Positions 1 to 64,000 of a stretch of 64,000 bases of DNA are shown piece after piece. Position 1 is the stretch's first letter, and every line of letters starts with the position of its first letter. The notes beneath the pieces were generated by a model. It saw nothing but the letters and a program-made list of their open reading frames with translations, had not been told where the DNA came from and ran no database searches. The stretch is from Marinibacterium sp. (GTDB taxonomy: Bacteria > Pseudomonadota > Alphaproteobacteria > Rhodobacterales > Rhodobacteraceae), in NCBI GenBank assembly GCA_025800215.1, contig JAOXSC010000022.1, positions 1 to 64,000 on the forward strand, written 5' to 3'. The translations under genes and the position numbers were made by a program.

Positions 1-269
1 GGCCCCGACCGCGACAGCAGCACATAGACGATCAGCCCCACGACAACCGGCGGCAGCCCCATCAAAGCGTTGAGCAGCGCAATGACCCCGCGCCGCCAGC
101 GGAACCGGCGCACCGCCAGAACCGCCGCCAGCGGCAGCGCAATGGCCGAGGCCACCACCAGCGCCGACAGCGTCACCTGCAACGACCGCAGCGTGATTTC
201 CATAAGATCGGGGTTCAGCGACAGCACCAGCATGGCCGCCTGCCAAAGCCCGTTCCACAATTCGCCCAT
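1..269 (-). CDS. tupB: ABC transporter permease, tungstate/molybdate type (TupB-like), 5' part only
   Basis: Only the first 89 residues are in the window; the gene continues past the left edge. The product is an inner-membrane permease: an N-terminal segment beginning MGELWNGLW is followed by a hydrophobic helix (ALVVASAIALPLAAVLAV) and the start of a second one (GLPPVVVGLIVYVLLS). The GLPPVVVGL stretch is typical of the TupB/WtpB/ModB permeases that import tungstate or molybdate. The ATG at 267-269 has an AAAGGAG ribosome site just upstream. No substrate-binding gene lies upstream in this window, so if a TupA partner exists it is elsewhere. Substrate assignment is by resemblance only; a molybdate or other oxyanion permease is possible. 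Confidence 0.7.
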   Translation of the reverse strand, partial: MGELWNGLWQAAMLVLSLNPDLMEITLRSLQVTLSALVVASAIALPLAAVLAVRRFRWRRGVIALLNALMGLPPVVVGLIVYVLLSRSG

Positions 270-320
270 CCGGCCCCGGTCTCCTTTGGTAGGATTGTCA
301 GGTTAAAGATCGCAGGCGCG

Positions 321-361
321 GGCGAAAGTCAAAAAACGCCGGTTTTCCCGGCACTTTCGCC
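321..361. repeat. Nested inverted repeat in the gap between the permease and the riboswitch
   Basis: Outer arms GGCGAAAGT (321-329) and ACTTTCGCC (353-361) are perfect complements and enclose a second hairpin GCCGG/CCGGC (338-342 and 348-352) with a T-rich loop. The 270-590 interval holds no convincing gene. The element lies about 50-90 bases upstream of the minus-strand permease start, so it could be a leader hairpin of that transcript or an operator. Function unknown. Confidence 0.5.
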
Positions 362-590
362 AGGTCCTGCATCCCGTGCGGGCACCGGGCCGCATTTGTC
401 CATGATCCAGGGCCGATCCTGCCCCAACAGGGACAATCTGGCCACGGGGATCACACAGCCCATGGCCCGCAGCAGCGCAGAATTCAGGCGGCCGCCACGG
501 CCTGCTGCATGGCCGCAACGATGGTATTGCACCTGACGCGTCGCGGGTTTTTGGCAGTTGACAGAAATGTGATCTTCACCGAAAAGGCCC

Positions 591-770
591 GTGCTTTGGT
601 CCGGGCGGTGCGCCGTTCGGATAATAGGGAACGGGGTCCGGCGCCTGCGCCAAATCCCCGACTGCCCCCGCAACTGTAGGCGGAGAGCCTTGCCGGATAT
701 TGCCACTGTCCCCGCCGGGGATGGGAAGGCCCGACAAGGCAGCGACCCGCAAGTCAGGAGACCTGCCAAG
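591..770 (+). promoter_or_regulatory. Cobalamin (adenosylcobalamin-class) riboswitch
   Basis: The 5' part carries the hallmark of cobalamin riboswitches: a short variable region, then GCGCCTGCGCCAAATCCC, CGACTGCCCCCGCAACTGTA (about 658-679) and the B12-box area GCCACTGTCC...GGGAAGGC (about 701-730), ending with the GTCAGGAGACCTGCC closing stem (about 753-767). It lies 170 bases upstream of btuB in the same orientation, which is the expected arrangement for B12-repressed TonB receptor operons. A TTGACA hexamer at 558-563 could be the -35 of its promoter; the -10 is not clear. High B12 should lower expression of the whole btuB-cbiZ operon. Confidence 0.93.
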
Positions 771-937
771 GCGATCACCCTGTCCGAACGCGGGGCGCGT
801 TTCGGGTAACGGCACGACCGTAGTGGTGACATTCGTTTCGCCGTCTGCGGGGGTGCGCCTCCAATGACATCCCCATGCCCGGACCCAACCGGGTGATTTC
901 GCGCCTTCGCCATGCCGAAGGCGTCAGGAGGTCTGAC

Positions 938-2812
938 ATGATCAGCACATCGTCCCGCCTGCTGGCCAGCGTTTCGCTTGCCGTCCTTGCCGCAACCCCT
1001 GCCCTGGCGCAGGACACGACCACCGATCTGGGCACCATCGTCGTGTCGGGCGGCTTTACCCCGATCGAAGAAGAAACCTATGGCCGCGCCGCATCGGTGA
1101 TCACATCCGAAGAGATCGAAGCACGCGGCATCAAGACCGTGCAGGACGCCCTGCGCGCGGTGCCCGGCGTGTCGGTGAACGGCTCGGGCGACAGCTTTAC
1201 CCAGGTGCGGATCCGGGGCGGCGAAGGCAACCATACGCTGATCCTGCTGGACGGTGTTCCGATGTCCGCCGGTGACAGCGAATACATCCTGTCGGGCCTG
1301 CAGACCGCCAATATCGAACGCATCGAAGTGCTTCGCGGCCCGCAATCGGTGTTCTACGGGTCGAACGCGTCTTCGGGCGTGGTGAACATCATCACCAAAA
1401 AGGGCGGGCTGGGCCATGAATATGGCGCCACCGTGGAATTCGGCAGCGGCTACAGCGCCAGCGCCCGCTATTCCTATCGCAACGATCGCGGCGGTGTCGC
1501 ACTTGGCCTGAGCCGGCTGGATGATGATGGCTATGACTATTCCGGCAGCGATGGCGAAAAGGACAGCATCAAGCGCGACACGCTGACCCTGACGGGCGAC
1601 TACAAGCTGACCGATGCCTGGAAACTGGGCCTGCTCTATCGCAAGTCCGATGAAACCTACAAATACGACAGCACCAACTTTGCCGCCACCACGCCCGAAG
1701 GCTACGTGGTCGACAACCCGCGCCCCGAAAGCGATCGCGACGAAGAGCTCTATCAGATCTATACCGAGCTGGACACGCTGGACGGGCGTCTACTGCACCG
1801 GCTGAGCTTTGATCAGACCAACAATGACCGCTCGACCAATAACGGCCCCAAAACCAAGGCCGAGCGCAAGCGCGCCCGCTATCTGGCCAGCTTTGGTCTT
1901 GACGGCGCGCCGGCGGGGGACAGCAACCACCTGCTCAACGGGATCCTGGAATGGAACGAAGACAACAGCTCGACCAATCCTGACTATGAGCGTCAGCGCA
2001 ATTCGTATGCGCTGGAATATCGCGGCCAGTTTGATGGCGGCCTGAACCTGCAGGCCGGGCTGCGCTATGACGACAACAAGACGTTCAAGGATGACTTCAC
2101 CTGGACGCTGGCGGGATCCTATGCACTGCAGCCGGGGGTGCGGATGCATGCCTCGGCCGGGACCGGGATCGTCGATCCCAGCTATTTCGAGCTTTTTGCC
2201 AATTCCTTTGGCTATCTGGGCAACCCCAACCTGAAGCCTGAAAAGAACCAGTCGGTCGATCTGGGTGTGGAATTCGAAATGCTGGCCGGGCGTGGTCTGC
2301 TGGATGTGACGGTGTTCTATGATGAGCTGACCGACGAAATCACATCCCGGTTCGACCCCGACCTTGGATCGCTGACCTATTACAACCAGGAAGGTGACAG
2401 CAAACGCAGCGGGATCGAACTGGCGGGCACCTATGCCGCAACCGATATGCTCGATCTGGCGCTGAACTACACCTACCTTGATGCCAAGAACCCCGACGGC
2501 ACCGTCGAAGTGCGCCGCCCGCGCCACGAACTGATGCTGAGCGCGACGCAGCGCTTTCTGGACGGGCGCGGCAGCGTAACGGCAGATCTGCGCTATGTGG
2601 GGGGCAACTATGACACCCAGTTCTTTGGCGCCTTCGAGACCAAGCAATTGTCGGATTTTGCCACTGTCAACCTGTCGGCCCAGTACGAGATCACGCCGGG
2701 CGTGAAGGTGACGGGCCGTGTGGTGAACCTCTTTGATGCCGAATATTCGGATGTCTGGGGCTATGCGACGCGCGGGCAGACCTTCTATGCGGGCCTGTCG
2801 GCATCGTTCTGA
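938..2812 (+). CDS. btuB: TonB-dependent vitamin B12 outer-membrane receptor
   Basis: 624-residue outer-membrane receptor for cobalamin and related corrinoids. Residues 1-25 are a signal peptide ending ALAQ, followed by a TonB-box-like TIVVSGG and a plug domain (GVSVNGSGDSFTQVRIRGG, ILLDGVPM, IEVLRGPQSVFYGSNASSG). The barrel ends in a C-terminal Phe (YAGLSASF), as needed for outer-membrane insertion. I chose the ATG at 938 because TCAGGAGG precedes it and the signal peptide begins there; an upstream in-frame extension to 875 has no ribosome site. The gene is first in the operon under the cobalamin riboswitch and is followed after 3 bases by the periplasmic binding protein. Confidence 0.92.
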   Translation: MISTSSRLLASVSLAVLAATPALAQDTTTDLGTIVVSGGFTPIEEETYGRAASVITSEEIEARGIKTVQDALRAVPGVSVNGSGDSFTQVRIRGGEGNHTLILLDGVPMSAGDSEYILSGLQTANIERIEVLRGPQSVFYGSNASSGVVNIITKKGGLGHEYGATVEFGSGYSASARYSYRNDRGGVALGLSRLDDDGYDYSGSDGEKDSIKRDTLTLTGDYKLTDAWKLGLLYRKSDETYKYDSTNFAATTPEGYVVDNPRPESDRDEELYQIYTELDTLDGRLLHRLSFDQTNNDRSTNNGPKTKAERKRARYLASFGLDGAPAGDSNHLLNGILEWNEDNSSTNPDYERQRNSYALEYRGQFDGGLNLQAGLRYDDNKTFKDDFTWTLAGSYALQPGVRMHASAGTGIVDPSYFELFANSFGYLGNPNLKPEKNQSVDLGVEFEMLAGRGLLDVTVFYDELTDEITSRFDPDLGSLTYYNQEGDSKRSGIELAGTYAATDMLDLALNYTYLDAKNPDGTVEVRRPRHELMLSATQRFLDGRGSVTADLRYVGGNYDTQFFGAFETKQLSDFATVNLSAQYEITPGVKVTGRVVNLFDAEYSDVWGYATRGQTFYAGLSASF

Positions 2813-2815
2813 CCC

Positions 2816-3691
2816 ATGTGGCGCCACATCGCATCACCGGGTCTGATCGGGCTTCTGATCGGAATCCTTTCGGGGGCCGCAGCCGCGGCACCCGATACTG
2901 CACCCCGCCCAACCCGCGTGGTGTCGATGAATGTGTGTACCGATCAGCTGGCCCTGATGCTTGCGGCACCGGGCCAGCTGTTGTCCGTGTCCTATCTGGC
3001 ACGTGACGCCCGCATCTCGTCCATGGTCGATGCCGCGCACAAGGTCGGCGTCAATCACGGGCGGGCCGAAGAAATCTATCTGCAGGATCCCGATCTGGTG
3101 ATCGCCGGGCGGTTTTCCACCCAGGCCACCGTCGCGATGCTGGTCCGGCTGGGTGTTCCGGTGGTGGTGATCGAGCCCGCCCGTTCGCTTGACGACGTGC
3201 GCGCGCGCATCCTGCAGATGGGCGAGATCCTGGGCCGCACCGCCGCTGCAAAAACGCTGCTGGCCGAATATGACGCGGGGCTTGCCGCCCTTGCCACCAA
3301 TGCCGCAGATGCCGCGCCGGGCGATGGCCCCCGCGCCGCGATCTATTCCGCGCGCGGCTGGACCCAGGGCGACGCATCGCTGTCGGGCCAGATCCTTCGG
3401 GCCGCAGGGCTGCGCAACATCGCAGGCGAACTGGGCCTCGACACCGGCGGGCGGCTGGCGCTGGAACAGCTGGCGCTGCAGGCCCCAGATCTGCTGATCA
3501 CCCCACAGCCCTATCCCGGCCACAGCCAGGCCGAAGAGATCCTGGATCATCCCGCCGTCACGGCCCTGCGCGCCAGCGCCGGGCAGGCGCTGATGTCGGA
3601 TCGCGACTGGGTCTGTGGCACACCTTACGTGCTGCGCGCCATCGACGCGCTGACAACCGCGCGCCGCACCTGGCAGGAGGACCACAAATGA
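2816..3691 (+). CDS. btuF: Periplasmic cobalamin-binding protein
   Basis: 291-residue substrate-binding protein of the class III (FepB/BtuF) type. A hydrophobic signal segment (about 8-25) ends in AAAAAPD. Typical fold markers are RVVSMNVCTDQLALML near the N terminus, a central DPDLVIAGRF, and a long linker helix (LDDVRARILQMGEILGR). The start follows the btuB stop by 3 bases with no separate ribosome site, indicating translational coupling. Its last 4 bases overlap btuC (ATGA). In this context the ligand is a corrinoid rather than ferric siderophore; that is inferred from the riboswitch and btuB. Confidence 0.85.
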   Translation: MWRHIASPGLIGLLIGILSGAAAAAPDTAPRPTRVVSMNVCTDQLALMLAAPGQLLSVSYLARDARISSMVDAAHKVGVNHGRAEEIYLQDPDLVIAGRFSTQATVAMLVRLGVPVVVIEPARSLDDVRARILQMGEILGRTAAAKTLLAEYDAGLAALATNAADAAPGDGPRAAIYSARGWTQGDASLSGQILRAAGLRNIAGELGLDTGGRLALEQLALQAPDLLITPQPYPGHSQAEEILDHPAVTALRASAGQALMSDRDWVCGTPYVLRAIDALTTARRTWQEDHK

Positions 3692-4671
3692 AGCTGCTGA
3701 TGCCCGTGCTCGCGCTCTGCGTCCTGGTCCTGTTCGGCGTGTCCCTGGTGCTGGGCCCCGCAGATGTGCCCGTGGGCGACAGCCTGACGGCACTGGTGTC
3801 GGATGACTATGGCCCGCTGACGCTGGTGATGCGTGAAATCCGCCTGCCGCGCGCGCTGCTGGCCATCGTGATCGGTGGCGGGCTGGGGATGGCGGGTGCG
3901 GCGATGCAGGGGTATCTGCGCAACCCGCTGGCCGAACCCGGCCTGATCGGTGTGTCGGGGTCGGCCGCCCTGGGTGCGGTGCTGGCGTTGCATACCGGGC
4001 TGGCGGCCAGTTCGGTCTTTGGCCTGCCGGCGGCCGCGCTGGCCGGGGCGGTGATCGGCGTGGGGCTGGTGATGCTGCTGGCCGGGCCGCGCGGGGGATC
4101 GCTGACGCTGATCCTTGCGGGCATCGCGATCTCGGCCTTTGCCGGGGCGCTGACATCACTGGTGCTGAACCTGTCGCCCAACCCGTTTGCGGCCAATGAA
4201 ATCGTGTTCTGGATGATGGGATCGCTGGCGGATCGTTCGATGCTGCATCTGTGGCTGGCCCTGCCCTTTGTGGCGGCAGGGGCCGCGCTGATGGCGCTGA
4301 CGGCGCGCGGCCTTGACGCGCTGACACTGGGCGAAGACGCCGCCGAAACCATGGGCATCAATCTGCGCGAGTTGCGGCTGATGCTGGTGATCGGCACCGC
4401 CGCCATCGTCGGCGGAGGCACGGCAGTCGCCGGGGCCATCGGTTTTGTCGGGCTGGTGGTGCCGCATATCCTGCGCCCGCTGGTGCAGGGCAGCCCATCA
4501 CGGCTGTTGTTTGCCTCGGCGCTTGGCGGGGCGGTGATGCTGCAGCTGGCCGATATCAGCGTGCGGCTTATCCTGCCGGCACGCGATCTCAAGCTGGGCG
4601 TGATCACCGCGCTGATCGGTGCGCCGCTGTTTCTTCATCTGATCTACAAGACCCGCAAGGAGCAGCCATGA
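3688..4671 (+). CDS. btuC: Cobalamin ABC transporter permease
   Basis: 327-residue FecCD-family permease with about ten hydrophobic segments. The family signature is visible as REIRLPRALLAIVIGGGLGMAG followed by MQGYLRNPLAEPGLIGVSGS. A conserved GAIGFVGLVVPHILR stretch, near residue 250, matches the cytoplasmic loop region that couples to the ATPase. It overlaps btuF by four bases at its start and btuD by four bases at its end (ATGA on both sides), so the importer subunits are translated as a coupled set. Confidence 0.88.
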   Translation: MKLLMPVLALCVLVLFGVSLVLGPADVPVGDSLTALVSDDYGPLTLVMREIRLPRALLAIVIGGGLGMAGAAMQGYLRNPLAEPGLIGVSGSAALGAVLALHTGLAASSVFGLPAAALAGAVIGVGLVMLLAGPRGGSLTLILAGIAISAFAGALTSLVLNLSPNPFAANEIVFWMMGSLADRSMLHLWLALPFVAAGAALMALTARGLDALTLGEDAAETMGINLRELRLMLVIGTAAIVGGGTAVAGAIGFVGLVVPHILRPLVQGSPSRLLFASALGGAVMLQLADISVRLILPARDLKLGVITALIGAPLFLHLIYKTRKEQP

Positions 4672-5426
4672 CCACGCTTGTGCTGGACAATCTGGGCGTG
4701 CGCCTGCGCGGGCGGGTGGTCTTCGACGCGGTGTCGCTGCGCGCCCAACCGGGCGAGCTGATCGGCCTGATCGGCCCCAATGGCGCGGGCAAGACCAGCC
4801 TGATGCGCGCAGCCCTTGGGTTGATCCCCTGCACCGGGCAATCGTCGCTGGCCGATCTTGCGCCGCGTGCGCGGGCCCGCGCCGTCGCCTGGATGCCGCA
4901 ATCGCGCGAAATCGCCTGGCCGGTTCCGGTCGAACGTCTGGTGGCGCTTGGCCGTCTGCCGCATCTGCCCGCGGGGCGGAGCATCCCGGCGGCGGATCAG
5001 GCGCATATTGATCGCGCCATTTCCCGACTGGGGCTTGACCGGCTGCGCCATCGCGCGGCCTCGCGCCTGTCGGGGGGTGAGCAGGCGCGCGCGCTGATCG
5101 CGCGGGCGCTCGCACAGGACACGCCGATCCTGATGGCCGATGAACCGATTGCCGGTCTCGACCCGGTGCACCAGATTTCCACGATGTCGCTGTTTCGCGA
5201 TCTGGCCGATGACGGCCACACGGTCATGGTGTCGATCCACGATCTGGGGCTTGCAGCCCGTCACTGCACCCGGATCATCCTGCTGGCCGAAGGCGGCGTG
5301 ATGGCCGATGGCCCCCCGCGCGAGGTGCTGTCGCCCGCGCGGATGGCGCGGGCCTTCGGGATCTCGGTCTGGCACGAAGACACCGATCACGGCCCGGTCT
5401 TTCAACCGCTCGACGTTGTCTCATGA
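4668..5426 (+). CDS. btuD: Cobalamin ABC transporter ATP-binding protein
   Basis: 252-residue ABC ATPase. Walker A is GPNGAGKTS (about 36-44), the ABC signature is LSGGEQAR (about 138-145), Walker B is ILMADEPIAGLDP, and the switch His is in VSIHDLGLAARHC. The protein energises the BtuC permease in the inner membrane. ATGA overlaps link it to btuC and cbiZ. The length is normal for the family. Confidence 0.88.
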   Translation: MTTLVLDNLGVRLRGRVVFDAVSLRAQPGELIGLIGPNGAGKTSLMRAALGLIPCTGQSSLADLAPRARARAVAWMPQSREIAWPVPVERLVALGRLPHLPAGRSIPAADQAHIDRAISRLGLDRLRHRAASRLSGGEQARALIARALAQDTPILMADEPIAGLDPVHQISTMSLFRDLADDGHTVMVSIHDLGLAARHCTRIILLAEGGVMADGPPREVLSPARMARAFGISVWHEDTDHGPVFQPLDVVS

Positions 5427-6079
5427 CGCGGGTCACGCTGGATGCGCCCTGGCTAAGCTTTGAGCTTGGCAAGCCGATGCAGGTGCTCAGCTGGTCGGTG
5501 AACCGCCCCGGTTTCACCATCGCCAGCCGCATCCTCTGGCGCGAGGTGCGCAATGCCGATCTGCCGCCGGATCTGGATCTGACAGCCTGGGTGGATGACC
5601 TTCTGGGCGCGCGCGGCGCGACCGATGCGGTGCTGCTGCTGACCTCGCGCCGGATTGCGGCCTTCGAACAGGCACAGGCCACCGCAGGCAGCGCAACCGC
5701 CAGGGCGGTTGCCACCGTCGGGCTGTCCAATGCCGAGCGGGTCGGCCACCGGGTCGATTATTCGGCGCGCAGCTGGGGCACGGTCAATGTGGCCGTGCAG
5801 GTGGACACCGGGCTGAGCGAGACCGGCCTCATCGAAGCGATGAGCATCGCCGTTCAGGCGCGCACCACCGCCATCATCGACGCGGGCGTGCAGCTTGAAA
5901 CCGGCGCCGCGACCGGCACCGGCACCGATTGCCTGGCCATCGCCGCCCCCAAGGGCGTCACGGATTTTGCCGGGCTGCATACCGACACCGGCGAGGCGAT
6001 CGGCCGCGCCGTTTATGACAGTGTTCACGCCGGAGCCATTGCCTGGATCCGGGATAACAGGGAGCGGACACATGCTTGA
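5423..6079 (+). CDS. cbiZ: Adenosylcobinamide amidohydrolase
   Basis: 218-residue CbiZ. The enzyme removes the lower-ligand-bearing part of corrinoids to give adenosylcobyric acid, allowing salvage of cobinamide and of cobamides with unwanted lower ligands. Recognisable family features are TVGLSNAERVG, the long central TVNVAVQVDTGLSETGLIEAM, and the C-terminal ATGTGTDCLAIAAP followed by GLHTDTGEAIGRAVYDSV. It is translationally coupled to btuD (ATGA) and overlaps the next gene by 8 bases. Placement in a B12 import operon points to remodelling of imported corrinoids. Confidence 0.85.
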   Translation: MTRVTLDAPWLSFELGKPMQVLSWSVNRPGFTIASRILWREVRNADLPPDLDLTAWVDDLLGARGATDAVLLLTSRRIAAFEQAQATAGSATARAVATVGLSNAERVGHRVDYSARSWGTVNVAVQVDTGLSETGLIEAMSIAVQARTTAIIDAGVQLETGAATGTGTDCLAIAAPKGVTDFAGLHTDTGEAIGRAVYDSVHAGAIAWIRDNRERTHA

Positions 6080-7073
6080 TCTGACCGAAGTGCTCAAGGC
6101 AGCGCTGTGCAACGAAGACACCGGCTGGAACATGGGATCTTTCGGCGCCATTGCCGAATTCCACCACGTGGCGGGTGATCCGGCGCCGGATGCACAGGAC
6201 GGGCTGATGCAGGTCACCAGCCGCGGCGGCGTGCGCATAGACCGGACCGACGGGGTGACGCCCGTCGCCTACGAAACGCTCAGCCCCAGACCGCATCGCT
6301 GGACGCAGGCGGTTGCGCTCTGCCTGCCGCGTGATGACGCGCGCATGGCCGGTCGCACCACCCTGACCGAGCTTGGCCCCGATCACGCCGCAATCCGCAG
6401 CCAGGACCGCGACGCCGTGCTGTTCGACATGGGGCTTGGCCAGCATCAGGTCGATTTCTGCATCCGCACCGCCGATCCCGACCTGCTTGGCATCCTGCGC
6501 GCAGAAGCCGGGCGGTCGCTCTTTGATCATGGCAACCCGGCCATGCCCGCCATCCTGTCGGCCCATCCCCATCGCGTGGCGCTGACCCGGCTGGGCCGGG
6601 TCGAAGTCTACCAGATGATCGGCGGGCCCGACACCGGCGGCACATCTCCTGAAGGCCCCCACACCCATGTGTTGCCCAAGCTGCTGCGCGCCGGGCGAAC
6701 CCATTCGGCCAATGCTCCGATCCCCGACGGGCTTGTGCCGTGCTGCAACCTGCATCCCGAAAACCCGGTGATCGGCCGTCTGGGCGAAGACAAGCCACTG
6801 GTGCGCGATGCCTATGACCAGTTTCAGACGCTGCTGTCTGCCTGGGGCCCGGCGGACTACATGTCCGGCAAGGGCGCGGCATGGGCGCTGCTGGACCAGG
6901 GCGTGACCGCCGCCGACGCGCAGGAACCCGACAGCCGCACCGGCCGCGCAGGCTGGCGCAATGCCATCCGGCAATGGCGTGTCCTGAATGGCGACAGCGC
7001 GCTGATTGCAGACTGGGCGCAGGTCTTTGACCGCGACCCGGCCGCCACCGAAGACGAAAACCCCGGCCACTGA
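6072..7073 (+). CDS. Conserved protein of unknown function, last gene of the B12 operon
   Basis: 333 residues, no signal peptide and no membrane segment. I do not recognise a named family with confidence. Visible features are an N-terminal [14 protein letters not shown], a His-rich central stretch ([13 protein letters not shown]), a CC pair in [12 protein letters not shown], and a Gly/Trp-containing region [16 protein letters not shown]. The ATG at 6072 lies inside the end of cbiZ, 8 bases before its stop, so the two are co-translated. That coupling suggests a role in corrinoid salvage, perhaps binding, delivery or modification, but the sequence itself does not show an activity. A strong hairpin follows the stop. 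Confidence 0.75.
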
Positions 7074-7084
7074 TCCGCGACCCG

Positions 7085-7113
7085 GATGCGGGCCTGTCAG
7101 GCCGGCCCGCATC
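7085..7113 (+). terminator. Hairpin terminator of the B12 operon
   Basis: GATGCGGGCC (7085-7094) and GGCCCGCATC (7104-7113) form a perfect 10-bp stem with a 9-base loop, 11 bases after the stop of the last operon gene. The U-run is short (ATT), so termination efficiency is uncertain. Confidence 0.6.
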
Positions 7114-7218
7114 ATTGCGTCGCACCGGGTGCGCTGGACACCGTCAGGCCAGAGGCCTAGACCCGCCCACATCAGAGCAAGGCCCCCGATCCCAGCCAGC
7201 AGTCTTTTGGAGGATCGG

Positions 7219-7725
7219 ATGATCAATACCCCCACCCGCCGCAGCGTTCTGGCCCTGTCGGCCGCACTTGTCGCCCTGATGGCAGCCCCCGCATTTGCAC
7301 AGGACGCGCAGACCCATGTGGTCCAGATGCTCAACAAACATCCCGAAGACAAGAAACAGCGCATGGTGTTCCACCCGCGCGTGATCAAGATCGCGCCCGG
7401 CGACACGGTGGTGTTCGAATCCACCGACAAGGGCCACAACAGCCAGTCGATCAAGGGCATGATCCCCGACGGGGCCGAGCCCTGGAACAGCAAGATCAAC
7501 ACGGATGTGGAAATCACCTTCGATCAGCCCGGCGTCTACGGCTATCGCTGCACACCGCATGCCGCGATGGGCATGGTCGGCCTGGTGATCGTTGAAGGCG
7601 ACGGCATGCTCGACAATCTTGATGCGGCCAAATCGGTCAAACAGCGTGGCCGCTCCAAAGCCGCCTTCGAAGAGATCTGGCAAGAGGCCGACGACGCAGG
7701 TTTCCTTTCCGATAGCGCGTCCTGA
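7219..7725 (+). CDS. Pseudoazurin (type I blue copper protein)
   Basis: 168-residue periplasmic cupredoxin. A signal peptide ([22 protein letters not shown]) covers about residues 5-27. The copper ligands are visible as the His in KGHNSQS and the Cys, His and Met of the C-TPH-AAMGM motif (Cys, His at +3, Met at +8), the pseudoazurin spacing. The AGGAGGAT-like site (TGGAGGATCGG) precedes the ATG at 7219. Pseudoazurins usually carry electrons to copper nitrite reductase or nitrous oxide reductase; neither is in this window. The C-terminal tail (about 30 residues after the core) is longer than in some family members. Confidence 0.9.
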
Positions 7726-7746
7726 TCGGTCTTGATCATCAAACCT

Positions 7747-7777
7747 GCCGGGCCATTGCAAAGCGCAAAGGCCCGGC
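7747..7777 (+). terminator. Hairpin after pseudoazurin
   Basis: GCCGGGCC (7747-7754) and GGCCCGGC (7770-7777) pair perfectly around a 15-base loop, 21 bases after the pseudoazurin stop. It is followed at once by a second inverted repeat, CGTGGC (7778-7783) and GCCACG (7795-7800), with the palindrome GTGACGTCAC at its centre. The first hairpin is a likely terminator; the second may be an operator or part of the same structure. Confidence 0.5.
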
Positions 7778-7800
7778 CGTGGCGTGACGTCACTGCCACG

Positions 7801-7868
7801 CTGATTGCGCGGTCCGCTGATTTGCGATACACGATCCCGACCAGCTAGGGATTGCTCCGCGCAATCAG
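7801..7868 (+). repeat. Long-range inverted repeat in the leader of the glutamate-synthase-like gene
   Basis: CTGATTGCGCGG (7801-7812) is exactly complementary to CCGCGCAATCAG (7857-7868), with 44 bases between. If transcribed it would form a 12-bp stem closing a large loop about 80 bases before the start codon. A 12-bp perfect match at this spacing is unlikely by chance in a 100-base interval. It may be a structured leader RNA or a pair of regulator half-sites. Confidence 0.5.
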
Positions 7869-7906
7869 GCCAGATCCTCCGAATTTTTCCGTATCCCAGA
7901 ACCCGG

Positions 7907-7922
7907 CATTGCCTTGGCAATG
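7907..7922 (+). promoter_or_regulatory. 16-bp palindrome just upstream of the ribosome site
   Basis: CATTGCC-TT-GGCAATG is a perfect inverted repeat that ends 12 bases before the GAGGAG ribosome site of the next gene. It could be an operator for a dimeric regulator or a small hairpin controlling translation. No known consensus is claimed. Confidence 0.45.
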
Positions 7923-7947
7923 GTCCGGCTTGTCGAGGAGTGCCTTC

Positions 7948-10900
7948 TTGGTTGCAAACGCCCCACTGCCAGTTCTCTTTGATCCCGACCACGAACACAG
8001 CGCCTGCGGCGTTGGGTTTCTCACGCGCAAGGACGGGGTTCAGACCCATGACGTTCTGACCATGGGGCACGAGGCGCTGTGCGCCGTGCCGCATCGGGGC
8101 GGGATGTCGTCCGAAGGCGTCGGCGACGGGGCGGGCGTGTCGGTGGATCTGTCGCTTGCCTTTTTCGAAAAGCTGACAGGACGCAGCCTTGAGGCCGGGC
8201 AGTTTGGCGTCGGAAACTTCTTTCTGCCGGGTGATGCGGGCGAACATGACCGTGCCGCAGAGCTGATCGAAACCACCCTGCAAGAGGCCGGCCTTGACAC
8301 CCTGCTGGTGCGCGACATGCCGGTGGATCCCGACGCCATCGGTGCGCGTGCGGCCAAATGGCAGCTGCCGATCCGCCAGTGGATCTTTGCCGCCCCCAAC
8401 GGGGTGCGGGGTGCCGCGCTGGACACGCGCATTCACCGGGCCCTGCTGGACATCGAAGCGGTCGCCTATACCGACCCAGCCCTGTCCGGGCTTTATCCGC
8501 TGTCGCTGTCGGCACGGATGCAGGTGTTCAAAGGGCGTCTCAATTCATGGGAGATCATCCCCTATTTCTCGGACCTCTCCGACCCCGATCACGCAGTGCA
8601 CACGCTTTATTTCCACACCCGGTTTTCCACCAATACCGATCCGCACCCGACCATGGCCCAGCCGTTCCGGTTGATGGCGCACAATGGCGAGCTGAACACC
8701 GACAAGAAGAACCGGCTGTCGGAAACCGCCATCGCGCTGGCCCGCAACACCGCCATCGTAAGGCCCAACGGGCAATCCGACAGTTGCCGCCTGGATCAGA
8801 CGCTGAATGCACGGGTCTTCGAAGAAGGGCTTGATCTGGTCACGGCGGTGGTCGCGATGATGCCGCCCGCATGGGAAAACGACACCCGGCTGAGCCCGCA
8901 GGTGCGCGCGATGTTGGAATTCTTTTCACTGTCCGAAGAAAAGAATGACGGGCCCGCAGCGCTGGTTTTTGGCGACGGCAACATCATCGGCGCACGGCTT
9001 GACCGGTTGGGCCTGCGCCCGATGCGCTCGGTGGAAACCGCCGAGTATCTGGCCGTGATGTCCGAAGCCGGGCAGATCAGCTTTCCGCCCGACAGCGTGC
9101 TGCGCCGGGGCCGGGTCGAAGCGGGCGGGATGCTCTATTATGATCACGCCCAACAGCGCTGCTTTGACACGGATGAGGCGCTGGAACAGCTGGCATCCGC
9201 CCGCGACTACACCGCCCTTCTGGAGCAGGCACGCGTCACCATCGACACCCTGCCCGACCCCGAAGCCGATCCCAAATCGGCCGCAGGCCGGTATACCGGC
9301 GATCTTGAGCGGCCCGCGCGTTTTGTGGCCTATACGCTCAATCAGGAAAGCTTCAAATTCCTGATGGATCCGATGCTGCAGACCGGCGTCGAAAAAGTGT
9401 CGGCCATGGGCTACGGCAATGCGATCAACGCGCTCAGCGACAACGAAGGCGGCGTGGCCAAGTATTTCAGCCAGCGCTTTGCACAGGTGACCAACCCGCC
9501 GCTGGATTCGATCCGCGAAGCCGATGGCATGACCCTGCGCGTGTCGCTGGGTGAAAAACCGCATCTCGGACAGGGCCGTTCGCCCCAGATCGTGGTGCAG
9601 TCGCCGGTGCTGCGCATGGCCGACATGCTCAGGATCAAGGCCCAGGATGCCACCCCGTGGCAGCGCTTTGACATGCTCTACGCCCCTGTCTTCGACGACG
9701 GGCCGGGCAATGAAAGCGCCCTGACCGATGCCATGGATCAGCTTGCCGACGCGGTCGTGGCCTTTGCCCGCGAACAGGGCGGCATCGCCATCCTGACCGA
9801 TCGGCACATCTGCCGGGCCCATGCGGCCCTGCCGATGACGCTGGCGATTTCGGCGATCAATCAGCGGCTGATCGAAGAAGGGCTGCGGTTCAAGGTCAGC
9901 CTGGTGGTGGAAAGCGGGCAGATCTGTTCGTCACATCACATCGCCTGCGCCCTGGGTTTCGGCGCGGCGGCGGTCTATCCGATCGCGGTGCGGATGCGGG
10001 CCGAACAGCTTTTTGGCGATGATGCGGGCCTGGCCTATGGCCGCTTCAAGAAAGCCGCCGAAAAGGCGCTGATGAAGACCATGGGCAAGGTGGGGCTTTG
10101 TACCGTAGAAAGCTATTCGGGGGGCGAGTTCTTCGAACCCAACTTTCTTGATACCAATGACCCGGTGCTGGCGCGCTATCTGCCCAACATGAAAACCCCT
10201 GTGGGCGGGGTGCGGTTCGACGTGATCGCCCGGTCGGTTGCCGACTGGCACGCGCGCGCCCTCACCGTGGACAGCGATGCTGACATTCCGATGCTGGGAC
10301 TCTTCAAGGAGCGTTCGGAAGGGGCCGGGCACAGCTATGGCACCACGGCGGTACGTGGCTTTGTCGATCTGACCGAAGAACCCATTTCCTTTGCCGAAGC
10401 CGAAGGCGAAACCGACCCGTTCCGCCTGATGACCCTGCGCCAGATGGATGATGCGTTCGGCATTGACGACAGCGGCTATGTGAACACCTCGTTCGAAAAG
10501 CTGAGCCCCGAGCGGATCGACGGGTTCCAGATCACCCCCGGCTATCGCGCCTTCAGCCGCATGATGGCTGACGAACGGGCCCGGCGCCCGGCAGCGCTGC
10601 GCGATGTGCTCGCCTTTCCGGCCGACATCACCTTTATGGACAGCGCCGCCGACATCAAAAAGGAAATGATGCTGTTCAATCGCGCCGGGAACCGCGATTT
10701 TGTCATTCGCGGCGTGATCTGCAGCGCAGAGCCCGATGGCACGACCTTCCTGCTGCAGCTCACCGGTCCAAAGGCAGGGGATCTGGCGCGGCTGACCGTT
10801 CTGGCCGATACGCTGGTCGACCGCTTCGGCGACGACATCCGGGCCCATTACATCTCCCAGGGCGCGCTTCGGGTCGAAGCGGGCGGCATGGCGCAGGATT

Positions 10901-13413
10901 ACCTGTCGCGCCTGCGCCCCGCCCCGGACCGTATCGCGCTCGACGCGGTGCAGCCCGCATCCGAGATCACCGGCCGGCTGGCATCGGGGGCAATGTCGCA
11001 CGGCGCGCTGGTGGCTTCGGCGCACGAAGCGGTGGCCCATGGCACCAACATGGTCGGCGGCATGTCCAATTCCGGCGAAGGCGGCGAACATCTGACCCGC
11101 TATGGCACCATCCGCGCCAGCCGCATCAAGCAGTTTGCATCGGGTCGTTTCGGGGTCTGGGCGGGCTATCTTGCCGATCCCAACCTTGAAGAAATCGAGA
11201 TCAAGATCGGTCAGGGCGCCAAGCCCGGCGAAGGCGGGCAGCTGCCCGCCCCCAAGGTGACGGTCGAAATTGCCGCCGCGCGGGGCGGCACACCGGGGGT
11301 CGAGCTGATCTCACCCCCGCCGCATCACGACACCTATTCGATCGAAGATCTGGGCCAGCTGATCCATGACGCCAAGGCCGCGCGCGTGCGCGTCATCGTG
11401 AAACTGGTGTCATCCGAAGGCATCGGGACCATCGCCGTGGGCGTCGCCAAGGCCGGGGCAGACGTGATCAACGTCGCAGGCAATACCGGTGGCACCGGCG
11501 CGGCGGCGGTGACATCGCTCAAATACACCGGCCGCGCCGCCGAAATCGGCATCGCCGAAGTGCATCAGGCCCTGTGTGCCAACGGGATCCGGCAAAAGGT
11601 GATGCTGCGCTGTTCGGGCGCGATGCAGACCGGGTCGGACGTGGTCAAGGGCGCGCTTCTGGGCGGGGACAGTTTCGAATTCGGCACCACCGCGCTGATG
11701 ATGCTGAAATGCGTGATGGCCAAGAACTGCAACGTCAAATGCCCCGCAGGCCTGACCACCAACCCCGAAGTGTTCGATGGCGACCCGCGGGCGCTGGCCC
11801 AGTATCTGCTGAACATCGCCCACGAGGTGCGCGAAGTGCTGGCCGGCCTTGGCCTGCGCAGCCTGGCCGAGGCGCGCGGGCGCGCCGATCTGCTGCATCT
11901 GCTGGATCACCCGTCATCGGTCGGGCAGCTTGATCTGCGCGCCATGCTGCAGCACGTGCCCGAAAACCCGGTCGCCGATCCGGTCTATCTGGAAAAGGAC
12001 TTCGCCATCGACGATGCGCTGATCAGCCAGGCGCGGGCCCGGCTGATCGACGGCGGTGAGCGCGAAATCGAACTGCGGCCCAACATGCCGCTGAACAACC
12101 GCAACAAGACGGTGGGCGGGCAGTTCGGCATCGACATCGAACGCATGCTCAACCACGAGCTCGACGCGCTGCCCCCCGCCGCCCATCAGGACACGCGCGG
12201 GCGACGCTATCTCGATCCGCGCAGCGTGCGCATCGTCACCAACGGGTCGGCCGGGCAAAGCTTTGGCGCCTTTTGCAATGACGGCATGGTGATGGAGCAC
12301 ACCGGCACCTGCAATGACGGCGTCGGCAAGGGTGCGTCAGGCGGCGAGATCGTGGTCAAATCGCCCGGCGGCGGACGTCCGGGTGAAAACGTGCTGATCG
12401 GCAATTTTGCCCTGTTCGGGGCCACCGGCGGGCGCACCTTCGTCCAAGGTCAGGCCGGAGACCGCTTTGCGGTGCGCAATTCAGGCGCGACGGCGGTGGT
12501 CGAAGGGGTCGGCGATTTCTGCGCTGAATACATGACCAACGGGGCGATCCTGAACCTTGGCGGCTTTTCCAAGGGCTATGGCAACGGGATGTCGGGCGGG
12601 TTTGCCTATCAATACGATCCCGATGGCCGCCTGCCCGACATGCTCAGCCGGGATTCGGTGCTGATGGGCACGCTGTCGGACGGGTCCGATCACGCCGCCA
12701 TCCACGAAGACGCCATTCGCCAGCTTCTGCACTGGCATATCGAAGCAACAGGATCCGATCTGGCAAGCGCTGTGCTTGCGGACTGGGACAGCGCACGCCA
12801 GCACATGGCCTGGATCATGCCGCGCGCTCTGCTGCAATATCAGGATGCCGATGAAATCCTGGCCGCACGCAGCCGCAAGGATCTGCTTGACGAACTGGCC
12901 TCGGCGCTGGCCGCGCATCAGATCCTTGAGCTCAAGACCGCGTGGAAGCGCGGGCGCCCGGTGCATCGCGGCGCGGTCCCGGCCTATGGAGACATGGACA
13001 CCGACGAAATCTTCCGTCTGCTGGGCAGCTACACCGTGCTCGAACAGGCCCAGACCATCGCCGCCAAGCGCGTCGGCACATCCGATCGCGTGGCTCGCGA
13101 CAAGGCCGCCCGCAACCTTGTTCTGACCGAAGATTTCGGCCTGATGGCGGCGCTGGCCAAACATGCGCGCAAGGCCGTCGATGGCTATAGCGATGAAGAA
13201 CTGGCGGTGCTGGTGGCCAACAAGCGGCTGAGCGATTTCAAACGGGCGCTGTCGCTGCGCAACATCCTGAGCATGGACAGCCCCGGAACCTATGCCTGGA
13301 TCCTGCATCAGGATCGCAAGAACCGCGCCGCGCTAGGGGACGTGCCCAGCTTTGATGCGCTTTTCGCACAAAACGCCCTGCCGGATCTGGCAGCGCGCAT
13401 GGCGGCAGAGTGA
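7948..13413 (+). CDS. Glutamate-synthase-like large subunit (GltB family, extended)
   Basis: 1821 residues from a TTG start. TTG at 7948 is chosen because GAGGAG sits 7 bases upstream and it puts the catalytic Cys (HSACGVGF) at residue 20, a normal propeptide length. Domains in order are the class II glutaminase (about 20-430), central domain, FMN-binding synthase domain with KPGEGGQLPAPKV (about 1092) and SPPPHHDTYSIEDL (about 1122), and the GXGXG domain (about 1459 onward). The cluster motif is KCVMAKNCNVKC: three Cys at about 1255, 1261 and 1265, spaced x5 and x3, whereas typical GltB has x5 and x4. About 160 extra residues follow the usual C terminus, so the protein is longer than the roughly 1500 of ordinary GltB. 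No gltD is adjacent; a diflavin reductase follows after 12 bases. It may be a glutamate synthase using that reductase, or a paralogue with another role. Confidence 0.75.
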   Translation: MVANAPLPVLFDPDHEHSACGVGFLTRKDGVQTHDVLTMGHEALCAVPHRGGMSSEGVGDGAGVSVDLSLAFFEKLTGRSLEAGQFGVGNFFLPGDAGEHDRAAELIETTLQEAGLDTLLVRDMPVDPDAIGARAAKWQLPIRQWIFAAPNGVRGAALDTRIHRALLDIEAVAYTDPALSGLYPLSLSARMQVFKGRLNSWEIIPYFSDLSDPDHAVHTLYFHTRFSTNTDPHPTMAQPFRLMAHNGELNTDKKNRLSETAIALARNTAIVRPNGQSDSCRLDQTLNARVFEEGLDLVTAVVAMMPPAWENDTRLSPQVRAMLEFFSLSEEKNDGPAALVFGDGNIIGARLDRLGLRPMRSVETAEYLAVMSEAGQISFPPDSVLRRGRVEAGGMLYYDHAQQRCFDTDEALEQLASARDYTALLEQARVTIDTLPDPEADPKSAAGRYTGDLERPARFVAYTLNQESFKFLMDPMLQTGVEKVSAMGYGNAINALSDNEGGVAKYFSQRFAQVTNPPLDSIREADGMTLRVSLGEKPHLGQGRSPQIVVQSPVLRMADMLRIKAQDATPWQRFDMLYAPVFDDGPGNESALTDAMDQLADAVVAFAREQGGIAILTDRHICRAHAALPMTLAISAINQRLIEEGLRFKVSLVVESGQICSSHHIACALGFGAAAVYPIAVRMRAEQLFGDDAGLAYGRFKKAAEKALMKTMGKVGLCTVESYSGGEFFEPNFLDTNDPVLARYLPNMKTPVGGVRFDVIARSVADWHARALTVDSDADIPMLGLFKERSEGAGHSYGTTAVRGFVDLTEEPISFAEAEGETDPFRLMTLRQMDDAFGIDDSGYVNTSFEKLSPERIDGFQITPGYRAFSRMMADERARRPAALRDVLAFPADITFMDSAADIKKEMMLFNRAGNRDFVIRGVICSAEPDGTTFLLQLTGPKAGDLARLTVLADTLVDRFGDDIRAHYISQGALRVEAGGMAQDYLSRLRPAPDRIALDAVQPASEITGRLASGAMSHGALVASAHEAVAHGTNMVGGMSNSGEGGEHLTRYGTIRASRIKQFASGRFGVWAGYLADPNLEEIEIKIGQGAKPGEGGQLPAPKVTVEIAAARGGTPGVELISPPPHHDTYSIEDLGQLIHDAKAARVRVIVKLVSSEGIGTIAVGVAKAGADVINVAGNTGGTGAAAVTSLKYTGRAAEIGIAEVHQALCANGIRQKVMLRCSGAMQTGSDVVKGALLGGDSFEFGTTALMMLKCVMAKNCNVKCPAGLTTNPEVFDGDPRALAQYLLNIAHEVREVLAGLGLRSLAEARGRADLLHLLDHPSSVGQLDLRAMLQHVPENPVADPVYLEKDFAIDDALISQARARLIDGGEREIELRPNMPLNNRNKTVGGQFGIDIERMLNHELDALPPAAHQDTRGRRYLDPRSVRIVTNGSAGQSFGAFCNDGMVMEHTGTCNDGVGKGASGGEIVVKSPGGGRPGENVLIGNFALFGATGGRTFVQGQAGDRFAVRNSGATAVVEGVGDFCAEYMTNGAILNLGGFSKGYGNGMSGGFAYQYDPDGRLPDMLSRDSVLMGTLSDGSDHAAIHEDAIRQLLHWHIEATGSDLASAVLADWDSARQHMAWIMPRALLQYQDADEILAARSRKDLLDELASALAAHQILELKTAWKRGRPVHRGAVPAYGDMDTDEIFRLLGSYTVLEQAQTIAAKRVGTSDRVARDKAARNLVLTEDFGLMAALAKHARKAVDGYSDEELAVLVANKRLSDFKRALSLRNILSMDSPGTYAWILHQDRKNRAALGDVPSFDALFAQNALPDLAARMAAE

Positions 13414-13425
13414 GACGAACGGAAC

Positions 13426-15177
13426 ATGACAACAAAAGTCCCCTATATCCCCGATGACGCGCCCTTTACCGGCGAACAGAAAAGCTGGCTTGGCGGGTTT
13501 CTCGCGGGTCTTCATTCGCGGCTTTTGGTGGGCGGTGGTCCCGCCGCCCCGGCCGCCGACGCAGGCCAGCAGGCCCCGGCCATCGACATCCTTTATGGCA
13601 CCCAGACCGGCAATGCCGAAGCGGTGGCCAATGATGCCGCCGACCGCGCGCGCGCCAAGGGCTTTACCCCGCGCGTAGCCGAGCTTGACAGTGTCAGCAT
13701 GGACCAGCTGGCCGCGATGCAGACGCTGATCGTGGTGGTGTCGACCTATGGGGTGGGCGAAATGCCCGACAATGCCTGCCAGTTCTGGGAGGATCTGTCA
13801 TCCACGACCGCGCCGCGCCTGGAAAACCTGGCCTTTGCCGTGCTTGCACTGGGCGACACCAGCTATGATGAATTCTGTCAGGCCGGTAAACTGATCGACA
13901 CAAGGCTCGAGCAGCTTGGCGCCCGGCGGATGGTGGACCGCGTCGATTGCGATGTGGATTTCGAAGACCCCGCCGAAGACTGGCTGGGCCGCGCCATCCC
14001 GCAGGGCGGCGGCGCCACCCCTGCCCCCGCTGATACCGCGGTCCCCGCCCCGGCAAAATCGGGCTGGACCCGCAAAAACCCCTATCCGGCGGTGATCTGC
14101 GACAACCGCACCCTGTCGGGCACAGGATCGGCCAAGGAAATCCGCCACATCGCCTTCGACCTGGGCGACAGCGGCATGACCTATGAAGCCGGCGATGCGC
14201 TTGGCGTGTTGCCGATCAACGCGCCCGATCTGGTCGCGGCCTGGCTCGACCGTCTTGGCGCCCCGGCCGATGCGGCGGTTGCGGGTCAGGATCAGAGCCT
14301 GGGCACCGTGCTGACCCGGCACTATGAAATCACCACCCCGTCGCGCGACCTGATCCGCGCCATCGAAGCCCGCGCCGACAATGATGAGCTGTCGCATGTG
14401 CTTGGCAATGGCGACAAAGAGGCTCTCGAACGGTATCTGTGGAACAAGGACGCGCTGGACCTGCTGACGCTGGTCCCCGAACAGTCCCTTGACCCGGCCG
14501 AGGTGCTGTCCTGGCTGAAACCGCTGCAGCACCGCGCCTATTCGATCTCGTCCAGCCCCAAGGCCCATCCGGGCGAGGTTCACCTGACCGTTGCCGCGCT
14601 GCGCTGGATGCATGACGGGCGTGCCCATCGCGGCGTGTGCTCGACCTATCTGGCCGATCTGGCAGATGACGCGGGCACGACCGGCATCTTCATGTCCCCC
14701 AACAAAAGCTTCCGCGTGCCCCAGGATGACAGCGTGCCGATGATCATGGTCGGCCCCGGCACCGGCATCGCCCCGTTCCGTGCCTTTCTGGAAGAGCGTC
14801 AGGCACGTGGCGCAACGGGCATGAACTGGCTGTTCTTTGGCGATCAGCACCGCGCCAGCGATTTCATCTATGCCGACGAAATTGCCGGGTTCAGCCAGAG
14901 CGGTCTGCTGACACGTCTTGATTTGGCGTTTTCTCGCGATCAGGACGCAAAGATCTATGTGCAGCACCGCATGCTAGAAAACGGCAAGGATCTCTTTGCA
15001 CAGCTGGAAGAGGGCGGGTATTTCTATGTCTGCGGCGATGCCACGCATATGGCGCGCGATGTGGACGACACCCTGCACCAGATCATTCAAACCCAGGGCG
15101 GTCTGACCCCCGAGGCGGCAACGGAATATGTCAACCGCCTCAAACGCGACAAGCGATATGTGCGGGATGTCTACTGA
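13426..15177 (+). CDS. Diflavin NADPH reductase, CysJ-like (sulfite reductase alpha-type)
   Basis: 583 residues. An N-terminal PYIPDDAPFTGEQKSWLGGF segment precedes a flavodoxin/FMN domain (LYGTQTGNAEAVAND, about 50-190), an FAD-binding ferredoxin-reductase domain (HRAYSISSSP) and an NADPH domain (GPGTGIAPFRAFLEERQ, YFYVCGDATHMARDV), ending KRYVRDVY as in CysJ. Such enzymes pass electrons from NADPH through FAD and FMN to a partner. There is no cysI-like hemoprotein here. The gene sits 12 bases after the glutamate-synthase-like gene and 11 before the HmuS-like gene, so its electron acceptor may be one of those products; this is inference. Confidence 0.82.
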   Translation: MTTKVPYIPDDAPFTGEQKSWLGGFLAGLHSRLLVGGGPAAPAADAGQQAPAIDILYGTQTGNAEAVANDAADRARAKGFTPRVAELDSVSMDQLAAMQTLIVVVSTYGVGEMPDNACQFWEDLSSTTAPRLENLAFAVLALGDTSYDEFCQAGKLIDTRLEQLGARRMVDRVDCDVDFEDPAEDWLGRAIPQGGGATPAPADTAVPAPAKSGWTRKNPYPAVICDNRTLSGTGSAKEIRHIAFDLGDSGMTYEAGDALGVLPINAPDLVAAWLDRLGAPADAAVAGQDQSLGTVLTRHYEITTPSRDLIRAIEARADNDELSHVLGNGDKEALERYLWNKDALDLLTLVPEQSLDPAEVLSWLKPLQHRAYSISSSPKAHPGEVHLTVAALRWMHDGRAHRGVCSTYLADLADDAGTTGIFMSPNKSFRVPQDDSVPMIMVGPGTGIAPFRAFLEERQARGATGMNWLFFGDQHRASDFIYADEIAGFSQSGLLTRLDLAFSRDQDAKIYVQHRMLENGKDLFAQLEEGGYFYVCGDATHMARDVDDTLHQIIQTQGGLTPEAATEYVNRLKRDKRYVRDVY

Positions 15178-15188
15178 AAGCAGACCCC

Positions 15189-16178
15189 ATGCTGAACAAC
15201 GCCCCATCCCCGACTGCGTGCTGCCTTGCAGGCAGCGCGCTGCCGGACACGCTGGACGATCTGCGCGCCGTCTCGGGCTTTGCCGAGCTTGGCCATGATC
15301 TTGAAACGCTCGCCCTGATCGGCACCCAGTTCGAAAACGCGCTGATTACCACCCGCAACGCAGGCGCCCTGATCGCGGGGCGGGGCGGATATGCCGCGCT
15401 GCAACGCTCGGACGCCCCCCTGCGGCTGACCCGCGCGCCCCGGAGGGTGGATCTGCGCTTTTGCCCGGCCACACCGATCCGCCTGGCGCGCTATGCCGAT
15501 GGCAATGGAGGTGACGGGATCGCCGCCTTTGACCACTCGGGCCGGGTGCAGCACCGGGTGCAGCTTGGCGCACCCGCAGACCGGCAGGTCCTGTGCTCGC
15601 TTGGGCAAGGGGCGGTCGCATCATCCGCGCCCGCCGCCTCCGACACCCCGAACCACGGGCAGAACGTCATTCCACTGGCCGCCATCCGCCGCGCCCGCGA
15701 CATCTGGAACACCGCCGATCTGGGCGCGCATCTCAATGATCTGCTGCGGAGCTGCGGGCGCGAACGCCGTGCCTGCCTGCCGCATGTCGGCGTCAACCGT
15801 GCCTGGCAGATCCTGCCGGATGTCCTGCCCAGCTTTCTGACCTATGCCAGTGATCGTGGCATCGGCATGGCGCGCTTTGTCCCCGCAGCAGGGCTGATGC
15901 AGGCGGATGTCGGGCCGCTTGAAACCATCACACTGGTCGGCCAGCTTGTGACCGCGCGCGCCGGCGCCGGCACGTTTTCGATTGACCTGAGCGCCATCGA
16001 CAGCGCCTGGGTCGCGGCCATCGGGCGGTTCTGGCAGATCGAGCTCTATGACGCGCAGGGCGACTGCCTTGCGGTGCTGGGATATGACCCGTCGCAGAAT
16101 GCCGGGCATTGGTCCGATCTTTTGTGTTCGCTGCCAAAACCCGCAAGCCGCGCCGCCCGCCCGGCCCCCAAGGCCTGA
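15189..16178 (+). CDS. HemS/HmuS-like (hemin-degrading factor family) protein, divergent
   Basis: 329 residues, cytoplasmic. Resemblance to HemS/HmuS/ChuS is seen in the N-terminal GTQFENALITTRNAGALIAGRGGY (family: trafficking and degradation of heme taken up by the cell) and in the C-terminal pattern ending ELYDAQGDCLAVLGYDPSQNAGHWSDLLCSLP. The match is weak: the conserved blocks are eroded and I cannot identify the heme-ligating His. It follows the diflavin reductase by 11 bases, which could supply reducing power, and lies upstream of the TonB energising genes. A heme-related role is plausible; another role is possible. Confidence 0.5.
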   Translation: MLNNAPSPTACCLAGSALPDTLDDLRAVSGFAELGHDLETLALIGTQFENALITTRNAGALIAGRGGYAALQRSDAPLRLTRAPRRVDLRFCPATPIRLARYADGNGGDGIAAFDHSGRVQHRVQLGAPADRQVLCSLGQGAVASSAPAASDTPNHGQNVIPLAAIRRARDIWNTADLGAHLNDLLRSCGRERRACLPHVGVNRAWQILPDVLPSFLTYASDRGIGMARFVPAAGLMQADVGPLETITLVGQLVTARAGAGTFSIDLSAIDSAWVAAIGRFWQIELYDAQGDCLAVLGYDPSQNAGHWSDLLCSLPKPASRAARPAPKA

Positions 16179-16227
16179 GGCACCCGCACGTGTGCCACCT
16201 CTGTACCCGCTCCCGACGAAGCAAATT

Positions 16228-16250
16228 CGACCGCGCCGCCACAGCGGTCG
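16228..16250 (+). terminator. Hairpin after the HmuS-like gene
   Basis: CGACCGC (16228-16234) and GCGGTCG (16244-16250) form a 7-bp stem with a 9-base loop about 50 bases after the stop. It separates the glutamate-synthase-like unit from the exbB unit. There is no U-run. A TTGACA hexamer at 16271-16276 just beyond it could be the -35 of an exbB promoter, but the -10 (TAAGCG at 16294) is poor. Confidence 0.4.
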
Positions 16251-16325
16251 GGCATCGCACCTGCCAATACTTGACAAATTAACACGGGATTCTTAAGCGC
16301 AGACACAACCCGAACGGTCGGACCC

Positions 16326-16346
16326 GGCACCACACCCTGTGGTGCC
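16326..16346 (+). repeat. 9-bp perfect hairpin in the exbB leader
   Basis: GGCACCACA (16326-16334) and TGTGGTGCC (16338-16346) pair fully around a CCC loop, about 77 bases upstream of the exbB start. It lies downstream of a possible promoter, so it would be in the transcript as an attenuator, stabilising hairpin or an operator at DNA level. Confidence 0.45.
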
Positions 16347-16422
16347 CCCACCTGCAACCGGACCGGTCATACTGACGCCCGAGACGGCAAAAAAGTCCCG
16401 GAAAACCATGGAAGGCAAAGCC

Positions 16423-17421
16423 ATGCTGAACCAGATCGACACCCGTCTGTCGCGCAGCCTGTCCGGCGCGCTGATCGGCCTCGTGCTGGGCTGCGGTGTG
16501 GCGCAGGCCCAAGCGCAAACCACAGACCAGGGCCCAAGCCCTGCCCCAGACGTCGAAGCCACCATCCCAGCGGTGCCCGTCCCTGAAACCCCGGCCCCTG
16601 AAACCCCGGCCGTCGCCCCCACGCAACCGGCCGAGCCGGACGCATCATCCGCGGCTGATCCAGGTCCGGCAGATCCCGCGACAACAGACCAGATCGCCCC
16701 CGTTGAAGACACCACAACCGTCACCCCGACCTCGGCACTGGCCCCGACCGATCCCGATCTGCTTGGGCAGGCCCGCGCCGCATCCAGCCGCGCGATGACC
16801 TTTCTTGAAGATGGTGGCGTGTCGATCTGGGTGATCGCAGCCCTTTCGGTGATCACGGTGGCCCTGATCCTGTGGAAGATCTGGCGCCTTGCCCTGATTG
16901 GCGCCTGGTCGCGCGGCAAGGCCATCCAGTCTGTGGCGATCTACGAAACCGGAGACGCCGCGCGCGCCCGTGCCATTGTCGAAGGGCGGCGCGGGATCCG
17001 CTCAAAGGTGCTCAGCGCGGCCTTGCAGGCCAGGACGCACCTGCCGCAGGACGCCGCCCGCGAAGAAACTGCCCGCGTGGCCAAGCGCGAGCTTGCCTCG
17101 GCCCGCAGCGGGCTGAGCGCGCTTGAGCTGATCGCAACCATCGCGCCGCTTCTGGGCCTTCTGGGCACGGTTCTGGGCATGATCGCAGCCTTTCAGGCGC
17201 TGCAGGCTGCAGGCTCCAAGGCCGATCCCGCCCTTCTTGCTGGCGGCATCTGGGAAGCCCTGCTGACCACGGCTGCGGGTATGGCCGTGGCGATCCCGGC
17301 CTCGGCGGCGCTGACGTGGTTCGAGTCCGTGATCGACCGCATCCGCCGCGACATCGAAGACAACGCCACCCGCGTCTTTATCGCCCCCACCGAACCCGCG
17401 CTGCGCCCGGCGGCGGAATGA
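16423..17421 (+). CDS. exbB: TonB-system energizer protein, long form
   Basis: 332-residue inner-membrane protein of the MotA/TolQ/ExbB family that channels protons to drive TonB. This long form has its own signal peptide (about 1-28, ending AQAQAQ) and a Pro/Ala/Thr-rich periplasmic stretch (about 30-110) before the first membrane helix (VWVIAALSVITVALILWKIW). The MotA/ExbB core is ELIATIAPLLGLLGTVLGMIAAFQAL followed by GIWEALLTTAAGMAVAIPASAA. The ATG at 16423 is supported by GGAAGG 7 bases upstream. exbD follows after 4 bases. Confidence 0.88.
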   Translation: MLNQIDTRLSRSLSGALIGLVLGCGVAQAQAQTTDQGPSPAPDVEATIPAVPVPETPAPETPAVAPTQPAEPDASSAADPGPADPATTDQIAPVEDTTTVTPTSALAPTDPDLLGQARAASSRAMTFLEDGGVSIWVIAALSVITVALILWKIWRLALIGAWSRGKAIQSVAIYETGDAARARAIVEGRRGIRSKVLSAALQARTHLPQDAAREETARVAKRELASARSGLSALELIATIAPLLGLLGTVLGMIAAFQALQAAGSKADPALLAGGIWEALLTTAAGMAVAIPASAALTWFESVIDRIRRDIEDNATRVFIAPTEPALRPAAE

Positions 17422-17425
17422 CGCG

Positions 17426-17800
17426 ATGCAGTTCGCCCCTCCTCCTAGGCCACGGCGCAAACCCAGCCTGACGCCGATGATCGACGTGGTGTTTCTGTTG
17501 CTGGTGTTCTTCATGCTGGCGTCACGCTTTGGCATGGATGCGGTGATGCCGCTGCCGCTGGCGTCGTCGGGGGATGGCACCTATGAAGGTCCGCCGCGCC
17601 TGATCGACATCGCGCCGGACGGCCTCGCCCTGAACGGGGCCCCGGTCAGCGACCTGCCCGCCGCGCTGGCACCGCTGATGCAGTCGCCCACCGACATGCT
17701 CATCTTGCGCGGCCGCGACGGCGCCACCGTCCAGCACATCGTCGATGTGACCGAAACACTGCATGCAGCCGGGTTCACCGCGCTGGTTCTGGTGGAATAG
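17426..17800 (+). CDS. exbD: Biopolymer transport protein, first copy
   Basis: 124 residues with a short cytoplasmic N terminus, one membrane helix (MIDVVFLLLVFFMLASRF, about 18-35) and a periplasmic domain. The membrane Asp in PMIDVV is the residue through which ExbD/TolR proteins conduct protons, and it is present here. The gene lies between exbB and a second exbD and should form part of the ExbB-ExbD-TonB complex. Confidence 0.88.
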   Translation: MQFAPPPRPRRKPSLTPMIDVVFLLLVFFMLASRFGMDAVMPLPLASSGDGTYEGPPRLIDIAPDGLALNGAPVSDLPAALAPLMQSPTDMLILRGRDGATVQHIVDVTETLHAAGFTALVLVE

Positions 17801-17803
17801 CCG

Positions 17804-18187
17804 ATGGATCTGACCGAACCGCCAAGACGCCCGCGCTCTGAAAGCATCGTTCCGATGATCAATGTGGTGTTTCTGCTGCTGATCTTCTTTCTGATGACCT
17901 CGCGGCTGGCCGAACCCGAGCCGTTCGATGTCACCCCGCCCACGGCCGCCACCGAAGCCGAAGCCCAAGCCGATCCGGTGCTTTTTGTCAGCAAGGACGG
18001 GCGGCTGTCCTTTGACGGGGCCGAAGGCACCGGCGCGATTGCCGCCGTCGCGGCGCAAAGCGATGCCTCAAGCATCATCCAGCTGCGCGCCGACGCCGCG
18101 CTTGAGGCCGGCAAGCTGGCCGCCATATTGCGCGACCTGTCCACCGCAGGGCTGGCACGGGTCGAACTGGTCGTGTCTGCAAAATGA
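17804..18187 (+). CDS. exbD: Biopolymer transport protein, second copy with Asn in place of the membrane Asp
   Basis: 127 residues, same architecture as the preceding ExbD. The membrane helix reads PMINVVFLLLIFFLMTSR: the position of the proton-carrying Asp is Asn (codon AAT). This copy is thus unlikely to conduct protons on its own and may form a mixed dimer with the first copy or play a structural role. It starts 3 bases after the first exbD stop and overlaps tonB by four bases (ATGA), so the set is expressed together. Confidence 0.85.
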   Translation: MDLTEPPRRPRSESIVPMINVVFLLLIFFLMTSRLAEPEPFDVTPPTAATEAEAQADPVLFVSKDGRLSFDGAEGTGAIAAVAAQSDASSIIQLRADAALEAGKLAAILRDLSTAGLARVELVVSAK

Positions 18188-19146
18188 AACGCCTGGCCGA
18201 GATCCTGATCTTTGCCGTTCTGGCTGTTGCGCTGCATGTCGCCGTCTTCGCTGCGCGCCCCACGGCAGGCACCGAATCCGGCGGTGCAGGCGGCGATGCG
18301 CTTGTGTCACTTGAAGCCGCCGAAGCCACCGTGGCCGAGATGGTCGAAGCCTGGGACACCGCCCGCACCGCGCCCCCGCCCGTGATCAAGCAGCCCGACA
18401 TCACCCCGCCGGACATCCCCCAGGCGCCACAGGCACCGCAGATCAATCTGGCCGAGGCACCGCGCGCCGACATGAAGCTGGCGGCCCTGCCCCAGATCGA
18501 CCCCGATCAGGTGCAGATCGACAGCATGGCTCTGCGCCCGCCGGACCCGCCGCCTCCACCTGCCGTCATCCCGCCGCCGCCCCCGACGCCGGTGACACCG
18601 CCCGAACCCCTTGCTGACGATCCCGCGACCGATCGCAGGCTTGAGTCCTCGCCGCGCCCGCCCGTCCGACCCAAGCGGCTGGAGCCCCCCACGCCCCGCA
18701 AAGCGCCGCCCGTCACAAAACCCCAGCCGCAGCCCGATCAGGGCCGCAAGGCGGCAACCGCATCGGCCGGGCGCGCGGCCCAAAAGGCCGCCGGATCGGG
18801 CGGACGATCACAGGCGGGCAGCGCTTCGGCCTCGGTCGGCACCGCGTCGGCCGGCCAGGCCGCCAAGCTGCAGCAGGTCTGGGGCGCCAAGATCCGCGCC
18901 CGCGTAGAGCGCGCAAAACGCTATCCGCGCGGCACCAATGCGTCGGGCAATGTAAAGCTGCGGATCCGCGTCAATCGCAATGGCCGTCTGGCGTCGGTCA
19001 CCGTTCGCGCATCGTCGGGTGACGCGCGCCTTGATCAGGCCGCCGTTGCAGCCGTCAAACGCGCCGGACGCTTCCCGCCCGCGCCGAAAAAGCTGAAGGG
19101 GGACAGTTTCGGCTTCAACCTGACGCTGAAGCTGCAACGCAGATGA
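18184..19146 (+). CDS. tonB: TonB, periplasm-spanning energy transducer
   Basis: 320 residues. A single N-terminal membrane helix (EILIFAVLAVALHVAVFA, about 5-22) anchors the protein. A long Pro-rich spacer (about 65-190, with PPDPPPPPAVIPPPPPTPVTPP) spans the periplasm. The C-terminal TonB domain reads YPRGTNASGNVKLRIRVNRN and AAVAAVKRAGRFPPAP, ending FNLTLKLQRR. It is coupled to exbD by an ATGA overlap. It is the only TonB in the window and probably serves the four TonB receptors encoded here. Confidence 0.9.
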   Translation: MKRLAEILIFAVLAVALHVAVFAARPTAGTESGGAGGDALVSLEAAEATVAEMVEAWDTARTAPPPVIKQPDITPPDIPQAPQAPQINLAEAPRADMKLAALPQIDPDQVQIDSMALRPPDPPPPPAVIPPPPPTPVTPPEPLADDPATDRRLESSPRPPVRPKRLEPPTPRKAPPVTKPQPQPDQGRKAATASAGRAAQKAAGSGGRSQAGSASASVGTASAGQAAKLQQVWGAKIRARVERAKRYPRGTNASGNVKLRIRVNRNGRLASVTVRASSGDARLDQAAVAAVKRAGRFPPAPKKLKGDSFGFNLTLKLQRR

Positions 19147-19251
19147 TCACGGGCGTGTCGCGTTGACATTGCCAGCAAATTCAGGCCCATGTCGGAGACC
19201 AAGCGCGCGCATTGCCAGGTGACCCCTTCAACCCTGGTAAGGATCCCAAAC

Positions 19252-19782
19252 ATGACCGCGCCCTGGCGTCGCCCCCATCCCGACACCCATTCGCACCACA
19301 GCCACCCCGATGATCGCCGGGTGGAAGATTGCGGGTTTGACACGTTCGAAACCAATCTTCTTGAGATTGCGCGCTATGTGCTGCTGTCCTTTTCAGCGCC
19401 CGAAAGCCACGCCTGGATCGAAGCCTTTCGCATCGCCGAAACACGCCTGACCCCGCCCTTTGGCGCCACCATCGCCCATGCCATGGTAATCACGCTGAAC
19501 AAGATGCGCGTCAGCCGGGCGGGCGTGTTCAACTATATCAATCCCGAATGTACCCATTGCAGCGGCTTCATCACCAACGAAGAACGCTATCTGTTCACCG
19601 CGCTGCAGGCGGTGCGGCAGGGCCGTCGCGGCGTGGCCGAAACCCATTGCATGCTGCTCTGCGAAGGCGGCGATACCGGCCCGCTGATGGCCGCGCTGGA
19701 ACGGGTTGCCGTTCTGACCGGCGATGTGGATCAGCCCCGCGGCACATTGGGCGCACCGGCCCAGACGCCGCCATATATGTGA
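19252..19782 (+). CDS. His/Cys-rich protein of unknown function
   Basis: 176 residues, not recognised. The N terminus is His-rich (PHPDTHSHHSHPDDRR). The body has a Cys pair in NPECTHCSGFITNEER and further Cys in THCMLLCEGG, suggesting metal or cofactor binding. No signal peptide or membrane helix. The ATG at 19252 is preferred over 19189 because TAAGGATC lies at a proper distance before it. It sits between tonB and a MarR regulator, so a role in iron or heme handling is likely but unproven. Confidence 0.65.
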   Translation: MTAPWRRPHPDTHSHHSHPDDRRVEDCGFDTFETNLLEIARYVLLSFSAPESHAWIEAFRIAETRLTPPFGATIAHAMVITLNKMRVSRAGVFNYINPECTHCSGFITNEERYLFTALQAVRQGRRGVAETHCMLLCEGGDTGPLMAALERVAVLTGDVDQPRGTLGAPAQTPPYM

Positions 19783-19826
19783 TACACCCCCCAGACCTAA
19801 GGCACTAAAAGACATATCTTTTTCTG

Positions 19827-19845
19827 GCCACCGAACTATAGTGGC
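19827..19845 (+). promoter_or_regulatory. Inverted repeat over a -10-like hexamer before the MarR gene
   Basis: GCCAC (19827-19831) and GTGGC (19841-19845) flank a TATAGT hexamer (19837-19842) about 20 bases upstream of the MarR start. MarR proteins commonly repress their own promoters through such repeats. The -35 is not clear. Confidence 0.3.
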
Positions 19846-19863
19846 GCCCCGGGGCACCGCGTG

Positions 19864-20385
19864 ATGCCCGCAGTCGATACAGGTGACCCGGTGGCCCCCA
19901 AAAAGACCCAATCCGAAGGTGCGCGTTACTTCAACGATGGCGACGACGTCATTTCCTATAACCGCGTCTGGTTCAATCTGATGCGTGCGCATCGCAAATT
20001 TCATCCACGCATCGCCAAGGCGCTCAAGTCGCAGGGGATCAACGATCCGATCTGGTATGAAATCCTGCTTGAAATCGACCGGGCGGGGCCCGGTGGCCAA
20101 TTGATGACCGAGCTCGAAGACAAGCTCTTTGTCCCGCAATATGCGCTGTCGCGCCATGTGGCGCGGCTCGAAAAGGGCGGGCTGATCCGGCGCGAATTCA
20201 TCGCCGATGGGCGGCGCAAACAGATCCTGTTTCTGACCGAGCACGGCCAGGGCGTGCATGAAAAGATCTGGCCCGCCTATTGGGACGCGATGCAGGGCGA
20301 AATCGGCCCCTATCTGTCAACCGACGACGCCTATGCGCTGACACGGCTGCTGATCAAGCTGTTGCCCCGGACCTCACCGGACTGA
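19864..20385 (+). CDS. MarR-family transcriptional regulator
   Basis: 173 residues with a winged helix of the MarR family: a helix-rich start (YNRVWFNLMRAHRKFHPRI), the DNA-binding part LMTELEDKLFVPQYALSRHVARLEKGGLIRRE, and the wing FIADGRRKQILFLTEHG (about 95-125). The start is either this ATG or the GTG just before it (19861). It is convergent with the TonB receptor that follows and downstream of tonB, so it may control the iron/heme genes around it. Confidence 0.8.
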   Translation: MPAVDTGDPVAPKKTQSEGARYFNDGDDVISYNRVWFNLMRAHRKFHPRIAKALKSQGINDPIWYEILLEIDRAGPGGQLMTELEDKLFVPQYALSRHVARLEKGGLIRREFIADGRRKQILFLTEHGQGVHEKIWPAYWDAMQGEIGPYLSTDDAYALTRLLIKLLPRTSPD

Positions 20386-20414
20386 GGGGCCGGTGGGGTC
20401 CGGGGCAGGCGCGG

Positions 20415-22475
20415 TCAGAACCGCGCGACGGCCTCGATCACGAAGGTCCGGCCGGGTTCGCTCAGGGTGTTGAAGCCGACATAGTCGCCCCCATAGGTCG
20501 CACGGTCGGAATAGTTTTCGTCAAAGAGATTGCGGATCTCGCCCCGGATCGACACGCCCGACAGCGCGGGCGGGTGATATTCGGCAAAGAGGTTCACCAC
20601 CCCATAGCCGGGCAGGGTCCGCAGCGGGTCGACATCCAGATCGGAATGGGCGTCCAGGTCATAATCCAGCGCCAGATCGACGCTGCCGCCGACCATCATG
20701 TTCAGGGTCGGGATCTCTTGCTGAACCTCAAGCGCAAAGATCTGTCCGATCGGTGCGCCGTAATCGAGCAGATAGTAGCTTGAGACAACATCGCCATCGC
20801 GCTTGGATTCGCTGTTGGTATAGGTCAGCCGCGCAAAGCCGCCAGCCCAGCCATAGGTGGCCTGGAGGTTAAGCCCCTGCGACGAAAAATCGAAATTTTC
20901 GTCGCCGTCACGCACATTGTCGACCTCGGTCAGGAAAAGCTCGCCACCGATCGTCAGACCACCGCGCGTCCAGTCGAGCCCCAGATTGTAGTTCTGCGCG
21001 CGCGACGTCTTGAGGGTGTCATAGTCCCAGCTGTAGCCCGGATAGTAGAGGTTGTAGTAAAGATAGTTGTCTTCCAGCTGCAGCCCGCCGAACACATTCG
21101 AATACCCCGCGCGCACCGACAGCTCATCCGTCAGCGCATAGACGGCCGACAGGTTGCCGCTCAGGCCCGAATAGTCGTTTTCAAACTCTTCGCCCCCTTC
21201 GAAATGCTGGAAATCGGCGCGCGCACCGGCCGAGATCTTCCAGCGGTCGGTGGGTTCGAACCGTGCCTGAGCAAAAAGACCGATATTGCGCGACTTTTCT
21301 TCGGCCCCATCGGTCACGTCACTTTTGTATTGGCCCAGCCGGTCATAGAAATCGACACCCGCAACGATGGTGTTGCTGGGTGACAGATGGAACGTGTTCT
21401 GCACCTTGGCAGACAGGGTGTTGGACGTGCCCTGGCTTTTTTCGTAAAGCGCCGCGTTCACCTTGCTTTCGGAAAACCCGACAGAGGCTTCGGGATCCCA
21501 CATGCCGCCGCCCTGGGTGAAGGCGTAGTTGAACGAATAAGTGGACCGCTCGGTGTCGTATTCCACCATCGGACGGCGGCTGGGGCCAAAGTTGGAGCGG
21601 AAATTGCGCAGCTCACTGTCCCACAGCTTTTGGCCGGTCAGTTCGAACCGGTGGCCTGTGTCGGTCTCATAGGCAAATTTCAGCAGGCCCGACTGCAGAT
21701 CGGCCGCGGTGCCCGCCACCGTGTCGCCATTGCCTGCCTTATAGTCATCACCCTTGACCCCGCGCCCATAGGCCAGAACCTCGAACCCCTGGCTGCGCGC
21801 GGCCAGCGTCAGGGCGGCGTTGCGGGTGTTGCCATTGTCGGCATAGGACAGGCGGAAATTGCCGCCGACGGAATTGCCATCGAGAATGACATCGCCCGCG
21901 TCGATGGTTTCCATCACCACGGCACCGGCCACTGCATTGGGCCCGGTATCGGCGGCCGCGATCCCCGGATCAACCCGCACGAATTTCAGCAAACCGGGAT
22001 CAAAGACATTTGCGCTGACATGGTGAAAGGCGCGGTTGTTCTGCAGCGCCCCGTCCATCGAAATCGACAGGTTCAGCATGTCGACGCCGTTCACAAAGAT
22101 CTTCTGGTTCAGCGGGATCGCGCCGCCCACCGACACATTGGCGATCCCCGCAAACACGTCGCGCATGTTGCCCAGACGCGCGGCCTCAAGCTCGGCATCC
22201 GCGACATAGACCGATGATGCCCGGTCCGCAGACCCGCCCAGCGGATCTTCGGCGCGCACGATGATCGGATCGAGCAGCGTGGCATCACCTGCGGTCCCCG
22301 TGCCTGGTGTCCCTGTGCCTTCGGTCGCTGCGTCAGCGGTGATTGTTTCGGCGGGCGCATCCGCCGCGCCGGTATCGTCGGGCAGGTCCTGTGCAAATGC
22401 ACCGCTGCCGCTTACCGCGACCAGAGCCGAGCCGCACAACAGGCGCGTACGCGCCGAGAAAAGTTCGAATGCCAT
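20415..22475 (-). CDS. TonB-dependent outer-membrane receptor, possibly for heme or iron chelate
   Basis: 686 residues. A signal peptide (ARTRLLCGSALVAVSGSGAFAQ) is followed by a low-complexity Ala/Thr stretch (about 30-65), a TonB-box-like DPIIVRAE, a plug domain (IFVNGVDMLNLSISMDGALQ, VRVDPGIAAADTGPNAVAGAV) and a beta barrel ending in Phe (FVIEAVARF). The ATG at 22475 has GGGGA upstream; 22487 is an alternative. The ligand cannot be read from sequence; the HmuS-like gene nearby makes heme possible. It forms its own transcription unit behind a 12-bp palindrome at 22565-22576. Confidence 0.82.
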   Translation of the reverse strand: MAFELFSARTRLLCGSALVAVSGSGAFAQDLPDDTGAADAPAETITADAATEGTGTPGTGTAGDATLLDPIIVRAEDPLGGSADRASSVYVADAELEAARLGNMRDVFAGIANVSVGGAIPLNQKIFVNGVDMLNLSISMDGALQNNRAFHHVSANVFDPGLLKFVRVDPGIAAADTGPNAVAGAVVMETIDAGDVILDGNSVGGNFRLSYADNGNTRNAALTLAARSQGFEVLAYGRGVKGDDYKAGNGDTVAGTAADLQSGLLKFAYETDTGHRFELTGQKLWDSELRNFRSNFGPSRRPMVEYDTERSTYSFNYAFTQGGGMWDPEASVGFSESKVNAALYEKSQGTSNTLSAKVQNTFHLSPSNTIVAGVDFYDRLGQYKSDVTDGAEEKSRNIGLFAQARFEPTDRWKISAGARADFQHFEGGEEFENDYSGLSGNLSAVYALTDELSVRAGYSNVFGGLQLEDNYLYYNLYYPGYSWDYDTLKTSRAQNYNLGLDWTRGGLTIGGELFLTEVDNVRDGDENFDFSSQGLNLQATYGWAGGFARLTYTNSESKRDGDVVSSYYLLDYGAPIGQIFALEVQQEIPTLNMMVGGSVDLALDYDLDAHSDLDVDPLRTLPGYGVVNLFAEYHPPALSGVSIRGEIRNLFDENYSDRATYGGDYVGFNTLSEPGRTFVIEAVARF

Positions 22476-22564
22476 CCCATTCCCCATCAATTCGGTTTGT
22501 CCTGGCTGGCCCGAATTGGGTTTGCGGGGGTCACGCCTGTGCCGGTAGTGTGTCCGCCGCCGAC

Positions 22565-22576
22565 ATGCAAGTGCAT
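22565..22576 (-). promoter_or_regulatory. Putative operator ATGCA-N2-TGCAT, copy 1
   Basis: Perfect 12-bp inverted repeat 90 bases upstream of the receptor start, preceded by CGAC. The same core and left flank (CGACATGCAASTGCAT) occurs at 33651-33666 upstream of an iron-chelate binding protein. An extra TGCAT occurs at 22591-22595. The shared sequence in front of two iron-uptake units suggests a common regulator, perhaps of the Fur/Mur type; this is inference. The remaining 22476-22664 gap shows nothing else. Confidence 0.5.
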
Positions 22577-22664
22577 ATCAAGGGATGGATTGCATTTTTC
22601 ACCCTCTGGCGCCTATCCGGTCACAAACCTGACAGGATGGTCGCGCCCCGCCGCACGCGCGCGA

Positions 22665-23726
22665 TCACGACACGGCAGTGGCAGCCGTCCAATACGCCGC
22701 GATATAGGATTGATCGGCCGCGCGCCCGCTGTCCTTGTACGCCGCGCGCACCCGCTGGACGCTGGATTTTTCGCAGGCGAACCAAAGGAACATGTCGCGC
22801 CCATCCGTGATGTCGGCCAGGGCAAGCTCCGCAAGCCCGCGATCTGTCTGGGGGTCAAGCCAGGTCACCGACACACCCGGCGGGCAGGTCACCGGATAAA
22901 CGCTATGCGCACCCAGAGCTGTCTGGAACACCGCATGCCCGCGCGTGTGCTGGGGCAGCGCCTCAAGGATCCGCGCGGCCGCAGGCAGCGCCGTTTCGTC
23001 GGCATAGATGTGGATGTGATCGGTGTCGGGAATGCCGCCGCCACCTGGCCCCAGGATCGCAACGCGATCACCCGCCGTGACGCGGCGGGCCCATTCGGTG
23101 ACCCGCCCGCCATCATGAACAAACACGTCAAAATCCATCACCCCTGCATCATGGTCGATGTGGCGCGTGGTATAGACCGGGCGGTGCAGCGCCTTGTCAC
23201 CCTTGGGCCAGACGGTCGACCCGTTGGCCGCCACATGCGGCCATTCCACATCCGCCAGACCCGCAGGCGGCAGCACCACGCGAAAGTGGATCGCGTCATC
23301 TCCAAAGCGGCTCAGATCACCGGCCTTGAGGCGAACGCGCAGAAAACAGCCCCCCACAGGCGCCACCGACAGCACCGTGGCAAAGTGGAAATTGGGCGGC
23401 AGGGCACCCGACGTCTCGCTGCCGCTCCAGCGCAGGTCGCGCACCACATCGGGCAGGCTTTGCCCCAGATGCTCGATCAGCCCGTCGCGGATCACATGCA
23501 GCCATTCGGCATCTGCCGCGCGCACGGTCACGGTGATCCCGTCGACGTCATCGGCAAAGCCAAGCGTGCCACGCAGCGACTGCAAGGTCACCCGCGCCCC
23601 GTCATCTTCAAGCACCGGCAGGTCATGGGCCTGCGCTTCGTGCAGCATCACCAGTCGCATGGCCGAAAAGGCGACGCCGGGCAGCCGGGTCTCGCTCAGC
23701 AGCGGGTATTCGGATTGGGCGGTCAT
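22665..23726 (-). CDS. Siderophore-interacting protein (FAD ferric-siderophore reductase) with N-terminal DUF2218 domain
   Basis: 353 residues. Residues 1-100 resemble DUF2218 (PLLSETRLPG ... HVIRDGLIEHLG), as in many SIP proteins. The FAD-binding domain has RPVYTTRHID, the RxYTxR-type flavin motif, and the C-terminal SIP domain has DEWALPAAARILEAL-type helices and WFACEKSSVQRVRAAYK. Such enzymes reduce Fe(III) in imported siderophores in the cytoplasm using NAD(P)H and release iron. AAAGGA precedes the ATG at 23726. It is last in the operon of receptor, binding protein, two permeases and ATPase. Confidence 0.88.
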   Translation of the reverse strand: MTAQSEYPLLSETRLPGVAFSAMRLVMLHEAQAHDLPVLEDDGARVTLQSLRGTLGFADDVDGITVTVRAADAEWLHVIRDGLIEHLGQSLPDVVRDLRWSGSETSGALPPNFHFATVLSVAPVGGCFLRVRLKAGDLSRFGDDAIHFRVVLPPAGLADVEWPHVAANGSTVWPKGDKALHRPVYTTRHIDHDAGVMDFDVFVHDGGRVTEWARRVTAGDRVAILGPGGGGIPDTDHIHIYADETALPAAARILEALPQHTRGHAVFQTALGAHSVYPVTCPPGVSVTWLDPQTDRGLAELALADITDGRDMFLWFACEKSSVQRVRAAYKDSGRAADQSYIAAYWTAATAVS

Positions 23727-23748
23727 GAAAGATCCTTTGCGATCAACG

Positions 23749-24531
23749 TCAGAGCGGGATGACATGTGGCGTCCCATGCACCGGGTCTTTGATGACCCGG
23801 CAGGGCAGCGAAAACACCTGCTGGATGCTGGCTTCGGTGATGACTTGTTCGGGCGGACCCTGCAGGCACACCGCCCCATCGCGCACCGCCAGAATGGTAT
23901 CGGCAAAGCGCGCGGCCAGGTTGATGTCGTGCAGCACCGTGGCCACCGTGCGCCCGGTGTCGCGATTGAGCGCGCGAACCAGGCTCAGCAGCTCGATCTG
24001 GTGCGGCAGATCAAGATAGGTCGTGGGCTCATCAAGCAGCAGAATATCCGTGTCCTGCGCCAGCGCCATGGCGATCCAGGCCCGCTGACGCTGCCCGCCC
24101 GACAATGCATCAAGGGGGCGGTCGGCCAGCGCCGCCAGACCCGTTGCCGCCAGCGCCTGTTCAACCGCATGCGCATCCGCGCCGGACCATTGCCGCAGCA
24201 CCGACTGATGCGGCGTGCGGCCCCGGATCACCAGATCCCGGACGCTCAGCCCCTCGGGGGCGGTGGGGCTTTGCGGCAGGATCGCCAGTTTGCGCGCCAC
24301 CGCGCGGCTGCCCTGCCTGTGGATCGCCTTGCCATCCAGCACCACCTGGCCCGAGGCCACGGGCTGCAGCCGCGCCAGCGCCCGCAGCAGCGTCGATTTG
24401 CCGGACGCATTCGGCCCGATGATCGCGGTGAGCTGGCCGGTGGGCAACGCCACATCCAGATCCTTCAGCACCGGGCGCTGACCAAAAGACACCGTGATGC
24501 CTTGGGCGACAAGGCGCGCAGATTGGGTCAT
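23749..24531 (-). CDS. Iron-siderophore ABC transporter ATP-binding protein (FecE/FepC-like)
   Basis: 260 residues. Walker A GPNASGKST (about 37-45), signature LSGGQRQR, Walker B ILLLDEPTTYLD, and the switch His in ATVLHDINLAARF. It pairs with the two FecCD permeases directly upstream, one base after the stop of the second. The ATG at 24531 is preferred to an upstream extension inside the permease gene because alignment to the family begins there. Confidence 0.88.
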   Translation of the reverse strand: MTQSARLVAQGITVSFGQRPVLKDLDVALPTGQLTAIIGPNASGKSTLLRALARLQPVASGQVVLDGKAIHRQGSRAVARKLAILPQSPTAPEGLSVRDLVIRGRTPHQSVLRQWSGADAHAVEQALAATGLAALADRPLDALSGGQRQRAWIAMALAQDTDILLLDEPTTYLDLPHQIELLSLVRALNRDTGRTVATVLHDINLAARFADTILAVRDGAVCLQGPPEQVITEASIQQVFSLPCRVIKDPVHGTPHVIPL

Positions 24532-24532
24532 C

Positions 24533-25543
24533 TCAGAACCGTCCTTTGCGAAATTGCACAACAAGAAGCCACATCAGCACCGGCGCGCCGATCAGCGCGG
24601 TAAAGACCCCCGCGGGCAGATGGACCAGCGGCACCATCCGCGCCGCCAGATCCGCCAGCGTCACCACCAGCGCACCAACCAGCGCCGCAGCCCCGATGGC
24701 GGGTCTGCCGCCCCCGGTGATGCACCGCGCAATGGGCCCCGACACAAAGGCCACAAAAGGCAGCGGCCCGGCCACGCTGACAGCAAGCGCCACCAGCCCC
24801 ACGCCGATCGCGCTCAGCCCCAGCCGCAGGGGCGTCAGCGCCAGCCCAAGCCCGGTGGTCACGTCATCGCTCATCGACAGGCGCGCCAGCGGAAAGCTGG
24901 CCCACAGCACGACCGGGCCCAGCACCGCAAGCCCGCCCCAGATCAGAGCCACATCCTGCCAGTCGCGGCTGGCCAGGGTGCCGATCAGCCATTTGGCCAT
25001 GTCGGCAGCCGTCAGGACATCCATCCGGCTCATCAGCAGATCGCCCAGTGCCGACAGGGTCAGGCTGGCGCCGATGCCCACCAGGATCAGCCGATAGGGC
25101 TGCAACCCGTCACGCCAGGCGAGGCCGATCACCAGCGCAGCACTCGCCAGCCCGCCCAGCAGCGCGCCCGCCACCACGTGGCCTCCGGTCAGGATGATGG
25201 CCAGCAGCGCCCCACAGCTGGCGCCACCGTTGAAGCCGATCACATCGGGCGACGCGAGCGGGTTGCGCAGCAGGGTCTGAAAGATCGCCCCGGCCATCCC
25301 GAACCCGGCACCCACGCCAAGCGCGCACAGGATCCTGGGCAGTCGGTGATCGCGCACCACCATCTGCGCCACATCCCCCAGATCGCCTGCAATCGCCGGA
25401 AACAACTGCGCCAGAGCCAGCGGATAGTGCCCGACCCAGAGCGCCAGCAGCGCCACCGCAGCCGCACACAGCCCAAGGGCACACGCGCTGCGCAGCGCGC
25501 GGCCCGACACCGGGACAGAAAGGGTCGCCAGACGCAGGATCAT
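24533..25543 (-). CDS. Iron-siderophore ABC transporter permease (FecD/FepG-like)
   Basis: 336 residues, FecCD family, about nine hydrophobic segments. Signature blocks are RDHRLPRILCALGVGAGFGMAGAIFQTLLRNP split over two helices and the coupling region SVAGPLPFVAFVSGPIARCI. The start overlaps the previous permease by four bases (ATGA). Together the two permeases form a heterodimeric channel. Confidence 0.87.
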   Translation of the reverse strand: MILRLATLSVPVSGRALRSACALGLCAAAVALLALWVGHYPLALAQLFPAIAGDLGDVAQMVVRDHRLPRILCALGVGAGFGMAGAIFQTLLRNPLASPDVIGFNGGASCGALLAIILTGGHVVAGALLGGLASAALVIGLAWRDGLQPYRLILVGIGASLTLSALGDLLMSRMDVLTAADMAKWLIGTLASRDWQDVALIWGGLAVLGPVVLWASFPLARLSMSDDVTTGLGLALTPLRLGLSAIGVGLVALAVSVAGPLPFVAFVSGPIARCITGGGRPAIGAAALVGALVVTLADLAARMVPLVHLPAGVFTALIGAPVLMWLLVVQFRKGRF

Positions 25544-26562
25544 GACGCACCCACCCCGTTGCGACGCACCAGCCAGATCAGGATCGGCCCGCCCACCAGC
25601 GCGGCCATGACACCGGCCTGCATGTTGCCTCCGAACAGCGCCAGCCGACCCAGCAGATCCGCCGCCACCATCAGCAGCGCCCCGATGCTGGCCGACAGCA
25701 GCACCAGCCAGCGCATGTCGGCGCCCGCAACGCGGCGCGCCAGATGCGGCACGATCAGCCCCACAAAGGCAATGGGCCCGGCCATCGCCACCGTCGCCCC
25801 GCACAGGATCACGATGGCCAGCCCGATCAGCGCCTGCGCCGCCCCCACGCGCACCCCCAGACCACGCGCCGCGTCATCACCCAGCATCAGCGCATTCAGC
25901 CAGAACGACGCGGCCAGAGCCGCGATCGTACCTGCACCGAAGAACGGCAGCAGCGTGCGGATCTGCCCAAGGTCGATCCCGTCAAACCCGCCCAGAACCC
26001 AGAACCGGTAGACATCCAGCGTCTGCTGGCTGACCAGCAGGATCGCGCGCCCAAGCGCCAGACACAGCGCCGACACCGCCGCCCCGGCAAGGATCAGCCG
26101 CGCCGGGTTGGCCTTGTTTCCGCCACCCAGCAGGAACACCAGCAGCGATGCGATCAGCGCGCCCCCAAGCGACACCCAGACAAACGCCGCCGGATCCGTC
26201 ACCCCCAGCAGCAGGATGCACAGCACCACCCCCATCGACGCCCCGGCATTGACGCCCAATAGCCCCGGATCGGCCAGCGGGTTGCGTGTCATCCCCTGCA
26301 TGAGCGCCCCGGCCATGCCAAGCGCGCCTCCGGCCAGCACCGCACCCAGCAGGCGCGGCAGGCGGATCGCCCGGATCACCACCTGTTCGGCATTGCCCGC
26401 GTCAAAGACACCAAAGGCCCGCCAGACATCGCCCCAGCCCGTCGGCCGCAGGCCAAAGCGCAGCGCACACAGCGCCAGCCCCCCAAGCGCCAGCAGCGAG
26501 ATCGCCAGAACAACCGGCCTGCGGTCGCCCGAAGGCAACCGCCGCATCGCATCCACCGTCAT
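25540..26562 (-). CDS. Iron-siderophore ABC transporter permease (FecC/FepD-like)
   Basis: 340 residues, FecCD family. Blocks AIRLPRLLGAVLAGGALGMAG, MTRNPLADPGLLGVNAGASMG and AGPIAFVGLIVPHLAR are the usual markers. It overlaps the binding-protein gene by four bases at its start and the second permease at its end, showing a compact co-translated importer. Confidence 0.87.
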   Translation of the reverse strand: MTVDAMRRLPSGDRRPVVLAISLLALGGLALCALRFGLRPTGWGDVWRAFGVFDAGNAEQVVIRAIRLPRLLGAVLAGGALGMAGALMQGMTRNPLADPGLLGVNAGASMGVVLCILLLGVTDPAAFVWVSLGGALIASLLVFLLGGGNKANPARLILAGAAVSALCLALGRAILLVSQQTLDVYRFWVLGGFDGIDLGQIRTLLPFFGAGTIAALAASFWLNALMLGDDAARGLGVRVGAAQALIGLAIVILCGATVAMAGPIAFVGLIVPHLARRVAGADMRWLVLLSASIGALLMVAADLLGRLALFGGNMQAGVMAALVGGPILIWLVRRNGVGAS

Positions 26563-27548
26563 GGCGTGCCCTCCTGCGGCAGAATACCGGCTTCGGCCGA
26601 AGACGTGACCCTGGTGTCAGGGTCGCCATCTGTGGCGGCCGCCAGCAACGGCTCAAGCCGGTCGAGCGCGTAGTCGAGGCTCAGCGGGCTGGAATGCGAC
26701 AGCGCCGCCGACAGGGTCGGGTCGGCATAGATTTCGCGCCCTTCGCGATGGGCCCGCATCAACGGACGCAGCGGCATCCGGTGCAGCGCGGGCAGCGACC
26801 CGCCCGCGTCGATCCAGATCAGCGCATCCACGTCGATGGGCGACAGATCCTCGGGCGGGATCAGCACATAGAAATTGTCCAGCGTGCCACGATCATTGAT
26901 CGCCTGCGGGATGCGGAACCCCAGCCGTTCAAGAAACTGGCCGCGAATGTCGCGGTTGGTATAGGCGCCGATCTGCCCGGCCCAGACCACCGCCGCCGAC
27001 GCACCCTGCCAGTCGGGATGCGCCGCGCGCAGATCGGCAAAACGGGCATCAAGGCGCGCGATGATCTCGTCGGCGCGGGTGCTCTTGCCGGTGGCCCGGC
27101 CCAGCACCCGCAGCATGTCCTGCCAGGACATGCCATAGTCGCCCGCCCCCGCCTGCGGGCCGATTGTCGGGGCAATGCGTGACAGCAGCGCGTGATCCCG
27201 CGCGCTCATCCCCGACCACTGGCCAACGATCAGATCGGGATCGAGCGCGGCAATCTGTTCGACGTCGATCTCACCGCGCAGCACCACCGGCGTGGCGCCA
27301 CCCAGCTCATCCTGCGCCCAGGGCCAGACCCCGTAAGGGTCGGTGCCATACCATTTGCGCAGGGCATGGGGCACCTCGTCCAGGGCGAGCAGAAAATCGT
27401 GGCCGATAAAGCTCAGCGAGACGATGCGCTCGGGTTTGGTCTCGATCCGGGCGGTGCCAAAGGCATGCGGGATCTCGACCGGAAACGCCTGCGCCCCCGC
27501 CAAAGCGGGGGCGAAGACACAGACAACAAAGGTCAGCAGTCGCAGCAT
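26559..27548 (-). CDS. Periplasmic iron-siderophore binding protein (FepB-like)
   Basis: 329 residues. Signal peptide about 1-19 (LLTFVVCVFAPALAGAQA). The class III binding-protein fold shows in ERIVSLSFIGHDFLLAL, a DPDLIVGQWSG segment and a long backbone helix. It lies 21 bases downstream of the receptor gene and overlaps the first permease by four bases. The probable cargo is the ferric siderophore taken in by that receptor. Confidence 0.87.
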   Translation of the reverse strand: MLRLLTFVVCVFAPALAGAQAFPVEIPHAFGTARIETKPERIVSLSFIGHDFLLALDEVPHALRKWYGTDPYGVWPWAQDELGGATPVVLRGEIDVEQIAALDPDLIVGQWSGMSARDHALLSRIAPTIGPQAGAGDYGMSWQDMLRVLGRATGKSTRADEIIARLDARFADLRAAHPDWQGASAAVVWAGQIGAYTNRDIRGQFLERLGFRIPQAINDRGTLDNFYVLIPPEDLSPIDVDALIWIDAGGSLPALHRMPLRPLMRAHREGREIYADPTLSAALSHSSPLSLDYALDRLEPLLAAATDGDPDTRVTSSAEAGILPQEGTP

Positions 27549-27569
27549 GTCAGCTGTCTGGCACTGCGA

Positions 27570-29783
27570 TCAGAACCGGCGCGACAGCGTCAGTTCGATC
27601 GTGCGGCCCGCGCCATAGGCACATCCGCCCGCCTGCGCGACATTTGCACCCGGGATCAGGGCTGCGGTGCTGCCGATCTGGCAATAGGTCACGTATTCCT
27701 TGTCGCCCAGGTTGCGTGCCGCCAGCGTGCCCACCCAGCCGTTCTTTTCATAGGTGACCGACGCATCGAACACGGTGACCGCATCCAGCTTGAACGCTTC
27801 GGTATTTGCACTGTCCGAATAGCGCGACCCGGTATAACGCGCGCCCGCGCCAAACCGCAGCCCCGGTACGGTCTGCACATCATAGGCCAGCCACAGCGCG
27901 GCTGCGTTCTTGGGGATGCGTGCCAGCTGGTTGCCCTGGTTGGCCGCGTCCTGAGTGATCTCGCCGTCAATGTAGGTATAGCTGCCCAGAACCGAAACGC
28001 CGTTGTCGAAAGCATAGTTCGCTTCAAGCTCGATCCCGCGCGAGCGGACTTCGCCCACCTGCTCAAAGGCACCGGGGAAGCCGGCGATCGGCTGAATGGT
28101 GTTCTTCTTTTCGATGTTGAACAGCGCCAGACCGATCAGGGAATTCTTGCCCAGCGGACGGAAGCGGGCGCCCAGCTCATAGGAATTGGCCTCTTCGACA
28201 TCCAGCGGTTTGCCGGTGCCATCAATGCCTGCAGGCGGCAGGTTGAACGACCGCGACAGCGCGCCATAGACCGTCACACCGTTGGTAAAGTTGTAGGACG
28301 CGCCAAGGTTGCCGCTGGTGTAGCTTTTGTCATTCGACTGCGACAGCCCGTTGCGCGTTGCATCAATGTTCACCCAGTCATGACGCAGCCCGGCATCAAC
28401 AACGATGTTTTCACCGATCTCGAAATTGCCAAGCACGTAAAGGCCCGTCTGCGAGACATCCTGCGTTTCCTGCGTCACGCGCGGGGTCGTGGGCACACCG
28501 GGCAGCGGGAAGATCTGACCGGTCTGCAGCAGATGCGTGCCGCCATAGCCAAAGCCGTAGGTGTTGTCATATTCGCCACGGTAATAGTCGACCCCGCCCA
28601 GAACGGTGCCCGACACGGTGCCGGTGTTGAATTCCTTCAGCAGGGCGTTGTCGAACGTGGTCTGACGGGTGATCTGATCGACGTCGAAATTGACCAGCGT
28701 TGCGGCATCAATCGCACCCGAAATGGGCGGGAACCCGGCCAGAATGGTCGAGCTGAAAAACGAATCCGCATAGGCGGTTTCGTTGGTCCATTCATTGCGG
28801 GCAAAGCGCGCCCGCGACCGCAGGGTCAGGCCGCTGTCGAATTCATGATCGAACTCGTATCCCAGATAGCTCTGGGTGGTGCTGATGTCATTGCGGTTGG
28901 GGTTGTTGGAATAGAAATCCGGCCCGTATGTCCCCAGCGGATTGGGCAGCTGCGACCCGTATTGCGGCACCAGCACATAGGTGTCGCCGACATTGTCTTG
29001 CTGGTACTGGGCAAACAGCGTCAGATTGGTCTGATCGGTCGGCGCCCAGGTGATCGACGGCGCCAGATAGAGACGGCTTTCATCCACATCGTCGAACTGG
29101 GTGCCCTGGCGCCCGCCCAGGGCCACAAAGCGATAGGCCAGTGTGTCGTTCAGGATCCCGGTGTCATCGACGCCCAGCTCCAGCCCGCCGTGGCTTGACG
29201 TGCGCGCCATCACCTCGGTCGCGTCGTCAAAGGTCGGGCGCTTGGTGACCGAATTCACCAGCCCGCCCGGTTCGTTGGCACCGTAAAGGCTTGCCGTGGG
29301 ACCGCGCAGCACCTCGATGCGCTCAACGCCAAAGGTCTCGGTGCGCCACGCGCCCCAGCCATAAAGGCGCAGCGGCATGCCGTCGCGATAATTGCCGCTG
29401 ACCTGCGCATCAAACCCGCGGATGGCGAACTGGTCATAGCGACTGTCGAGCCCGAAGGTCTGCGTGGTCACGCCCGGCGTATAGGCAATGGCATCTTCCA
29501 GCGACCGCGCGCCCTGATCCTGGATCTGGCGTTCAGTGACAACACTGACCGAACGCGGCGTCGTGGCCAGATCGCCCGGCAGGCCGCGCGTGCCGGTGCT
29601 GGCGGCTTTGGCCGCCAGACCGTCCACATCCTGCAGCACGTCCCGGTCATCGTCACCGGTCACTACGATGGTTCCGATGTCCACTGCGGGCTCGGCCGTA
29701 TCCTGTGCCAGTGCAGGCTGTGCCGCCAGCCCCACGGCGACGATCAGCGATCCGGTCTCAAGGATCTTGTTCTTGTTTGCCAT
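27570..29783 (-). CDS. TonB-dependent siderophore receptor, head of the siderophore uptake operon
   Basis: 737 residues. Signal peptide (ILETGSLIVAVGLAAQPALAQ, about 7-27), TonB-box-like DIGTIVVTGDD, plug domain with TPRSVSVVTERQIQDQG and IEVLRGPTASLYGANEPGG (the FhuA/FpvA-type siderophore receptor pattern), and a barrel ending LTLSRRF. The ATG at 29783 is chosen because GGAG lies 8 bases upstream and a signal peptide begins there; upstream codons look non-coding. It is followed by the binding protein, two permeases, ATPase and reductase, a complete import-to-release pathway. Confidence 0.9.
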   Translation of the reverse strand: MANKNKILETGSLIVAVGLAAQPALAQDTAEPAVDIGTIVVTGDDDRDVLQDVDGLAAKAASTGTRGLPGDLATTPRSVSVVTERQIQDQGARSLEDAIAYTPGVTTQTFGLDSRYDQFAIRGFDAQVSGNYRDGMPLRLYGWGAWRTETFGVERIEVLRGPTASLYGANEPGGLVNSVTKRPTFDDATEVMARTSSHGGLELGVDDTGILNDTLAYRFVALGGRQGTQFDDVDESRLYLAPSITWAPTDQTNLTLFAQYQQDNVGDTYVLVPQYGSQLPNPLGTYGPDFYSNNPNRNDISTTQSYLGYEFDHEFDSGLTLRSRARFARNEWTNETAYADSFFSSTILAGFPPISGAIDAATLVNFDVDQITRQTTFDNALLKEFNTGTVSGTVLGGVDYYRGEYDNTYGFGYGGTHLLQTGQIFPLPGVPTTPRVTQETQDVSQTGLYVLGNFEIGENIVVDAGLRHDWVNIDATRNGLSQSNDKSYTSGNLGASYNFTNGVTVYGALSRSFNLPPAGIDGTGKPLDVEEANSYELGARFRPLGKNSLIGLALFNIEKKNTIQPIAGFPGAFEQVGEVRSRGIELEANYAFDNGVSVLGSYTYIDGEITQDAANQGNQLARIPKNAAALWLAYDVQTVPGLRFGAGARYTGSRYSDSANTEAFKLDAVTVFDASVTYEKNGWVGTLAARNLGDKEYVTYCQIGSTAALIPGANVAQAGGCAYGAGRTIELTLSRRF

Positions 29784-30060
29784 TGCAATCTCCGAAGGCC
29801 GGCAGGACGCCAGCGCAATTCTGATGCACAGGCCGGACCTGTCCCTCCGAATGCGGGAACACGCCAGTCGGCATATGCGAAATGTCTGGTGGTTTTGCTG
29901 GAGATGGCCTGCGTTCACAGGCGCGCTCTGGCTCATGTTGCGCGACAGGTGGTCAGCGGCATGTTCCCCGCCGCTTAGGTAGCTGGTGCTATCATGTCAA
30001 TACCAAACCAACGTCACCCTGGCGGCACCAGATCGCAGGACCGGTCGCGCGGGCGGCAGC
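29784..30060. other. Intergenic region between the two siderophore operons
   Basis: 277 bases holding the promoter region of the receptor gene to its left and the end of the second importer operon to its right. I see no gene, no copy of the ATGCA-N2-TGCAT palindrome and no strong terminator. The stretch around 29975-30000 is less GC-rich than its neighbours. Confidence 0.5.
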
Positions 30061-30813
30061 TCAGACGCAGACCATGGGCCTGCCCTGAACATGGGCAACC
30101 GTCGCATCCGTGTCGAACACGGTGCGCAGAAATGCGTCGGTCACCACCGCGCCCGGCGCGCCATCGGCGACCACCCGCCCCGATTTCAGCGCCACGATGC
30201 GATCGGCATAGGCGGCGGCATAGTTGATGTCATGCAGCACGATCACCACCGTGCGCCCGTCCTGCCGCGCGAGGTCGCGCAGCCGGTGCATCAACCCGCG
30301 CGACGCGGCAATGTCGAGATTGTTGAGCGGTTCGTCCAGCAGCAGATAATCGGTGTCCTGCGCATAGGCCATCGCCACAAACGCGCGCTGCCGCTGCCCG
30401 CCCGACAGCGTGTCCAGCGCCCGCGCGGCCAGATCGTCAAGCTCGAACGCGGCCAGCGCGGCATCGACCCGGACCAGATCCTGCGGCGTCGGGCGACCCT
30501 TGTGATAGGGGTAGCGGCCAAATCCCACCAGATCGCGCACGCTCAGCCGGCTGGCCACATCCAGATGCTGCGGCAGGATCGCAAGCGTGCGCGCCAGCAC
30601 ATCGTCGCGCACCTGTCCGATCACATGCCCATCCACGGTGATGCGCCCCGTTTGCAGCGGCTGAAGCCGCGCGATCAGCGACAGCAGCGTCGACTTGCCC
30701 GCCCCGTTGGGTCCCACCAGCGCCACGATCCCGCCCTTGCCGATCTCAAGCGACACATCTCTCAGGATCGGCTGGCCCCCGATCCCATGGCAAACGGCAT
30801 CAATCCGGATCAT
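30061..30813 (-). CDS. Iron-chelate ABC transporter ATP-binding protein (second system)
   Basis: 250 residues. Walker A GPNGAGKST (about 34-42), signature LSGGQRQR, Walker B YLLLDEPLNNLD and switch His in VIVLHDINYAAAYADR. The LNNLD wording and DIAASRGLMHRLRDLA segment are typical of the catecholate/anguibactin-type (FatE, CeuD, VctC) ATPases. It overlaps the upstream permease by four bases and is the last gene of its operon. Confidence 0.87.
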   Translation of the reverse strand: MIRIDAVCHGIGGQPILRDVSLEIGKGGIVALVGPNGAGKSTLLSLIARLQPLQTGRITVDGHVIGQVRDDVLARTLAILPQHLDVASRLSVRDLVGFGRYPYHKGRPTPQDLVRVDAALAAFELDDLAARALDTLSGGQRQRAFVAMAYAQDTDYLLLDEPLNNLDIAASRGLMHRLRDLARQDGRTVVIVLHDINYAAAYADRIVALKSGRVVADGAPGAVVTDAFLRTVFDTDATVAHVQGRPMVCV

Positions 30814-31748
30814 CGCAGCATCCTCAGCAACAGCACAAGAAACGACAGGCCGCCCACGGCCTCGATCACCACGCTCAGCGGTGTGGTCAGACCCATCACA
30901 TGTTCCAGCAGCCCCTGCCCTCCGATCAGCACGATCCCTGCCACCAGCCCGGTGGCAGGCAGCAGCACGGCATGGCGATGGGTCGGGAACAGCAGGTAGG
31001 TCAAGTTCGTCACCAGCAGGCCCAGAAACGTCACCGGCCCCACCAATGCGGTGGACACCGCCACCAGAAGCGACACCAGCAGCAGAACCGCGCGGCGCGA
31101 CCGCGGGCCGGGCTCGCCCAGCGATAGCGCCAGATCAGGGCCCAGCCCAATGACGTCGAGCCGGTGGCGCATCCGCCAGATGGCAATTCCGCAGATCGCG
31201 GTGATGCCGCCTGCAATGGTCAGAAGATCGGGATCGACATTGGAAAACCGGGCAAAGGCAGCCCCCTGCAGGACCGCATATTCGTTCGGGTCGATCACAC
31301 GCATCAGAAACCCGGTCAGCGAACGGATCAGCACCGACAGAACCACGCCCGTCAGCAGCAGCCGCATCAGATCCCTGCCATTGGCCCGCAGCACCAGCCC
31401 GAACAGCCCCAACGCCCCCAGACAGAGCAGCGCCACATTGCCCAGCATCATGACCTGCGGCGGGATCGCCAGATAGGCCGGCACCCCGAGCACCCAGATC
31501 AGCAGGCCAAGACCCAGCATGTAAAGCGCATCGAACCCCATGATTGCCGGGGTCAGGATACGGTTGCCGGTGAGTGTCTGAAAGATCAGCGTTGACCAGG
31601 CAATGGCAACACCGACCAGCAGCAGCGCCAGCAGCTTCTGACCGCGAAACGCCAGCACAAACCCCCAGTCGCCGCGCGCGCCGATCACCAGATAGCCCAG
31701 CATGCACAGGCCCAGAACCGCACTCAGCCCGACCAGCCTAAGCCGCAT
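30810..31748 (-). CDS. Iron-chelate ABC transporter permease (FatC/CeuC-like)
   Basis: 312 residues, FecCD family. An N-terminal helix (RLVGLSAVLGLCMLGYLVIGA) is followed by WSTLIFQTLTGNRILTPAIMGFDALYMLG, the marker of the anguibactin/vibrioferrin-like permease branch, and GPVTFLGLLVTNLTYLL in the coupling region. It overlaps the upstream permease by 11 bases. Confidence 0.86.
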   Translation of the reverse strand: MRLRLVGLSAVLGLCMLGYLVIGARGDWGFVLAFRGQKLLALLLVGVAIAWSTLIFQTLTGNRILTPAIMGFDALYMLGLGLLIWVLGVPAYLAIPPQVMMLGNVALLCLGALGLFGLVLRANGRDLMRLLLTGVVLSVLIRSLTGFLMRVIDPNEYAVLQGAAFARFSNVDPDLLTIAGGITAICGIAIWRMRHRLDVIGLGPDLALSLGEPGPRSRRAVLLLVSLLVAVSTALVGPVTFLGLLVTNLTYLLFPTHRHAVLLPATGLVAGIVLIGGQGLLEHVMGLTTPLSVVIEAVGGLSFLVLLLRMLR

Positions 31749-32679
31749 GACCGCGTGCCCCGTAAAGCAGCCACAGAAAGAGGCCCGCGCCCACGATGCC
31801 GATCACCGTGCCTGCGGGGATCTCGAACGGGTGGATCACCAGTCGGCCCAGCAGATCCGCACCCAGCACCAGCGCCCCGCCCATCAGCGCGGTGGCCGGC
31901 AGCGCCCGGCGCATGTTGTCGCCGGTGGACTGGCTGACCAGATTGGGCACCACCAGCCCCACAAACGGGATCAGCCCCACCGTCACCACCGTCAGCCCCG
32001 CCACAACCGAAATCATCACCAGACCTGTCAGCACGATCTGGCGATGGTTCAGGCCAAGGTTCACGCTGACCGCGTCGCCCAGACCCAGGATGGAAAACTG
32101 ATCCGCCACCACATAGATCAGCGCCGCCGCAAGCCCCGCCAGCCACAACAGTTCATAACGCCCGCGCATGACGCCGGAAAATTCGCCATTCATCCAGATT
32201 TCCACAAATTGCAGCAGGTCGGTCTGATAGGCGACAAATGTCGTGCCCGCCCAGATCACGCCGCCATAGATCAGCCCGACCAGCGGGATCAGCAGCGGCT
32301 GGGTCGGCGGCACCCGTCGCACCAAAGCAAAGAACCCCAGCGATGCCGCCAGCGCGGTCAGCGACGCCATCCCCATCTGCACCCCGATCGGGGCGGCGGG
32401 CATCACCAGAACCGCAAGCAGAATGCCCAGGGCAGCCCCCTGCCCGGTGCCCGATGTCATCGGATCGACAAAGCGGTTGCGCGCGATCTGCTGCATGATC
32501 TGCCCGGCCACTGCCAGAGATGCCCCCGTCAGCAGCGCCGCACAGGTGCGCGGCAGGCGGCTGTCGCGCAGAACCGGCCAGATCTCGGCCAGGGTCGCCG
32601 GCCACAGGTCGATCGCCCCGACCCCAAGCGACACCAGCGCCAGCAGCGCTACGGCCAGCAGGCTCAGACCCGAACGCAT
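31738..32679 (-). CDS. Iron-chelate ABC transporter permease (FatD/CeuB-like)
   Basis: 313 residues, FecCD family. Markers are RDSRLPRTCAALLTGASLAVAG, MQQIARNRFVDPMTSGTGQG and VTVGLIPFVGLVVPNLV. The ATG at 32679, seven bases after the binding-protein stop, is preferred to a TTG at 32709 that would overlap that gene by 23 bases. It pairs with the following permease. Confidence 0.86.
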   Translation of the reverse strand: MRSGLSLLAVALLALVSLGVGAIDLWPATLAEIWPVLRDSRLPRTCAALLTGASLAVAGQIMQQIARNRFVDPMTSGTGQGAALGILLAVLVMPAAPIGVQMGMASLTALAASLGFFALVRRVPPTQPLLIPLVGLIYGGVIWAGTTFVAYQTDLLQFVEIWMNGEFSGVMRGRYELLWLAGLAAALIYVVADQFSILGLGDAVSVNLGLNHRQIVLTGLVMISVVAGLTVVTVGLIPFVGLVVPNLVSQSTGDNMRRALPATALMGGALVLGADLLGRLVIHPFEIPAGTVIGIVGAGLFLWLLYGARGHAA

Positions 32680-32686
32680 GGCGCGG

Positions 32687-33601
32687 TCAGCCCGCCGTGA
32701 ACCCTGCAATCAGATCATCCAGCACCCGCAGGGTCGACTGGATGCCACCGCCCGCAATATAGATGTCTGCGGCGTTCAGATAGATCACCTGACCGGTCTT
32801 CCAGGCCGTTGTTTCATGCACCAGTGCATTATCAAGCGTCGCCTTTGCGCCCGCGCCGGGCCGGCCGATGGCGGCCAGCCGGTCCACCACGATCAGCCAG
32901 TCGGGGTTGGCGTCGCGGATGAATTCGAACGAAATCGTCTCGCCATGGGTGGACACGCCGATTTCGGGCGCGGCTTCGGGCATGCCCAGATCGCGATGTA
33001 GCCAGCCAAAGCGCCCGCCCGCACCATAGGCGCTGATCTTGGGCCCGTTGGTCATCACCACAAGCGCGGTGCCCTTGCCCTGCAACGCCGCGCGGGCCTC
33101 GGCCAGACGCGCATCCAGCGCCTGCTCCAGCTCTTGCGCTTTGGCGGTCTTGCCAAAGATTTCGCCATAGGCGCGCAGCCGCGCCTTGGCGTCGGGCAGC
33201 GCATCATAGCCCACGGTCATGTCGATGCTGGGCGCGATGCGCGACATCGCCTCGAGCTGATCGGCGCTGCGGCTGCCCACCACGATCAGGTCGGGCGACA
33301 GCGCATTGAGCCCTTCGAAATCCGGCTCCCAGAAGGTTCCAAGCGCCTGAGCCCCGGCCGCCACATGATCAAGGTAGTCGACATAAAGCCCGTCCACCGT
33401 CGCCGCCACCGGCACATCCAGCGCGTCGATCGTATCAAGCGCGGCAATGTCATAGACCGCCACCGATTGCGGTGCGAACGGAACCTCGGCCGGGCCACGG
33501 GCCGTGTCGACCGTGACGCTGTCGGCATGGGCCGCACTGCCAAGCGCAAGGCAGACGGCGGCAATCGGGGCAAACAGAAAGGCGGAATTGAGGCGTTGCA
33601 T
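32687..33601 (-). CDS. Periplasmic iron-chelate binding protein (FatB/CeuE-like)
   Basis: 304 residues. Signal peptide about 1-26 (LFAPIAAVCLALGSAAHA). Family blocks are PQSVAVYDIAALDTIDALDV, FWEPDFEGLNALSPDLIVVGSRS and AAQGIQ-like C-terminal helix; the FEPDFE-type segment marks the enterochelin/anguibactin-binding group. AGGAGC precedes the ATG. A 14-bp palindrome 53 bases upstream may control this gene and the importer genes after it. Confidence 0.87.
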   Translation of the reverse strand: MQRLNSAFLFAPIAAVCLALGSAAHADSVTVDTARGPAEVPFAPQSVAVYDIAALDTIDALDVPVAATVDGLYVDYLDHVAAGAQALGTFWEPDFEGLNALSPDLIVVGSRSADQLEAMSRIAPSIDMTVGYDALPDAKARLRAYGEIFGKTAKAQELEQALDARLAEARAALQGKGTALVVMTNGPKISAYGAGGRFGWLHRDLGMPEAAPEIGVSTHGETISFEFIRDANPDWLIVVDRLAAIGRPGAGAKATLDNALVHETTAWKTGQVIYLNAADIYIAGGGIQSTLRVLDDLIAGFTAG

Positions 33602-33653
33602 GGCAGCTCCTATGACCAGTCGGCTGGGTTGGGGTCAGGTCTCGGGCTGGCGA

Positions 33654-33667
33654 CATGCAACTGCATG
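33654..33667 (-). promoter_or_regulatory. Putative operator CATGCA-N2-TGCATG, copy 2
   Basis: A 14-bp perfect inverted repeat in the 105-base gap between the DUF2218 gene and the binding-protein gene. Core and left flank match the site at 22561-22576 with one base different at the centre. Its place suggests that the importer (binding protein to ATPase) has its own regulated promoter in addition to read-through from the receptor. Confidence 0.5.
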
Positions 33668-33706
33668 AAACTGGCTCGGTCGTCTTTGCACATCCACTGG
33701 CAGGGA

Positions 33707-33994
33707 TCAATCCGACCAGATCAGCGGCTGCGGCGTTTCGCGAAAGGCAAAGCGCAGAAGATGATCTTCGATCACAGCCTTGGTCTGGTCGAGCCCGGCC
33801 CGATCGCCGGACTCGATGACAAAGTCCAGCCGGTCGGCCAGCGCCCGCATGCGCGCCCGGCCACACGAAAACGTGACCTCTCCTGTCTGATCATCGAACG
33901 TCGCGGGCACCTTGTGGGCAAAATGCTTGCAAAGCTGTTGCAGAAAGCGGCTGGCATTTGTGGTTTCATAAGTGCTGCGGGCGGTGATGGTCAT
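33707..33994 (-). CDS. DUF2218 protein of a siderophore operon
   Basis: 95 residues matching DUF2218: an N-terminal STYETTNASRFLQQLCKHFAHKVP, a beta segment VTFSCGRARMRA and a C-terminal IEDHLLRFAFRE followed by W. Stand-alone DUF2218 proteins are commonly encoded beside TonB receptors and siderophore reductases; the domain also forms the N terminus of the SIP protein at 22665-23726. Biochemical role unknown. The ATG at 33994 gives the domain length and lies 46 bases after the receptor stop. Confidence 0.85.
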   Translation of the reverse strand: MTITARSTYETTNASRFLQQLCKHFAHKVPATFDDQTGEVTFSCGRARMRALADRLDFVIESGDRAGLDQTKAVIEDHLLRFAFRETPQPLIWSD

Positions 33995-34040
33995 GGGGCC
34001 TCTCTGGCGTTGGGCTGGTCTGGACAAGCGGGCGGACGGA

Positions 34041-36143
34041 TCAGAAATGCGCCGTCAGACCCAGCGTGACGCGCCGTGGCGTGCCGTAAAAGTTGCCACG
34101 GGTGACCTGATTGACCCGCGTGTAATAGGTCCGGTCAAACAGGTTCTCAACCGACAGTTGCACCTTGACCTGATCATTGATCGGATAGCGCACCATCGCA
34201 TCGGCCACCACATAGGCCGGGGCGTCGATCGTCACCGGGCCCGACTGGCTTTCAAACCCGCTGGCATAGCGCACGCCAAAGCCCAGATCGACGCCTTCGA
34301 ACCGGCCCTGCTGCACCGTGTAGCGCCCCCAGAGCGACAGGTTGTGCGGCGATGTCGGATCGTCTTCGCGGTCGGTATCGACATAGGTATACCCGCCCGA
34401 TATCATCCAGCCCGGCGCCACCGCCCCCTGAACCAGCGCTTCGAACCCTTTGGTGGTGGCATCGCTGCCTTCGCGAAACGCGCCGGGGTTCAGCACGTCC
34501 GCCACCGCGCGGTTGCGATCGGTGATATGGAACAACGCCGTCTGCGTCGTCAGCCGCCCGCCATTGAAGCTGCCCTTGAGCCCAAGTTCAAACTGCTGCC
34601 CGATCACCGGATCAAGCTGCGAGCCGTCCGAGCGCTGTTCGACCTGCGGCTGGAAAATGTCGGAATAGCCGCCATAGACCGTCATCTGATCGGTGATGTC
34701 ATAGGTCAGCCCGATATTCGACACGAACCGGTTTTCGCTGATGTCCGACACCACCCGGTCGCGCCCGGTGTCCTTCGCGGTGCTTTCATAGGACACATAG
34801 CGCGTGCCCACCGACAGTTTCGACCGCAGCCCCAGATCAACCCGCCCCTGCGCATAGACGCCGTATTCTGTCGTGTCGGTCCGGGTGTTCAGGCGAAAAC
34901 CGGGACCAACGCCGGGAAAGGCGATGTCGGGTTCGGGGATCGCGGTGGCATCGAAGTCATTGATGTTCTGCACACCGGCGCTGAAATCGAAATTCTGCTT
35001 AAAGCTCTGATCGGTGCCGCGATAGTCGGCGCCGACCGTGACCTCGCCCACGGTGCCAAAGGCCGCAAAGGGCGACACCCAGTTCAGATCGACAAAGGTA
35101 TCGTCTTCGTCATAGTCGCGGGCAAAGGTGAACAGGCGGAAATCGCCGGTGGCGCGGTTGACCGGGCTGATGGGCAAGGCGCTTTTGATGGTGACATCGC
35201 GGCTGTAGCGGCGCGCGCTGCCCTTCAGGACACTGCCATTGTCGAAACTGTGTTCGAATTCGGCGAAGTATTCCAGATTGTCGCTTTCGAAATTGTTCCA
35301 GTCCGCCCCGATGAAGGTTTCACGCGGCACATCCAGCAGCGTGCCATCGGCAAAGGTCGGCAGCCCCGAAAACCGCAGCGCATCCTGTTTTTCCGCGATA
35401 AAGCCCAGCGACAGCAGCGTGCGTTCGCTCAGGTCCACATCCACCGTGCCCGACAGGCCATGGCGCTTGTTTTCGACAAAATCGACATAGGATTTCTTGT
35501 TGTCCACATAGCCGATCACCCGGCCCCGCACGGTGCCGTCCTTGTTCAGCGGGGTGCCGTAATCCAGTTCACCGCGATAGGCATCAAAGGATCCCACCGA
35601 CAGGGCGGCACGGCCCTGCGCGTCGGCGGTGGGGCGTTTGCGCACCAGGTTCAGCGTTCCCACAGGTTCGCCCGTGCCCTGATACACCCCCGACGGGCCC
35701 GACAGCAGCTCGACCCGGTCAAAGAACACCAGATCAGGCGCGGTGCCGTAAAGGCTCAGGAACGGGCGCGGCGCGCCGTCGATGTTATAGGTGAACACCT
35801 CGTGCCCGCGCGAATAGAGCGATCCGGTGTAGGGATCACCAAGCGCCAGGCTGAGATTGGGCAACACATAGGCGACCTCTTCTAGGCTGTTGGCATTGGC
35901 ATCCTCAAGCCGCTGTTCGGTAACCACGGTGATGGATTGCGGCACCTCGCGGATGTCGACCGGCTGGCGCCCGCCCACGGTGGCCAGCTCGGTTGCATAG
36001 GAATCGGTGCCTTCGGTGACCACGCCATCGCTGCCTTCGACAATGATGACCCCAAGATCAACGGTGGGCGCGTCCTGCGCCGCCAGAGGGGTTGCAAACA
36101 CCACACTGGTCAGAAGCAGAGAGCGCAGGGAACGCCGTGTCAT
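34041..36143 (-). CDS. TonB-dependent siderophore receptor (FhuE/FpvA type), second siderophore system
   Basis: 700 residues. Signal peptide (SLRSLLLTSVVFATPLAAQ), TonB-box-like DLGVIIVEGSDG, plug domain with REVPQSITVVTEQRLEDANANSLEE and VELLSGPSGVYQGTGEPVG, and a barrel ending VTLGLTAHF. The ATG at 36143 is chosen for the signal peptide; further upstream is the divergent AraC gene. Arrangement with a divergent PchR-like AraC regulator is classic for siderophore receptors induced by their own ligand. DUF2218 and an importer follow. Confidence 0.9.
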   Translation of the reverse strand: MTRRSLRSLLLTSVVFATPLAAQDAPTVDLGVIIVEGSDGVVTEGTDSYATELATVGGRQPVDIREVPQSITVVTEQRLEDANANSLEEVAYVLPNLSLALGDPYTGSLYSRGHEVFTYNIDGAPRPFLSLYGTAPDLVFFDRVELLSGPSGVYQGTGEPVGTLNLVRKRPTADAQGRAALSVGSFDAYRGELDYGTPLNKDGTVRGRVIGYVDNKKSYVDFVENKRHGLSGTVDVDLSERTLLSLGFIAEKQDALRFSGLPTFADGTLLDVPRETFIGADWNNFESDNLEYFAEFEHSFDNGSVLKGSARRYSRDVTIKSALPISPVNRATGDFRLFTFARDYDEDDTFVDLNWVSPFAAFGTVGEVTVGADYRGTDQSFKQNFDFSAGVQNINDFDATAIPEPDIAFPGVGPGFRLNTRTDTTEYGVYAQGRVDLGLRSKLSVGTRYVSYESTAKDTGRDRVVSDISENRFVSNIGLTYDITDQMTVYGGYSDIFQPQVEQRSDGSQLDPVIGQQFELGLKGSFNGGRLTTQTALFHITDRNRAVADVLNPGAFREGSDATTKGFEALVQGAVAPGWMISGGYTYVDTDREDDPTSPHNLSLWGRYTVQQGRFEGVDLGFGVRYASGFESQSGPVTIDAPAYVVADAMVRYPINDQVKVQLSVENLFDRTYYTRVNQVTRGNFYGTPRRVTLGLTAHF

Positions 36144-36218
36144 TTTGAACCTCGTTGTAAACTTGACTATTTTGCTCGGACTACTAGGTTCGACCCGGTT
36201 CTGAAAAGGCTCTGATCT
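36144..36218. promoter_or_regulatory. Divergent promoter region between receptor and AraC regulator
   Basis: 75 bases between two divergent start codons, noticeably AT-richer than the surroundings (TTGTAAACTTGACTATTTTG at about 36155-36174). It must hold both promoters and the AraC binding site. No clear direct repeat is visible by eye. Confidence 0.5.
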
Positions 36219-37190
36219 ATGGGAAAACGCCGTTATCATATGCAGAATGCGCAAAGCCCCGCGCCCGAGCCGATGGGCTTTGACCGTCTGCGCAACAGTG
36301 CGGCCCCCTATGTCAGCGCGCATCGGATGACGGTGGGCCGGCCGCCGCACCTGCCCTGCTTTGCCGGGCAGTTCGGCATTGACGAGATCGCCGAAGGCCA
36401 CACCGTGCATCTCAGCCAGATCGACGCCGAGACCGAATTCGAAACCTCTTTTGTGGCGCGGCCGGGCCTGCTGGTCACCATCGTGCTGGATGGCACGATG
36501 GAATTCTGGCTCGACGGCAATGCCCATGTGGCGCAGGTCACCAATACGCCGGTCGCCATGGCGTGGGTCAACCGCCAACCGGTCGATGTCCGCCGCCGCA
36601 CGCGGCGGGACGAACACCTGATCAAGGCCCAGCTCCACCTGCCGCCATCGGCCCTTGGCCCCGGCTGGGAAGACAGCAACGCCCCCTTTTCCCAAAGCCA
36701 TACGCAGGTGCACAGATGGCGCCCCGGTCTGGCCGCATGCGATGCCGCGCAGGGGCTGCTTGAGCGACCACAGATGTCCGAGGCCCGCGCGCGGCTGGCC
36801 ACATCCCGCTTTTCGATCGAAGCGCTGGACAGCCTGATGGCGCATCTAGAAGCGCAAAGCGCCAACACCGCCACATCCCGGATCGCCACCGCACGCAGCT
36901 ATGTCGAACAGACCGCACCGGACCGCCCGTCGCTTGGCCGCATTGCCGAAGACACCGGATATTCGGTCAGCGCCCTGCAGCGCCATTACCGCGCCGCCTT
37001 TGGCATGACCGTGATCGAGCATCAGCGCCGGCTGCTTCTGGATCGGGCGATGACGGCGCTGCGCGACGACGGGATCTCGGTCAACGAAGTGTCACGGCAG
37101 GCGGGCTATTCCAGCCCCACCAACTTTGCCGCCGCCTTCACCCGGCAGTTCGGGATGTGCCCGTCAAAGGTGCGCAGCATGCCCCAATAG
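36219..37190 (+). CDS. AraC-family regulator of siderophore uptake (PchR-like)
   Basis: 323 residues. The C-terminal double helix-turn-helix is at about 225-320 (LGRIAEDTGYSVSALQRHYRAAFG and VNEVSRQAGYSSPTNFAAAFTRQFG). The N-terminal half resembles the ligand-sensing part of PchR-type regulators. It is divergent from the siderophore receptor and probably activates it when the ferric siderophore is present. ATG at 36219 or 36240 could be the start; AAAGG supports 36219. It is convergent with the WGR gene, 9 bases apart. Confidence 0.87.
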   Translation: MGKRRYHMQNAQSPAPEPMGFDRLRNSAAPYVSAHRMTVGRPPHLPCFAGQFGIDEIAEGHTVHLSQIDAETEFETSFVARPGLLVTIVLDGTMEFWLDGNAHVAQVTNTPVAMAWVNRQPVDVRRRTRRDEHLIKAQLHLPPSALGPGWEDSNAPFSQSHTQVHRWRPGLAACDAAQGLLERPQMSEARARLATSRFSIEALDSLMAHLEAQSANTATSRIATARSYVEQTAPDRPSLGRIAEDTGYSVSALQRHYRAAFGMTVIEHQRRLLLDRAMTALRDDGISVNEVSRQAGYSSPTNFAAAFTRQFGMCPSKVRSMPQ

Positions 37191-37199
37191 GCCCGCGCC

Positions 37200-37478
37200 C
37201 TAGGCAACCAGGCAGTAGCCGCGTTTCTTTTTCTTCTGGGTGATCTCGGCAAGGGCATCCACGGCCAGACCTTCATCCGCATGGCTGGTGGTCAACACGC
37301 GTCCGGGGCTGCCGATGCGCCCCCATTCGCGGATCAGCTGGGCGCCCCCGAACAGATCGCGCTGCACCTTCATGAGGTAATAGCGGTTCATGTTCTGCGC
37401 CGCGTCCGTCCGCTCCAGATACACCTGGTCGGGAAAGACTTCGATCTGAACAGGCGTTGGATGGAGCTCGGTCTTCAT
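37200..37478 (-). CDS. WGR domain protein
   Basis: 92 residues almost wholly made of a WGR domain: YYLMKVQRDLFGGAQLIREWGRIGSPGR, with the name-giving W-G-R, followed by a Lys-rich C terminus (KKKKRGYCLVA). WGR domains are found in PARP-like and DNA-binding proteins; stand-alone versions on alphaproteobacterial plasmids have no assigned role. ATG at 37478 gives the domain; a GTG at 37514 is possible. Confidence 0.8.
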   Translation of the reverse strand: MKTELHPTPVQIEVFPDQVYLERTDAAQNMNRYYLMKVQRDLFGGAQLIREWGRIGSPGRVLTTSHADEGLAVDALAEITQKKKKRGYCLVA

Positions 37479-37573
37479 GGACAGATAGTATGTGGCCAGG
37501 CCCGGATCGTCCACACCCCGTGCCTGCCCCCGGGGCAGCGGGTGTCGAAATGGCCACGGGTCCTGACCCAGGC

Positions 37574-37942
37574 TCAGCCGATCAGCGCAACCCCATAGGC
37601 GTCAAACTTGCGATCCGCGCTCAGCAGCACCAGACCTTCGGCCTGGGCCTGCGCGATCAGCATGCGGTCGAACGGGTCGGCATGGTGCGGTGGCAGCGCG
37701 GCGGCGCGCTCGGCATGGGCCCAGCTGATCGGCAGTGGCCGACAGCCCGATTGCAGCGCCACATCCGCCAGACCGTCCGGCACCTGCAGCTTGCCCAGGG
37801 CCCGTTTGATGCCGATCTCCCACAGGCTGGCCGACGACAGGTAGAGCGTACCGTCCCCAATCGCGCGCGCCTGCGCAGCGCTCAGCCGGGGATCATCGGC
37901 CAGCGCCCAGAGCAGCACATGGGTGTCCAGCAGGTATTTCAC
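37574..37942 (-). CDS. vapC: PIN-domain toxin (VapC type)
   Basis: 122 residues from a GTG start. The PIN ribonuclease signature is complete: LLDTHVLLWAL (first Asp), the central Glu in LWEIGIKRALGKL, and the acidic pair around HHADPFDRMLIAQAQ, with LLSADRKFDAYGV at the end. VapC toxins cleave RNA, often tRNA or rRNA, when free of antitoxin. It starts three bases after the antitoxin stop. Confidence 0.88.
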   Translation of the reverse strand: MKYLLDTHVLLWALADDPRLSAAQARAIGDGTLYLSSASLWEIGIKRALGKLQVPDGLADVALQSGCRPLPISWAHAERAAALPPHHADPFDRMLIAQAQAEGLVLLSADRKFDAYGVALIG

Positions 37943-37945
37943 CGC

Positions 37946-38182
37946 CTAGTCCCGATCGGCCCCGAACATGGCCGCGACCTCATCATCGCCGTCAAACATG
38001 TCTGCGGGCAAATCCAGCGCGCCTTTCATGGCGCCGATCAGCGGCCCGCGCACCGGCTCGGCCGCTGCCACAATGCGCGCGACCGGACGGCCATAGCGCG
38101 TCAGCTCGATCGCCTCGCCCGCTTCGGCGCGGCGGATCAGCTCGGCAAACTGGGCCTTGGCTTCGGCAATGGCGATCTGCAT
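37946..38182 (-). CDS. Phd/YefM-type antitoxin
   Basis: 78 residues: MQIAIAEAKAQFAELIRRAEAGEAIELTRYGRPVARI split as the Phd/YefM DNA-binding fold, followed by a tail (MFDGDDEVAAMFG) that should wrap the toxin. AGGAG lies upstream of the ATG at 38182. First gene of the pair, with a palindrome just upstream for autoregulation. Confidence 0.88.
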   Translation of the reverse strand: MQIAIAEAKAQFAELIRRAEAGEAIELTRYGRPVARIVAAAEPVRGPLIGAMKGALDLPADMFDGDDEVAAMFGADRD

Positions 38183-38200
38183 CGGGGGCTCCTGCAAGTT

Positions 38201-38220
38201 ATGACCAACATATAGGTCAT
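38201..38220 (-). promoter_or_regulatory. Operator of the toxin-antitoxin pair
   Basis: ATGACC (38201-38206) and GGTCAT (38215-38220) are perfect complements separated by 8 AT-rich bases, 18 bases upstream of the antitoxin start. This is the usual place for the Phd-VapC autorepression site. Confidence 0.6.
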
Positions 38221-38244
38221 CATTTCTGCAAAAACAAGGGCCGC

Positions 38245-39117
38245 TCAGGCGAAGGCGTTGATCAGCCAGTCGCGGAACAGCGCCGCTTCGGGGGCCAGCC
38301 CGTCGCGCGCGCTCAGCAGGTAGAGCCCCTGTTCCGAGCGTTTGTCCACTGGCAGCGACCGCACCAGCCGCCCGTCGCGCAGATAGGGATCGGCAAAAAG
38401 CTTCAGCACCAGCGCATGCCCCATCCCAAGCGCCGCGAATTCCAGCGCCGCCAGAGACTGATCCGCCTGCAGCCCCGGCCCGGTGTCGGGCGGGGCGACG
38501 CCCTCTTGCACAAAGAACTGCCGCCAGGTGTCGGCAACGCCGATGATCTCGATCAGCGGGGCAGCCGCCAGCCCATCGACCGTCAGGCCCGGCCGGGCCA
38601 GATCGGGGTGGCAGACCGGAAAGATCGGATCGCGGCAGAGCAGGTGCACATCGCGATCCGGCCAGCGCCCGTCGCCATATCGAATATCCAGATCCAGCTG
38701 GTCGCGATCCAGCGTGCTGGCCCAGCTGGCCATATGCAGCTGCAGCACCACATCGGGGTGGCGCGCACGGAAATCGGGCAGGCGCGGGCCCAGCCACAGA
38801 TGTACCAGGCTTTGCAGACAGCGGATGCGCACCGGGCGCACCATGCGCGGACCAAAGACATCGCTGGTCCCCTGCCCCAAGAGCGCAAACGCCCGCGTCA
38901 CCCAAGGCAGGTACAGCGCGCCCATGGTCGTCAGTTCCATCGGGCGTTTCTTGCGCAGAAACAGCCGGTAGCCCAGCTCATCTTCGAGCGCGCGCACCTG
39001 ATAGCTGACCGCCGCCGGGGTCAGGCCCAGCTCATCGGCGGCAATCGAAAAGTTCAGATGCCGGGCAGATGCCTCGAAGGCACGCAGCCACGGCATGGGC
39101 GGTATGTTGCGGGTCAT
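38245..39117 (-). CDS. LysR-family transcriptional regulator (GcvA-like)
   Basis: 290 residues. N-terminal winged helix (about 8-66, WLRAFEASARHLNFSIAADELGLTPAAVSYQVRALEDELGY) and a C-terminal effector domain with RCLQSLVHLWLGPRLPDFRARHPDV and DIRYGDGRWPDRDVHLL, the GcvA-like subgroup. No divergent target is adjacent; the gene upstream (RTX protein) is read in the same direction and is separated by a terminator. Confidence 0.87.
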   Translation of the reverse strand: MTRNIPPMPWLRAFEASARHLNFSIAADELGLTPAAVSYQVRALEDELGYRLFLRKKRPMELTTMGALYLPWVTRAFALLGQGTSDVFGPRMVRPVRIRCLQSLVHLWLGPRLPDFRARHPDVVLQLHMASWASTLDRDQLDLDIRYGDGRWPDRDVHLLCRDPIFPVCHPDLARPGLTVDGLAAAPLIEIIGVADTWRQFFVQEGVAPPDTGPGLQADQSLAALEFAALGMGHALVLKLFADPYLRDGRLVRSLPVDKRSEQGLYLLSARDGLAPEAALFRDWLINAFA

Positions 39118-39206
39118 GCCCTGGCCTGCGTCAGTTGCAAGACGGGCAGATCACGGCGATCCCCCCGGCCCGCAACGTTACCCGGTTGCCACCCCCAAGA
39201 CAAAGC

Positions 39207-39243
39207 CTTTGACCCGCCGGCAGGCCTGCCCGGCGGGTCAAAG
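39207..39243 (-). terminator. Strong hairpin terminator of the RTX gene
   Basis: CTTTGACCCGCCGG (39207-39220) and CCGGCGGGTCAAAG (39230-39243) form a perfect 14-bp stem with a 9-base loop, 11 bases after the RTX stop codon in the minus direction. Bases after the stem on that strand are GCTTTGTCTT, a partial U-run. Confidence 0.75.
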
Positions 39244-39253
39244 TGCCCCGAGC

Positions 39254-40588
39254 CTAGAAGGTGATGTCGATGCTGACATCGAAGGATGCGGCCACGTCCC
39301 GTAGCAGAATGCTCTGATCCGTGCCTGTCCCTACATCCACGAGCAGCAGGACATCGTCGTCGATGTCGAACCGCTGCACGTCCGACTCTTCGACCTCGGG
39401 GCCTAGGATGATACCGTCAAACCCAACTTCGAAATCGGTGATGACGTCGTGCCCGAACTCTCCCAGAAAGATGAAAGTGTCCGACGTGTTGTCACCACCG
39501 GTGCCACCATTGCCCGACAGGATGTCATTGCCCGCGCCCCCGTCCAGGAAATCGGGGTCGATGCCCGATTGCAGCGTGTCACGGCCCGTCCCGCCCAACA
39601 GCTCGTCGGTGCCATCGCCACCGATCAGCCTGTCATTGCCCGCCTCTCCGCGCAGCGTGTTGGTGCCGGTGTTGACGCTCAGCAGGTCATTGCCGGTCCC
39701 GCCCCACAAGTCATCCGATCCGCTGCCCCCGCGCAGCGTGTCCGCCCCGCTGTCGCCATAAAGAACGTCATCCCCCGATCCCCCACGCACAAGGTCGTTG
39801 CCCGCCGAGCCGCGCAGCTCATCCGCGCCGCTGCCGCCCGAAATCGTGTCATCGCCCCGGCCCGCACGGATGTTGTCGGCGCCGCCGTCGCCGCTCAGAT
39901 CATCATCGCCATCACCCCCGCTGATGGTGTCATTGCCACCGTCACCGGAAATGACGTCATCGCCGGCGCCACCGCCCAGGCTGTCGCCATTGCTCCCGCC
40001 CGAGATCTGATCGTCCCCATTGCCCCCCAGGATCGTGTCCTGCCCTTCGTCGCCGCGCATGGTGTCGTTGCCTGCGTTGCCACGGATATGGTCGTTCCCG
40101 GTCAGACCTTCGAAAATGTCATTGCCGCCATTGCCGATGGCCACGTCGTCAAAGGACCCAAGGATGTAGACATCGGTGAAATCGCCGCCGACATATTCAT
40201 ATTCCAGCGGCACGACCAGCAGATCGGGAAAGGTCACACCGGCGGTCGATGCATTGCTGTTGAGCGTATCAAGCGCCACATCCAGCCCCGCAACCGGGTC
40301 ATCCTTGTTGGTGAAGGTCCATTTGTTGCCCGGCGCGCTCTGCTCGTAGGCTTCAAAGCTGTGCACCCGCCCCGAATACCGCCCCGAAACCGGGTCGAAT
40401 GCAAAGCCGCTGCCAAACACGGTCTGCACATAGGTCGTGCTGGTCACGAAACCGCCCGTAAAGACAAGCACGGCCTCATTCGAATTGATGACAGTATAGC
40501 TTGCCGTCTGATCCGCCAAACCCTTTACAAAGTTTGGACCAAAGAAATTCCCTTCGATCTTGACCCGTGTTGTGTCAATGCCAGCCAT
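39254..40588 (-). CDS. RTX calcium-binding protein, type I secretion substrate
   Basis: 444 residues. Residues 1-145 are a unique domain with no signal peptide. About 145-370 is a run of GGxGxDxUx nonapeptide repeats (GGDGDDDLSG, GGSGADELRG, GGAGNDILSG), which bind calcium and fold outside the cell. A hydrophobic/acidic C-terminal part (ILLRDVAASFDVSIDITF) fits a type I secretion signal. No ABC secretion genes are in the window. Function of the N-terminal domain is unknown to me. Confidence 0.87.
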   Translation of the reverse strand: MAGIDTTRVKIEGNFFGPNFVKGLADQTASYTVINSNEAVLVFTGGFVTSTTYVQTVFGSGFAFDPVSGRYSGRVHSFEAYEQSAPGNKWTFTNKDDPVAGLDVALDTLNSNASTAGVTFPDLLVVPLEYEYVGGDFTDVYILGSFDDVAIGNGGNDIFEGLTGNDHIRGNAGNDTMRGDEGQDTILGGNGDDQISGGSNGDSLGGGAGDDVISGDGGNDTISGGDGDDDLSGDGGADNIRAGRGDDTISGGSGADELRGSAGNDLVRGGSGDDVLYGDSGADTLRGGSGSDDLWGGTGNDLLSVNTGTNTLRGEAGNDRLIGGDGTDELLGGTGRDTLQSGIDPDFLDGGAGNDILSGNGGTGGDNTSDTFIFLGEFGHDVITDFEVGFDGIILGPEVEESDVQRFDIDDDVLLLVDVGTGTDQSILLRDVAASFDVSIDITF

Positions 40589-40839
40589 ATCGTGTCCTCA
40601 CAAATATCGTGGTTACAGCGTAGTTTTTGCCGAAGTCGATTGTCATTGTCGTGGCGTCTCATTTTACGCACACAGCCCATCTTTGCATGGGCTTACAGCA
40701 CAGCATTCTGACCCACCGTTGGTCAATGCCGGGAGCCGAGAGCCGGTTCCGGTTCAAATAATTTCAATGTGGCAGCGAAAAATTCTTTGTTTGTGAAACC
40801 GGCCGCCCTGCCCTTTTCTGATGCAAAAGGCAGGAACGG
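40589..40839. other. Divergent intergenic region between the RTX and GMC genes
   Basis: 251 bases with promoters for both directions. It is less GC-rich than flanking genes and contains a small hairpin, GCCCAT (40675-40680) with ATGGGC (40687-40692). No gene or known operator is recognised. Confidence 0.4.
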
Positions 40840-42450
40840 ATGGAACGGTTCGACTATGTCATTGTCGGCGCGGGCTCGGCCGGATCGGTGCTGGCCGAAC
40901 GGCTCAGCGCCTGCGGCCGCAAACGGGTACTGGTGGTGGAAAGCGGGCCACGCGACCGCTCGCCCTGGATCCACATGCCCGCCGGCTATGGCAAACTGTT
41001 CTATCACCCAAGGCTGAATTACGGGCTGCACAGCGATGCCCAGCCCGGCCTTGACGGGCGCAGCGACTACTGGCCGCGCGGCCATGTGGTGGGCGGGTCG
41101 GGTGCGATCAACGCCATGGTCTATTGCCGGGGCCTGCCGCGCGATTTCGACGACTGGGAACAGGCGGGCGCCACCGGCTGGGGCTGGGACAGCGTGCGCG
41201 ACCGGTTCGACCGGATCGAAACCCAGGTGGCCCCGGATGGGACCACCACCGGCAGCGGGCCCATCCACGTCAGCGACGTGCGCGACCGGATCCACCCGCT
41301 GAACCAGCACTATTTCGACGCGCTGCGCCAGTGCCAGCTGCCGCTGACCGACAATATCAACGGCACTGCCCCCGAAGGCGGCGCGGTCTATCGCATCAAC
41401 ACCCGCAACGGGCGCCGCTGCGCCGCCGCGCAGGCGTTTCTGCACCCCGCCCTTGCGCGGCGCAATCTGGTGCTGCGCAGCCGCGCCCGCGTGATGCGCG
41501 TGATCATCGACGAGGGCCGCGCCACCGGCATCGAGCTGCGCTGGCGCGGACGCAGCCACCGCATCGCGGCGGGCGAAGTCATCCTGTCCGCAGGCGCGGT
41601 ACACAGCCCGCAGATCCTGCAGCTGTCGGGCATCGGCCCCGGCGCATTGCTGGCGCGCCACGGGATCGCGGTGATCCGCGACACGGCGCAGGTGGGCGGC
41701 AATCTGCAGGATCATGTGGGCATCAACTATGAATTCCGTGCCACACGGCCCACGCTGAACAGCCAGCTCGGGCCCTGGTATGGCAAGCTCTGGGCGGGGC
41801 TGCGCTATGTGCTGACACGGCGGGGGCCGCTGTCGCTGTCGGTGAACCAGTGCGGCGGGTTCTTCCGGTCGTCCAGCCAACTCGACGCGCCCGACCAGCA
41901 GCTTTACTTCAACCCGGTCAGCTATACGACAACCCGCAACGGCACCCGCAACGTGATCCACCCCGATCCCTTTGCAGGCTTCATCATCGGCATGCAGCCC
42001 TGCCGCCCCACCAGCCGCGGCCGCATCGACATCACCAGCGCCGATCCCATGACCCCGCCCCGCATCAGCCCCAACGCCATGGCCACCCCCGAAGACGAAG
42101 CCGCCGCCATCGCGGGGGGGCGCCTGTGTGCGCGTATCATGCGCGCCCCCGCCCTGAGCGCCATCACCGCAGGCCCCATCCGCCGCGATCTGCGCGACAT
42201 GGATGACGACGCGATCCTGTCCGATTTCCGGGCCCGCGCATCGTCGATCTTTCACGCCTCGGGCACCTGCCGCATGGGGCGCGATCCGGCCCTGTCGGTC
42301 ACCGATCCGCACTGCCGGGTGCACGGGGTCACGGGGCTGCGGGTGGTGGATGCGTCGGTCTTTCCCAATGTAACCTCGGGCAACACCAATGCCCCCACCA
42401 TGATGCTGGCCCACCGCGCCGCAGATCTGATCACCAGCCAGGCCCGATGA
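40840..42450 (+). CDS. GMC-family flavin alcohol dehydrogenase (choline-dehydrogenase-like)
   Basis: 536 residues. The N-terminal FAD motif is [18 protein letters not shown] (about 5-22). GMC signatures are [18 protein letters not shown] (about 84-101) and [22 protein letters not shown] (about 246-267). The C-terminal catalytic region has [12 protein letters not shown] (His) and [16 protein letters not shown] (Asn). It oxidises an alcohol, substrate unknown. A GCAGGA site precedes the ATG. It is one base from an enolase-superfamily gene, so the two likely act in one sugar-acid or polyol catabolic pathway. Confidence 0.87.
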
Positions 42451-42451
42451 C

Positions 42452-43555
42452 ATGAAAATCACCACGCTCGAAACCTTCTGCACCCAGGATGTGGGCTTTG
42501 TCCGCCTGACCACCGAAGACGGCCAACAGGGCTGGGGGCAGGTGTCGACCTATAATGCCGACATCACCGCACAGGTGCTGCACCGCCAGATCGCCCCCTG
42601 GGCGCTTGGGCGCGACACCGATGATCTCGAAGCGCTGGTGACCGAGATCCCCGAACGCGAACACAAATTCCCCGGCTCATACCTGCGCCGGGCGCTGGCG
42701 GGGCTGGATACGGCCGTGTGGGACTGGCGCGGCAAACGCGCGGGCCTGCCGGTCACCAGCCTGCTGGGCGGCAGCCCCGGCCCGATCCGCGCCTATGGGT
42801 CATCCATGGTGCGCGACATCACCCCAAAGGACGAAGCCACGCGCCTCGCCCGCCTGCGCGACAGCCACGGCTTTGACGCGTTCAAATTCCGCATCGGCAA
42901 GGAATGCGGCCATGATGCGGATGAATGGCCCGGCCGCACCGACGCCATCGTTCCCACCGTGCGCCGCGCAGTGGGCGATGATGTGGCGCTGCTGGTCGAT
43001 GCCAATTCCTGCTATTCCCCGGCACGCGCGATCGAAGTGGCGCGGATGCTTGAACAGCATGGCATTGAGCACTTTGAAGAACCCTGCCCCTATTGGCGGA
43101 TCGAAGACACCAAGACCGTCACCGATGCGCTGGACCTTGACGTCACCGGGGGCGAACAGGATTGCGACCTGCAGCACTGGACCCGCATGATCGCGATGCG
43201 CGCCGTGGACGTGATCCAGCCCGACATCCTGTATGTGGGCGGCATGCTGAGGGCGCTGCGCGTGGCGCAGATGGGGGCCGATGCGGGCCTGCCCTGCACG
43301 CCCCATTGCGCCAACCTGTCCATGGTCACGCTGTTCACCATGCACCTGCTGCGCGCCCTGCCCAATGCGGGCAAATACCTGGAATTCTCGATCGAAGGCG
43401 ATGATGTCTATCCCTGGCAGAGGGATCTTTTTGTCAGCTGCCCCTATACGATCGAAGACGGCCAGGCCCGCGTCACCGACGCGCCGGGCTGGGGGGTCGA
43501 CATCCACCCCGACTGGCTGGCCCGCGCCACCTATCAGGTCAGCGCCCTGCCCTAA
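42452..43555 (+). CDS. Mandelate racemase/muconate lactonizing enzyme family protein (sugar-acid dehydratase-like)
   Basis: 367 residues, enolase superfamily. The N-terminal capping domain spans about 1-110 and the barrel about 125-350. Metal ligands appear as the Asp of LLVDANSCY, the Glu of HFEEPCPYW and the Glu of TGGEQDC; FKFRIGK is the KxR-type catalytic segment and CTPHCAN supplies a His. Members dehydrate or racemise acid sugars or related acids; the exact substrate is not readable. Coupled to the GMC oxidoreductase by a one-base gap. Confidence 0.85.
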
Positions 43556-43691
43556 GGCCGGAGTGCTCCACCAAAAAGCAACCAGCACCCTCACGTTGGT
43601 TGAAAGGCAATATCAGTATCAGCAACCACCTGCTTCATCGACAAACACTCAAAAACGAACGGTGCCCTCGTCATTCCCGCCGCCAACCTGA

Positions 43692-44165
43692 CTACCAATC
43701 GTTGACGATTTCAATTTTAGCTTTAATCAAATCCTTCAATTCAGCAATCGAGTCAACCAAAAATGCCAATGGACCAAGTGCAATTTTCAATGAGCTCAAG
43801 ATGGAATTAATCAATTCTAGTATGTACTTTAAGGCCTTCCTTACACCTGCCTGAATCTGGCCGCTGAGTGCTTCGAGAACTCCCAACTTCCCTGACAAAC
43901 TTGGTCCTGAAAGACCTACGTTACCAAGGTCGGCGGCGGGAAGTGCGGCAGAAGTTCGCGCAAAAACATCACGCTCGATGCAGTCATCCAACACCATCTG
44001 AACAAGTGTGATATCTTCTCCGAGATCCACACGAAATGTGAAACCTTCGACTTCGCCGTGAATTATATCCCGCAACAAGGCGTTTAGCTGATTGAAAAAC
44101 TCTTGAAGTAACCCTACAGGGTCCGCTGCTGCACGATTATCTCTGTCTTCAAAACTGAATGGCAC
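43692..44165 (-). CDS. Low-GC orphan protein of unknown function
   Basis: 157 residues from a GTG at 44165, chosen because GGAGG lies 5 bases upstream. No recognised domain, no signal peptide. The C-terminal half is strongly amphipathic/helical (ALKYILELINSILSSLKIALGPLAFLVDSIAELKDLIKAK). Base composition from about 43600 to 44340 is clearly lower in GC than all neighbours, with unusual codons, suggesting recent transfer. It stands alone between a catabolic pair and a phosphatase gene. Confidence 0.6.
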   Translation of the reverse strand: MPFSFEDRDNRAAADPVGLLQEFFNQLNALLRDIIHGEVEGFTFRVDLGEDITLVQMVLDDCIERDVFARTSAALPAADLGNVGLSGPSLSGKLGVLEALSGQIQAGVRKALKYILELINSILSSLKIALGPLAFLVDSIAELKDLIKAKIEIVNDW

Positions 44166-44463
44166 ATTAACCTCCAAAAATTAGTCGCACAATTGCAATA
44201 AGGTTATCGCGGTCACTCGTTTTTGGAAAGTAATAGCTGTAAGTCTTTCACCTAGACGCAGACAGGCCGGGATAGACCAACAGGCTGGTTTGTTCCTTTC
44301 AACGGTCGCTCAACCAGCATGCTAAAGGTATGACGGCTCCAACAGAACCACATGGCCCGTAGTCCCCGAGATCGGGGCGATGGGGGTGCGCAGGATCAGA
44401 GATCACATCTAAACATGGCCGCAGCAGGCTGCGGCCATGTTCTGAAGGTTGCGAAAGACAGGA
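44166..44463. other. AT-rich intergenic region upstream of the orphan gene
   Basis: 298 bases that hold the promoter of the orphan gene at the left and the terminator of the 5'-nucleotidase gene at the right (44412-44441). No other gene is visible. The lower GC extends to about 44340. Confidence 0.5.
44412..44441 (-). terminator. Hairpin terminator after the 5'-nucleotidase gene
   Basis: AACATGGCCGCAGC (44412-44425) and GCTGCGGCCATGTT (44428-44441) are exact complements, giving a very stable stem 22 bases beyond the stop codon in the minus direction. Confidence 0.7.
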
Positions 44464-47400
44464 TCAGACTGAAAGATAGCTGTGCTCGACCAGCAGCACC
44501 ACGTCCTGATAGTCGTTGTCGCCGCCCACCACGTCTTCGAACCCGAACTGCATGGTGCCCGCATCCACCGCACCCGACAGCACATGGTGGACGCCGTCCG
44601 AATTCAGGTTAGCGGCAAAGCTGTGGAACACCTCGGCGGTCACGGCAGTCCCATTGACCAGAAGCTGCAGATCCGCGCCGTCGCCCACATTGGGCGTCAT
44701 GCCCGCGCCCTGGAATTCGAACGTGTCATCCGACACATCCCCCAGCAGCGTGGCGCCGTCCTGGATCATGAAGAAACCGATCTGCTGGCCCGCCTCGAAA
44801 TCCGTCGCGGCATGGGTATAGCTGCCGGTCTGATCGCGGGTGCTGCCAAAGGCGATGGTCACGTCGCTGATATTGCCATCGGCGTCGATCTCGTAAAAGC
44901 CCATGATGTTGTCAAAGGCCGAGCCCGACGTCGCGTTGTCCAGCGTCATCACCAGATCGGATCCGCCGGTGCTTGTCAGGAACTGCTGGGCCGCAACACC
45001 GTTGATCGCTGCGGGATCCACCGTCATGCCTTCGCCCAGGTCATGTTCGTCTTCGACAAAGATGATCTCGGTTTTGACGTCGCTGCCGCTGCCCGATTGG
45101 AACGCGAGCCCCTGCAGCCCGGCAAGGTTGCCGGTGTCAAAGCTGAAGACGACGCCGCCCACGCTGATCATGCCGGTTGCCATGTCCACATCCACGCTGG
45201 CGCCCACCGGCAGGGTGAAGACAAAGCTGTTCTGCGGCCCGACATTGACAAAGCTGGTGCCTGCAAAATCGCCCGGCGTGCCTTCGACGGCGGTCGCGTT
45301 GGTGTCGCCAAAGTCAAAGGTTTCGCCCGGGTCCACATCCGCGTTCAGCAGTTTGAGGTCATAGATCGCGGTGGTGCCGCTGACCTCATAGGCGACGGCG
45401 ATCTGGGCATGGCCCGTGGCGCTGTCTTCGGCAGGGATGAACTGGATCGTTTCGGGGCTGAGATTGCCGATGGCTTCGCCGTCGATATAGGTCACGAATT
45501 CCGGCTCGGCGGGGTTGGTGATGTCGGCGACAAAGACGCCATTGTCACGCTCAAGCCCGATGAAGGCATAGAACCGGTCGCCCACCTGACCGGCGGCGAT
45601 GGCCTCGGGCTCGACACCCTTGTCATCGGACCGGTCGTCAAAATCGCCCTCGTCCTGGTTGAACAGGTCGGGGCGGATTTCCGCGATCAGCTGCGAAAAG
45701 GCCGACCCGCTGTCGAACACCACATCGCCGGTTTCGGCGTTGAAGATGGTGAAGGACCGCCCGCCATAGTGATAGAGACGGTCATAATCCCCGTCCCCGT
45801 CGGTGTCCCCGATATCGGTGCGCACCTTGAGACGGCCCAGGTTTTCGTTGCGCTGCAGGATGTCGGCATTGGGGAACGCTTCGGGATCCAGATCCAGATC
45901 CTTGACACGGTCTTCGGTGTCGTCGCGCGCGTCGCCTTCGTTGGCGGTCAGCACATAGGTCACGCCGTCGATCTCGATCGTGGCGATCGCATCGGGCTGG
46001 CGCAGGCCATAAAGGTTGTCATAGCCCTGCAGGTTGATCGCGTTGTCGCGGTTCGACGCGTCAATCTCGAACCCGCTGCGGGACCGGTCGATTTCCCCGA
46101 ACGACCCGATATCGACAAAGCTGTCGGTGGCAAGGTCGATGACCGCCACCGCGTTGGCCTCTTGCAGGACCACGAAGGCCTGCGTGCCATCGGGCGACAC
46201 GGCGATATATTCGGGCTCAAGATCTGCCGACGCGGCCCGGCCCGGCTCGATCATCACGCCCTGCTCGCGCAGCGCGTCTTCGAACCCGTCCAGCTCTTCA
46301 AAGCCCAGGGTCTTGACCGTCGCCGCATCAACACCGGCGCCAAGGTCGATGATCGACACGCTGCCCGCCGGGTCGGTGTCGCCGACCTGTTCGCCTTCAT
46401 TGGCAACCAGGATTTTCTTGCCGTCGGGCGTAAAGGTCACCATGTCGGGCAGGTTGCCCACCTCGATGCTGCGCAGCAGGGTGCCATCGGTGTCAAAGAT
46501 CACCACAAAGCCGTTGTCTTCTTCGGGCGTCACCGACACGGCCGCCGCGATCAGACCGCCCTTGGCCGCCACCGACTGCAACCCGTCAAAGCCCGGCACG
46601 CCGGTCAGATCGAACTGCGACAGCTTCGATCCGCTGACCACGTCAAAGACATCAATGCGGCCGTTTTCGCCATTGGTCACATAAGCCACGCCATCCATGA
46701 CCGACACGACTTCGGCGGTGCCCTCTTCGGGGCTGTCGGACAGCACGTTTACCAGTTCAACGGCGATGGCGGGATCTTCGGGTTCTTCGTCGATCAGGAT
46801 GCGATCCACGTCCCCGTTCCGGTGAAGCTGCACAATCCGACGGTCGTTGAAGACATCGGTTTCGGCCTTGGCAAAGGCGTTGTCCTCGTCGGCGTGGTTG
46901 TCCTGCATGAAGGTCGCCAGCGCGTCCTGCTCTTCCAGGATATTGGCCGCCGAGGCATCGGTCGTGGTGCTGCCATCCTTGGTCACATATTCGATGTCCT
47001 GGCCCACCGCCGCGACCAGCTCCTGGAACGGATAGCCATCGCCATTGTTTTCAACCAGGAAATCAAGCGTCACCATCCGGATCGTGGCCGGCGCGTCATC
47101 GGTCAGCTGACCGTCACGCACGATGATGATGTCGGCGCCGGTGTCGGGATCGACCAGAGCCACCGTCTCGATCCGACTGCCGGGCACCTCGACCATCGGC
47201 AGCCCGGTCGAGCCGTCCACCACGTAATCGCCCGCGTCGTCGGTCACCAGCTGCTGTGCGGTGCCCTCTTCATCAAAGGAAAAGCGGAACCCGCCGATCT
47301 GCGGGAACCGGCCGGGCGTGTTGCCCGCTTCGGTGTCGGTGCCCGCAACCGCATGTTCCAGCATCATCAGGAACCCGGCCGCCGACACCGTCACCAGCGT

Positions 47401-48858
47401 CAGGTCATTGTTGAAGCGCAGCGCGTTCTGCACATCCAGCTGCGACAGCTCGCCATCGCCCTCATCGGTGCCGGTATCGCTGGCCGATCCGATCTCGGCG
47501 CGGATGCCACCGCCATTCTTGAACGACACCTGAACCGTGTCATCGACCTTGCGCGCTTCGGCCAGGTTGGCATCGGCCGTCAGGTTGCCCAGGTTGCTTT
47601 CTTCGGTGCGCACGGTGCCGCGGCGCCCGTCAAGGAACACGTCATGCGCGCCATAGATGACCGCATCGGCGGCATCGACAATCGCCTGCACCGCGCTGGT
47701 CAGGTCCGACACGATATCGGCCCGGACCGAGGTCGCCACCGCATCCGCCACGCTCTGTTCGCCGGTCACATCCATGACACCCTGCGCATCCGTCGCATAG
47801 GCGCCCGAGACGGTGTCGTCGATGGAATTGGCGATCAGCACGCCATTGTCGTCAAATTCCACGACCAGACGCCCGACATAGCTGTATTCCCCATCCGTAG
47901 ACACGATCGCCACCGGCTCGCCATCGGCATTGGTGGTCAGGAACGGATAGGTTTCATCGGCGCTGTCGCCGTCGCGCAGCCGGTCGTTGTCATCAGCCTG
48001 CAGCGTGTTGGACCCGCCCGCCAGGATCACATCGACCCCGGTCAGAAGCCCGGCCAGTTCCTTTTCCAGCTCGATCTGTTGCAGGTGGCTGGTGACGATG
48101 ATCTTGTTCACGCCGTCACCGATCAGCGCGTCGATCTGGGTCTGGATCACCGCCGCCAGCGCCGCCATGTCATTGCTGCCGCCGGTGGTTTCGTTGGTCC
48201 CGCCGGTGGACGAAATCGTTTCGATGATCTGCGTGGTGGCCCCCACGACGCCGATCTTTTCGCCGCCCCGGTCGATCACCGTGGCCGGCGCGATCGACGG
48301 GCCCACATTGCCCGCGCTCAGCGCGCCCAGGCTTTCGTTGAAGTCGGCACTGTCAAGGATCTCTGACGTGAAAAGCCCGGCCAGATTGCCGTCTCCGGAA
48401 AAGTCGATATTGGTGGTCAGATAGGGAAAGGCGCTGCCGAACCATTCGATGGTGCTGCCATCGACCTCACCGCCGATGATGTCGGCAAACGCACTGGTGC
48501 CGGGGTCGAATTCATGATTGCCCACCGCCGACGCATCAAAGCCGATGATGTTCATGATCGAAATATCGACCCGACCCGCGCCGCGCCCCAGATCGAGCTG
48601 GTCATCGGTGGGCGAAATGCCCACCACTTCGGAAAAGTAGCGCGTATAGGCCGCCGTCAGGGTGCCGCCCATGGAAAAATCGGCCGCCGTCGAAAAGAAC
48701 GGGCCGGGGATATAGTTGTCGCCGGCGGACAGGATCACGGTGTTGGCGTATTCGTCATCAAACGTGTCGATGATCGCGGCAAAATTCGGCGCGCTCTCGA
48801 GCGCTTCCACACCCCCTTCGAGGTCATTTGCGTGAAGAATCTGAAGTGTATAAGCCAT
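44464..48858 (-). CDS. Large extracellular 5'-nucleotidase/metallophosphatase with choice-of-anchor I and DUF4114 regions
   Basis: 1464 residues. About 1-340 is a calcineurin-like metallophosphatase of the UshA type (LHANDLEGG, LSAGDNYIPG, AVGNHEFDPG, VTSHLQQIELE). About 390-650 is the 5'-nucleotidase C-terminal domain (VSFKNGGGIRAEIG). About 690-1150 is a beta-propeller-like choice-of-anchor I region (VAYVTNGENGRIDVFDV, VTFTPDGKKILVANEGE). The end carries a DUF4114-like FGFEDVVGGDNDYQDVV. There is no N-terminal signal peptide, as in type I secreted proteins. The ATG at 48858 has a GGACGGTGG site upstream. A triple Pho-box-like repeat lies about 90 bases before the start. It probably releases phosphate from nucleotides outside the cell. 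Confidence 0.85.
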   Translation of the reverse strand: MAYTLQILHANDLEGGVEALESAPNFAAIIDTFDDEYANTVILSAGDNYIPGPFFSTAADFSMGGTLTAAYTRYFSEVVGISPTDDQLDLGRGAGRVDISIMNIIGFDASAVGNHEFDPGTSAFADIIGGEVDGSTIEWFGSAFPYLTTNIDFSGDGNLAGLFTSEILDSADFNESLGALSAGNVGPSIAPATVIDRGGEKIGVVGATTQIIETISSTGGTNETTGGSNDMAALAAVIQTQIDALIGDGVNKIIVTSHLQQIELEKELAGLLTGVDVILAGGSNTLQADDNDRLRDGDSADETYPFLTTNADGEPVAIVSTDGEYSYVGRLVVEFDDNGVLIANSIDDTVSGAYATDAQGVMDVTGEQSVADAVATSVRADIVSDLTSAVQAIVDAADAVIYGAHDVFLDGRRGTVRTEESNLGNLTADANLAEARKVDDTVQVSFKNGGGIRAEIGSASDTGTDEGDGELSQLDVQNALRFNNDLTLVTVSAAGFLMMLEHAVAGTDTEAGNTPGRFPQIGGFRFSFDEEGTAQQLVTDDAGDYVVDGSTGLPMVEVPGSRIETVALVDPDTGADIIIVRDGQLTDDAPATIRMVTLDFLVENNGDGYPFQELVAAVGQDIEYVTKDGSTTTDASAANILEEQDALATFMQDNHADEDNAFAKAETDVFNDRRIVQLHRNGDVDRILIDEEPEDPAIAVELVNVLSDSPEEGTAEVVSVMDGVAYVTNGENGRIDVFDVVSGSKLSQFDLTGVPGFDGLQSVAAKGGLIAAAVSVTPEEDNGFVVIFDTDGTLLRSIEVGNLPDMVTFTPDGKKILVANEGEQVGDTDPAGSVSIIDLGAGVDAATVKTLGFEELDGFEDALREQGVMIEPGRAASADLEPEYIAVSPDGTQAFVVLQEANAVAVIDLATDSFVDIGSFGEIDRSRSGFEIDASNRDNAINLQGYDNLYGLRQPDAIATIEIDGVTYVLTANEGDARDDTEDRVKDLDLDPEAFPNADILQRNENLGRLKVRTDIGDTDGDGDYDRLYHYGGRSFTIFNAETGDVVFDSGSAFSQLIAEIRPDLFNQDEGDFDDRSDDKGVEPEAIAAGQVGDRFYAFIGLERDNGVFVADITNPAEPEFVTYIDGEAIGNLSPETIQFIPAEDSATGHAQIAVAYEVSGTTAIYDLKLLNADVDPGETFDFGDTNATAVEGTPGDFAGTSFVNVGPQNSFVFTLPVGASVDVDMATGMISVGGVVFSFDTGNLAGLQGLAFQSGSGSDVKTEIIFVEDEHDLGEGMTVDPAAINGVAAQQFLTSTGGSDLVMTLDNATSGSAFDNIMGFYEIDADGNISDVTIAFGSTRDQTGSYTHAATDFEAGQQIGFFMIQDGATLLGDVSDDTFEFQGAGMTPNVGDGADLQLLVNGTAVTAEVFHSFAANLNSDGVHHVLSGAVDAGTMQFGFEDVVGGDNDYQDVVLLVEHSYLSV

Positions 48859-48946
48859 GATGCCACCGTCCTGATATTCAAAGGCCCGCAGACACCCCGA
48901 ACCGGGTGGCGGTGGCACCGCCCTAGAGCGCGTCCTTGTCGGTTCC

Positions 48947-48975
48947 GTGACAGGGTCGTGACGCAATCATGACAT
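48947..48975 (-). promoter_or_regulatory. Triple Pho-box-like direct repeat upstream of the 5'-nucleotidase
   Basis: Read on the minus strand, ATGTCAT, GCGTCAC and CTGTCAC follow each other with 4-base spacers (on the plus strand 48947-48953, 48958-48964 and 48969-48975), an exact 11-base period. The known Pho box is two or more CTGTCAT-like heptamers separated by 4 bases, bound by PhoB. The -10 downstream is weak (CTCTAG at about 48928-48923), so the transcription start is uncertain. Confidence 0.6.
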
Positions 48976-49011
48976 CTGTTAACGGTCCCCTGCCCCATCG
49001 GGGGCCGGGTC

Positions 49012-49284
49012 TCAGCTGTCGATCCGGGGGCTGTCGCGGCGGGGGCTGGGCGCGTCGCCATCGGCCCAGCTCACACGCAGATTGACCTGGCACTGACCGT
49101 TTTCGCGCTCGGCCTTGATGCGCACGGTCATCAGCCCGTCGGGATGCAGAACAAGCTCGTCTCCGCCGTCGCCCAGCGTGAGGCTGCCCTTGGCAAACCC
49201 TTTGCCCAGGGCCGAGATCAAAGACTTGATCGTCTTGGCATCCTGCAGCGATTCATGGCTGAAACGCGTGTTCGATCCGCCCAT
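49012..49284 (-). CDS. Amphi-Trp domain protein of the GAK system
   Basis: 90 residues. The family pattern is clear: RFSHESLQDAKTIKSLISALGKGFAKGSLTLGD split over a helix and strand, then LHPDGLMTVRIKAERE and LRVSWAD, giving the amphipathic strand and Trp for which the domain is named. The role is unknown; in this operon it could be a binding platform or a substrate of the kinase. It is the last gene, 16 bases after the phosphoesterase stop. AAGGGC precedes the ATG at 49284. Confidence 0.85.
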   Translation of the reverse strand: MGGSNTRFSHESLQDAKTIKSLISALGKGFAKGSLTLGDGGDELVLHPDGLMTVRIKAERENGQCQVNLRVSWADGDAPSPRRDSPRIDS

Positions 49285-49300
49285 GTGATGCCCTTTTCGG

Positions 49301-50614
49301 TCAGAGCGCACAGATCCGGGCGGCGGCCCGGTCTGGCGCGAAATGTTTGGCGCGCGGGTAATCCCGGCTCAGACCGATCACATCTCCGGACGGGAAAATC
49401 AAGGTCGCACCGGCCCCGATGCCATCCAGCCCTTCCAGACGGCGCGACGTGCGGTCCAGCGTCACGTCGCCTTCCAGATGCAACAGCCCGCGCTTGGCCA
49501 GAAGCCGCTGGCCGGTATGGCTGTTCACATGGCCCTGCACCACCATGTGGATGCCCGCCCGGTGCAGCAGATCGACCCCGTAGTCGGTCAGATCGCCATC
49601 GGTGTCGCGGTATTTGGTGCGCACCAGATTGGCCAGCGGCCCGAAATAAAAGCCCAGCGTCGCGGCCTGGGCGGCGGCCCGGTAGCGCGCATTGACGGTT
49701 TCGGGCCCGCCTTCGACCAGCAATTCGCACATCCGGTCGCACAGGCCCGCATGTACAAACAGCAGCGACCCGCTGCGCGCCACGACCTCCATCATGTCAA
49801 AGAACCACGCATAGGCGCCATCGGGGGCAAAAAACAGCCCATGCGCCTTGATCGCGGCGGCCAGCACCTCGCGGCTGGTCAGCCCGGCGCGCGCCAGATC
49901 GTCATCAAAGCGCGCCAGCTTGGCATCAAGCTTGGCGATCTCGTCTTCGATTACCCGTGGCGCCACATCGCCGCGCGCGGCCTGACGGAACGCATCCGCC
50001 CAAGCGGCGCCGGGCCGCAGCCGCGCCGCGCAGGTCGCGTCATCGGGCAGTGCTGCCAGATCGCGGGCGCTCACATAGCGGTCGCGCACCTCGCGCAGGG
50101 CGGGCAGGATCTTGCGGCCCATGCGCACGAAAAGATGTTCGCGCAGCACCGATCGCGGCCCCAGCAGCGCCTCAAGCGCCATGCGCAGCCGCAGATCGTG
50201 ATTGCCCGCCAGGATCTGCAGATCGGCCCCCGCAGCCCGCAAATCCCCCAGCGTGTCCAGAAGGGCCAGGTTGCTCGGCCCCTTGTCGAACGTATCGCCC
50301 CCAAGCACGATGCGCGCACCGCGCCCGAAGGGCGTCAGCGCCAGCCCCGACGCATCGCGCCGGATCACCCCGCCCGCCGACAGCGAGCGCAGGAACCCTT
50401 CGGCATCGGCATGGGGGTCCGACACAAAGACCACCGGGCGCTCGGGCCAGCGCCAGCCACCATGGCGCGCGGCCCGCGACAGGCAATCGCGGATCTGCGG
50501 ATGGTCGGCCGCGTCCGGCCAGGGTTCGACCTCACGCGGGAGATCGGCCAGAGCGGCATCAAAAACAGGCGGAAGAAGGTCGGTCGCAGCAGGCGACATC
50601 CGGGCGTGATCCAA
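49301..50614 (-). CDS. Calcineurin-like metallophosphoesterase of the GAK operon
   Basis: 437 residues. Di-metal phosphatase motifs are all present: VSDPHAD (about 64-70), GGDTFDKG (105-112), GNHDLRLR (137-144), FVHAGLCDR and QGHVNSHTGQ. The C-terminal part (DVTLDRTSRR ... GATLIFPSGD) is also typical. The TTG at 50614 has AAAGGA 8 bases upstream, while the ATG at 50599 has no good site; both starts lie before the conserved domain. It would hydrolyse a phosphoester or nucleotide-type substrate made or used by the neighbouring kinases. Confidence 0.8.
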   Translation of the reverse strand: MDHARMSPAATDLLPPVFDAALADLPREVEPWPDAADHPQIRDCLSRAARHGGWRWPERPVVFVSDPHADAEGFLRSLSAGGVIRRDASGLALTPFGRGARIVLGGDTFDKGPSNLALLDTLGDLRAAGADLQILAGNHDLRLRMALEALLGPRSVLREHLFVRMGRKILPALREVRDRYVSARDLAALPDDATCAARLRPGAAWADAFRQAARGDVAPRVIEDEIAKLDAKLARFDDDLARAGLTSREVLAAAIKAHGLFFAPDGAYAWFFDMMEVVARSGSLLFVHAGLCDRMCELLVEGGPETVNARYRAAAQAATLGFYFGPLANLVRTKYRDTDGDLTDYGVDLLHRAGIHMVVQGHVNSHTGQRLLAKRGLLHLEGDVTLDRTSRRLEGLDGIGAGATLIFPSGDVIGLSRDYPRAKHFAPDRAAARICAL

Positions 50615-50638
50615 GGGCCAAGTCCTTTGCGCGCCGGG

Positions 50639-51325
50639 TCAGTCGATCGGCGCCTCATCCCGGCCCCGCACCTTCCAGTCTCCGGCCAGGTGCGACCACC
50701 TATCATGGCCATTGTAACACAACAGTAACGGGCGTGCGTGAAACATCGACAGCGCCGCGATCCGGTCCCGTGTCAGCAGCCCCAGATGATGACAGCCATG
50801 GCGCAGCGATGCCCCATGACCCACATGCAGGCTGACCGTGCCCGGCACCGCGCGGGCAGCGGCGGCCTGCAGATGGGCGGCCACACGGGCGCCCGCCTCC
50901 ATCAGGCTTTCGGCGCCTTCCAGCGGCAACCGGTAATCGCTGTCCGATTTCCAGCCCGCCGGGGCGGGATCATGGCGCGGATCATCGCGCAGGACGGCTT
51001 CGATTTCGGGCACCGTCAGGTTGGCCGCACTGCCAAGGCCCCGTTCGGCCAGCGCCCCGGTTTCTTCGACACGCTCAAGATCGGGCAGCGCGTCGCAGAT
51101 CTCGTGCGCGGTCTGCCAGGCCCGCAGCTGATGCGATGACATCACCACCGGCGCCAGCCGCAGCCCATGCGCCGCCACCATCGCCGCCACCAGATCGGCA
51201 CAGGCCCGCGCCTGCGCGCGGCCCTCATCCGTCAGCGCAAAGGGCTGGCGCGCCGATGGCACGCCCGCGCGCTGGTGATAGGCCCCATGCCGGATCACGA
51301 TCACATGGGCGGCGGCCTCAGCCAT
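50639..51325 (-). CDS. Histidine phosphatase superfamily protein of the GAK operon
   Basis: 228 residues. The catalytic motif is IRHGAYHQ (about 11-18), with the second His in HVGHGASLRHG and an Arg/His pair in SSHQLRAWQTA. This is the phosphoglycerate-mutase-like fold that removes phosphate through a phospho-His intermediate. The ATG at 51325 overlaps the upstream kinase gene by 8 bases, so the two are co-translated. It may reverse phosphorylation by the HprK-like kinase; inference only. Confidence 0.83.
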   Translation of the reverse strand: MAEAAAHVIVIRHGAYHQRAGVPSARQPFALTDEGRAQARACADLVAAMVAAHGLRLAPVVMSSHQLRAWQTAHEICDALPDLERVEETGALAERGLGSAANLTVPEIEAVLRDDPRHDPAPAGWKSDSDYRLPLEGAESLMEAGARVAAHLQAAAARAVPGTVSLHVGHGASLRHGCHHLGLLTRDRIAALSMFHARPLLLCYNGHDRWSHLAGDWKVRGRDEAPID

Positions 51326-52421
51326 GCAAAAGCCTCTGCCCCGCCGCCGCCAGCGCGTCAAAGTCGATCCGCCCCGACACTTCGCAGACCTGCACGCCAT
51401 CCAGCGCCGTCAGGTAAGGCGCGGGATCAGGCAGCGCGCCACTGGGTTCGAACGACCCGTCCGGGCGCTGATAGAACGGTCCGGGGCTTTTCATGATCGC
51501 GCGCAGCAGATCCGGACGCGCGGCCAGATCAACCTCGGTCACCTCGGTGGGGTCGGCGCTGTCATGGGACCAGTTGAGCACCCAGAACACGTTCAGCCCG
51601 CCCGCAAAGACAAACCGCCCCGGCCCGTAGACACCCCCGATCATCAGATCGTGCTTGTCTTCCAGCGCCCACAGCTCGGCCTTGGGCAGGGCGCGCAGCT
51701 CGGCGGCGCGTGCGGGTGACAACAGGCCCGACAGGCGCGGATTGCCCAGAATGGTGCCGGGATTGATCCGCGGGTGCTTGGGAATGCCCAGCATCCGGGT
51801 CCCTGCCCCGGCATCGGGCGCCACCAGCACCCGGTCGTTGGACAGGAAATCCACCCCGTCAATATCCATCATCCGCAGGATCGACGTCGATTTGCCACCC
51901 CCCGACAGGCCCGCAATCGCCAGACCGGGCCCGCCGCGCCGGCGCACCGCCGCCGCGTGGCACAGCGACCAGCCCGCGCGCTGGCAGGCGCTCAGGATCT
52001 GGGTGTTGATGAAGTTGATCACCGTGCTGTCATGACCCTCAAGCGGGCCAAAGGCCAGCGCCACGCCCGGCGCCTGCAGAAAGGTGACACCGCTGCGCAG
52101 CTTGCGGATCAGCCGCCCGCCGCCCGCCAGATCATGCACCGCATCCTTGCGCCCGGTCTTTCCCGGCTCGCGCGCCCAGTCCTGCCAGTCGGGGTCGCGC
52201 GCCAGCGCCTGACCGGGCAGCAGATGCACGGCGATCTCGCCGGGGCTGTCGCTCAGGGCCTCGCCGAAATAGGCCATCAGGCGGCTGCGCTGCGGCTCGG
52301 GGCAATGCACCCGCACCCCCACCGGCCCCACACGCAGATCAAAGACATCCCCCGCGCGGCTCAGATCGAACCCGTCCAGAACCTCGGCCAACGTGTCAGC
52401 AAGACCGCCCGGCGCGCTCAT
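51318..52421 (-). CDS. HprK-related kinase B (GAK system)
   Basis: 367 residues. Walker A GLSGGGKST lies at 171-179, preceded by LCHAAAV and followed by DFLSNDRVLV, the layout of the HPr kinase/PEPCK-like fold in the GAK-associated 'kinase B' family. The N-terminal 140 residues resemble the accessory part of that family. Classical HPr kinases phosphorylate a protein Ser; there is no HPr here, so the target is unknown. It overlaps ATP-grasp by four bases (ATGA) and the histidine phosphatase by 8. Confidence 0.85.
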   Translation of the reverse strand: MSAPGGLADTLAEVLDGFDLSRAGDVFDLRVGPVGVRVHCPEPQRSRLMAYFGEALSDSPGEIAVHLLPGQALARDPDWQDWAREPGKTGRKDAVHDLAGGGRLIRKLRSGVTFLQAPGVALAFGPLEGHDSTVINFINTQILSACQRAGWSLCHAAAVRRRGGPGLAIAGLSGGGKSTSILRMMDIDGVDFLSNDRVLVAPDAGAGTRMLGIPKHPRINPGTILGNPRLSGLLSPARAAELRALPKAELWALEDKHDLMIGGVYGPGRFVFAGGLNVFWVLNWSHDSADPTEVTEVDLAARPDLLRAIMKSPGPFYQRPDGSFEPSGALPDPAPYLTALDGVQVCEVSGRIDFDALAAAGQRLLHG

Positions 52422-53299
52422 GCGTTCAGCTCGCGCAGTACGTGATCGGCCACCAGCGCCGCGGCATCAACGCCGCAGCCCTTCTGCGCGCCGCTATAGC
52501 CGCCAAAGGCCGAAACCTCGAACACGATGGGGCCATCGGGGGTCAGTGCGATGTCGACGGTGGTAAAGGTCAGCCCAAAGGGCGCCTGCGCGCGGCGCCC
52601 CAGCTCGATCAGCTCAAGATCCGGTTCATAGGGGGCATAGTGCCCGCCCGCCGCAATGGTGGTGTTCCAGCTGTCGCCCGCCTTGACCCGCGCATAGGTG
52701 CAGACATAGTCGCCGTTCAGAAACACCATGCCCAGATCCTGCCCCGACAGATCCACCTGTTTCTGGATATACATCATCGGGTTCTGCGCCTGGAATTCGG
52801 CGATCTGCGCGGCCGCCTCGGGCGCGCTGCCGTCAATCAGAACCATGCCGCGCGCCTTGGTGGAATAAAGCGGTTTCAGCACCGCCCGGCCATAATCGCG
52901 CACCACCTGCAGGGCCGCGCCCGCATCTTCGGTCACCGTGGTGGGCGGCATCGGCAGCCCCGCATTGGCCAGCGTCACCGTGCAGGCCAGCCGGTCGATC
53001 AGCCGCAGCACGCTGTCGGCCGGGCTGAACACCCGCACGCCCTGCGCTTCGAGCACCCGCAGCAGTTCCAGCCGGTCAAGCGCATCGGCGCTGTAGTCTT
53101 CCGCGATCTTCTTGATCACCACCGCATCCAGTTCGCGCAGATCAAGATCGTCACAGCACAGCCGGCCACTGGCCAGATCCAGCACCACCCGCCCCATGTC
53201 GATCACATAGCGCTGCCCGGTCCAGGCTTCGAACGCATCGGCCAGCGCCTCGGTCGACCACTTTCCAGGGGTCCCCACGACCCCGATTTTCCTAGTCAC
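52418..53299 (-). CDS. ATP-grasp enzyme of the GAK system
   Basis: 293 residues from a GTG at 53299. Features of an ATP-grasp ligase/kinase are LIDRLACTVTLANAGLPMP (start of the central domain), VLKPLYSTKARGMVLID (nucleotide-binding Lys and loop), MYIQKQVDLSGQDLGMVFLNG and the metal-binding IVFEVSAFGGYSGAQ with FEVSAFGG near 270. RimK-like enzymes of this kind join amino acids or phosphorylate small molecules. It overlaps the genes on either side by 8 and 4 bases. The GTG is within the last codons of the preceding gene. Confidence 0.85.
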   Translation of the reverse strand: MTRKIGVVGTPGKWSTEALADAFEAWTGQRYVIDMGRVVLDLASGRLCCDDLDLRELDAVVIKKIAEDYSADALDRLELLRVLEAQGVRVFSPADSVLRLIDRLACTVTLANAGLPMPPTTVTEDAGAALQVVRDYGRAVLKPLYSTKARGMVLIDGSAPEAAAQIAEFQAQNPMMYIQKQVDLSGQDLGMVFLNGDYVCTYARVKAGDSWNTTIAAGGHYAPYEPDLELIELGRRAQAPFGLTFTTVDIALTPDGPIVFEVSAFGGYSGAQKGCGVDAAALVADHVLRELNA

Positions 53300-54926
53300 G
53301 AAACAAAATCCCTTTTGGCAATCTAAAGCGCGCCTCGCGGCCCTCGGGCACCGACAGCGCCTGTTCAAGCAAGTATCGTGCCCGCAGCATCATCTTGCGC
53401 GCGTGGTCCTTGTCGACGACAAACCGCGTCGAACTGGCAAAGGACCGCGCCAGACCAAGCGCCAGGCGATAGTCAAACGTCGGGTCTTTCTGCTGGCGGG
53501 CAAATTTCGCCGCCATGTCCTGCATGCCCATGGCCACGGATGCGATCCGGGCCCGGGTGGTGCGATCAAGCACCTGCAGGCGATAATTGGAAACCATGAA
53601 AACGGATACGTCCTGTACGTAATCCATATAGCGCGATCGGTGCAGATCAACAAAGCGGATCTTGCGCGCGGATGCGTCATGGATCACGTTGTCGAGGTTG
53701 AAATCCCCGTGGATATAGACCGAAAACGGTGCCTCGATCTGTGCCTCGCGCGTGGCGGCGGCGGTGACCAGATCGTCAAACCCTGCAATCGCCAGCCCCT
53801 GGATGGTCTGGGCTTCGGTCGCAAAGCGCGGGTGCAGACGATAGACATCCGCCATCCGCCCCGACAGCTGCGCCATCGCGCCCATCTGGGCGGGCGTGTC
53901 GATGCGGGTCTGTTTCCAGATGTCGCGCACCGTCTTGTGCAGCGCCTTCTGCGCCTCGGCCAGGCGGGTGTCCGATCCCCCAAGCACGAGGTCTTCAAAG
54001 GTCTCGCCCTCAAGATGTTCGATCAGCAGCGCCGCAGAATCGCCATGACGCTCATAGGACAGGATCTCGGGCGCGAGACCGGGATAGACACTGTCCCAGC
54101 TTTTCACGCCCACGCGCTCTTTCTTGACCTTGCGACGGTCGCCATCCTTGAACACCGCCGACACCCGCCGCCCCTTGGCATCGCGGGTGCGCAGGCTGGA
54201 AATGGCACTGCCCGAGCGGGTTTCAGCCAGCGGGTGCAGGGTGATGTCTTCGTCATCGCCGCCAATGCTGGCCAGCACGGACCGCAGCGTGAAATAGCGT
54301 TCGAACCGCACCGGCTGGCCGATATTGATCGACAGGATCGCCTCGCTGATGGCCTGCAGCGCCTCGCCCATGCGGGCGACCTCGTTGAGGGTCAGCAGCG
54401 CATGGGCCAGATCTTCGGTGTGGCGCGTGTCGCGCATGTCGCGGGTATAGGTGTCGAACAGACGGTCATGAAACCGGCCAAGCGCCTCGCGGGTCTGGCC
54501 AATATCCACCGCGGTCTTGCTGTCGCGGCTGTGCAGCGCATCCTGCACCTGCGCCACCGACGCACGCACCGATGTCAGCGGCCCCACATAGGCGTCGGCG
54601 CGCAGCAGCTTGGGGCGCGCAACACCTTGGGCATGCAGCACCGCGCGCCGCCCCAGCCGCGACATCAGATCCAGATTGCGCGCCACCGTGTCGATGCCCT
54701 GCAGATCCATCTGCCGCGCGCCCTTGCGCCCGCCCTTGATCATCCCCGCCAGACAGGCCTTGCGCACCCGTGACGACAGGTTGCTGGCATAGCCCGCCCG
54801 CGCCACCAGCTGCTCGGCGGTGTCACTGTGCGGGCTCTTGAAATAGCCGCTGAGGCGCGACAGCTGGCCATCAAGCTCGACCAGCAGAAAGGACATGTTC
54901 TCCTCGACCGCGTCAGGGAGCATCAT
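53292..54926 (-). CDS. Two-domain protein: PhoU-like N terminus fused to an aminoglycoside-phosphotransferase-like kinase
   Basis: 544 residues. Residues about 10-215 are helical and resemble PhoU (SFLLVELDGQLSRLSGYFKS at the start; LNEVARMGEALQAISEAILSINIGQPVRFERYF at the end, the PhoU bundle pattern). Residues about 230-510 are an APH/choline-kinase fold, with VFKDGDRRKVKKE, LLIEHLEGETFEDL and the catalytic YIHGDFNLDNVIHD followed by IRFVDLHRSRYMDYVQDVS (metal Asp). The substrate is unknown. GGAGG precedes the ATG at 54926. The overlap with the Nudix gene is 14 bases and with ATP-grasp 8. Confidence 0.75.
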   Translation of the reverse strand: MMLPDAVEENMSFLLVELDGQLSRLSGYFKSPHSDTAEQLVARAGYASNLSSRVRKACLAGMIKGGRKGARQMDLQGIDTVARNLDLMSRLGRRAVLHAQGVARPKLLRADAYVGPLTSVRASVAQVQDALHSRDSKTAVDIGQTREALGRFHDRLFDTYTRDMRDTRHTEDLAHALLTLNEVARMGEALQAISEAILSINIGQPVRFERYFTLRSVLASIGGDDEDITLHPLAETRSGSAISSLRTRDAKGRRVSAVFKDGDRRKVKKERVGVKSWDSVYPGLAPEILSYERHGDSAALLIEHLEGETFEDLVLGGSDTRLAEAQKALHKTVRDIWKQTRIDTPAQMGAMAQLSGRMADVYRLHPRFATEAQTIQGLAIAGFDDLVTAAATREAQIEAPFSVYIHGDFNLDNVIHDASARKIRFVDLHRSRYMDYVQDVSVFMVSNYRLQVLDRTTRARIASVAMGMQDMAAKFARQQKDPTFDYRLALGLARSFASSTRFVVDKDHARKMMLRARYLLEQALSVPEGREARFRLPKGILFRD

Positions 54927-55368
54927 GCTCCAGCCTCCCCAGATAAACCGGCGCATCCGCCCGCAGCAGCGCCAGATCATAGCGCGGCAAAAAATCGGCC
55001 CCCTGCTCCACCGGATCGGCCCAGGTCGTGCCGATCTGGCGCTTATCGGGGGCCGTGCCCATCACCGGCTGATAGGCGGCAGGCACCGTGCAGCTGAACA
55101 GCACCTCATTGAGCTGGCGCACCCCTTTGGGCCCGACCCGGCGCACATCGGCCACATGGCACACATCCCCGATCACCGGCACCACGCCGATTTCTTCCAG
55201 ACATTCGCGCGCCAGACAGGCCTGCATCGTCTCGCCCGGTTCCTGCCGGCCACCGGGCAGCGTCAGATAGACCCGCCCGCTGCGCGCCTGTTTGACCTGC
55301 ACCAGCACCAGCCGATCCTTGCGGATGACAGCGCGCATGGCGGGCTTTATGCTCCGTTCTGACAACAT
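54913..55368 (-). CDS. Nudix hydrolase, first gene of the GAK operon
   Basis: 151 residues. The Nudix box GRQEPGE-x7-RECLEEIGV is complete at about 40-62 (Glu residues of RExxEE present). Nudix enzymes cleave nucleoside diphosphates linked to another group. In this operon it may hydrolyse a nucleotide or inositol/diphosphate-type compound related to the kinases. Start at 55368 has AGGGA upstream but gives a leader of only about 8 bases from the predicted promoter; ATG at 55338 is an alternative. Confidence 0.85.
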   Translation of the reverse strand: MLSERSIKPAMRAVIRKDRLVLVQVKQARSGRVYLTLPGGRQEPGETMQACLARECLEEIGVVPVIGDVCHVADVRRVGPKGVRQLNEVLFSCTVPAAYQPVMGTAPDKRQIGTTWADPVEQGADFLPRYDLALLRADAPVYLGRLEHDAP

Positions 55369-55382
55369 CGGTCCCTGTGCCA

Positions 55383-55415
55383 ATTATGCACCCCGTGATG
55401 ACCACAGTTTGACAG
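55383..55415 (-). promoter_or_regulatory. Pho-box-type promoter of the GAK operon
   Basis: On the minus strand CTGTCAA (55415-55409), 4 bases, TGGTCAT (55404-55398), then 9 bases and CATAAT (55388-55383). This matches two CTGTCAT-type heptamers in an 18-bp Pho box followed at the usual distance by a -10. The predicted start is about 8 bases before the first ATG. PhoB control is inferred from this spacing. Confidence 0.6.
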
Positions 55416-55514
55416 CGGTGCCAACATCTCACCGACCCGGACGCGACAAATCACCACCAGCCGCCGGATCGCACCCCCAAACGGGCCCCAAACCGGCCCG
55501 ATCCGCAAAAAAGC

Positions 55515-55579
55515 TTGCACGAATCCGTAACTTGAGTGAATAGTCACGGAAACAAGGCGAAAAACGCCACCTTCCGTGA
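55515..55579 (+). promoter_or_regulatory. repA promoter and operator-like repeats
   Basis: TTGCAC (55515-55520), 17 bases, GAATAG (55538-55543) is the best promoter candidate. Immediately downstream are the arms TCACGGAA (55544-55551) and TTCCGTGA (55572-55579), with a second hairpin GGCG-AAAAA-CGCC (55556-55568) between. RepA (with RepB) commonly represses its own promoter through such repeats. Confidence 0.5.
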
Positions 55580-55604
55580 ACACGTCGCGGGGATATGAGA
55601 GCAG

Positions 55605-56795
55605 ATGACCAAGACCGAAACGCATGAAGACCTCAATGCGGTGATCCGTCAACATTCCGAATGGATGGCGGGCCAACTGCATTCGCAGCGCGAAAGCCTG
55701 TTCCCGCCCGATGCGACCAAATCCATGCGCAAATTCACCTCGGGCGAGGCCGCGGCCCTGCTCGGGGTCAACGATTCCTACCTGCGCAAGCTGCATCTTG
55801 ACGGCAAGGGGCCGTCGCCCGAACTGACACCTGGAAACCGGCGGCTCTATTCGTCTCAGGACATTCAGGATCTGCGGGTTCTGCTGGAAAAAACCGCAAG
55901 GAAACCAGGCGATTACATCCCCGGACGGCGGGACGGAGACCACCTGCAGATCATCGGCGTGATGAACTTCAAAGGCGGCTCGGGCAAGACCACGACATCG
56001 GCCCATCTGGCCCAAAGGCTGGCGCTGCGCGGCTATCGCGTGCTGGCCATCGACCTTGACCCGCAGGCATCGCTGACCGCGCTGCACGGGGTGCAGCCGG
56101 AATTCGATCTTGAAGATGGCGGCACGCTTTACGATGCCATCCGCTTTGACGATCCCGCGCCGATCACATCGGTGATCAGGCCCACCTATATCCCGAATCT
56201 GGATCTGATTCCCGGAAACCTCGAACTGATGGAGTTCGAGCACGACACGCCCCGCGCCCTGTCCAATGGCCATGCGGGGCTGTTCTTTTTCCGCGTGCGC
56301 GAGGCGCTCAGCCAGGTTGATGATGACTATGATGTGGTGGTGATCGACTGCCCGCCACAGCTTGGCTTCCTGACCATGTCGGCCCTGTCGGCAGCGACTG
56401 GTGTTCTGGTGACCATTCACCCTGAAATGCTCGATGTGATGTCGATGTCGCAATTCCTGCGCATGACCGCCGATCTGATGGATGTGATCGCCGAAAGCGG
56501 CGCGGACATGTCGCATGACTGGATGCGCTATGTGCTGACCCGCTATGAACCCGCCGACGCGCCGCAGAACCGGATCGTGGCCTTTCTGCGGCACATGTAT
56601 GGCGACAGCGTGCTGAACGCACCGATGCTGAAATCAACGGCGATTTCCGATGCGGGCTTGACCAAACAGACCCTCTACGAGGTCGAACGCAGCGCCTTTA
56701 CCCGCTCCACCTATGACCGGGCCATCGAAAGCCTGAATGCGGTCAATGACGAAATCGCCGCCCTGATCCAGCAGACCTGGGGGCGCGACACATGA
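55605..56795 (+). CDS. repA: Plasmid partitioning ATPase RepA (ParA type)
   Basis: 396 residues. The N-terminal part has a MerR-like helix-turn-helix (MRKFTSGEAAALLGVNDSYLRKLH, about 41-64). The deviant Walker A of ParA is FKGGSGKTT (about 122-130), followed by LAIDLDPQASLTALHG and VVIDCPPQLGFLTM. It moves plasmid copies apart and represses the operon. It is followed by repB with an ATGA overlap. Confidence 0.95.
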   Translation: MTKTETHEDLNAVIRQHSEWMAGQLHSQRESLFPPDATKSMRKFTSGEAAALLGVNDSYLRKLHLDGKGPSPELTPGNRRLYSSQDIQDLRVLLEKTARKPGDYIPGRRDGDHLQIIGVMNFKGGSGKTTTSAHLAQRLALRGYRVLAIDLDPQASLTALHGVQPEFDLEDGGTLYDAIRFDDPAPITSVIRPTYIPNLDLIPGNLELMEFEHDTPRALSNGHAGLFFFRVREALSQVDDDYDVVVIDCPPQLGFLTMSALSAATGVLVTIHPEMLDVMSMSQFLRMTADLMDVIAESGADMSHDWMRYVLTRYEPADAPQNRIVAFLRHMYGDSVLNAPMLKSTAISDAGLTKQTLYEVERSAFTRSTYDRAIESLNAVNDEIAALIQQTWGRDT

Positions 56796-57817
56796 CCAGC
56801 AAAAAGAAAAGCCGGATGTCCCTTCTGGACAATCTTGCCGCGGCCAAGGCCCCTGCCCCGACCACGGCGGCGTCGATGATGGCATCGAACCGCGCCCTGC
56901 GCTCGGCCCGCGACGCGGTGGACAGCCACCATGTCTGGGAGCTTGACCCGACAAGCATCATCGACGACCGGCTCAATGACCGGCTTGATCCCGAAGACGT
57001 GCTGGATCTGCGCGACGCCATCGAAACCAATGGCCAGACCGTGCCCATTCTGGTGCGCCGCCATCCCAGCGAAGCCGACCGGTATCTGCTGGTCTATGGG
57101 CGGCGGCGGCTGGAAGCGATCCGGCAGTCCGACAAGGTCGACAAGGTCCGCGCGCTGGTCGCCAATCTGGATGATCAGGCCGCCGTGCGCGCCCAGATCT
57201 CGGAAAACATGGCGCGGCGCGATCTGTCCTATATCGAAAAAGCCCTTTTCGCTCAGGAACTTATCTCGTCTGGCTTTGGCAACCAATCCCAGGTGGCCGA
57301 AGTTCTGACCGTGACCAAATCTTCCATCTCCATGGCCAAGACGGTGGTGGAAATGGTGGGCACCGACATCATCCACGCGGTGGGCCCGGCCCATGGCGTG
57401 GGTCGCCCGCGTTGGGAAGCGCTTGGCAAAGGCATCGAAGAAAGCGGCGCAGACCGCCACAGCCTCGCCGAGATTGCCGAGCATGTTTACCACCGAGACG
57501 AGATGTCGGTGGTGACCGAAGATCTGGCCCAGGATCCCGCCGATCTTTCGGTCTTGGCCTTTGAAGCCGTGGAAAAGGCCGTTCAGAGCCTGCGGCCCGC
57601 ACGTCCCACGACCCCGCCCTCCCCCGCCGCGCGCGGGGTGCCGACCCACAGCCGGGTTCTTCGGCTGGGCGGTCAGCGCGGCGGGTCGGTGAAACGGACA
57701 AAAACAGGAATAACGATCAGCCTCGATCAGGGCGCTTTTGCGGACTGGGTCGAAGGCGAAGCCGAGCAGCTGATCGAAGACCTTCACGCGCAATGGATAA
57801 AACGCGCGGAAGACTGA
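56792..57817 (+). CDS. repB: Plasmid partitioning protein RepB (ParB type)
   Basis: 341 residues. ParB N-terminal nuclease-like domain about 50-145 (LDPTSIIDDRLNDRLDPEDV, YLLVYGRRRLEAIR, ISENMARRDLSYIEKA) and a helix-turn-helix about 160-190 (GFGNQSQVAEVLTVTKSSISMAKTVVE). It binds the parS palindromes downstream of repC and links them to RepA. Coupled to repA by a four-base overlap. Confidence 0.95.
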   Translation: MTSKKKSRMSLLDNLAAAKAPAPTTAASMMASNRALRSARDAVDSHHVWELDPTSIIDDRLNDRLDPEDVLDLRDAIETNGQTVPILVRRHPSEADRYLLVYGRRRLEAIRQSDKVDKVRALVANLDDQAAVRAQISENMARRDLSYIEKALFAQELISSGFGNQSQVAEVLTVTKSSISMAKTVVEMVGTDIIHAVGPAHGVGRPRWEALGKGIEESGADRHSLAEIAEHVYHRDEMSVVTEDLAQDPADLSVLAFEAVEKAVQSLRPARPTTPPSPAARGVPTHSRVLRLGGQRGGSVKRTKTGITISLDQGAFADWVEGEAEQLIEDLHAQWIKRAED

Positions 57818-57859
57818 GGTAGAGCAGAAACCAAAACAGGAGGCACGAGCCAGCCAAAG

Positions 57860-57910
57860 AAAAAGGCCCCGCAAAGACAACGCTCCACGAGACCTAACTT
57901 GTTTCTAGCA
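57860..57910 (-). ncRNA. Counter-transcribed RNA between repB and repC (incA-type)
   Basis: The minus strand carries GGTCTCG (57894-57888), a 16-base loop, CGGGGCC (57871-57865) and then TTTTT. In RNA the stem pairs fully only on this strand because two positions are G-U pairs. A TTGCAG (57945-57940), 17 bases, TACCTT (57922-57917) promoter would give a roughly 50-base RNA, the size of repABC incompatibility RNAs, which block repC translation. The 175-base gap between repB and repC is the standard place for it. Confidence 0.65.
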
Positions 57911-57992
57911 CCTTCAAGGTAGAGGCGAGAGCGTGTAACTGCAAGTCCTATTCGATTTGCAGAACGGGATTTCTTTGTCTTCGTGATAGAAA

Positions 57993-59162
57993 ATGTCCTA
58001 CATGCCCGTAACGTCGTTCCGGCGACCGGTCAGTGCTGCCCAATTGCAACACGTCCCCGCGCCTGATCGCGCGCCCCTGCCCCGTGACGAGGTCAACAAA
58101 TGGGACGCGCTGCGCGAACTGACCGTCGCCCGCCGCCATTTTGATCTGAGCGACCGTGACCTTGCCGTCCTGCAGGCGCTGATCAGCTTTCACCCCAAAC
58201 CTGTTCTGTCGACAGATGGTAAAGATCTGGTTGTGCATCCGTCCAACCGCTCGATCTGCGAGCGTCTGAACGGCATGCCCTGTTCGACCATGCGCCGCCA
58301 TCTGGCGACCCTGGTGCGCGCAGGCGTGATCACCCGCCGCGACAGCCCCAACGGCAAACGCTATGCCAGACGCTACGGCGACGACAAGATCGCCTATGGG
58401 TTCGACCTGTCGCCTCTGGTTCACCGCTTCCCCGAGATCTGCGCACTGGCCGAAGACGCCCGCGCGGAAACCCAGGCGATGGAGCGGCTGCGCGAAACCA
58501 TCCGCCTGATGCGCCGCGACCTTGCGGGCCTTGCCGAGTTCGGTGCCGAGCAACAACCGCAGCTTGAGATCTGGGCCGCGTTCTCGGACCTCGCGACCCT
58601 GACCGCACGCGCGCTGCGCCGGAAGCTGACCCTGACTGAATTGCAAGCCCTCGAAACCCGGCTGGCAGATGCGTTGACCGATCTGCGCGTCCATCTGGAG
58701 GTCGCGGAATCAGAAGAAATGAGCACCAAGGGCGTGCAGAATGAGCAGCACTATAAGAACACTAAATTAGACTCTTATGAATCTGAACGTCCCGCACAGA
58801 TGACACCGAACTCCGAAGTAACGCGATTGAAAGGACGAAAACCCACAGTTCCCATCGGCCTTGTTCTTGCCACATGCAGTGAATTCCGGACCTACTGCGA
58901 TTATCGTATTCTACATTGGAACGACCTTGTTCGCGCAGCGGACATCATTCGACCAATGATGGGGATCTGTGTGTCAGCGTGGGATGAGGCCAAGGAAATG
59001 ATGGGGCCCGAGAATGCCGCGATTGCGCTGGTCGCCATGTTGGAGCGGTTCGAAAGTATCAAATCACCGGGCGGGTATTTGCGGACGCTCAGTCGAAAAG
59101 CGGCGGATGGGACGTTCTCGTGCGGGCCGATGATCATGGCGTTGGCACGGAAGGATGGGTGA
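57993..59162 (+). CDS. repC: Replication initiator RepC
   Basis: 389 residues. Family blocks are KWDALRELTVARRHFDLSDRDLAVLQALISFHPKP, SNRSICERLNGMPCSTMRRHLATLVRAGVITRRDSPNGKRYARR (winged helix, about 75-125) and the C-terminal IIRPMMGICVSAWDEAKEMMG, SPGGYLRTLSRKA. The replication origin of repABC plasmids lies inside repC; an AT-rich stretch at about 58735-58800 (CACTAAATTAGACTCTTATG) is the likely site. The start is 57993 or the ATG at 58002. Confidence 0.95.
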   Translation: MSYMPVTSFRRPVSAAQLQHVPAPDRAPLPRDEVNKWDALRELTVARRHFDLSDRDLAVLQALISFHPKPVLSTDGKDLVVHPSNRSICERLNGMPCSTMRRHLATLVRAGVITRRDSPNGKRYARRYGDDKIAYGFDLSPLVHRFPEICALAEDARAETQAMERLRETIRLMRRDLAGLAEFGAEQQPQLEIWAAFSDLATLTARALRRKLTLTELQALETRLADALTDLRVHLEVAESEEMSTKGVQNEQHYKNTKLDSYESERPAQMTPNSEVTRLKGRKPTVPIGLVLATCSEFRTYCDYRILHWNDLVRAADIIRPMMGICVSAWDEAKEMMGPENAAIALVAMLERFESIKSPGGYLRTLSRKAADGTFSCGPMIMALARKDG

Positions 59163-59163
59163 G

Positions 59164-59181
59164 GGTTCACAGCTGTGAACC
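59164..59181. promoter_or_regulatory. parS-type palindrome 1
   Basis: GGTTCACAGCTGTGAACC, an 18-bp perfect palindrome that begins two bases after the repC stop. It is the RepB binding-site type of alphaproteobacterial repABC replicons and serves as the centromere. Confidence 0.88.
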
Positions 59182-59210
59182 GAGACTACCGGGCGCTGCT
59201 GAAAGGGTTT

Positions 59211-59226
59211 GTTCACAGCTGTGAAC
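59211..59226. promoter_or_regulatory. parS-type palindrome 2
   Basis: GTTCACAGCTGTGAAC, a 16-bp perfect palindrome identical to the core of the first site and 47 bases from it. Two copies flanking a short spacer downstream of repC indicate a compact partition locus. Confidence 0.88.
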
Positions 59227-59528
59227 TCTGTTCTCACGCACCGAACCCGTCCGCTGAATTCCGCCTCAATAGCTTCAAAAAAAATCCCGTCAGCGTCGTT
59301 TTCGGCGTGCAGTCCAAACGCGAACCCTGTAATATGAAAGAGCAAACACTCCCATACATTATCGGACATATCGCTCTTATGCGACAGACGGCGCTTTCGG
59401 CAACGAAACCCTCGACTTTCCGCCGCCACCGCAACGACGCATCTAGACGATAGACCCGCCACGATCCTTGCTCTAACAATCATGGCAACCCACCAAACCG
59501 GGACAGATCAACTGCAAGGGACATTGAT
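59227..59528. other. Intergenic region downstream of the partition locus
   Basis: 302 bases after the second parS palindrome. The part from about 59270 to 59350 is AT-richer. I see no convincing gene, only short open frames without ribosome sites, and no further palindrome of the parS type. Confidence 0.5.
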
Positions 59529-59960
59529 ATGAGGCTTTCGACCGCGCTTGGCGCATGCACGATGATTTTGGCAGGATGGGCCGCGACGGCCAGCGCCGAC
59601 TGCCTGGATGCGCAACCCGGCGAGCAGATTGACGCCTTTGAAACCATCAAGGGCGCTCTGTTGGCCGCCGATTTCGACACCGCCGCTGCAGCAATCGACC
59701 AGGGCGGCGATCGGGCAAAGAACCTGAGTGCGGCGTTGGTGTCGCTCAAGGCGCAGAACGTCAAACCCTTTGACCACTGCGTGTTGCTGGCGCGGCGCGA
59801 TCACAGCCCGCAATACCGCTCCGAGATCGTCTATTTCACCGACGGCGCGGCACAGGAGTACTGGGCGCTGATTTCCGGCATCACCGCCGATGGCGACGCG
59901 CGCATCATGGATGTGCAGTTCGGCAACAGCTACAAGCCGTTTCGCGACTGGCTGGACTGA
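59529..59960 (+). CDS. Small secreted protein of unknown function
   Basis: 143 residues. Signal peptide about 1-23 (LSTALGACTMILAGWAATASA) with a Cys just after it (DCLDAQPGE). The rest looks like one soluble domain (FDHCVLLARRDHSPQYRSEIVYFTDG, ISGITADGDARIMDVQFGNS), resembling small periplasmic proteins with a cystatin/NTF2-like shape, but I cannot assign a family. It is followed by a hairpin terminator. Confidence 0.7.
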   Translation: MRLSTALGACTMILAGWAATASADCLDAQPGEQIDAFETIKGALLAADFDTAAAAIDQGGDRAKNLSAALVSLKAQNVKPFDHCVLLARRDHSPQYRSEIVYFTDGAAQEYWALISGITADGDARIMDVQFGNSYKPFRDWLD

Positions 59961-59978
59961 CAAGACCCGTCAAACGGG

Positions 59979-60003
59979 CAGGGGGCGGCAATCGGCCCCT
60001 GCG
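59979..60003 (+). terminator. Hairpin after the small secreted protein
   Basis: GCAGGGG (59979-59985) and CCCCTGC (59997-60003) pair around an 11-base loop, 18 bases after the stop. A smaller hairpin CCCGT/ACGGG (59967-59979) precedes it. Confidence 0.5.
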
Positions 60004-60075
60004 TGGCGTCAACATGATCAGGACGCCCATTTTTGGCAGAATTCGGCTTTTTGCCGCTGCCGTGAGATCGCTAGA

Positions 60076-60119
60076 CCTGCGTGACCTTTCCGGCCCTCGG
60101 GCCATGTAACGCACGCAGG
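60076..60119 (+). promoter_or_regulatory. Hairpin that includes the ribosome site of the phosphotriesterase-family gene
   Basis: CCTGCGTG (60076-60083) and CACGCAGG (60112-60119) are exact complements, with an inner GGCCC-TC-GGGCC hairpin (60092-60103). The right arm ends in the CAGGA Shine-Dalgarno sequence (60116-60120) seven bases before the ATG at 60127, so the folded leader would hide it. Confidence 0.45.
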
Positions 60120-60126
60120 ACATGTC

Positions 60127-61401
60127 ATGACATCCTATTCCAAAACCCGTCGCGAATTTCTTGAGATCGCCGCAGGCGTGGGCGCCACGGCCCTTGCTGG
60201 CAGTGCGGTGCCGGTGATGGCCGCAGGCGAGCAGGCGACCGGAACGGTGATGACCGTGCGCGGCCCGATGCCTGCCAAGGATCTTGGCTTTACGCTGATG
60301 CACGAGCACATTTATTCGGACTTCACCGGCTACTATTACGAAACCAAGCCCGATTTCGACAAGATCGACAAGGTCAAGTACTTCGCCGCCGACCCCGAGG
60401 CGCCGGTCGAGATGAAGCACCTGGGCTATATGAACATGGGTGGCTATGCTTTCATGCGCGACGCCTGGTCTCTGCGTGACCGGCAGGTCATGATTGATGA
60501 GCTGAACTACTACAAACAGGTGGGTGGGCAGACCATTCTTGAGGTGTCGCCCTGGGGCAAGAACCAGGGGCCGGAATATCATCTGGTGCTGAAGGATCTC
60601 AGTGAACAGACCGGCATCAACCTGATCTGTTCCACCGGGCTTTATGGCGGCGACAATACGTTCTGGTATGACGAAGCGCTCGAGATGACCACCGATGAGC
60701 TGACCCGCACCTTCCTGGGCCATGTGAATGACGGGTTCGGCCAGTCGGGCGTGAAGGCCGGGCATCTCAAGACCGCGCCGAATTACTGGGATGAAAACGA
60801 ACAGCGCGCGGCCCAGGCGATCATCAACGCGCAAAAGGAATGCGGGCTGATGTACACGATCCACCACGGATCGAAGTTTGATCAGGCCAAGGCCGAAGAG
60901 GTGCATCGCGATCTCAAGACAATGGGCTCGACGCCCGAGCGCACCGTCTTTGCGCATATGCAGTCCTTTGTGACCAACGACAATCTGCGCAATCAGGTGA
61001 CCAACCCCGATGGGCGCTTTGTGGTCGATCTGGATTTCTTCAAGGCCATTCTGGACCAGGGCTATATCCTGTCCTTTGACACGTTCGGCACCTGGGTCGG
61101 GTTCGAGATTTTCGAATTCCTGCTGGATGGCGATGTGCCCAATGCCTTCGAAGGCAATGGCGGCCAGAGCGATGTCGAAGTCATGGCCATGGTCTATTTC
61201 CTGATCCAGCAGGGCTATTCCGATCAGATCGTGCTGAGCCAGGATTGCTATGCCAAGAACCACCTGCGCACCTTTGGCGGGGTCGGCTATACGCGGATCT
61301 CCAACTATGTGGTGCCGCTGTTCCGCAATGTCGGGGTGAGCGAGGATGCTATCGCTAACATGATGGTGAACACGCCCGCGCGCCTGCTGTCTCGGATCTG
61401 A
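60127..61401 (+). CDS. Phosphotriesterase-family metal-dependent hydrolase, exported
   Basis: 424 residues. The N terminus has a Tat-like signal (KTRREFLEIAAGVGATALAGSAVPVMAAG). Metal-binding motifs of the phosphotriesterase/amidohydrolase fold are LMHEHIYSD (HxH), the Lys in SGVKAGHLKTA, His in IHHGSKF and AHMQSF, and the Asp in IVLSQDCYAK. Members are lactonases, phosphotriesterases and related esterases. The substrate is unknown. It starts a unit with an alpha/beta hydrolase 8 bases downstream and an outer-membrane protein. Confidence 0.82.
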   Translation: MTSYSKTRREFLEIAAGVGATALAGSAVPVMAAGEQATGTVMTVRGPMPAKDLGFTLMHEHIYSDFTGYYYETKPDFDKIDKVKYFAADPEAPVEMKHLGYMNMGGYAFMRDAWSLRDRQVMIDELNYYKQVGGQTILEVSPWGKNQGPEYHLVLKDLSEQTGINLICSTGLYGGDNTFWYDEALEMTTDELTRTFLGHVNDGFGQSGVKAGHLKTAPNYWDENEQRAAQAIINAQKECGLMYTIHHGSKFDQAKAEEVHRDLKTMGSTPERTVFAHMQSFVTNDNLRNQVTNPDGRFVVDLDFFKAILDQGYILSFDTFGTWVGFEIFEFLLDGDVPNAFEGNGGQSDVEVMAMVYFLIQQGYSDQIVLSQDCYAKNHLRTFGGVGYTRISNYVVPLFRNVGVSEDAIANMMVNTPARLLSRI

Positions 61402-61409
61402 GCGAACCC

Positions 61410-62414
61410 ATGATTCACAAGAGGTTCCGACTGTCCCTGGCCCCTATCACGTCCGCCGCCATCCTTGCGCTATGCTGCAGTGCAGCGGCGCGCGAGGTGC
61501 CGGGCACGATTAGCCCCGAGGCCGCCGAGGCCCTGCGCACCATGCCCGAGGTTGCCGTTGTTGATGGCGACGTGCGCGCGGTGTTCGATGCGCTTGAAGC
61601 CGCCGGGGTCGAGGACAACGCCGCCGCGCTGCGCGCCATGCCGTCGCGGGTCGAAGAGGTCGAGATCGGGGGCCGCACCCATCTGCTGATCACGCCCGAA
61701 ACCGCAGACCCTGCGCGGGCCGGGAAGCTGATGGTGCATGTGCATGGCGGGGCGCATACCTATTCGACGCCACGCAGCACGCTGGTGGCATCACTGCGGG
61801 TGGCGCAGGCCACCGGTGCGCAGGTGCTGTCGGTGCATTACCCGCTGGCCTGGGAAGCACCGTTTCCCGCGTCGCGTGATTTTGTCATGCAGGTCTATGC
61901 CCATCTGCTGAAGGACTATGCGCCGGGCGATCTGATCCTGACCGGGGACAGCGCCGGGGGCGGGCTGATCCTGAGCACCTTGCAGGCGCTGCTGGAAGAC
62001 GGGCAGCCGATGCCCGCCGCCGCCGCGCTGCTGTCGCCCTGGGTCGATATTTCGGATGCGGGGGATACCAACATCACCCTGCGCCGGGCCGATCCGATCA
62101 TTGTCTATGATGACAATCTGGCGCCATCGGCCCGGATCTATGCCGGTGATCTGGACCTGAGCGATCCCGGCCCGTCACCGATCTATGGACCGTTCAGCGC
62201 CGATCTGCCGCCGATGCTGGTCACCACGGGCACGCGCGATCTGTTCCTGTCGGGGGCGGCGCGGCTGCAGCGCCGGTTGCTGGATGCGGGCGTGCCGGTG
62301 GATCTGATTGTCTACGAGGGCATGTGGCATGTCTTTCAGATCGACGATCTGCCGGAAAGCGATGCGGCGTGGCGCGACTATTCAAGATTTGTAGATAGGG
62401 TATGGCCACGATGA
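61410..62414 (+). CDS. Alpha/beta hydrolase (hormone-sensitive-lipase type), exported
   Basis: 334 residues. Signal peptide about 1-27 (LSLAPITSAAILALCCSAAA). The oxyanion motif HVHGGAHTYS, nucleophile elbow GDSAGGGLI, Asp in TTGTRDLFLSGAARLQ and His in YEGMWHVFQIDD form the catalytic set of HSL-type esterases. It probably hydrolyses an ester or lactone outside the cytoplasm, in the same pathway as the preceding enzyme. It overlaps the next gene by 13 bases. Confidence 0.85.
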   Translation: MIHKRFRLSLAPITSAAILALCCSAAAREVPGTISPEAAEALRTMPEVAVVDGDVRAVFDALEAAGVEDNAAALRAMPSRVEEVEIGGRTHLLITPETADPARAGKLMVHVHGGAHTYSTPRSTLVASLRVAQATGAQVLSVHYPLAWEAPFPASRDFVMQVYAHLLKDYAPGDLILTGDSAGGGLILSTLQALLEDGQPMPAAAALLSPWVDISDAGDTNITLRRADPIIVYDDNLAPSARIYAGDLDLSDPGPSPIYGPFSADLPPMLVTTGTRDLFLSGAARLQRRLLDAGVPVDLIVYEGMWHVFQIDDLPESDAAWRDYSRFVDRVWPR

Positions 62415-63232
62415 AACGGATGATCCGGGGCGCGCTGATCGCGCTGTGTGGTTGGGCAGGGATGGCGCAGGCGGATGATGGCTGTGATGCGCAATGTCAG
62501 ATCGCGCGCAAGGTGCAGGATCCGCTGGCCAATATCCGTGCGGTGATCACCGACAACACCATCGGTTTTGATGATGAGCGTGACCCGCTGGCCTATGGGT
62601 TTCAGGTGCAGCCGGTCTATTCGCTGCCGACCACGGGGGATTACAACGTGATCCTGCGCGGCATCGTGCCGATCGTCGGGGCGCGCAACGGTGTGGTGCT
62701 GCCGCCGCTTGGGGGCGGGCCGCGCGGGTCGGCGCAGTATGACTGGGGGCTTGGCGATGTGGTGCTGCAGGCCTTTGTGTCTCCGCGTGGATCGGGGGGC
62801 ATCAAGTTCGGGCTCGGGCCGCAGATCTCGTTGCGCACGCGTACCAATGATGCGGCGGCGGGGCCGGGCTGGGGCGGTGGTCTGACGGCTGTGGTGACGG
62901 GCGCGTCGGGGCGCTGGACCTATGGCGGGATTGTCGGCCAGCACTGGGGGCAGGACGGGTTCAGCGTGGCGTCGATCAATCCGGTGCTGATGTACAACAG
63001 CGATCTGTTTGGCGGCAGCTATCTGGGCTACGCCAATACCATGACCTACACCTGGGACGCTCCGGGATCCGAGCGCTGGCAGGTGCCGGTGGGTGTGACC
63101 TTTGGCAAGACATTCCCGCGTGCGGACGGGTCGGCCATTGATGTGAACATCGGCGCCTACAGCCTTGCGGCGCGCCCCGACGGGGCCGCCAAGAGCCAGC
63201 TGAAATTCGGGCTGTCTCTGGTCTGGCCATGA
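62402..63232 (+). CDS. Outer-membrane beta-barrel protein of unknown cargo
   Basis: 276 residues. Signal peptide about 4-24 (KRMIRGALIALCGWAGMAQA) followed by DDGCDAQCQIARKVQDP. The rest alternates hydrophobic and polar residues as in transmembrane strands (VQPVYSLPTTGDYNVILRGIVPI, WTYGGIVGQHWGQ, WQVPVGVTFGKTF) and ends LSLVWP. It resembles the outer-membrane transporter-like proteins often found beside hydrolase genes. ATG at 62402 or 62411 is the start. Confidence 0.72.
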   Translation: MATMKRMIRGALIALCGWAGMAQADDGCDAQCQIARKVQDPLANIRAVITDNTIGFDDERDPLAYGFQVQPVYSLPTTGDYNVILRGIVPIVGARNGVVLPPLGGGPRGSAQYDWGLGDVVLQAFVSPRGSGGIKFGLGPQISLRTRTNDAAAGPGWGGGLTAVVTGASGRWTYGGIVGQHWGQDGFSVASINPVLMYNSDLFGGSYLGYANTMTYTWDAPGSERWQVPVGVTFGKTFPRADGSAIDVNIGAYSLAARPDGAAKSQLKFGLSLVWP

Positions 63233-63246
63233 GCGGCCGTGAGCGG

Positions 63247-64000
63247 TCAGGGTTTTGGAAGGCGGCCGACCTCTTTCGGCAACCGGCCGAAATGGGTTCG
63301 ATAGTAGCGGGCGGCGCGGCCGAAATGGTCAAAGCCCGCGTCGAGCGCGGCTTGGGTCACGCTGCTGTGGCCGGCGCCCGATTTCAGCAGGGTGTGGAAC
63401 CGGTGCAGGCGCACCAGCCGGATATAGCTGGCCGGGCCCATGCCAAGGATGTCGTCAAAGGCGCGGTGCAGCGTGCGTCGGGACAGGCCCAGTGCGGCGC
63501 TCATGTCGTCGACGGCCAGGGCCTTGTCCCAGCCGATGCTGCCCAGATAGTCTTCGGCGCGTCGCAGGGTGCCATAGCGCGCATGCGGGTCGAAACCGGC
63601 GGGCTGGCTGAGCGCGCCGAGCAGGGTGCTCATGATCTGGGCCGGGGGGCAGGTCGCATCGGGCCGCGCCAGCAGCTGCAGGCAGAGGGTGACCATCTGG
63701 TCATACCGGGCGGTGTCGGTTCGCCAGATGCCCGCGGGCAGCGCGGTCAGCCCGGCCTGATGCGCCAGCTCTGGTGCGACGTCGATCCCCAGTCGCAGGC
63801 TGCCGGCGGGCAGGGTGTAGTCATGGCTGGCCTGACCGAACACGAGCACATCGCCATAGCCGATGGGCTGGCCTTTCCAGCTGTGGCCCGGCCCGTCGGA
63901 CAGGATGGCCCCAAAACTGGCCCCGAAACTGGTGTTGGAATTGGGGTCGCGGCGGGCGTGACAGCTGCGCAATGCGCAGGCCTGTGTTTCAAGGCTGAGC
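63247..64000 (-). CDS. AraC-family transcriptional regulator, 5' end beyond the window
   Basis: The last 251 residues are in the window and the frame stays open to the right edge. The C-terminal AraC domain is at about the last 100 residues (VDDMSAALGLSRRTLHRAFDDILG, TQAALDAGFDHFGRAARYYRTHFG). The N-terminal part (GHSWKGQPIGYGDVLVFG) is a sensor domain of the cupin-like AraC group. It converges on the hydrolase operon and may control it. Confidence 0.82.
   Translation of the reverse strand, partial: LSLETQACALRSCHARRDPNSNTSFGASFGAILSDGPGHSWKGQPIGYGDVLVFGQASHDYTLPAGSLRLGIDVAPELAHQAGLTALPAGIWRTDTARYDQMVTLCLQLLARPDATCPPAQIMSTLLGALSQPAGFDPHARYGTLRRAEDYLGSIGWDKALAVDDMSAALGLSRRTLHRAFDDILGMGPASYIRLVRLHRFHTLLKSGAGHSSVTQAALDAGFDHFGRAARYYRTHFGRLPKEVGRLPKP

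Follow-up and report, generated by a model that had tools for sequence, protein, structure and literature searches.

The 64-kb window, which is the whole stretch of DNA analysed here, contains an operon of seven minus-strand genes, listed below from the first gene to the last.

54913-55368, minus strand: Nudix hydrolase, gene 1 of the operon (PF00293, 44.9 bits, cut-off 21.1; perfect Nudix box GRQEPGETMQACLARECLEEIGV)
53292-54926, minus strand: fusion of a PhoU domain with an APH/methylthioribose-kinase-like domain, hereafter PhoU-kinase (AlphaFold model and fold matches)
52418-53299, minus strand: GAK ATP-grasp enzyme, RimK/LysX/MptN-like (TIGR04356, grasp_GAK, 422.6 bits, cut-off 300)
51318-52421, minus strand: HprK-related kinase B (HprK-B), PEPCK/HPr-kinase fold (TIGR04355, HprK_rel_B, 287.4 bits, cut-off 200; fold match)
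50639-51325, minus strand: histidine phosphatase, branch 1 (PF00300, His_Phos_1, 68.3 bits, cut-off 21.7; RHG and GHG motifs)
49301-50599, minus strand: calcineurin-like metallophosphoesterase (sub-threshold PF00149 match, motifs and orthologues, see below)
49012-49284, minus strand: amphi-Trp domain protein (TIGR04354, 61.9 bits, cut-off 31; PF20068)

All seven genes were found where the initial annotation had placed them, and they belong to the families it had named. After refinement of the start codons, the Nudix gene overlaps the PhoU-kinase gene by 14 bp, the PhoU-kinase gene overlaps the ATP-grasp gene by 8 bp, and the HprK-B gene overlaps its ATP-grasp and histidine phosphatase neighbours by 4 and 8 bp, respectively. 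The final two junctions are gaps of 39 bp and then 16 bp. Thus, the description of the genes as overlapping or closely spaced is correct. The overlaps may keep the proteins in a fixed stoichiometry, as had been proposed.

The GAK system is defined by the NCBIfam families TIGR04354 to TIGR04358, namely the amphi-Trp, HprK-related kinase B, GAK ATP-grasp, GAK CofD-like and XXXCH proteins. In the profile searches the ATP-grasp, HprK-B and amphi-Trp proteins all exceed their NCBIfam cut-offs, which identifies the operon as a GAK cluster, as had been proposed. The calcineurin-like match lies below threshold (18.9 bits, cut-off 21.5, E=0.0023), and the motifs D-x-H (DPH), GDxxDxG (GDTFDKG), GNHD and GH are legible in the protein. 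The other two members had been reported as absent. No CofD-like gene (TIGR04357) occurs in the window, nor does the 83% complete genome bin contain a match at E<=0.001. No XXXCH gene is present among the seven genes of the operon, or in 29 alpha/gammaproteobacterial loci queried with sulfate-reducer XXXCH proteins. No papers on the GAK families turned up in the literature library that was searched.

Judged by its AlphaFold model (pLDDT 88.8), the second protein of the operon combines a genuine PhoU domain (residues 1-204) with an APH/methylthioribose-kinase-like small-molecule kinase (residues 208-544) in one chain. By fold comparison, the first half aligns with PhoU over 204 of 211 residues (Z 23.9, 2.1 Å). 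Residues 1-204 match this phosphate signalling complex protein from end to end; the operon protein differs from it by its fused kinase and by a sequence score that misses the Pfam threshold (19.1 bits, cut-off 23.5, E=0.0018). PhoU tblastn matches were obtained in most delta homologues. The kinase half matches APH by sequence (38.6 bits, cut-off 23.2) and methylthioribose kinase by fold (Z 20.6), and its HGD-N--N motif and D427 are invariant (alignment A2). Both halves of the fusion that had been suggested from the sequence are thus recovered. A sequence search with HprK-B gave no solved relative, whereas a fold search with its model (pLDDT 93.4) gave a clear one: the best agreement is with ATP-PEPCK (Z 16.2 over 297 residues), followed by HPrK/P (Z 14 over 134 residues). 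Its Walker A motif is GLSGGGKST, of which G-SG-GKST is invariant in the alignment. For the ATP-grasp enzyme, which has many invariant columns in an alignment of 21 sequences, the nearest solved structures by sequence search are mainly RimK/LysX-type and related ligases. Its closeness to the amino-acid ligases RimK, LysX and MptN suggests a peptide-bond-type ligation rather than a kinase reaction, an observation that speaks against the small-compound model proposed below.

These folds bear on the possibility that GAK modifies a protein or peptide. The RimK-like ATP-grasp enzyme would ligate a residue and the HprK-like kinase would phosphorylate a small partner, either the amphi-Trp protein or, in sulfate reducers, the XXXCH protein, and the phosphatases would reverse the modification. 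Besides the ligase affinity of the ATP-grasp enzyme, which also has weak matches to ribosomal-peptide maturases, this is favoured by the match of the HprK-B core to HPrK/P, HPrK being a protein kinase, and by the small conserved proteins of the cluster. However, the full-length HprK-B fits PEPCK better than HPrK, the kinase part of PhoU-kinase is similar to enzymes that act on small molecules (the kinases of methylthioribose, maltose and fructosamine), and three phosphohydrolases of small-molecule families together with polyphosphate-type neighbours would be unusual for a peptide system. We consider protein or peptide modification unlikely. A RiPP cluster is retained only as a variant of it, since amphi-Trp is the sole precursor-like small gene conserved in the alpha/gamma operons.

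Among the 29 alpha/gamma loci, most keep the same six-gene order, a conservation that spans genera and is far above chance expectation. The histidine phosphatase is present in 26 and the calcineurin-like phosphoesterase in 27 of them; the Nudix gene is optional (8 loci) and CofD adjoins 14. The core with both phosphatases is thus the standard alpha/gamma GAK layout, of which the window is a common version without CofD, and CofD is not a strict requirement for GAK. The initial annotation had regarded the layout as distinct, which is true of the exact order, Nudix first and no CofD, found only in the window among the 29, but not of the core and its two phosphatases. Plasmid-borne operons of other Rhodobacteraceae (Tritonibacter, Pseudooceanicola and Qingshengfaniella; L025-L027) contain the identical six genes in the identical order and share the plasmid location of the window. 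They differ by a divergent CofD gene in two of the three and by the Nudix gene, which occurs in Qingshengfaniella only. L026 is the operon of Tritonibacter mobilis F1926, and Pseudooceanicola algae is a GAK carrier with a clear Pho box.

The GAK clusters of sulfate reducers share the order PhoU-kinase, ATP-grasp, HprK-B with the window, but place amphi-Trp before PhoU-kinase instead of last. A 408-aa protein of the sulfate reducers falls into no family. Compared with these NCBIfam-defined clusters, the window lacks the CofD-like and XXXCH genes and has the histidine phosphatase, the calcineurin-like phosphoesterase and the Nudix hydrolase. PhoU-kinase belongs to GAK in nearly all loci, including those of sulfate reducers, and is therefore not special to the window. 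The closed make-and-break cycle of a phosphorylated metabolite or protein that had been proposed for the operon fits its enzyme set and the Pho-regulon evidence given below, but making and breaking within the operon is not universal, since neither phosphatase is part of the sulfate-reducer layout. Roughly half of the Desulfovibrionaceae sampled have GAK, which is also scattered on Rhodobacteraceae plasmids.

Candidate Pho control sites and a further gene of interest, none of them noted in the initial annotation, are located at both ends of the operon, as follows.

55398-55415, minus strand: Pho-box-like site CTGTCAAACTGTGGTCAT, 11/14, upstream of the Nudix gene
48936-48975, minus strand: four half-sites with 11-bp spacing (ATGTCAT-GATT-GCGTCAC-GACC-CTGTCAC-GGAA-CCGACAA), upstream of the 5'-nucleotidase gene
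44464-48858, minus strand: 5'-nucleotidase-like enzyme with a choice-of-anchor I domain (NF038117, 470.7 bits, cut-off 300; nucleotidase matches below cut-off)

The site at 55398-55415 is followed after 9 nt by CATAAT (55383-55388), which lies 14 nt ahead of the Nudix ATG; taken alone, it is only suggestive of a Pho box. The repeat at 48936-48975 is the top-scoring triple repeat on both strands of the window, and none of the 2000 sequences obtained by shuffling the 203-bp region matched its score. The 5'-nucleotidase-like gene, downstream of the operon on the same strand, is probably a Pho-regulon neighbour that stands outside GAK. Across the 29 alpha/gamma operons, the mean best Pho-box score is 9.66/14, compared with 8.51 (sd 0.24) for permuted motifs, none of 400 of which reached the observed mean; a spacing of 4 was the best of 12 tried. 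Scores of at least 11 were obtained for 27.6% of the GAK operons, compared with 3.2% of a set of 156 further promoters from these loci (P=6e-6 by the Mann-Whitney test and 1e-4 by the Fisher test), although such strong boxes are found in only 8 of the 29 operons and several operons have none.

PhoB boxes of E. coli and D. vulgaris have been described (PMC3333781). The E. coli type (CTGTCAT, gap 4) is not enriched in the sulfate-reducer loci, where 31 of 60 decoys score as high; only a D. vulgaris-like YGTNAC repeat with an 11-bp period is. None of 179 decoys equals this signal, a test that is inflated because the repeats, many of them near the projected start codon, are inherited among related species. 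It was found with a 5-bp spacer and a 6-bp unit, compared with the 4-bp spacer given for D. vulgaris (PMC3333781); the 11-bp period is that of E. coli. D. gigas has no clear box ahead of its XXXCH gene, and its GAK genes may be read through from phoU, the end of which is about 140 bp upstream.

Phosphate genes also adjoin GAK. The pst/phoU genes are directly upstream of it in five sulfate-reducer loci (L008, L009, L128, L136 and D. gigas), the last three of which also have phoB there, and in 0 of 18 control stretches; this adjacency was seen in just 3 of 41 Desulfovibrionaceae loci examined. A Na/Pi cotransporter gene adjoins L084. CHAD genes, whose domain binds polyphosphate (PMC6537752), adjoin four GAK loci, three of which also encode ParA-like proteins. 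In L086, a Pho box scoring 13/14 precedes the CHAD gene that heads the series of genes leading into GAK; the CHAD promoters of L003, L006 and L088 have no strong one. The Pho-regulon link of GAK is well supported at the level of sequence, and it is the new element here, reached by three routes: Pho boxes, pst/phoU adjacency and CHAD neighbours.

Two further explanations draw on the same observations. GAK might be a phosphate-status relay, in which PhoU-kinase senses Pst/PhoR, phosphate passed via HprK-B adjusts transport or PhoB, and the hydrolases return the system to its starting state, with no stored metabolite. The PhoU fusion, the pst-phoU-phoB adjacency and the Pho boxes would all suit such a relay, which we nevertheless find quite improbable: seven to eight enzymes, including a Nudix hydrolase and an ATP-grasp enzyme, exceed its needs, and only 12 of 395 species of the family carry GAK, which is thus not needed for ordinary Pho signalling. 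Alternatively, GAK could assist the PPK enzymes by acting directly on granules of inorganic polyphosphate, with the CHAD and ParA-like partners positioning the granule. The genome of the window does contain PPK1 and three PPK2 matches. However, genome searches found neither PPK1 nor PPK2 in three sulfate reducers that have GAK beside pst genes, D. gigas among them, so GAK is independent of polyphosphate in these three; the folds of PhoU-kinase, HprK-B and ATP-grasp also differ from those of polyphosphate kinases. A role on polyphosphate is the least probable of the readings considered.

The Pho-type control sites and the fused PhoU-kinase indicate that GAK is probably a pathway for managing phosphate, in which a compound of the cell is phosphorylated and dephosphorylated. 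The more specific proposal, that the operon is the alpha/gamma form of GAK, under Pho control and acting on a small organic compound, has in our view about an even chance of being right. Under phosphate stress PhoB would turn the operon on. PhoU-kinase, HprK-B and the ATP-grasp enzyme would then transfer phosphate to a small organic carrier that, given the relatives of the kinase half, is probably sugar-like; alternatively, the ATP-grasp enzyme may attach a residue by way of an acyl phosphate. Phosphates would be removed by the histidine phosphatase, the calcineurin-like phosphoesterase and the Nudix hydrolase, and the PhoU domain would couple the kinase to phosphate supply. The cell could thereby gain a store of phosphate or a signal of its phosphate status.

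The mode of action may resemble eukaryotic inositol-pyrophosphate turnover, by the PPIP5K/Asp1 kinase-phosphatase with the Nudix enzyme Aps1 (PMC11836120, PMC11323792), although the two pathways as wholes would not be homologous. Both involve enzymes with ATP-grasp, histidine phosphatase and Nudix folds, and both are connected with a phosphate regulon, whereas the ATP-grasp enzyme of the window is by sequence RimK/LysX-like, and PhoU-kinase and HprK-B have no counterpart there.

A pyrophosphorylated sugar reserve would be the bacterial counterpart of inositol pyrophosphates. D. gigas reportedly stores alpha-glucose 1,2,3,4,6-pentakis(diphosphate) in its electron-dense granules (Hensgens et al. 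1996), and we know of no genes for this compound. GAK could conceivably be a pathway, independent of PPK, for the synthesis and breakdown of such a heavily pyrophosphorylated sugar, which would serve to store phosphate; in D. gigas the sugar would be the granule compound. This idea is as doubtful in our estimate as the phosphate-status relay. If true, it would supply the genes for a phosphate-storage granule of unusual chemistry, to which none are known to have been assigned since the 1990s. The Pho-regulon placement and the PhoU-kinase fusion give the GAK system, curated but without a function, a testable assignment, and the resulting question is which compound GAK phosphorylates when phosphate changes.

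Seven genes, all on the minus strand between 49012 and 55368 of the window, form an operon whose first five genes overlap successively by 14, 8, 4 and 8 bp and whose last three stand 39 and then 16 bp apart, in agreement with the initial annotation of overlapping or closely spaced genes. All starts were refined.

54913-55368, minus strand: Nudix protein, over the Pfam cut-off
53292-54926, minus strand: PhoU-kinase, over the Pfam cut-off for APH and just under it for PhoU
52418-53299, minus strand: ATP-grasp protein (GTG start), over the NCBIfam cut-off
51318-52421, minus strand: HprK-related kinase B (HprK-B), over the NCBIfam cut-off
50639-51325, minus strand: histidine phosphatase, over the Pfam cut-off
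49301-50599, minus strand: metallophosphoesterase, just under the Pfam Metallophos cut-off
49012-49284, minus strand: amphi-Trp protein, over the NCBIfam cut-off

Catalytic motifs of the enzymes are readable. With ATP-grasp, HprK-B and amphi-Trp all over cut-off in the profile-model check of the GAK families, the operon is, judged from sequence by its three name-giving families, a GAK member.

The predicted structure of the PhoU-kinase (pLDDT 88.8) falls into two parts: residues 1-204 match Pseudomonas aeruginosa PhoU (Z 23.9, 204 residues, 2.1 Å), and the second part (208-544) matches methylthioribose kinase (Z 20.6), as well as APH(4), maltokinase and fructosamine-3-kinase. Because the two halves of the model match PhoU and small-molecule kinases, respectively, the fusion proposed earlier is real. 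The HprK-B model (pLDDT 93.4) matches ATP-dependent PEPCK from end to end (Z 16.2, 297 residues), and its core matches HPr kinase (Z about 14, 134 residues). The nearest relatives of the GAK ATP-grasp are the RimK/LysX/MptN ligases. Its C-terminal motif reads E-V-S, against E-V-N in RimK and LysX relatives, and its chemistry may therefore differ from theirs.

In the window's family, sampled at one genome per genus, 12 of 395 genomes have a GAK ATP-grasp over cut-off, as do 13 of 398 in a wider phylum sample, 97 of 199 Desulfovibrionaceae and five plasmids in PLSDB, all from Rhodobacterales. Each of 29 alpha- and gammaproteobacterial loci carries PhoU-kinase, ATP-grasp and HprK-B; 28 also have amphi-Trp, 27 a metallophosphoesterase, 26 a histidine phosphatase, 14 CofD and 8 Nudix. 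Most share the order PhoU-kinase, ATP-grasp, HprK-B, histidine phosphatase, metallophosphoesterase, amphi-Trp, so that co-occurrence of the genes holds up for six of the seven. CofD was indeed detected neither in the operon nor in the genome bin (3.6 Mb, 228 contigs, 83% complete), but the layout is not distinct as had been claimed: by gene content and order, the window carries a CofD-lacking example of the standard variant. A histidine-phosphatase/Nudix fusion attached to seven loci (L070, L071, L084-L088) may replace the separate Nudix gene in some clusters. The usual order in 59 sulfate-reducer loci is XXXCH, an unnamed 408-aa protein, amphi-Trp, PhoU-kinase, ATP-grasp, HprK-B, CofD; histidine phosphatase and metallophosphoesterase are absent from these 59 loci. 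The 408-aa protein (L008:4710-5933 and relatives), found in 51 of the 59 and matching no Pfam or NCBIfam model, is constant in the sulfate-reducer cluster and appears to be a component of it that lacks a name. Separately, the contig of locus L003 is titled Enemella evansiae; this actinobacterial label is probably contamination or mislabelling, since L079, whose genome is classed with the window's family, is apparently identical in gene coordinates and identities.

The PhoB consensus is two CTGTCAT repeats 4 bp apart (PMC3333781). Upstream of the 29 operons the mean best Pho-box score is 9.66 of 14, a value reached by none of 400 permuted motifs (mean 8.51, sd 0.24), species kinship being ignored; a repeat spacing of 4 is the best among 12. 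Scores of at least 11 occur in 8 of 29 GAK operons versus 5 of 156 control promoters, taken from elsewhere in these loci (Fisher P=1e-4; Mann-Whitney P=6e-6; kinship ignored in both). Three control promoters score at least 12: one, in L086, belongs to the CHAD gene that runs into GAK (13/14), and another to a gene divergent from the GAK operon in L005. Sulfate-reducer clusters carry a YGTNAC-type repeat with an 11-bp period (0 of 179 decoys, kinship again ignored). In and around the window's operon lie the following.

55398-55415: candidate Pho box CTGTCAAACTGTGGTCAT, just before the Nudix start, with CATAAT 9 nt after the site
48936-48975: four Pho-box-like half-sites at 11-bp spacing, between amphi-Trp and the 5'-nucleotidase gene; top triple repeat of the whole window
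44464-48858, minus strand: one large protein with 5'-nucleotidase and choice-of-anchor I parts, encoded by the next gene after amphi-Trp

The 5'-nucleotidase is probably a secreted phosphate-scavenging enzyme. On the other side, a plasmid repABC (55605-59162, plus strand; RepA, RepB and RepC all over their family cut-offs) starts about 240 bp from the first gene of the operon, which points away from it; this copy is thus plasmid- or chromid-borne. In relatives, GAK directly follows pst genes and phoU (L009) or pstA-pstB-phoU (L008), and adjoins phoB, pstB and phoU in L128, L136 and Desulfovibrio gigas; no such genes were found in 18 control stretches of the same genomes. A Na/Pi cotransporter lies near GAK in L084. 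We consider it very probable that the GAK operon belongs to the Pho regulon.

A further link to phosphate comes from CHAD proteins, which bind polyphosphate (PMC6537752) and adjoin GAK in L003, L006, L086 and L088, the last three also with a ParA-like ATPase, a pair that could position phosphate granules; a CYTH protein lies near GAK in L006. The window's bin holds PPK1 and three PPK2 matches, in contrast to D. gigas: neither PPK1 nor PPK2 was detected in the GAK-carrying sulfate reducers G789 (D. gigas), G806 and G825. Genome G789 is assigned to D. gigas because its rubredoxin is identical over 52 residues to PDB 1rdg, 1e8j and 2dsx, which are D. gigas entries. D. gigas is reported to store phosphorus as alpha-glucose 1,2,3,4,6-pentakis(diphosphate). 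GAK was predicted in this species beforehand and then found (ATP-grasp 440 bits, sulfate-reducer gene set), adjoining pst/phoU/phoB; PstB is over cut-off (TIGR00972, 416 bits vs 343), and PhoB is the top model for its gene, yet under cut-off (254.7 vs 296). As about half of Desulfovibrionaceae carry GAK, its presence alone is weak evidence; the case gains from the neighbouring pst genes and from the lack of PPK1 and PPK2. That glucose pentakis(diphosphate) is the GAK compound is a hypothesis we hold to be rather unlikely.

The best-supported account, in which we place middling confidence, is that GAK would act under Pho control as a module adding phosphate to, and removing it from, a small organic compound. 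Rival accounts, each held to be less likely, treat GAK as a peptide or protein modification system, as a signalling relay or as an accessory to polyphosphate. By analogy, not pathway homology, its working would resemble inositol-pyrophosphate turnover, where a histidine phosphatase and a Nudix enzyme counteract kinases as part of a phosphate regulon (PMC11323792, PMC11836120).
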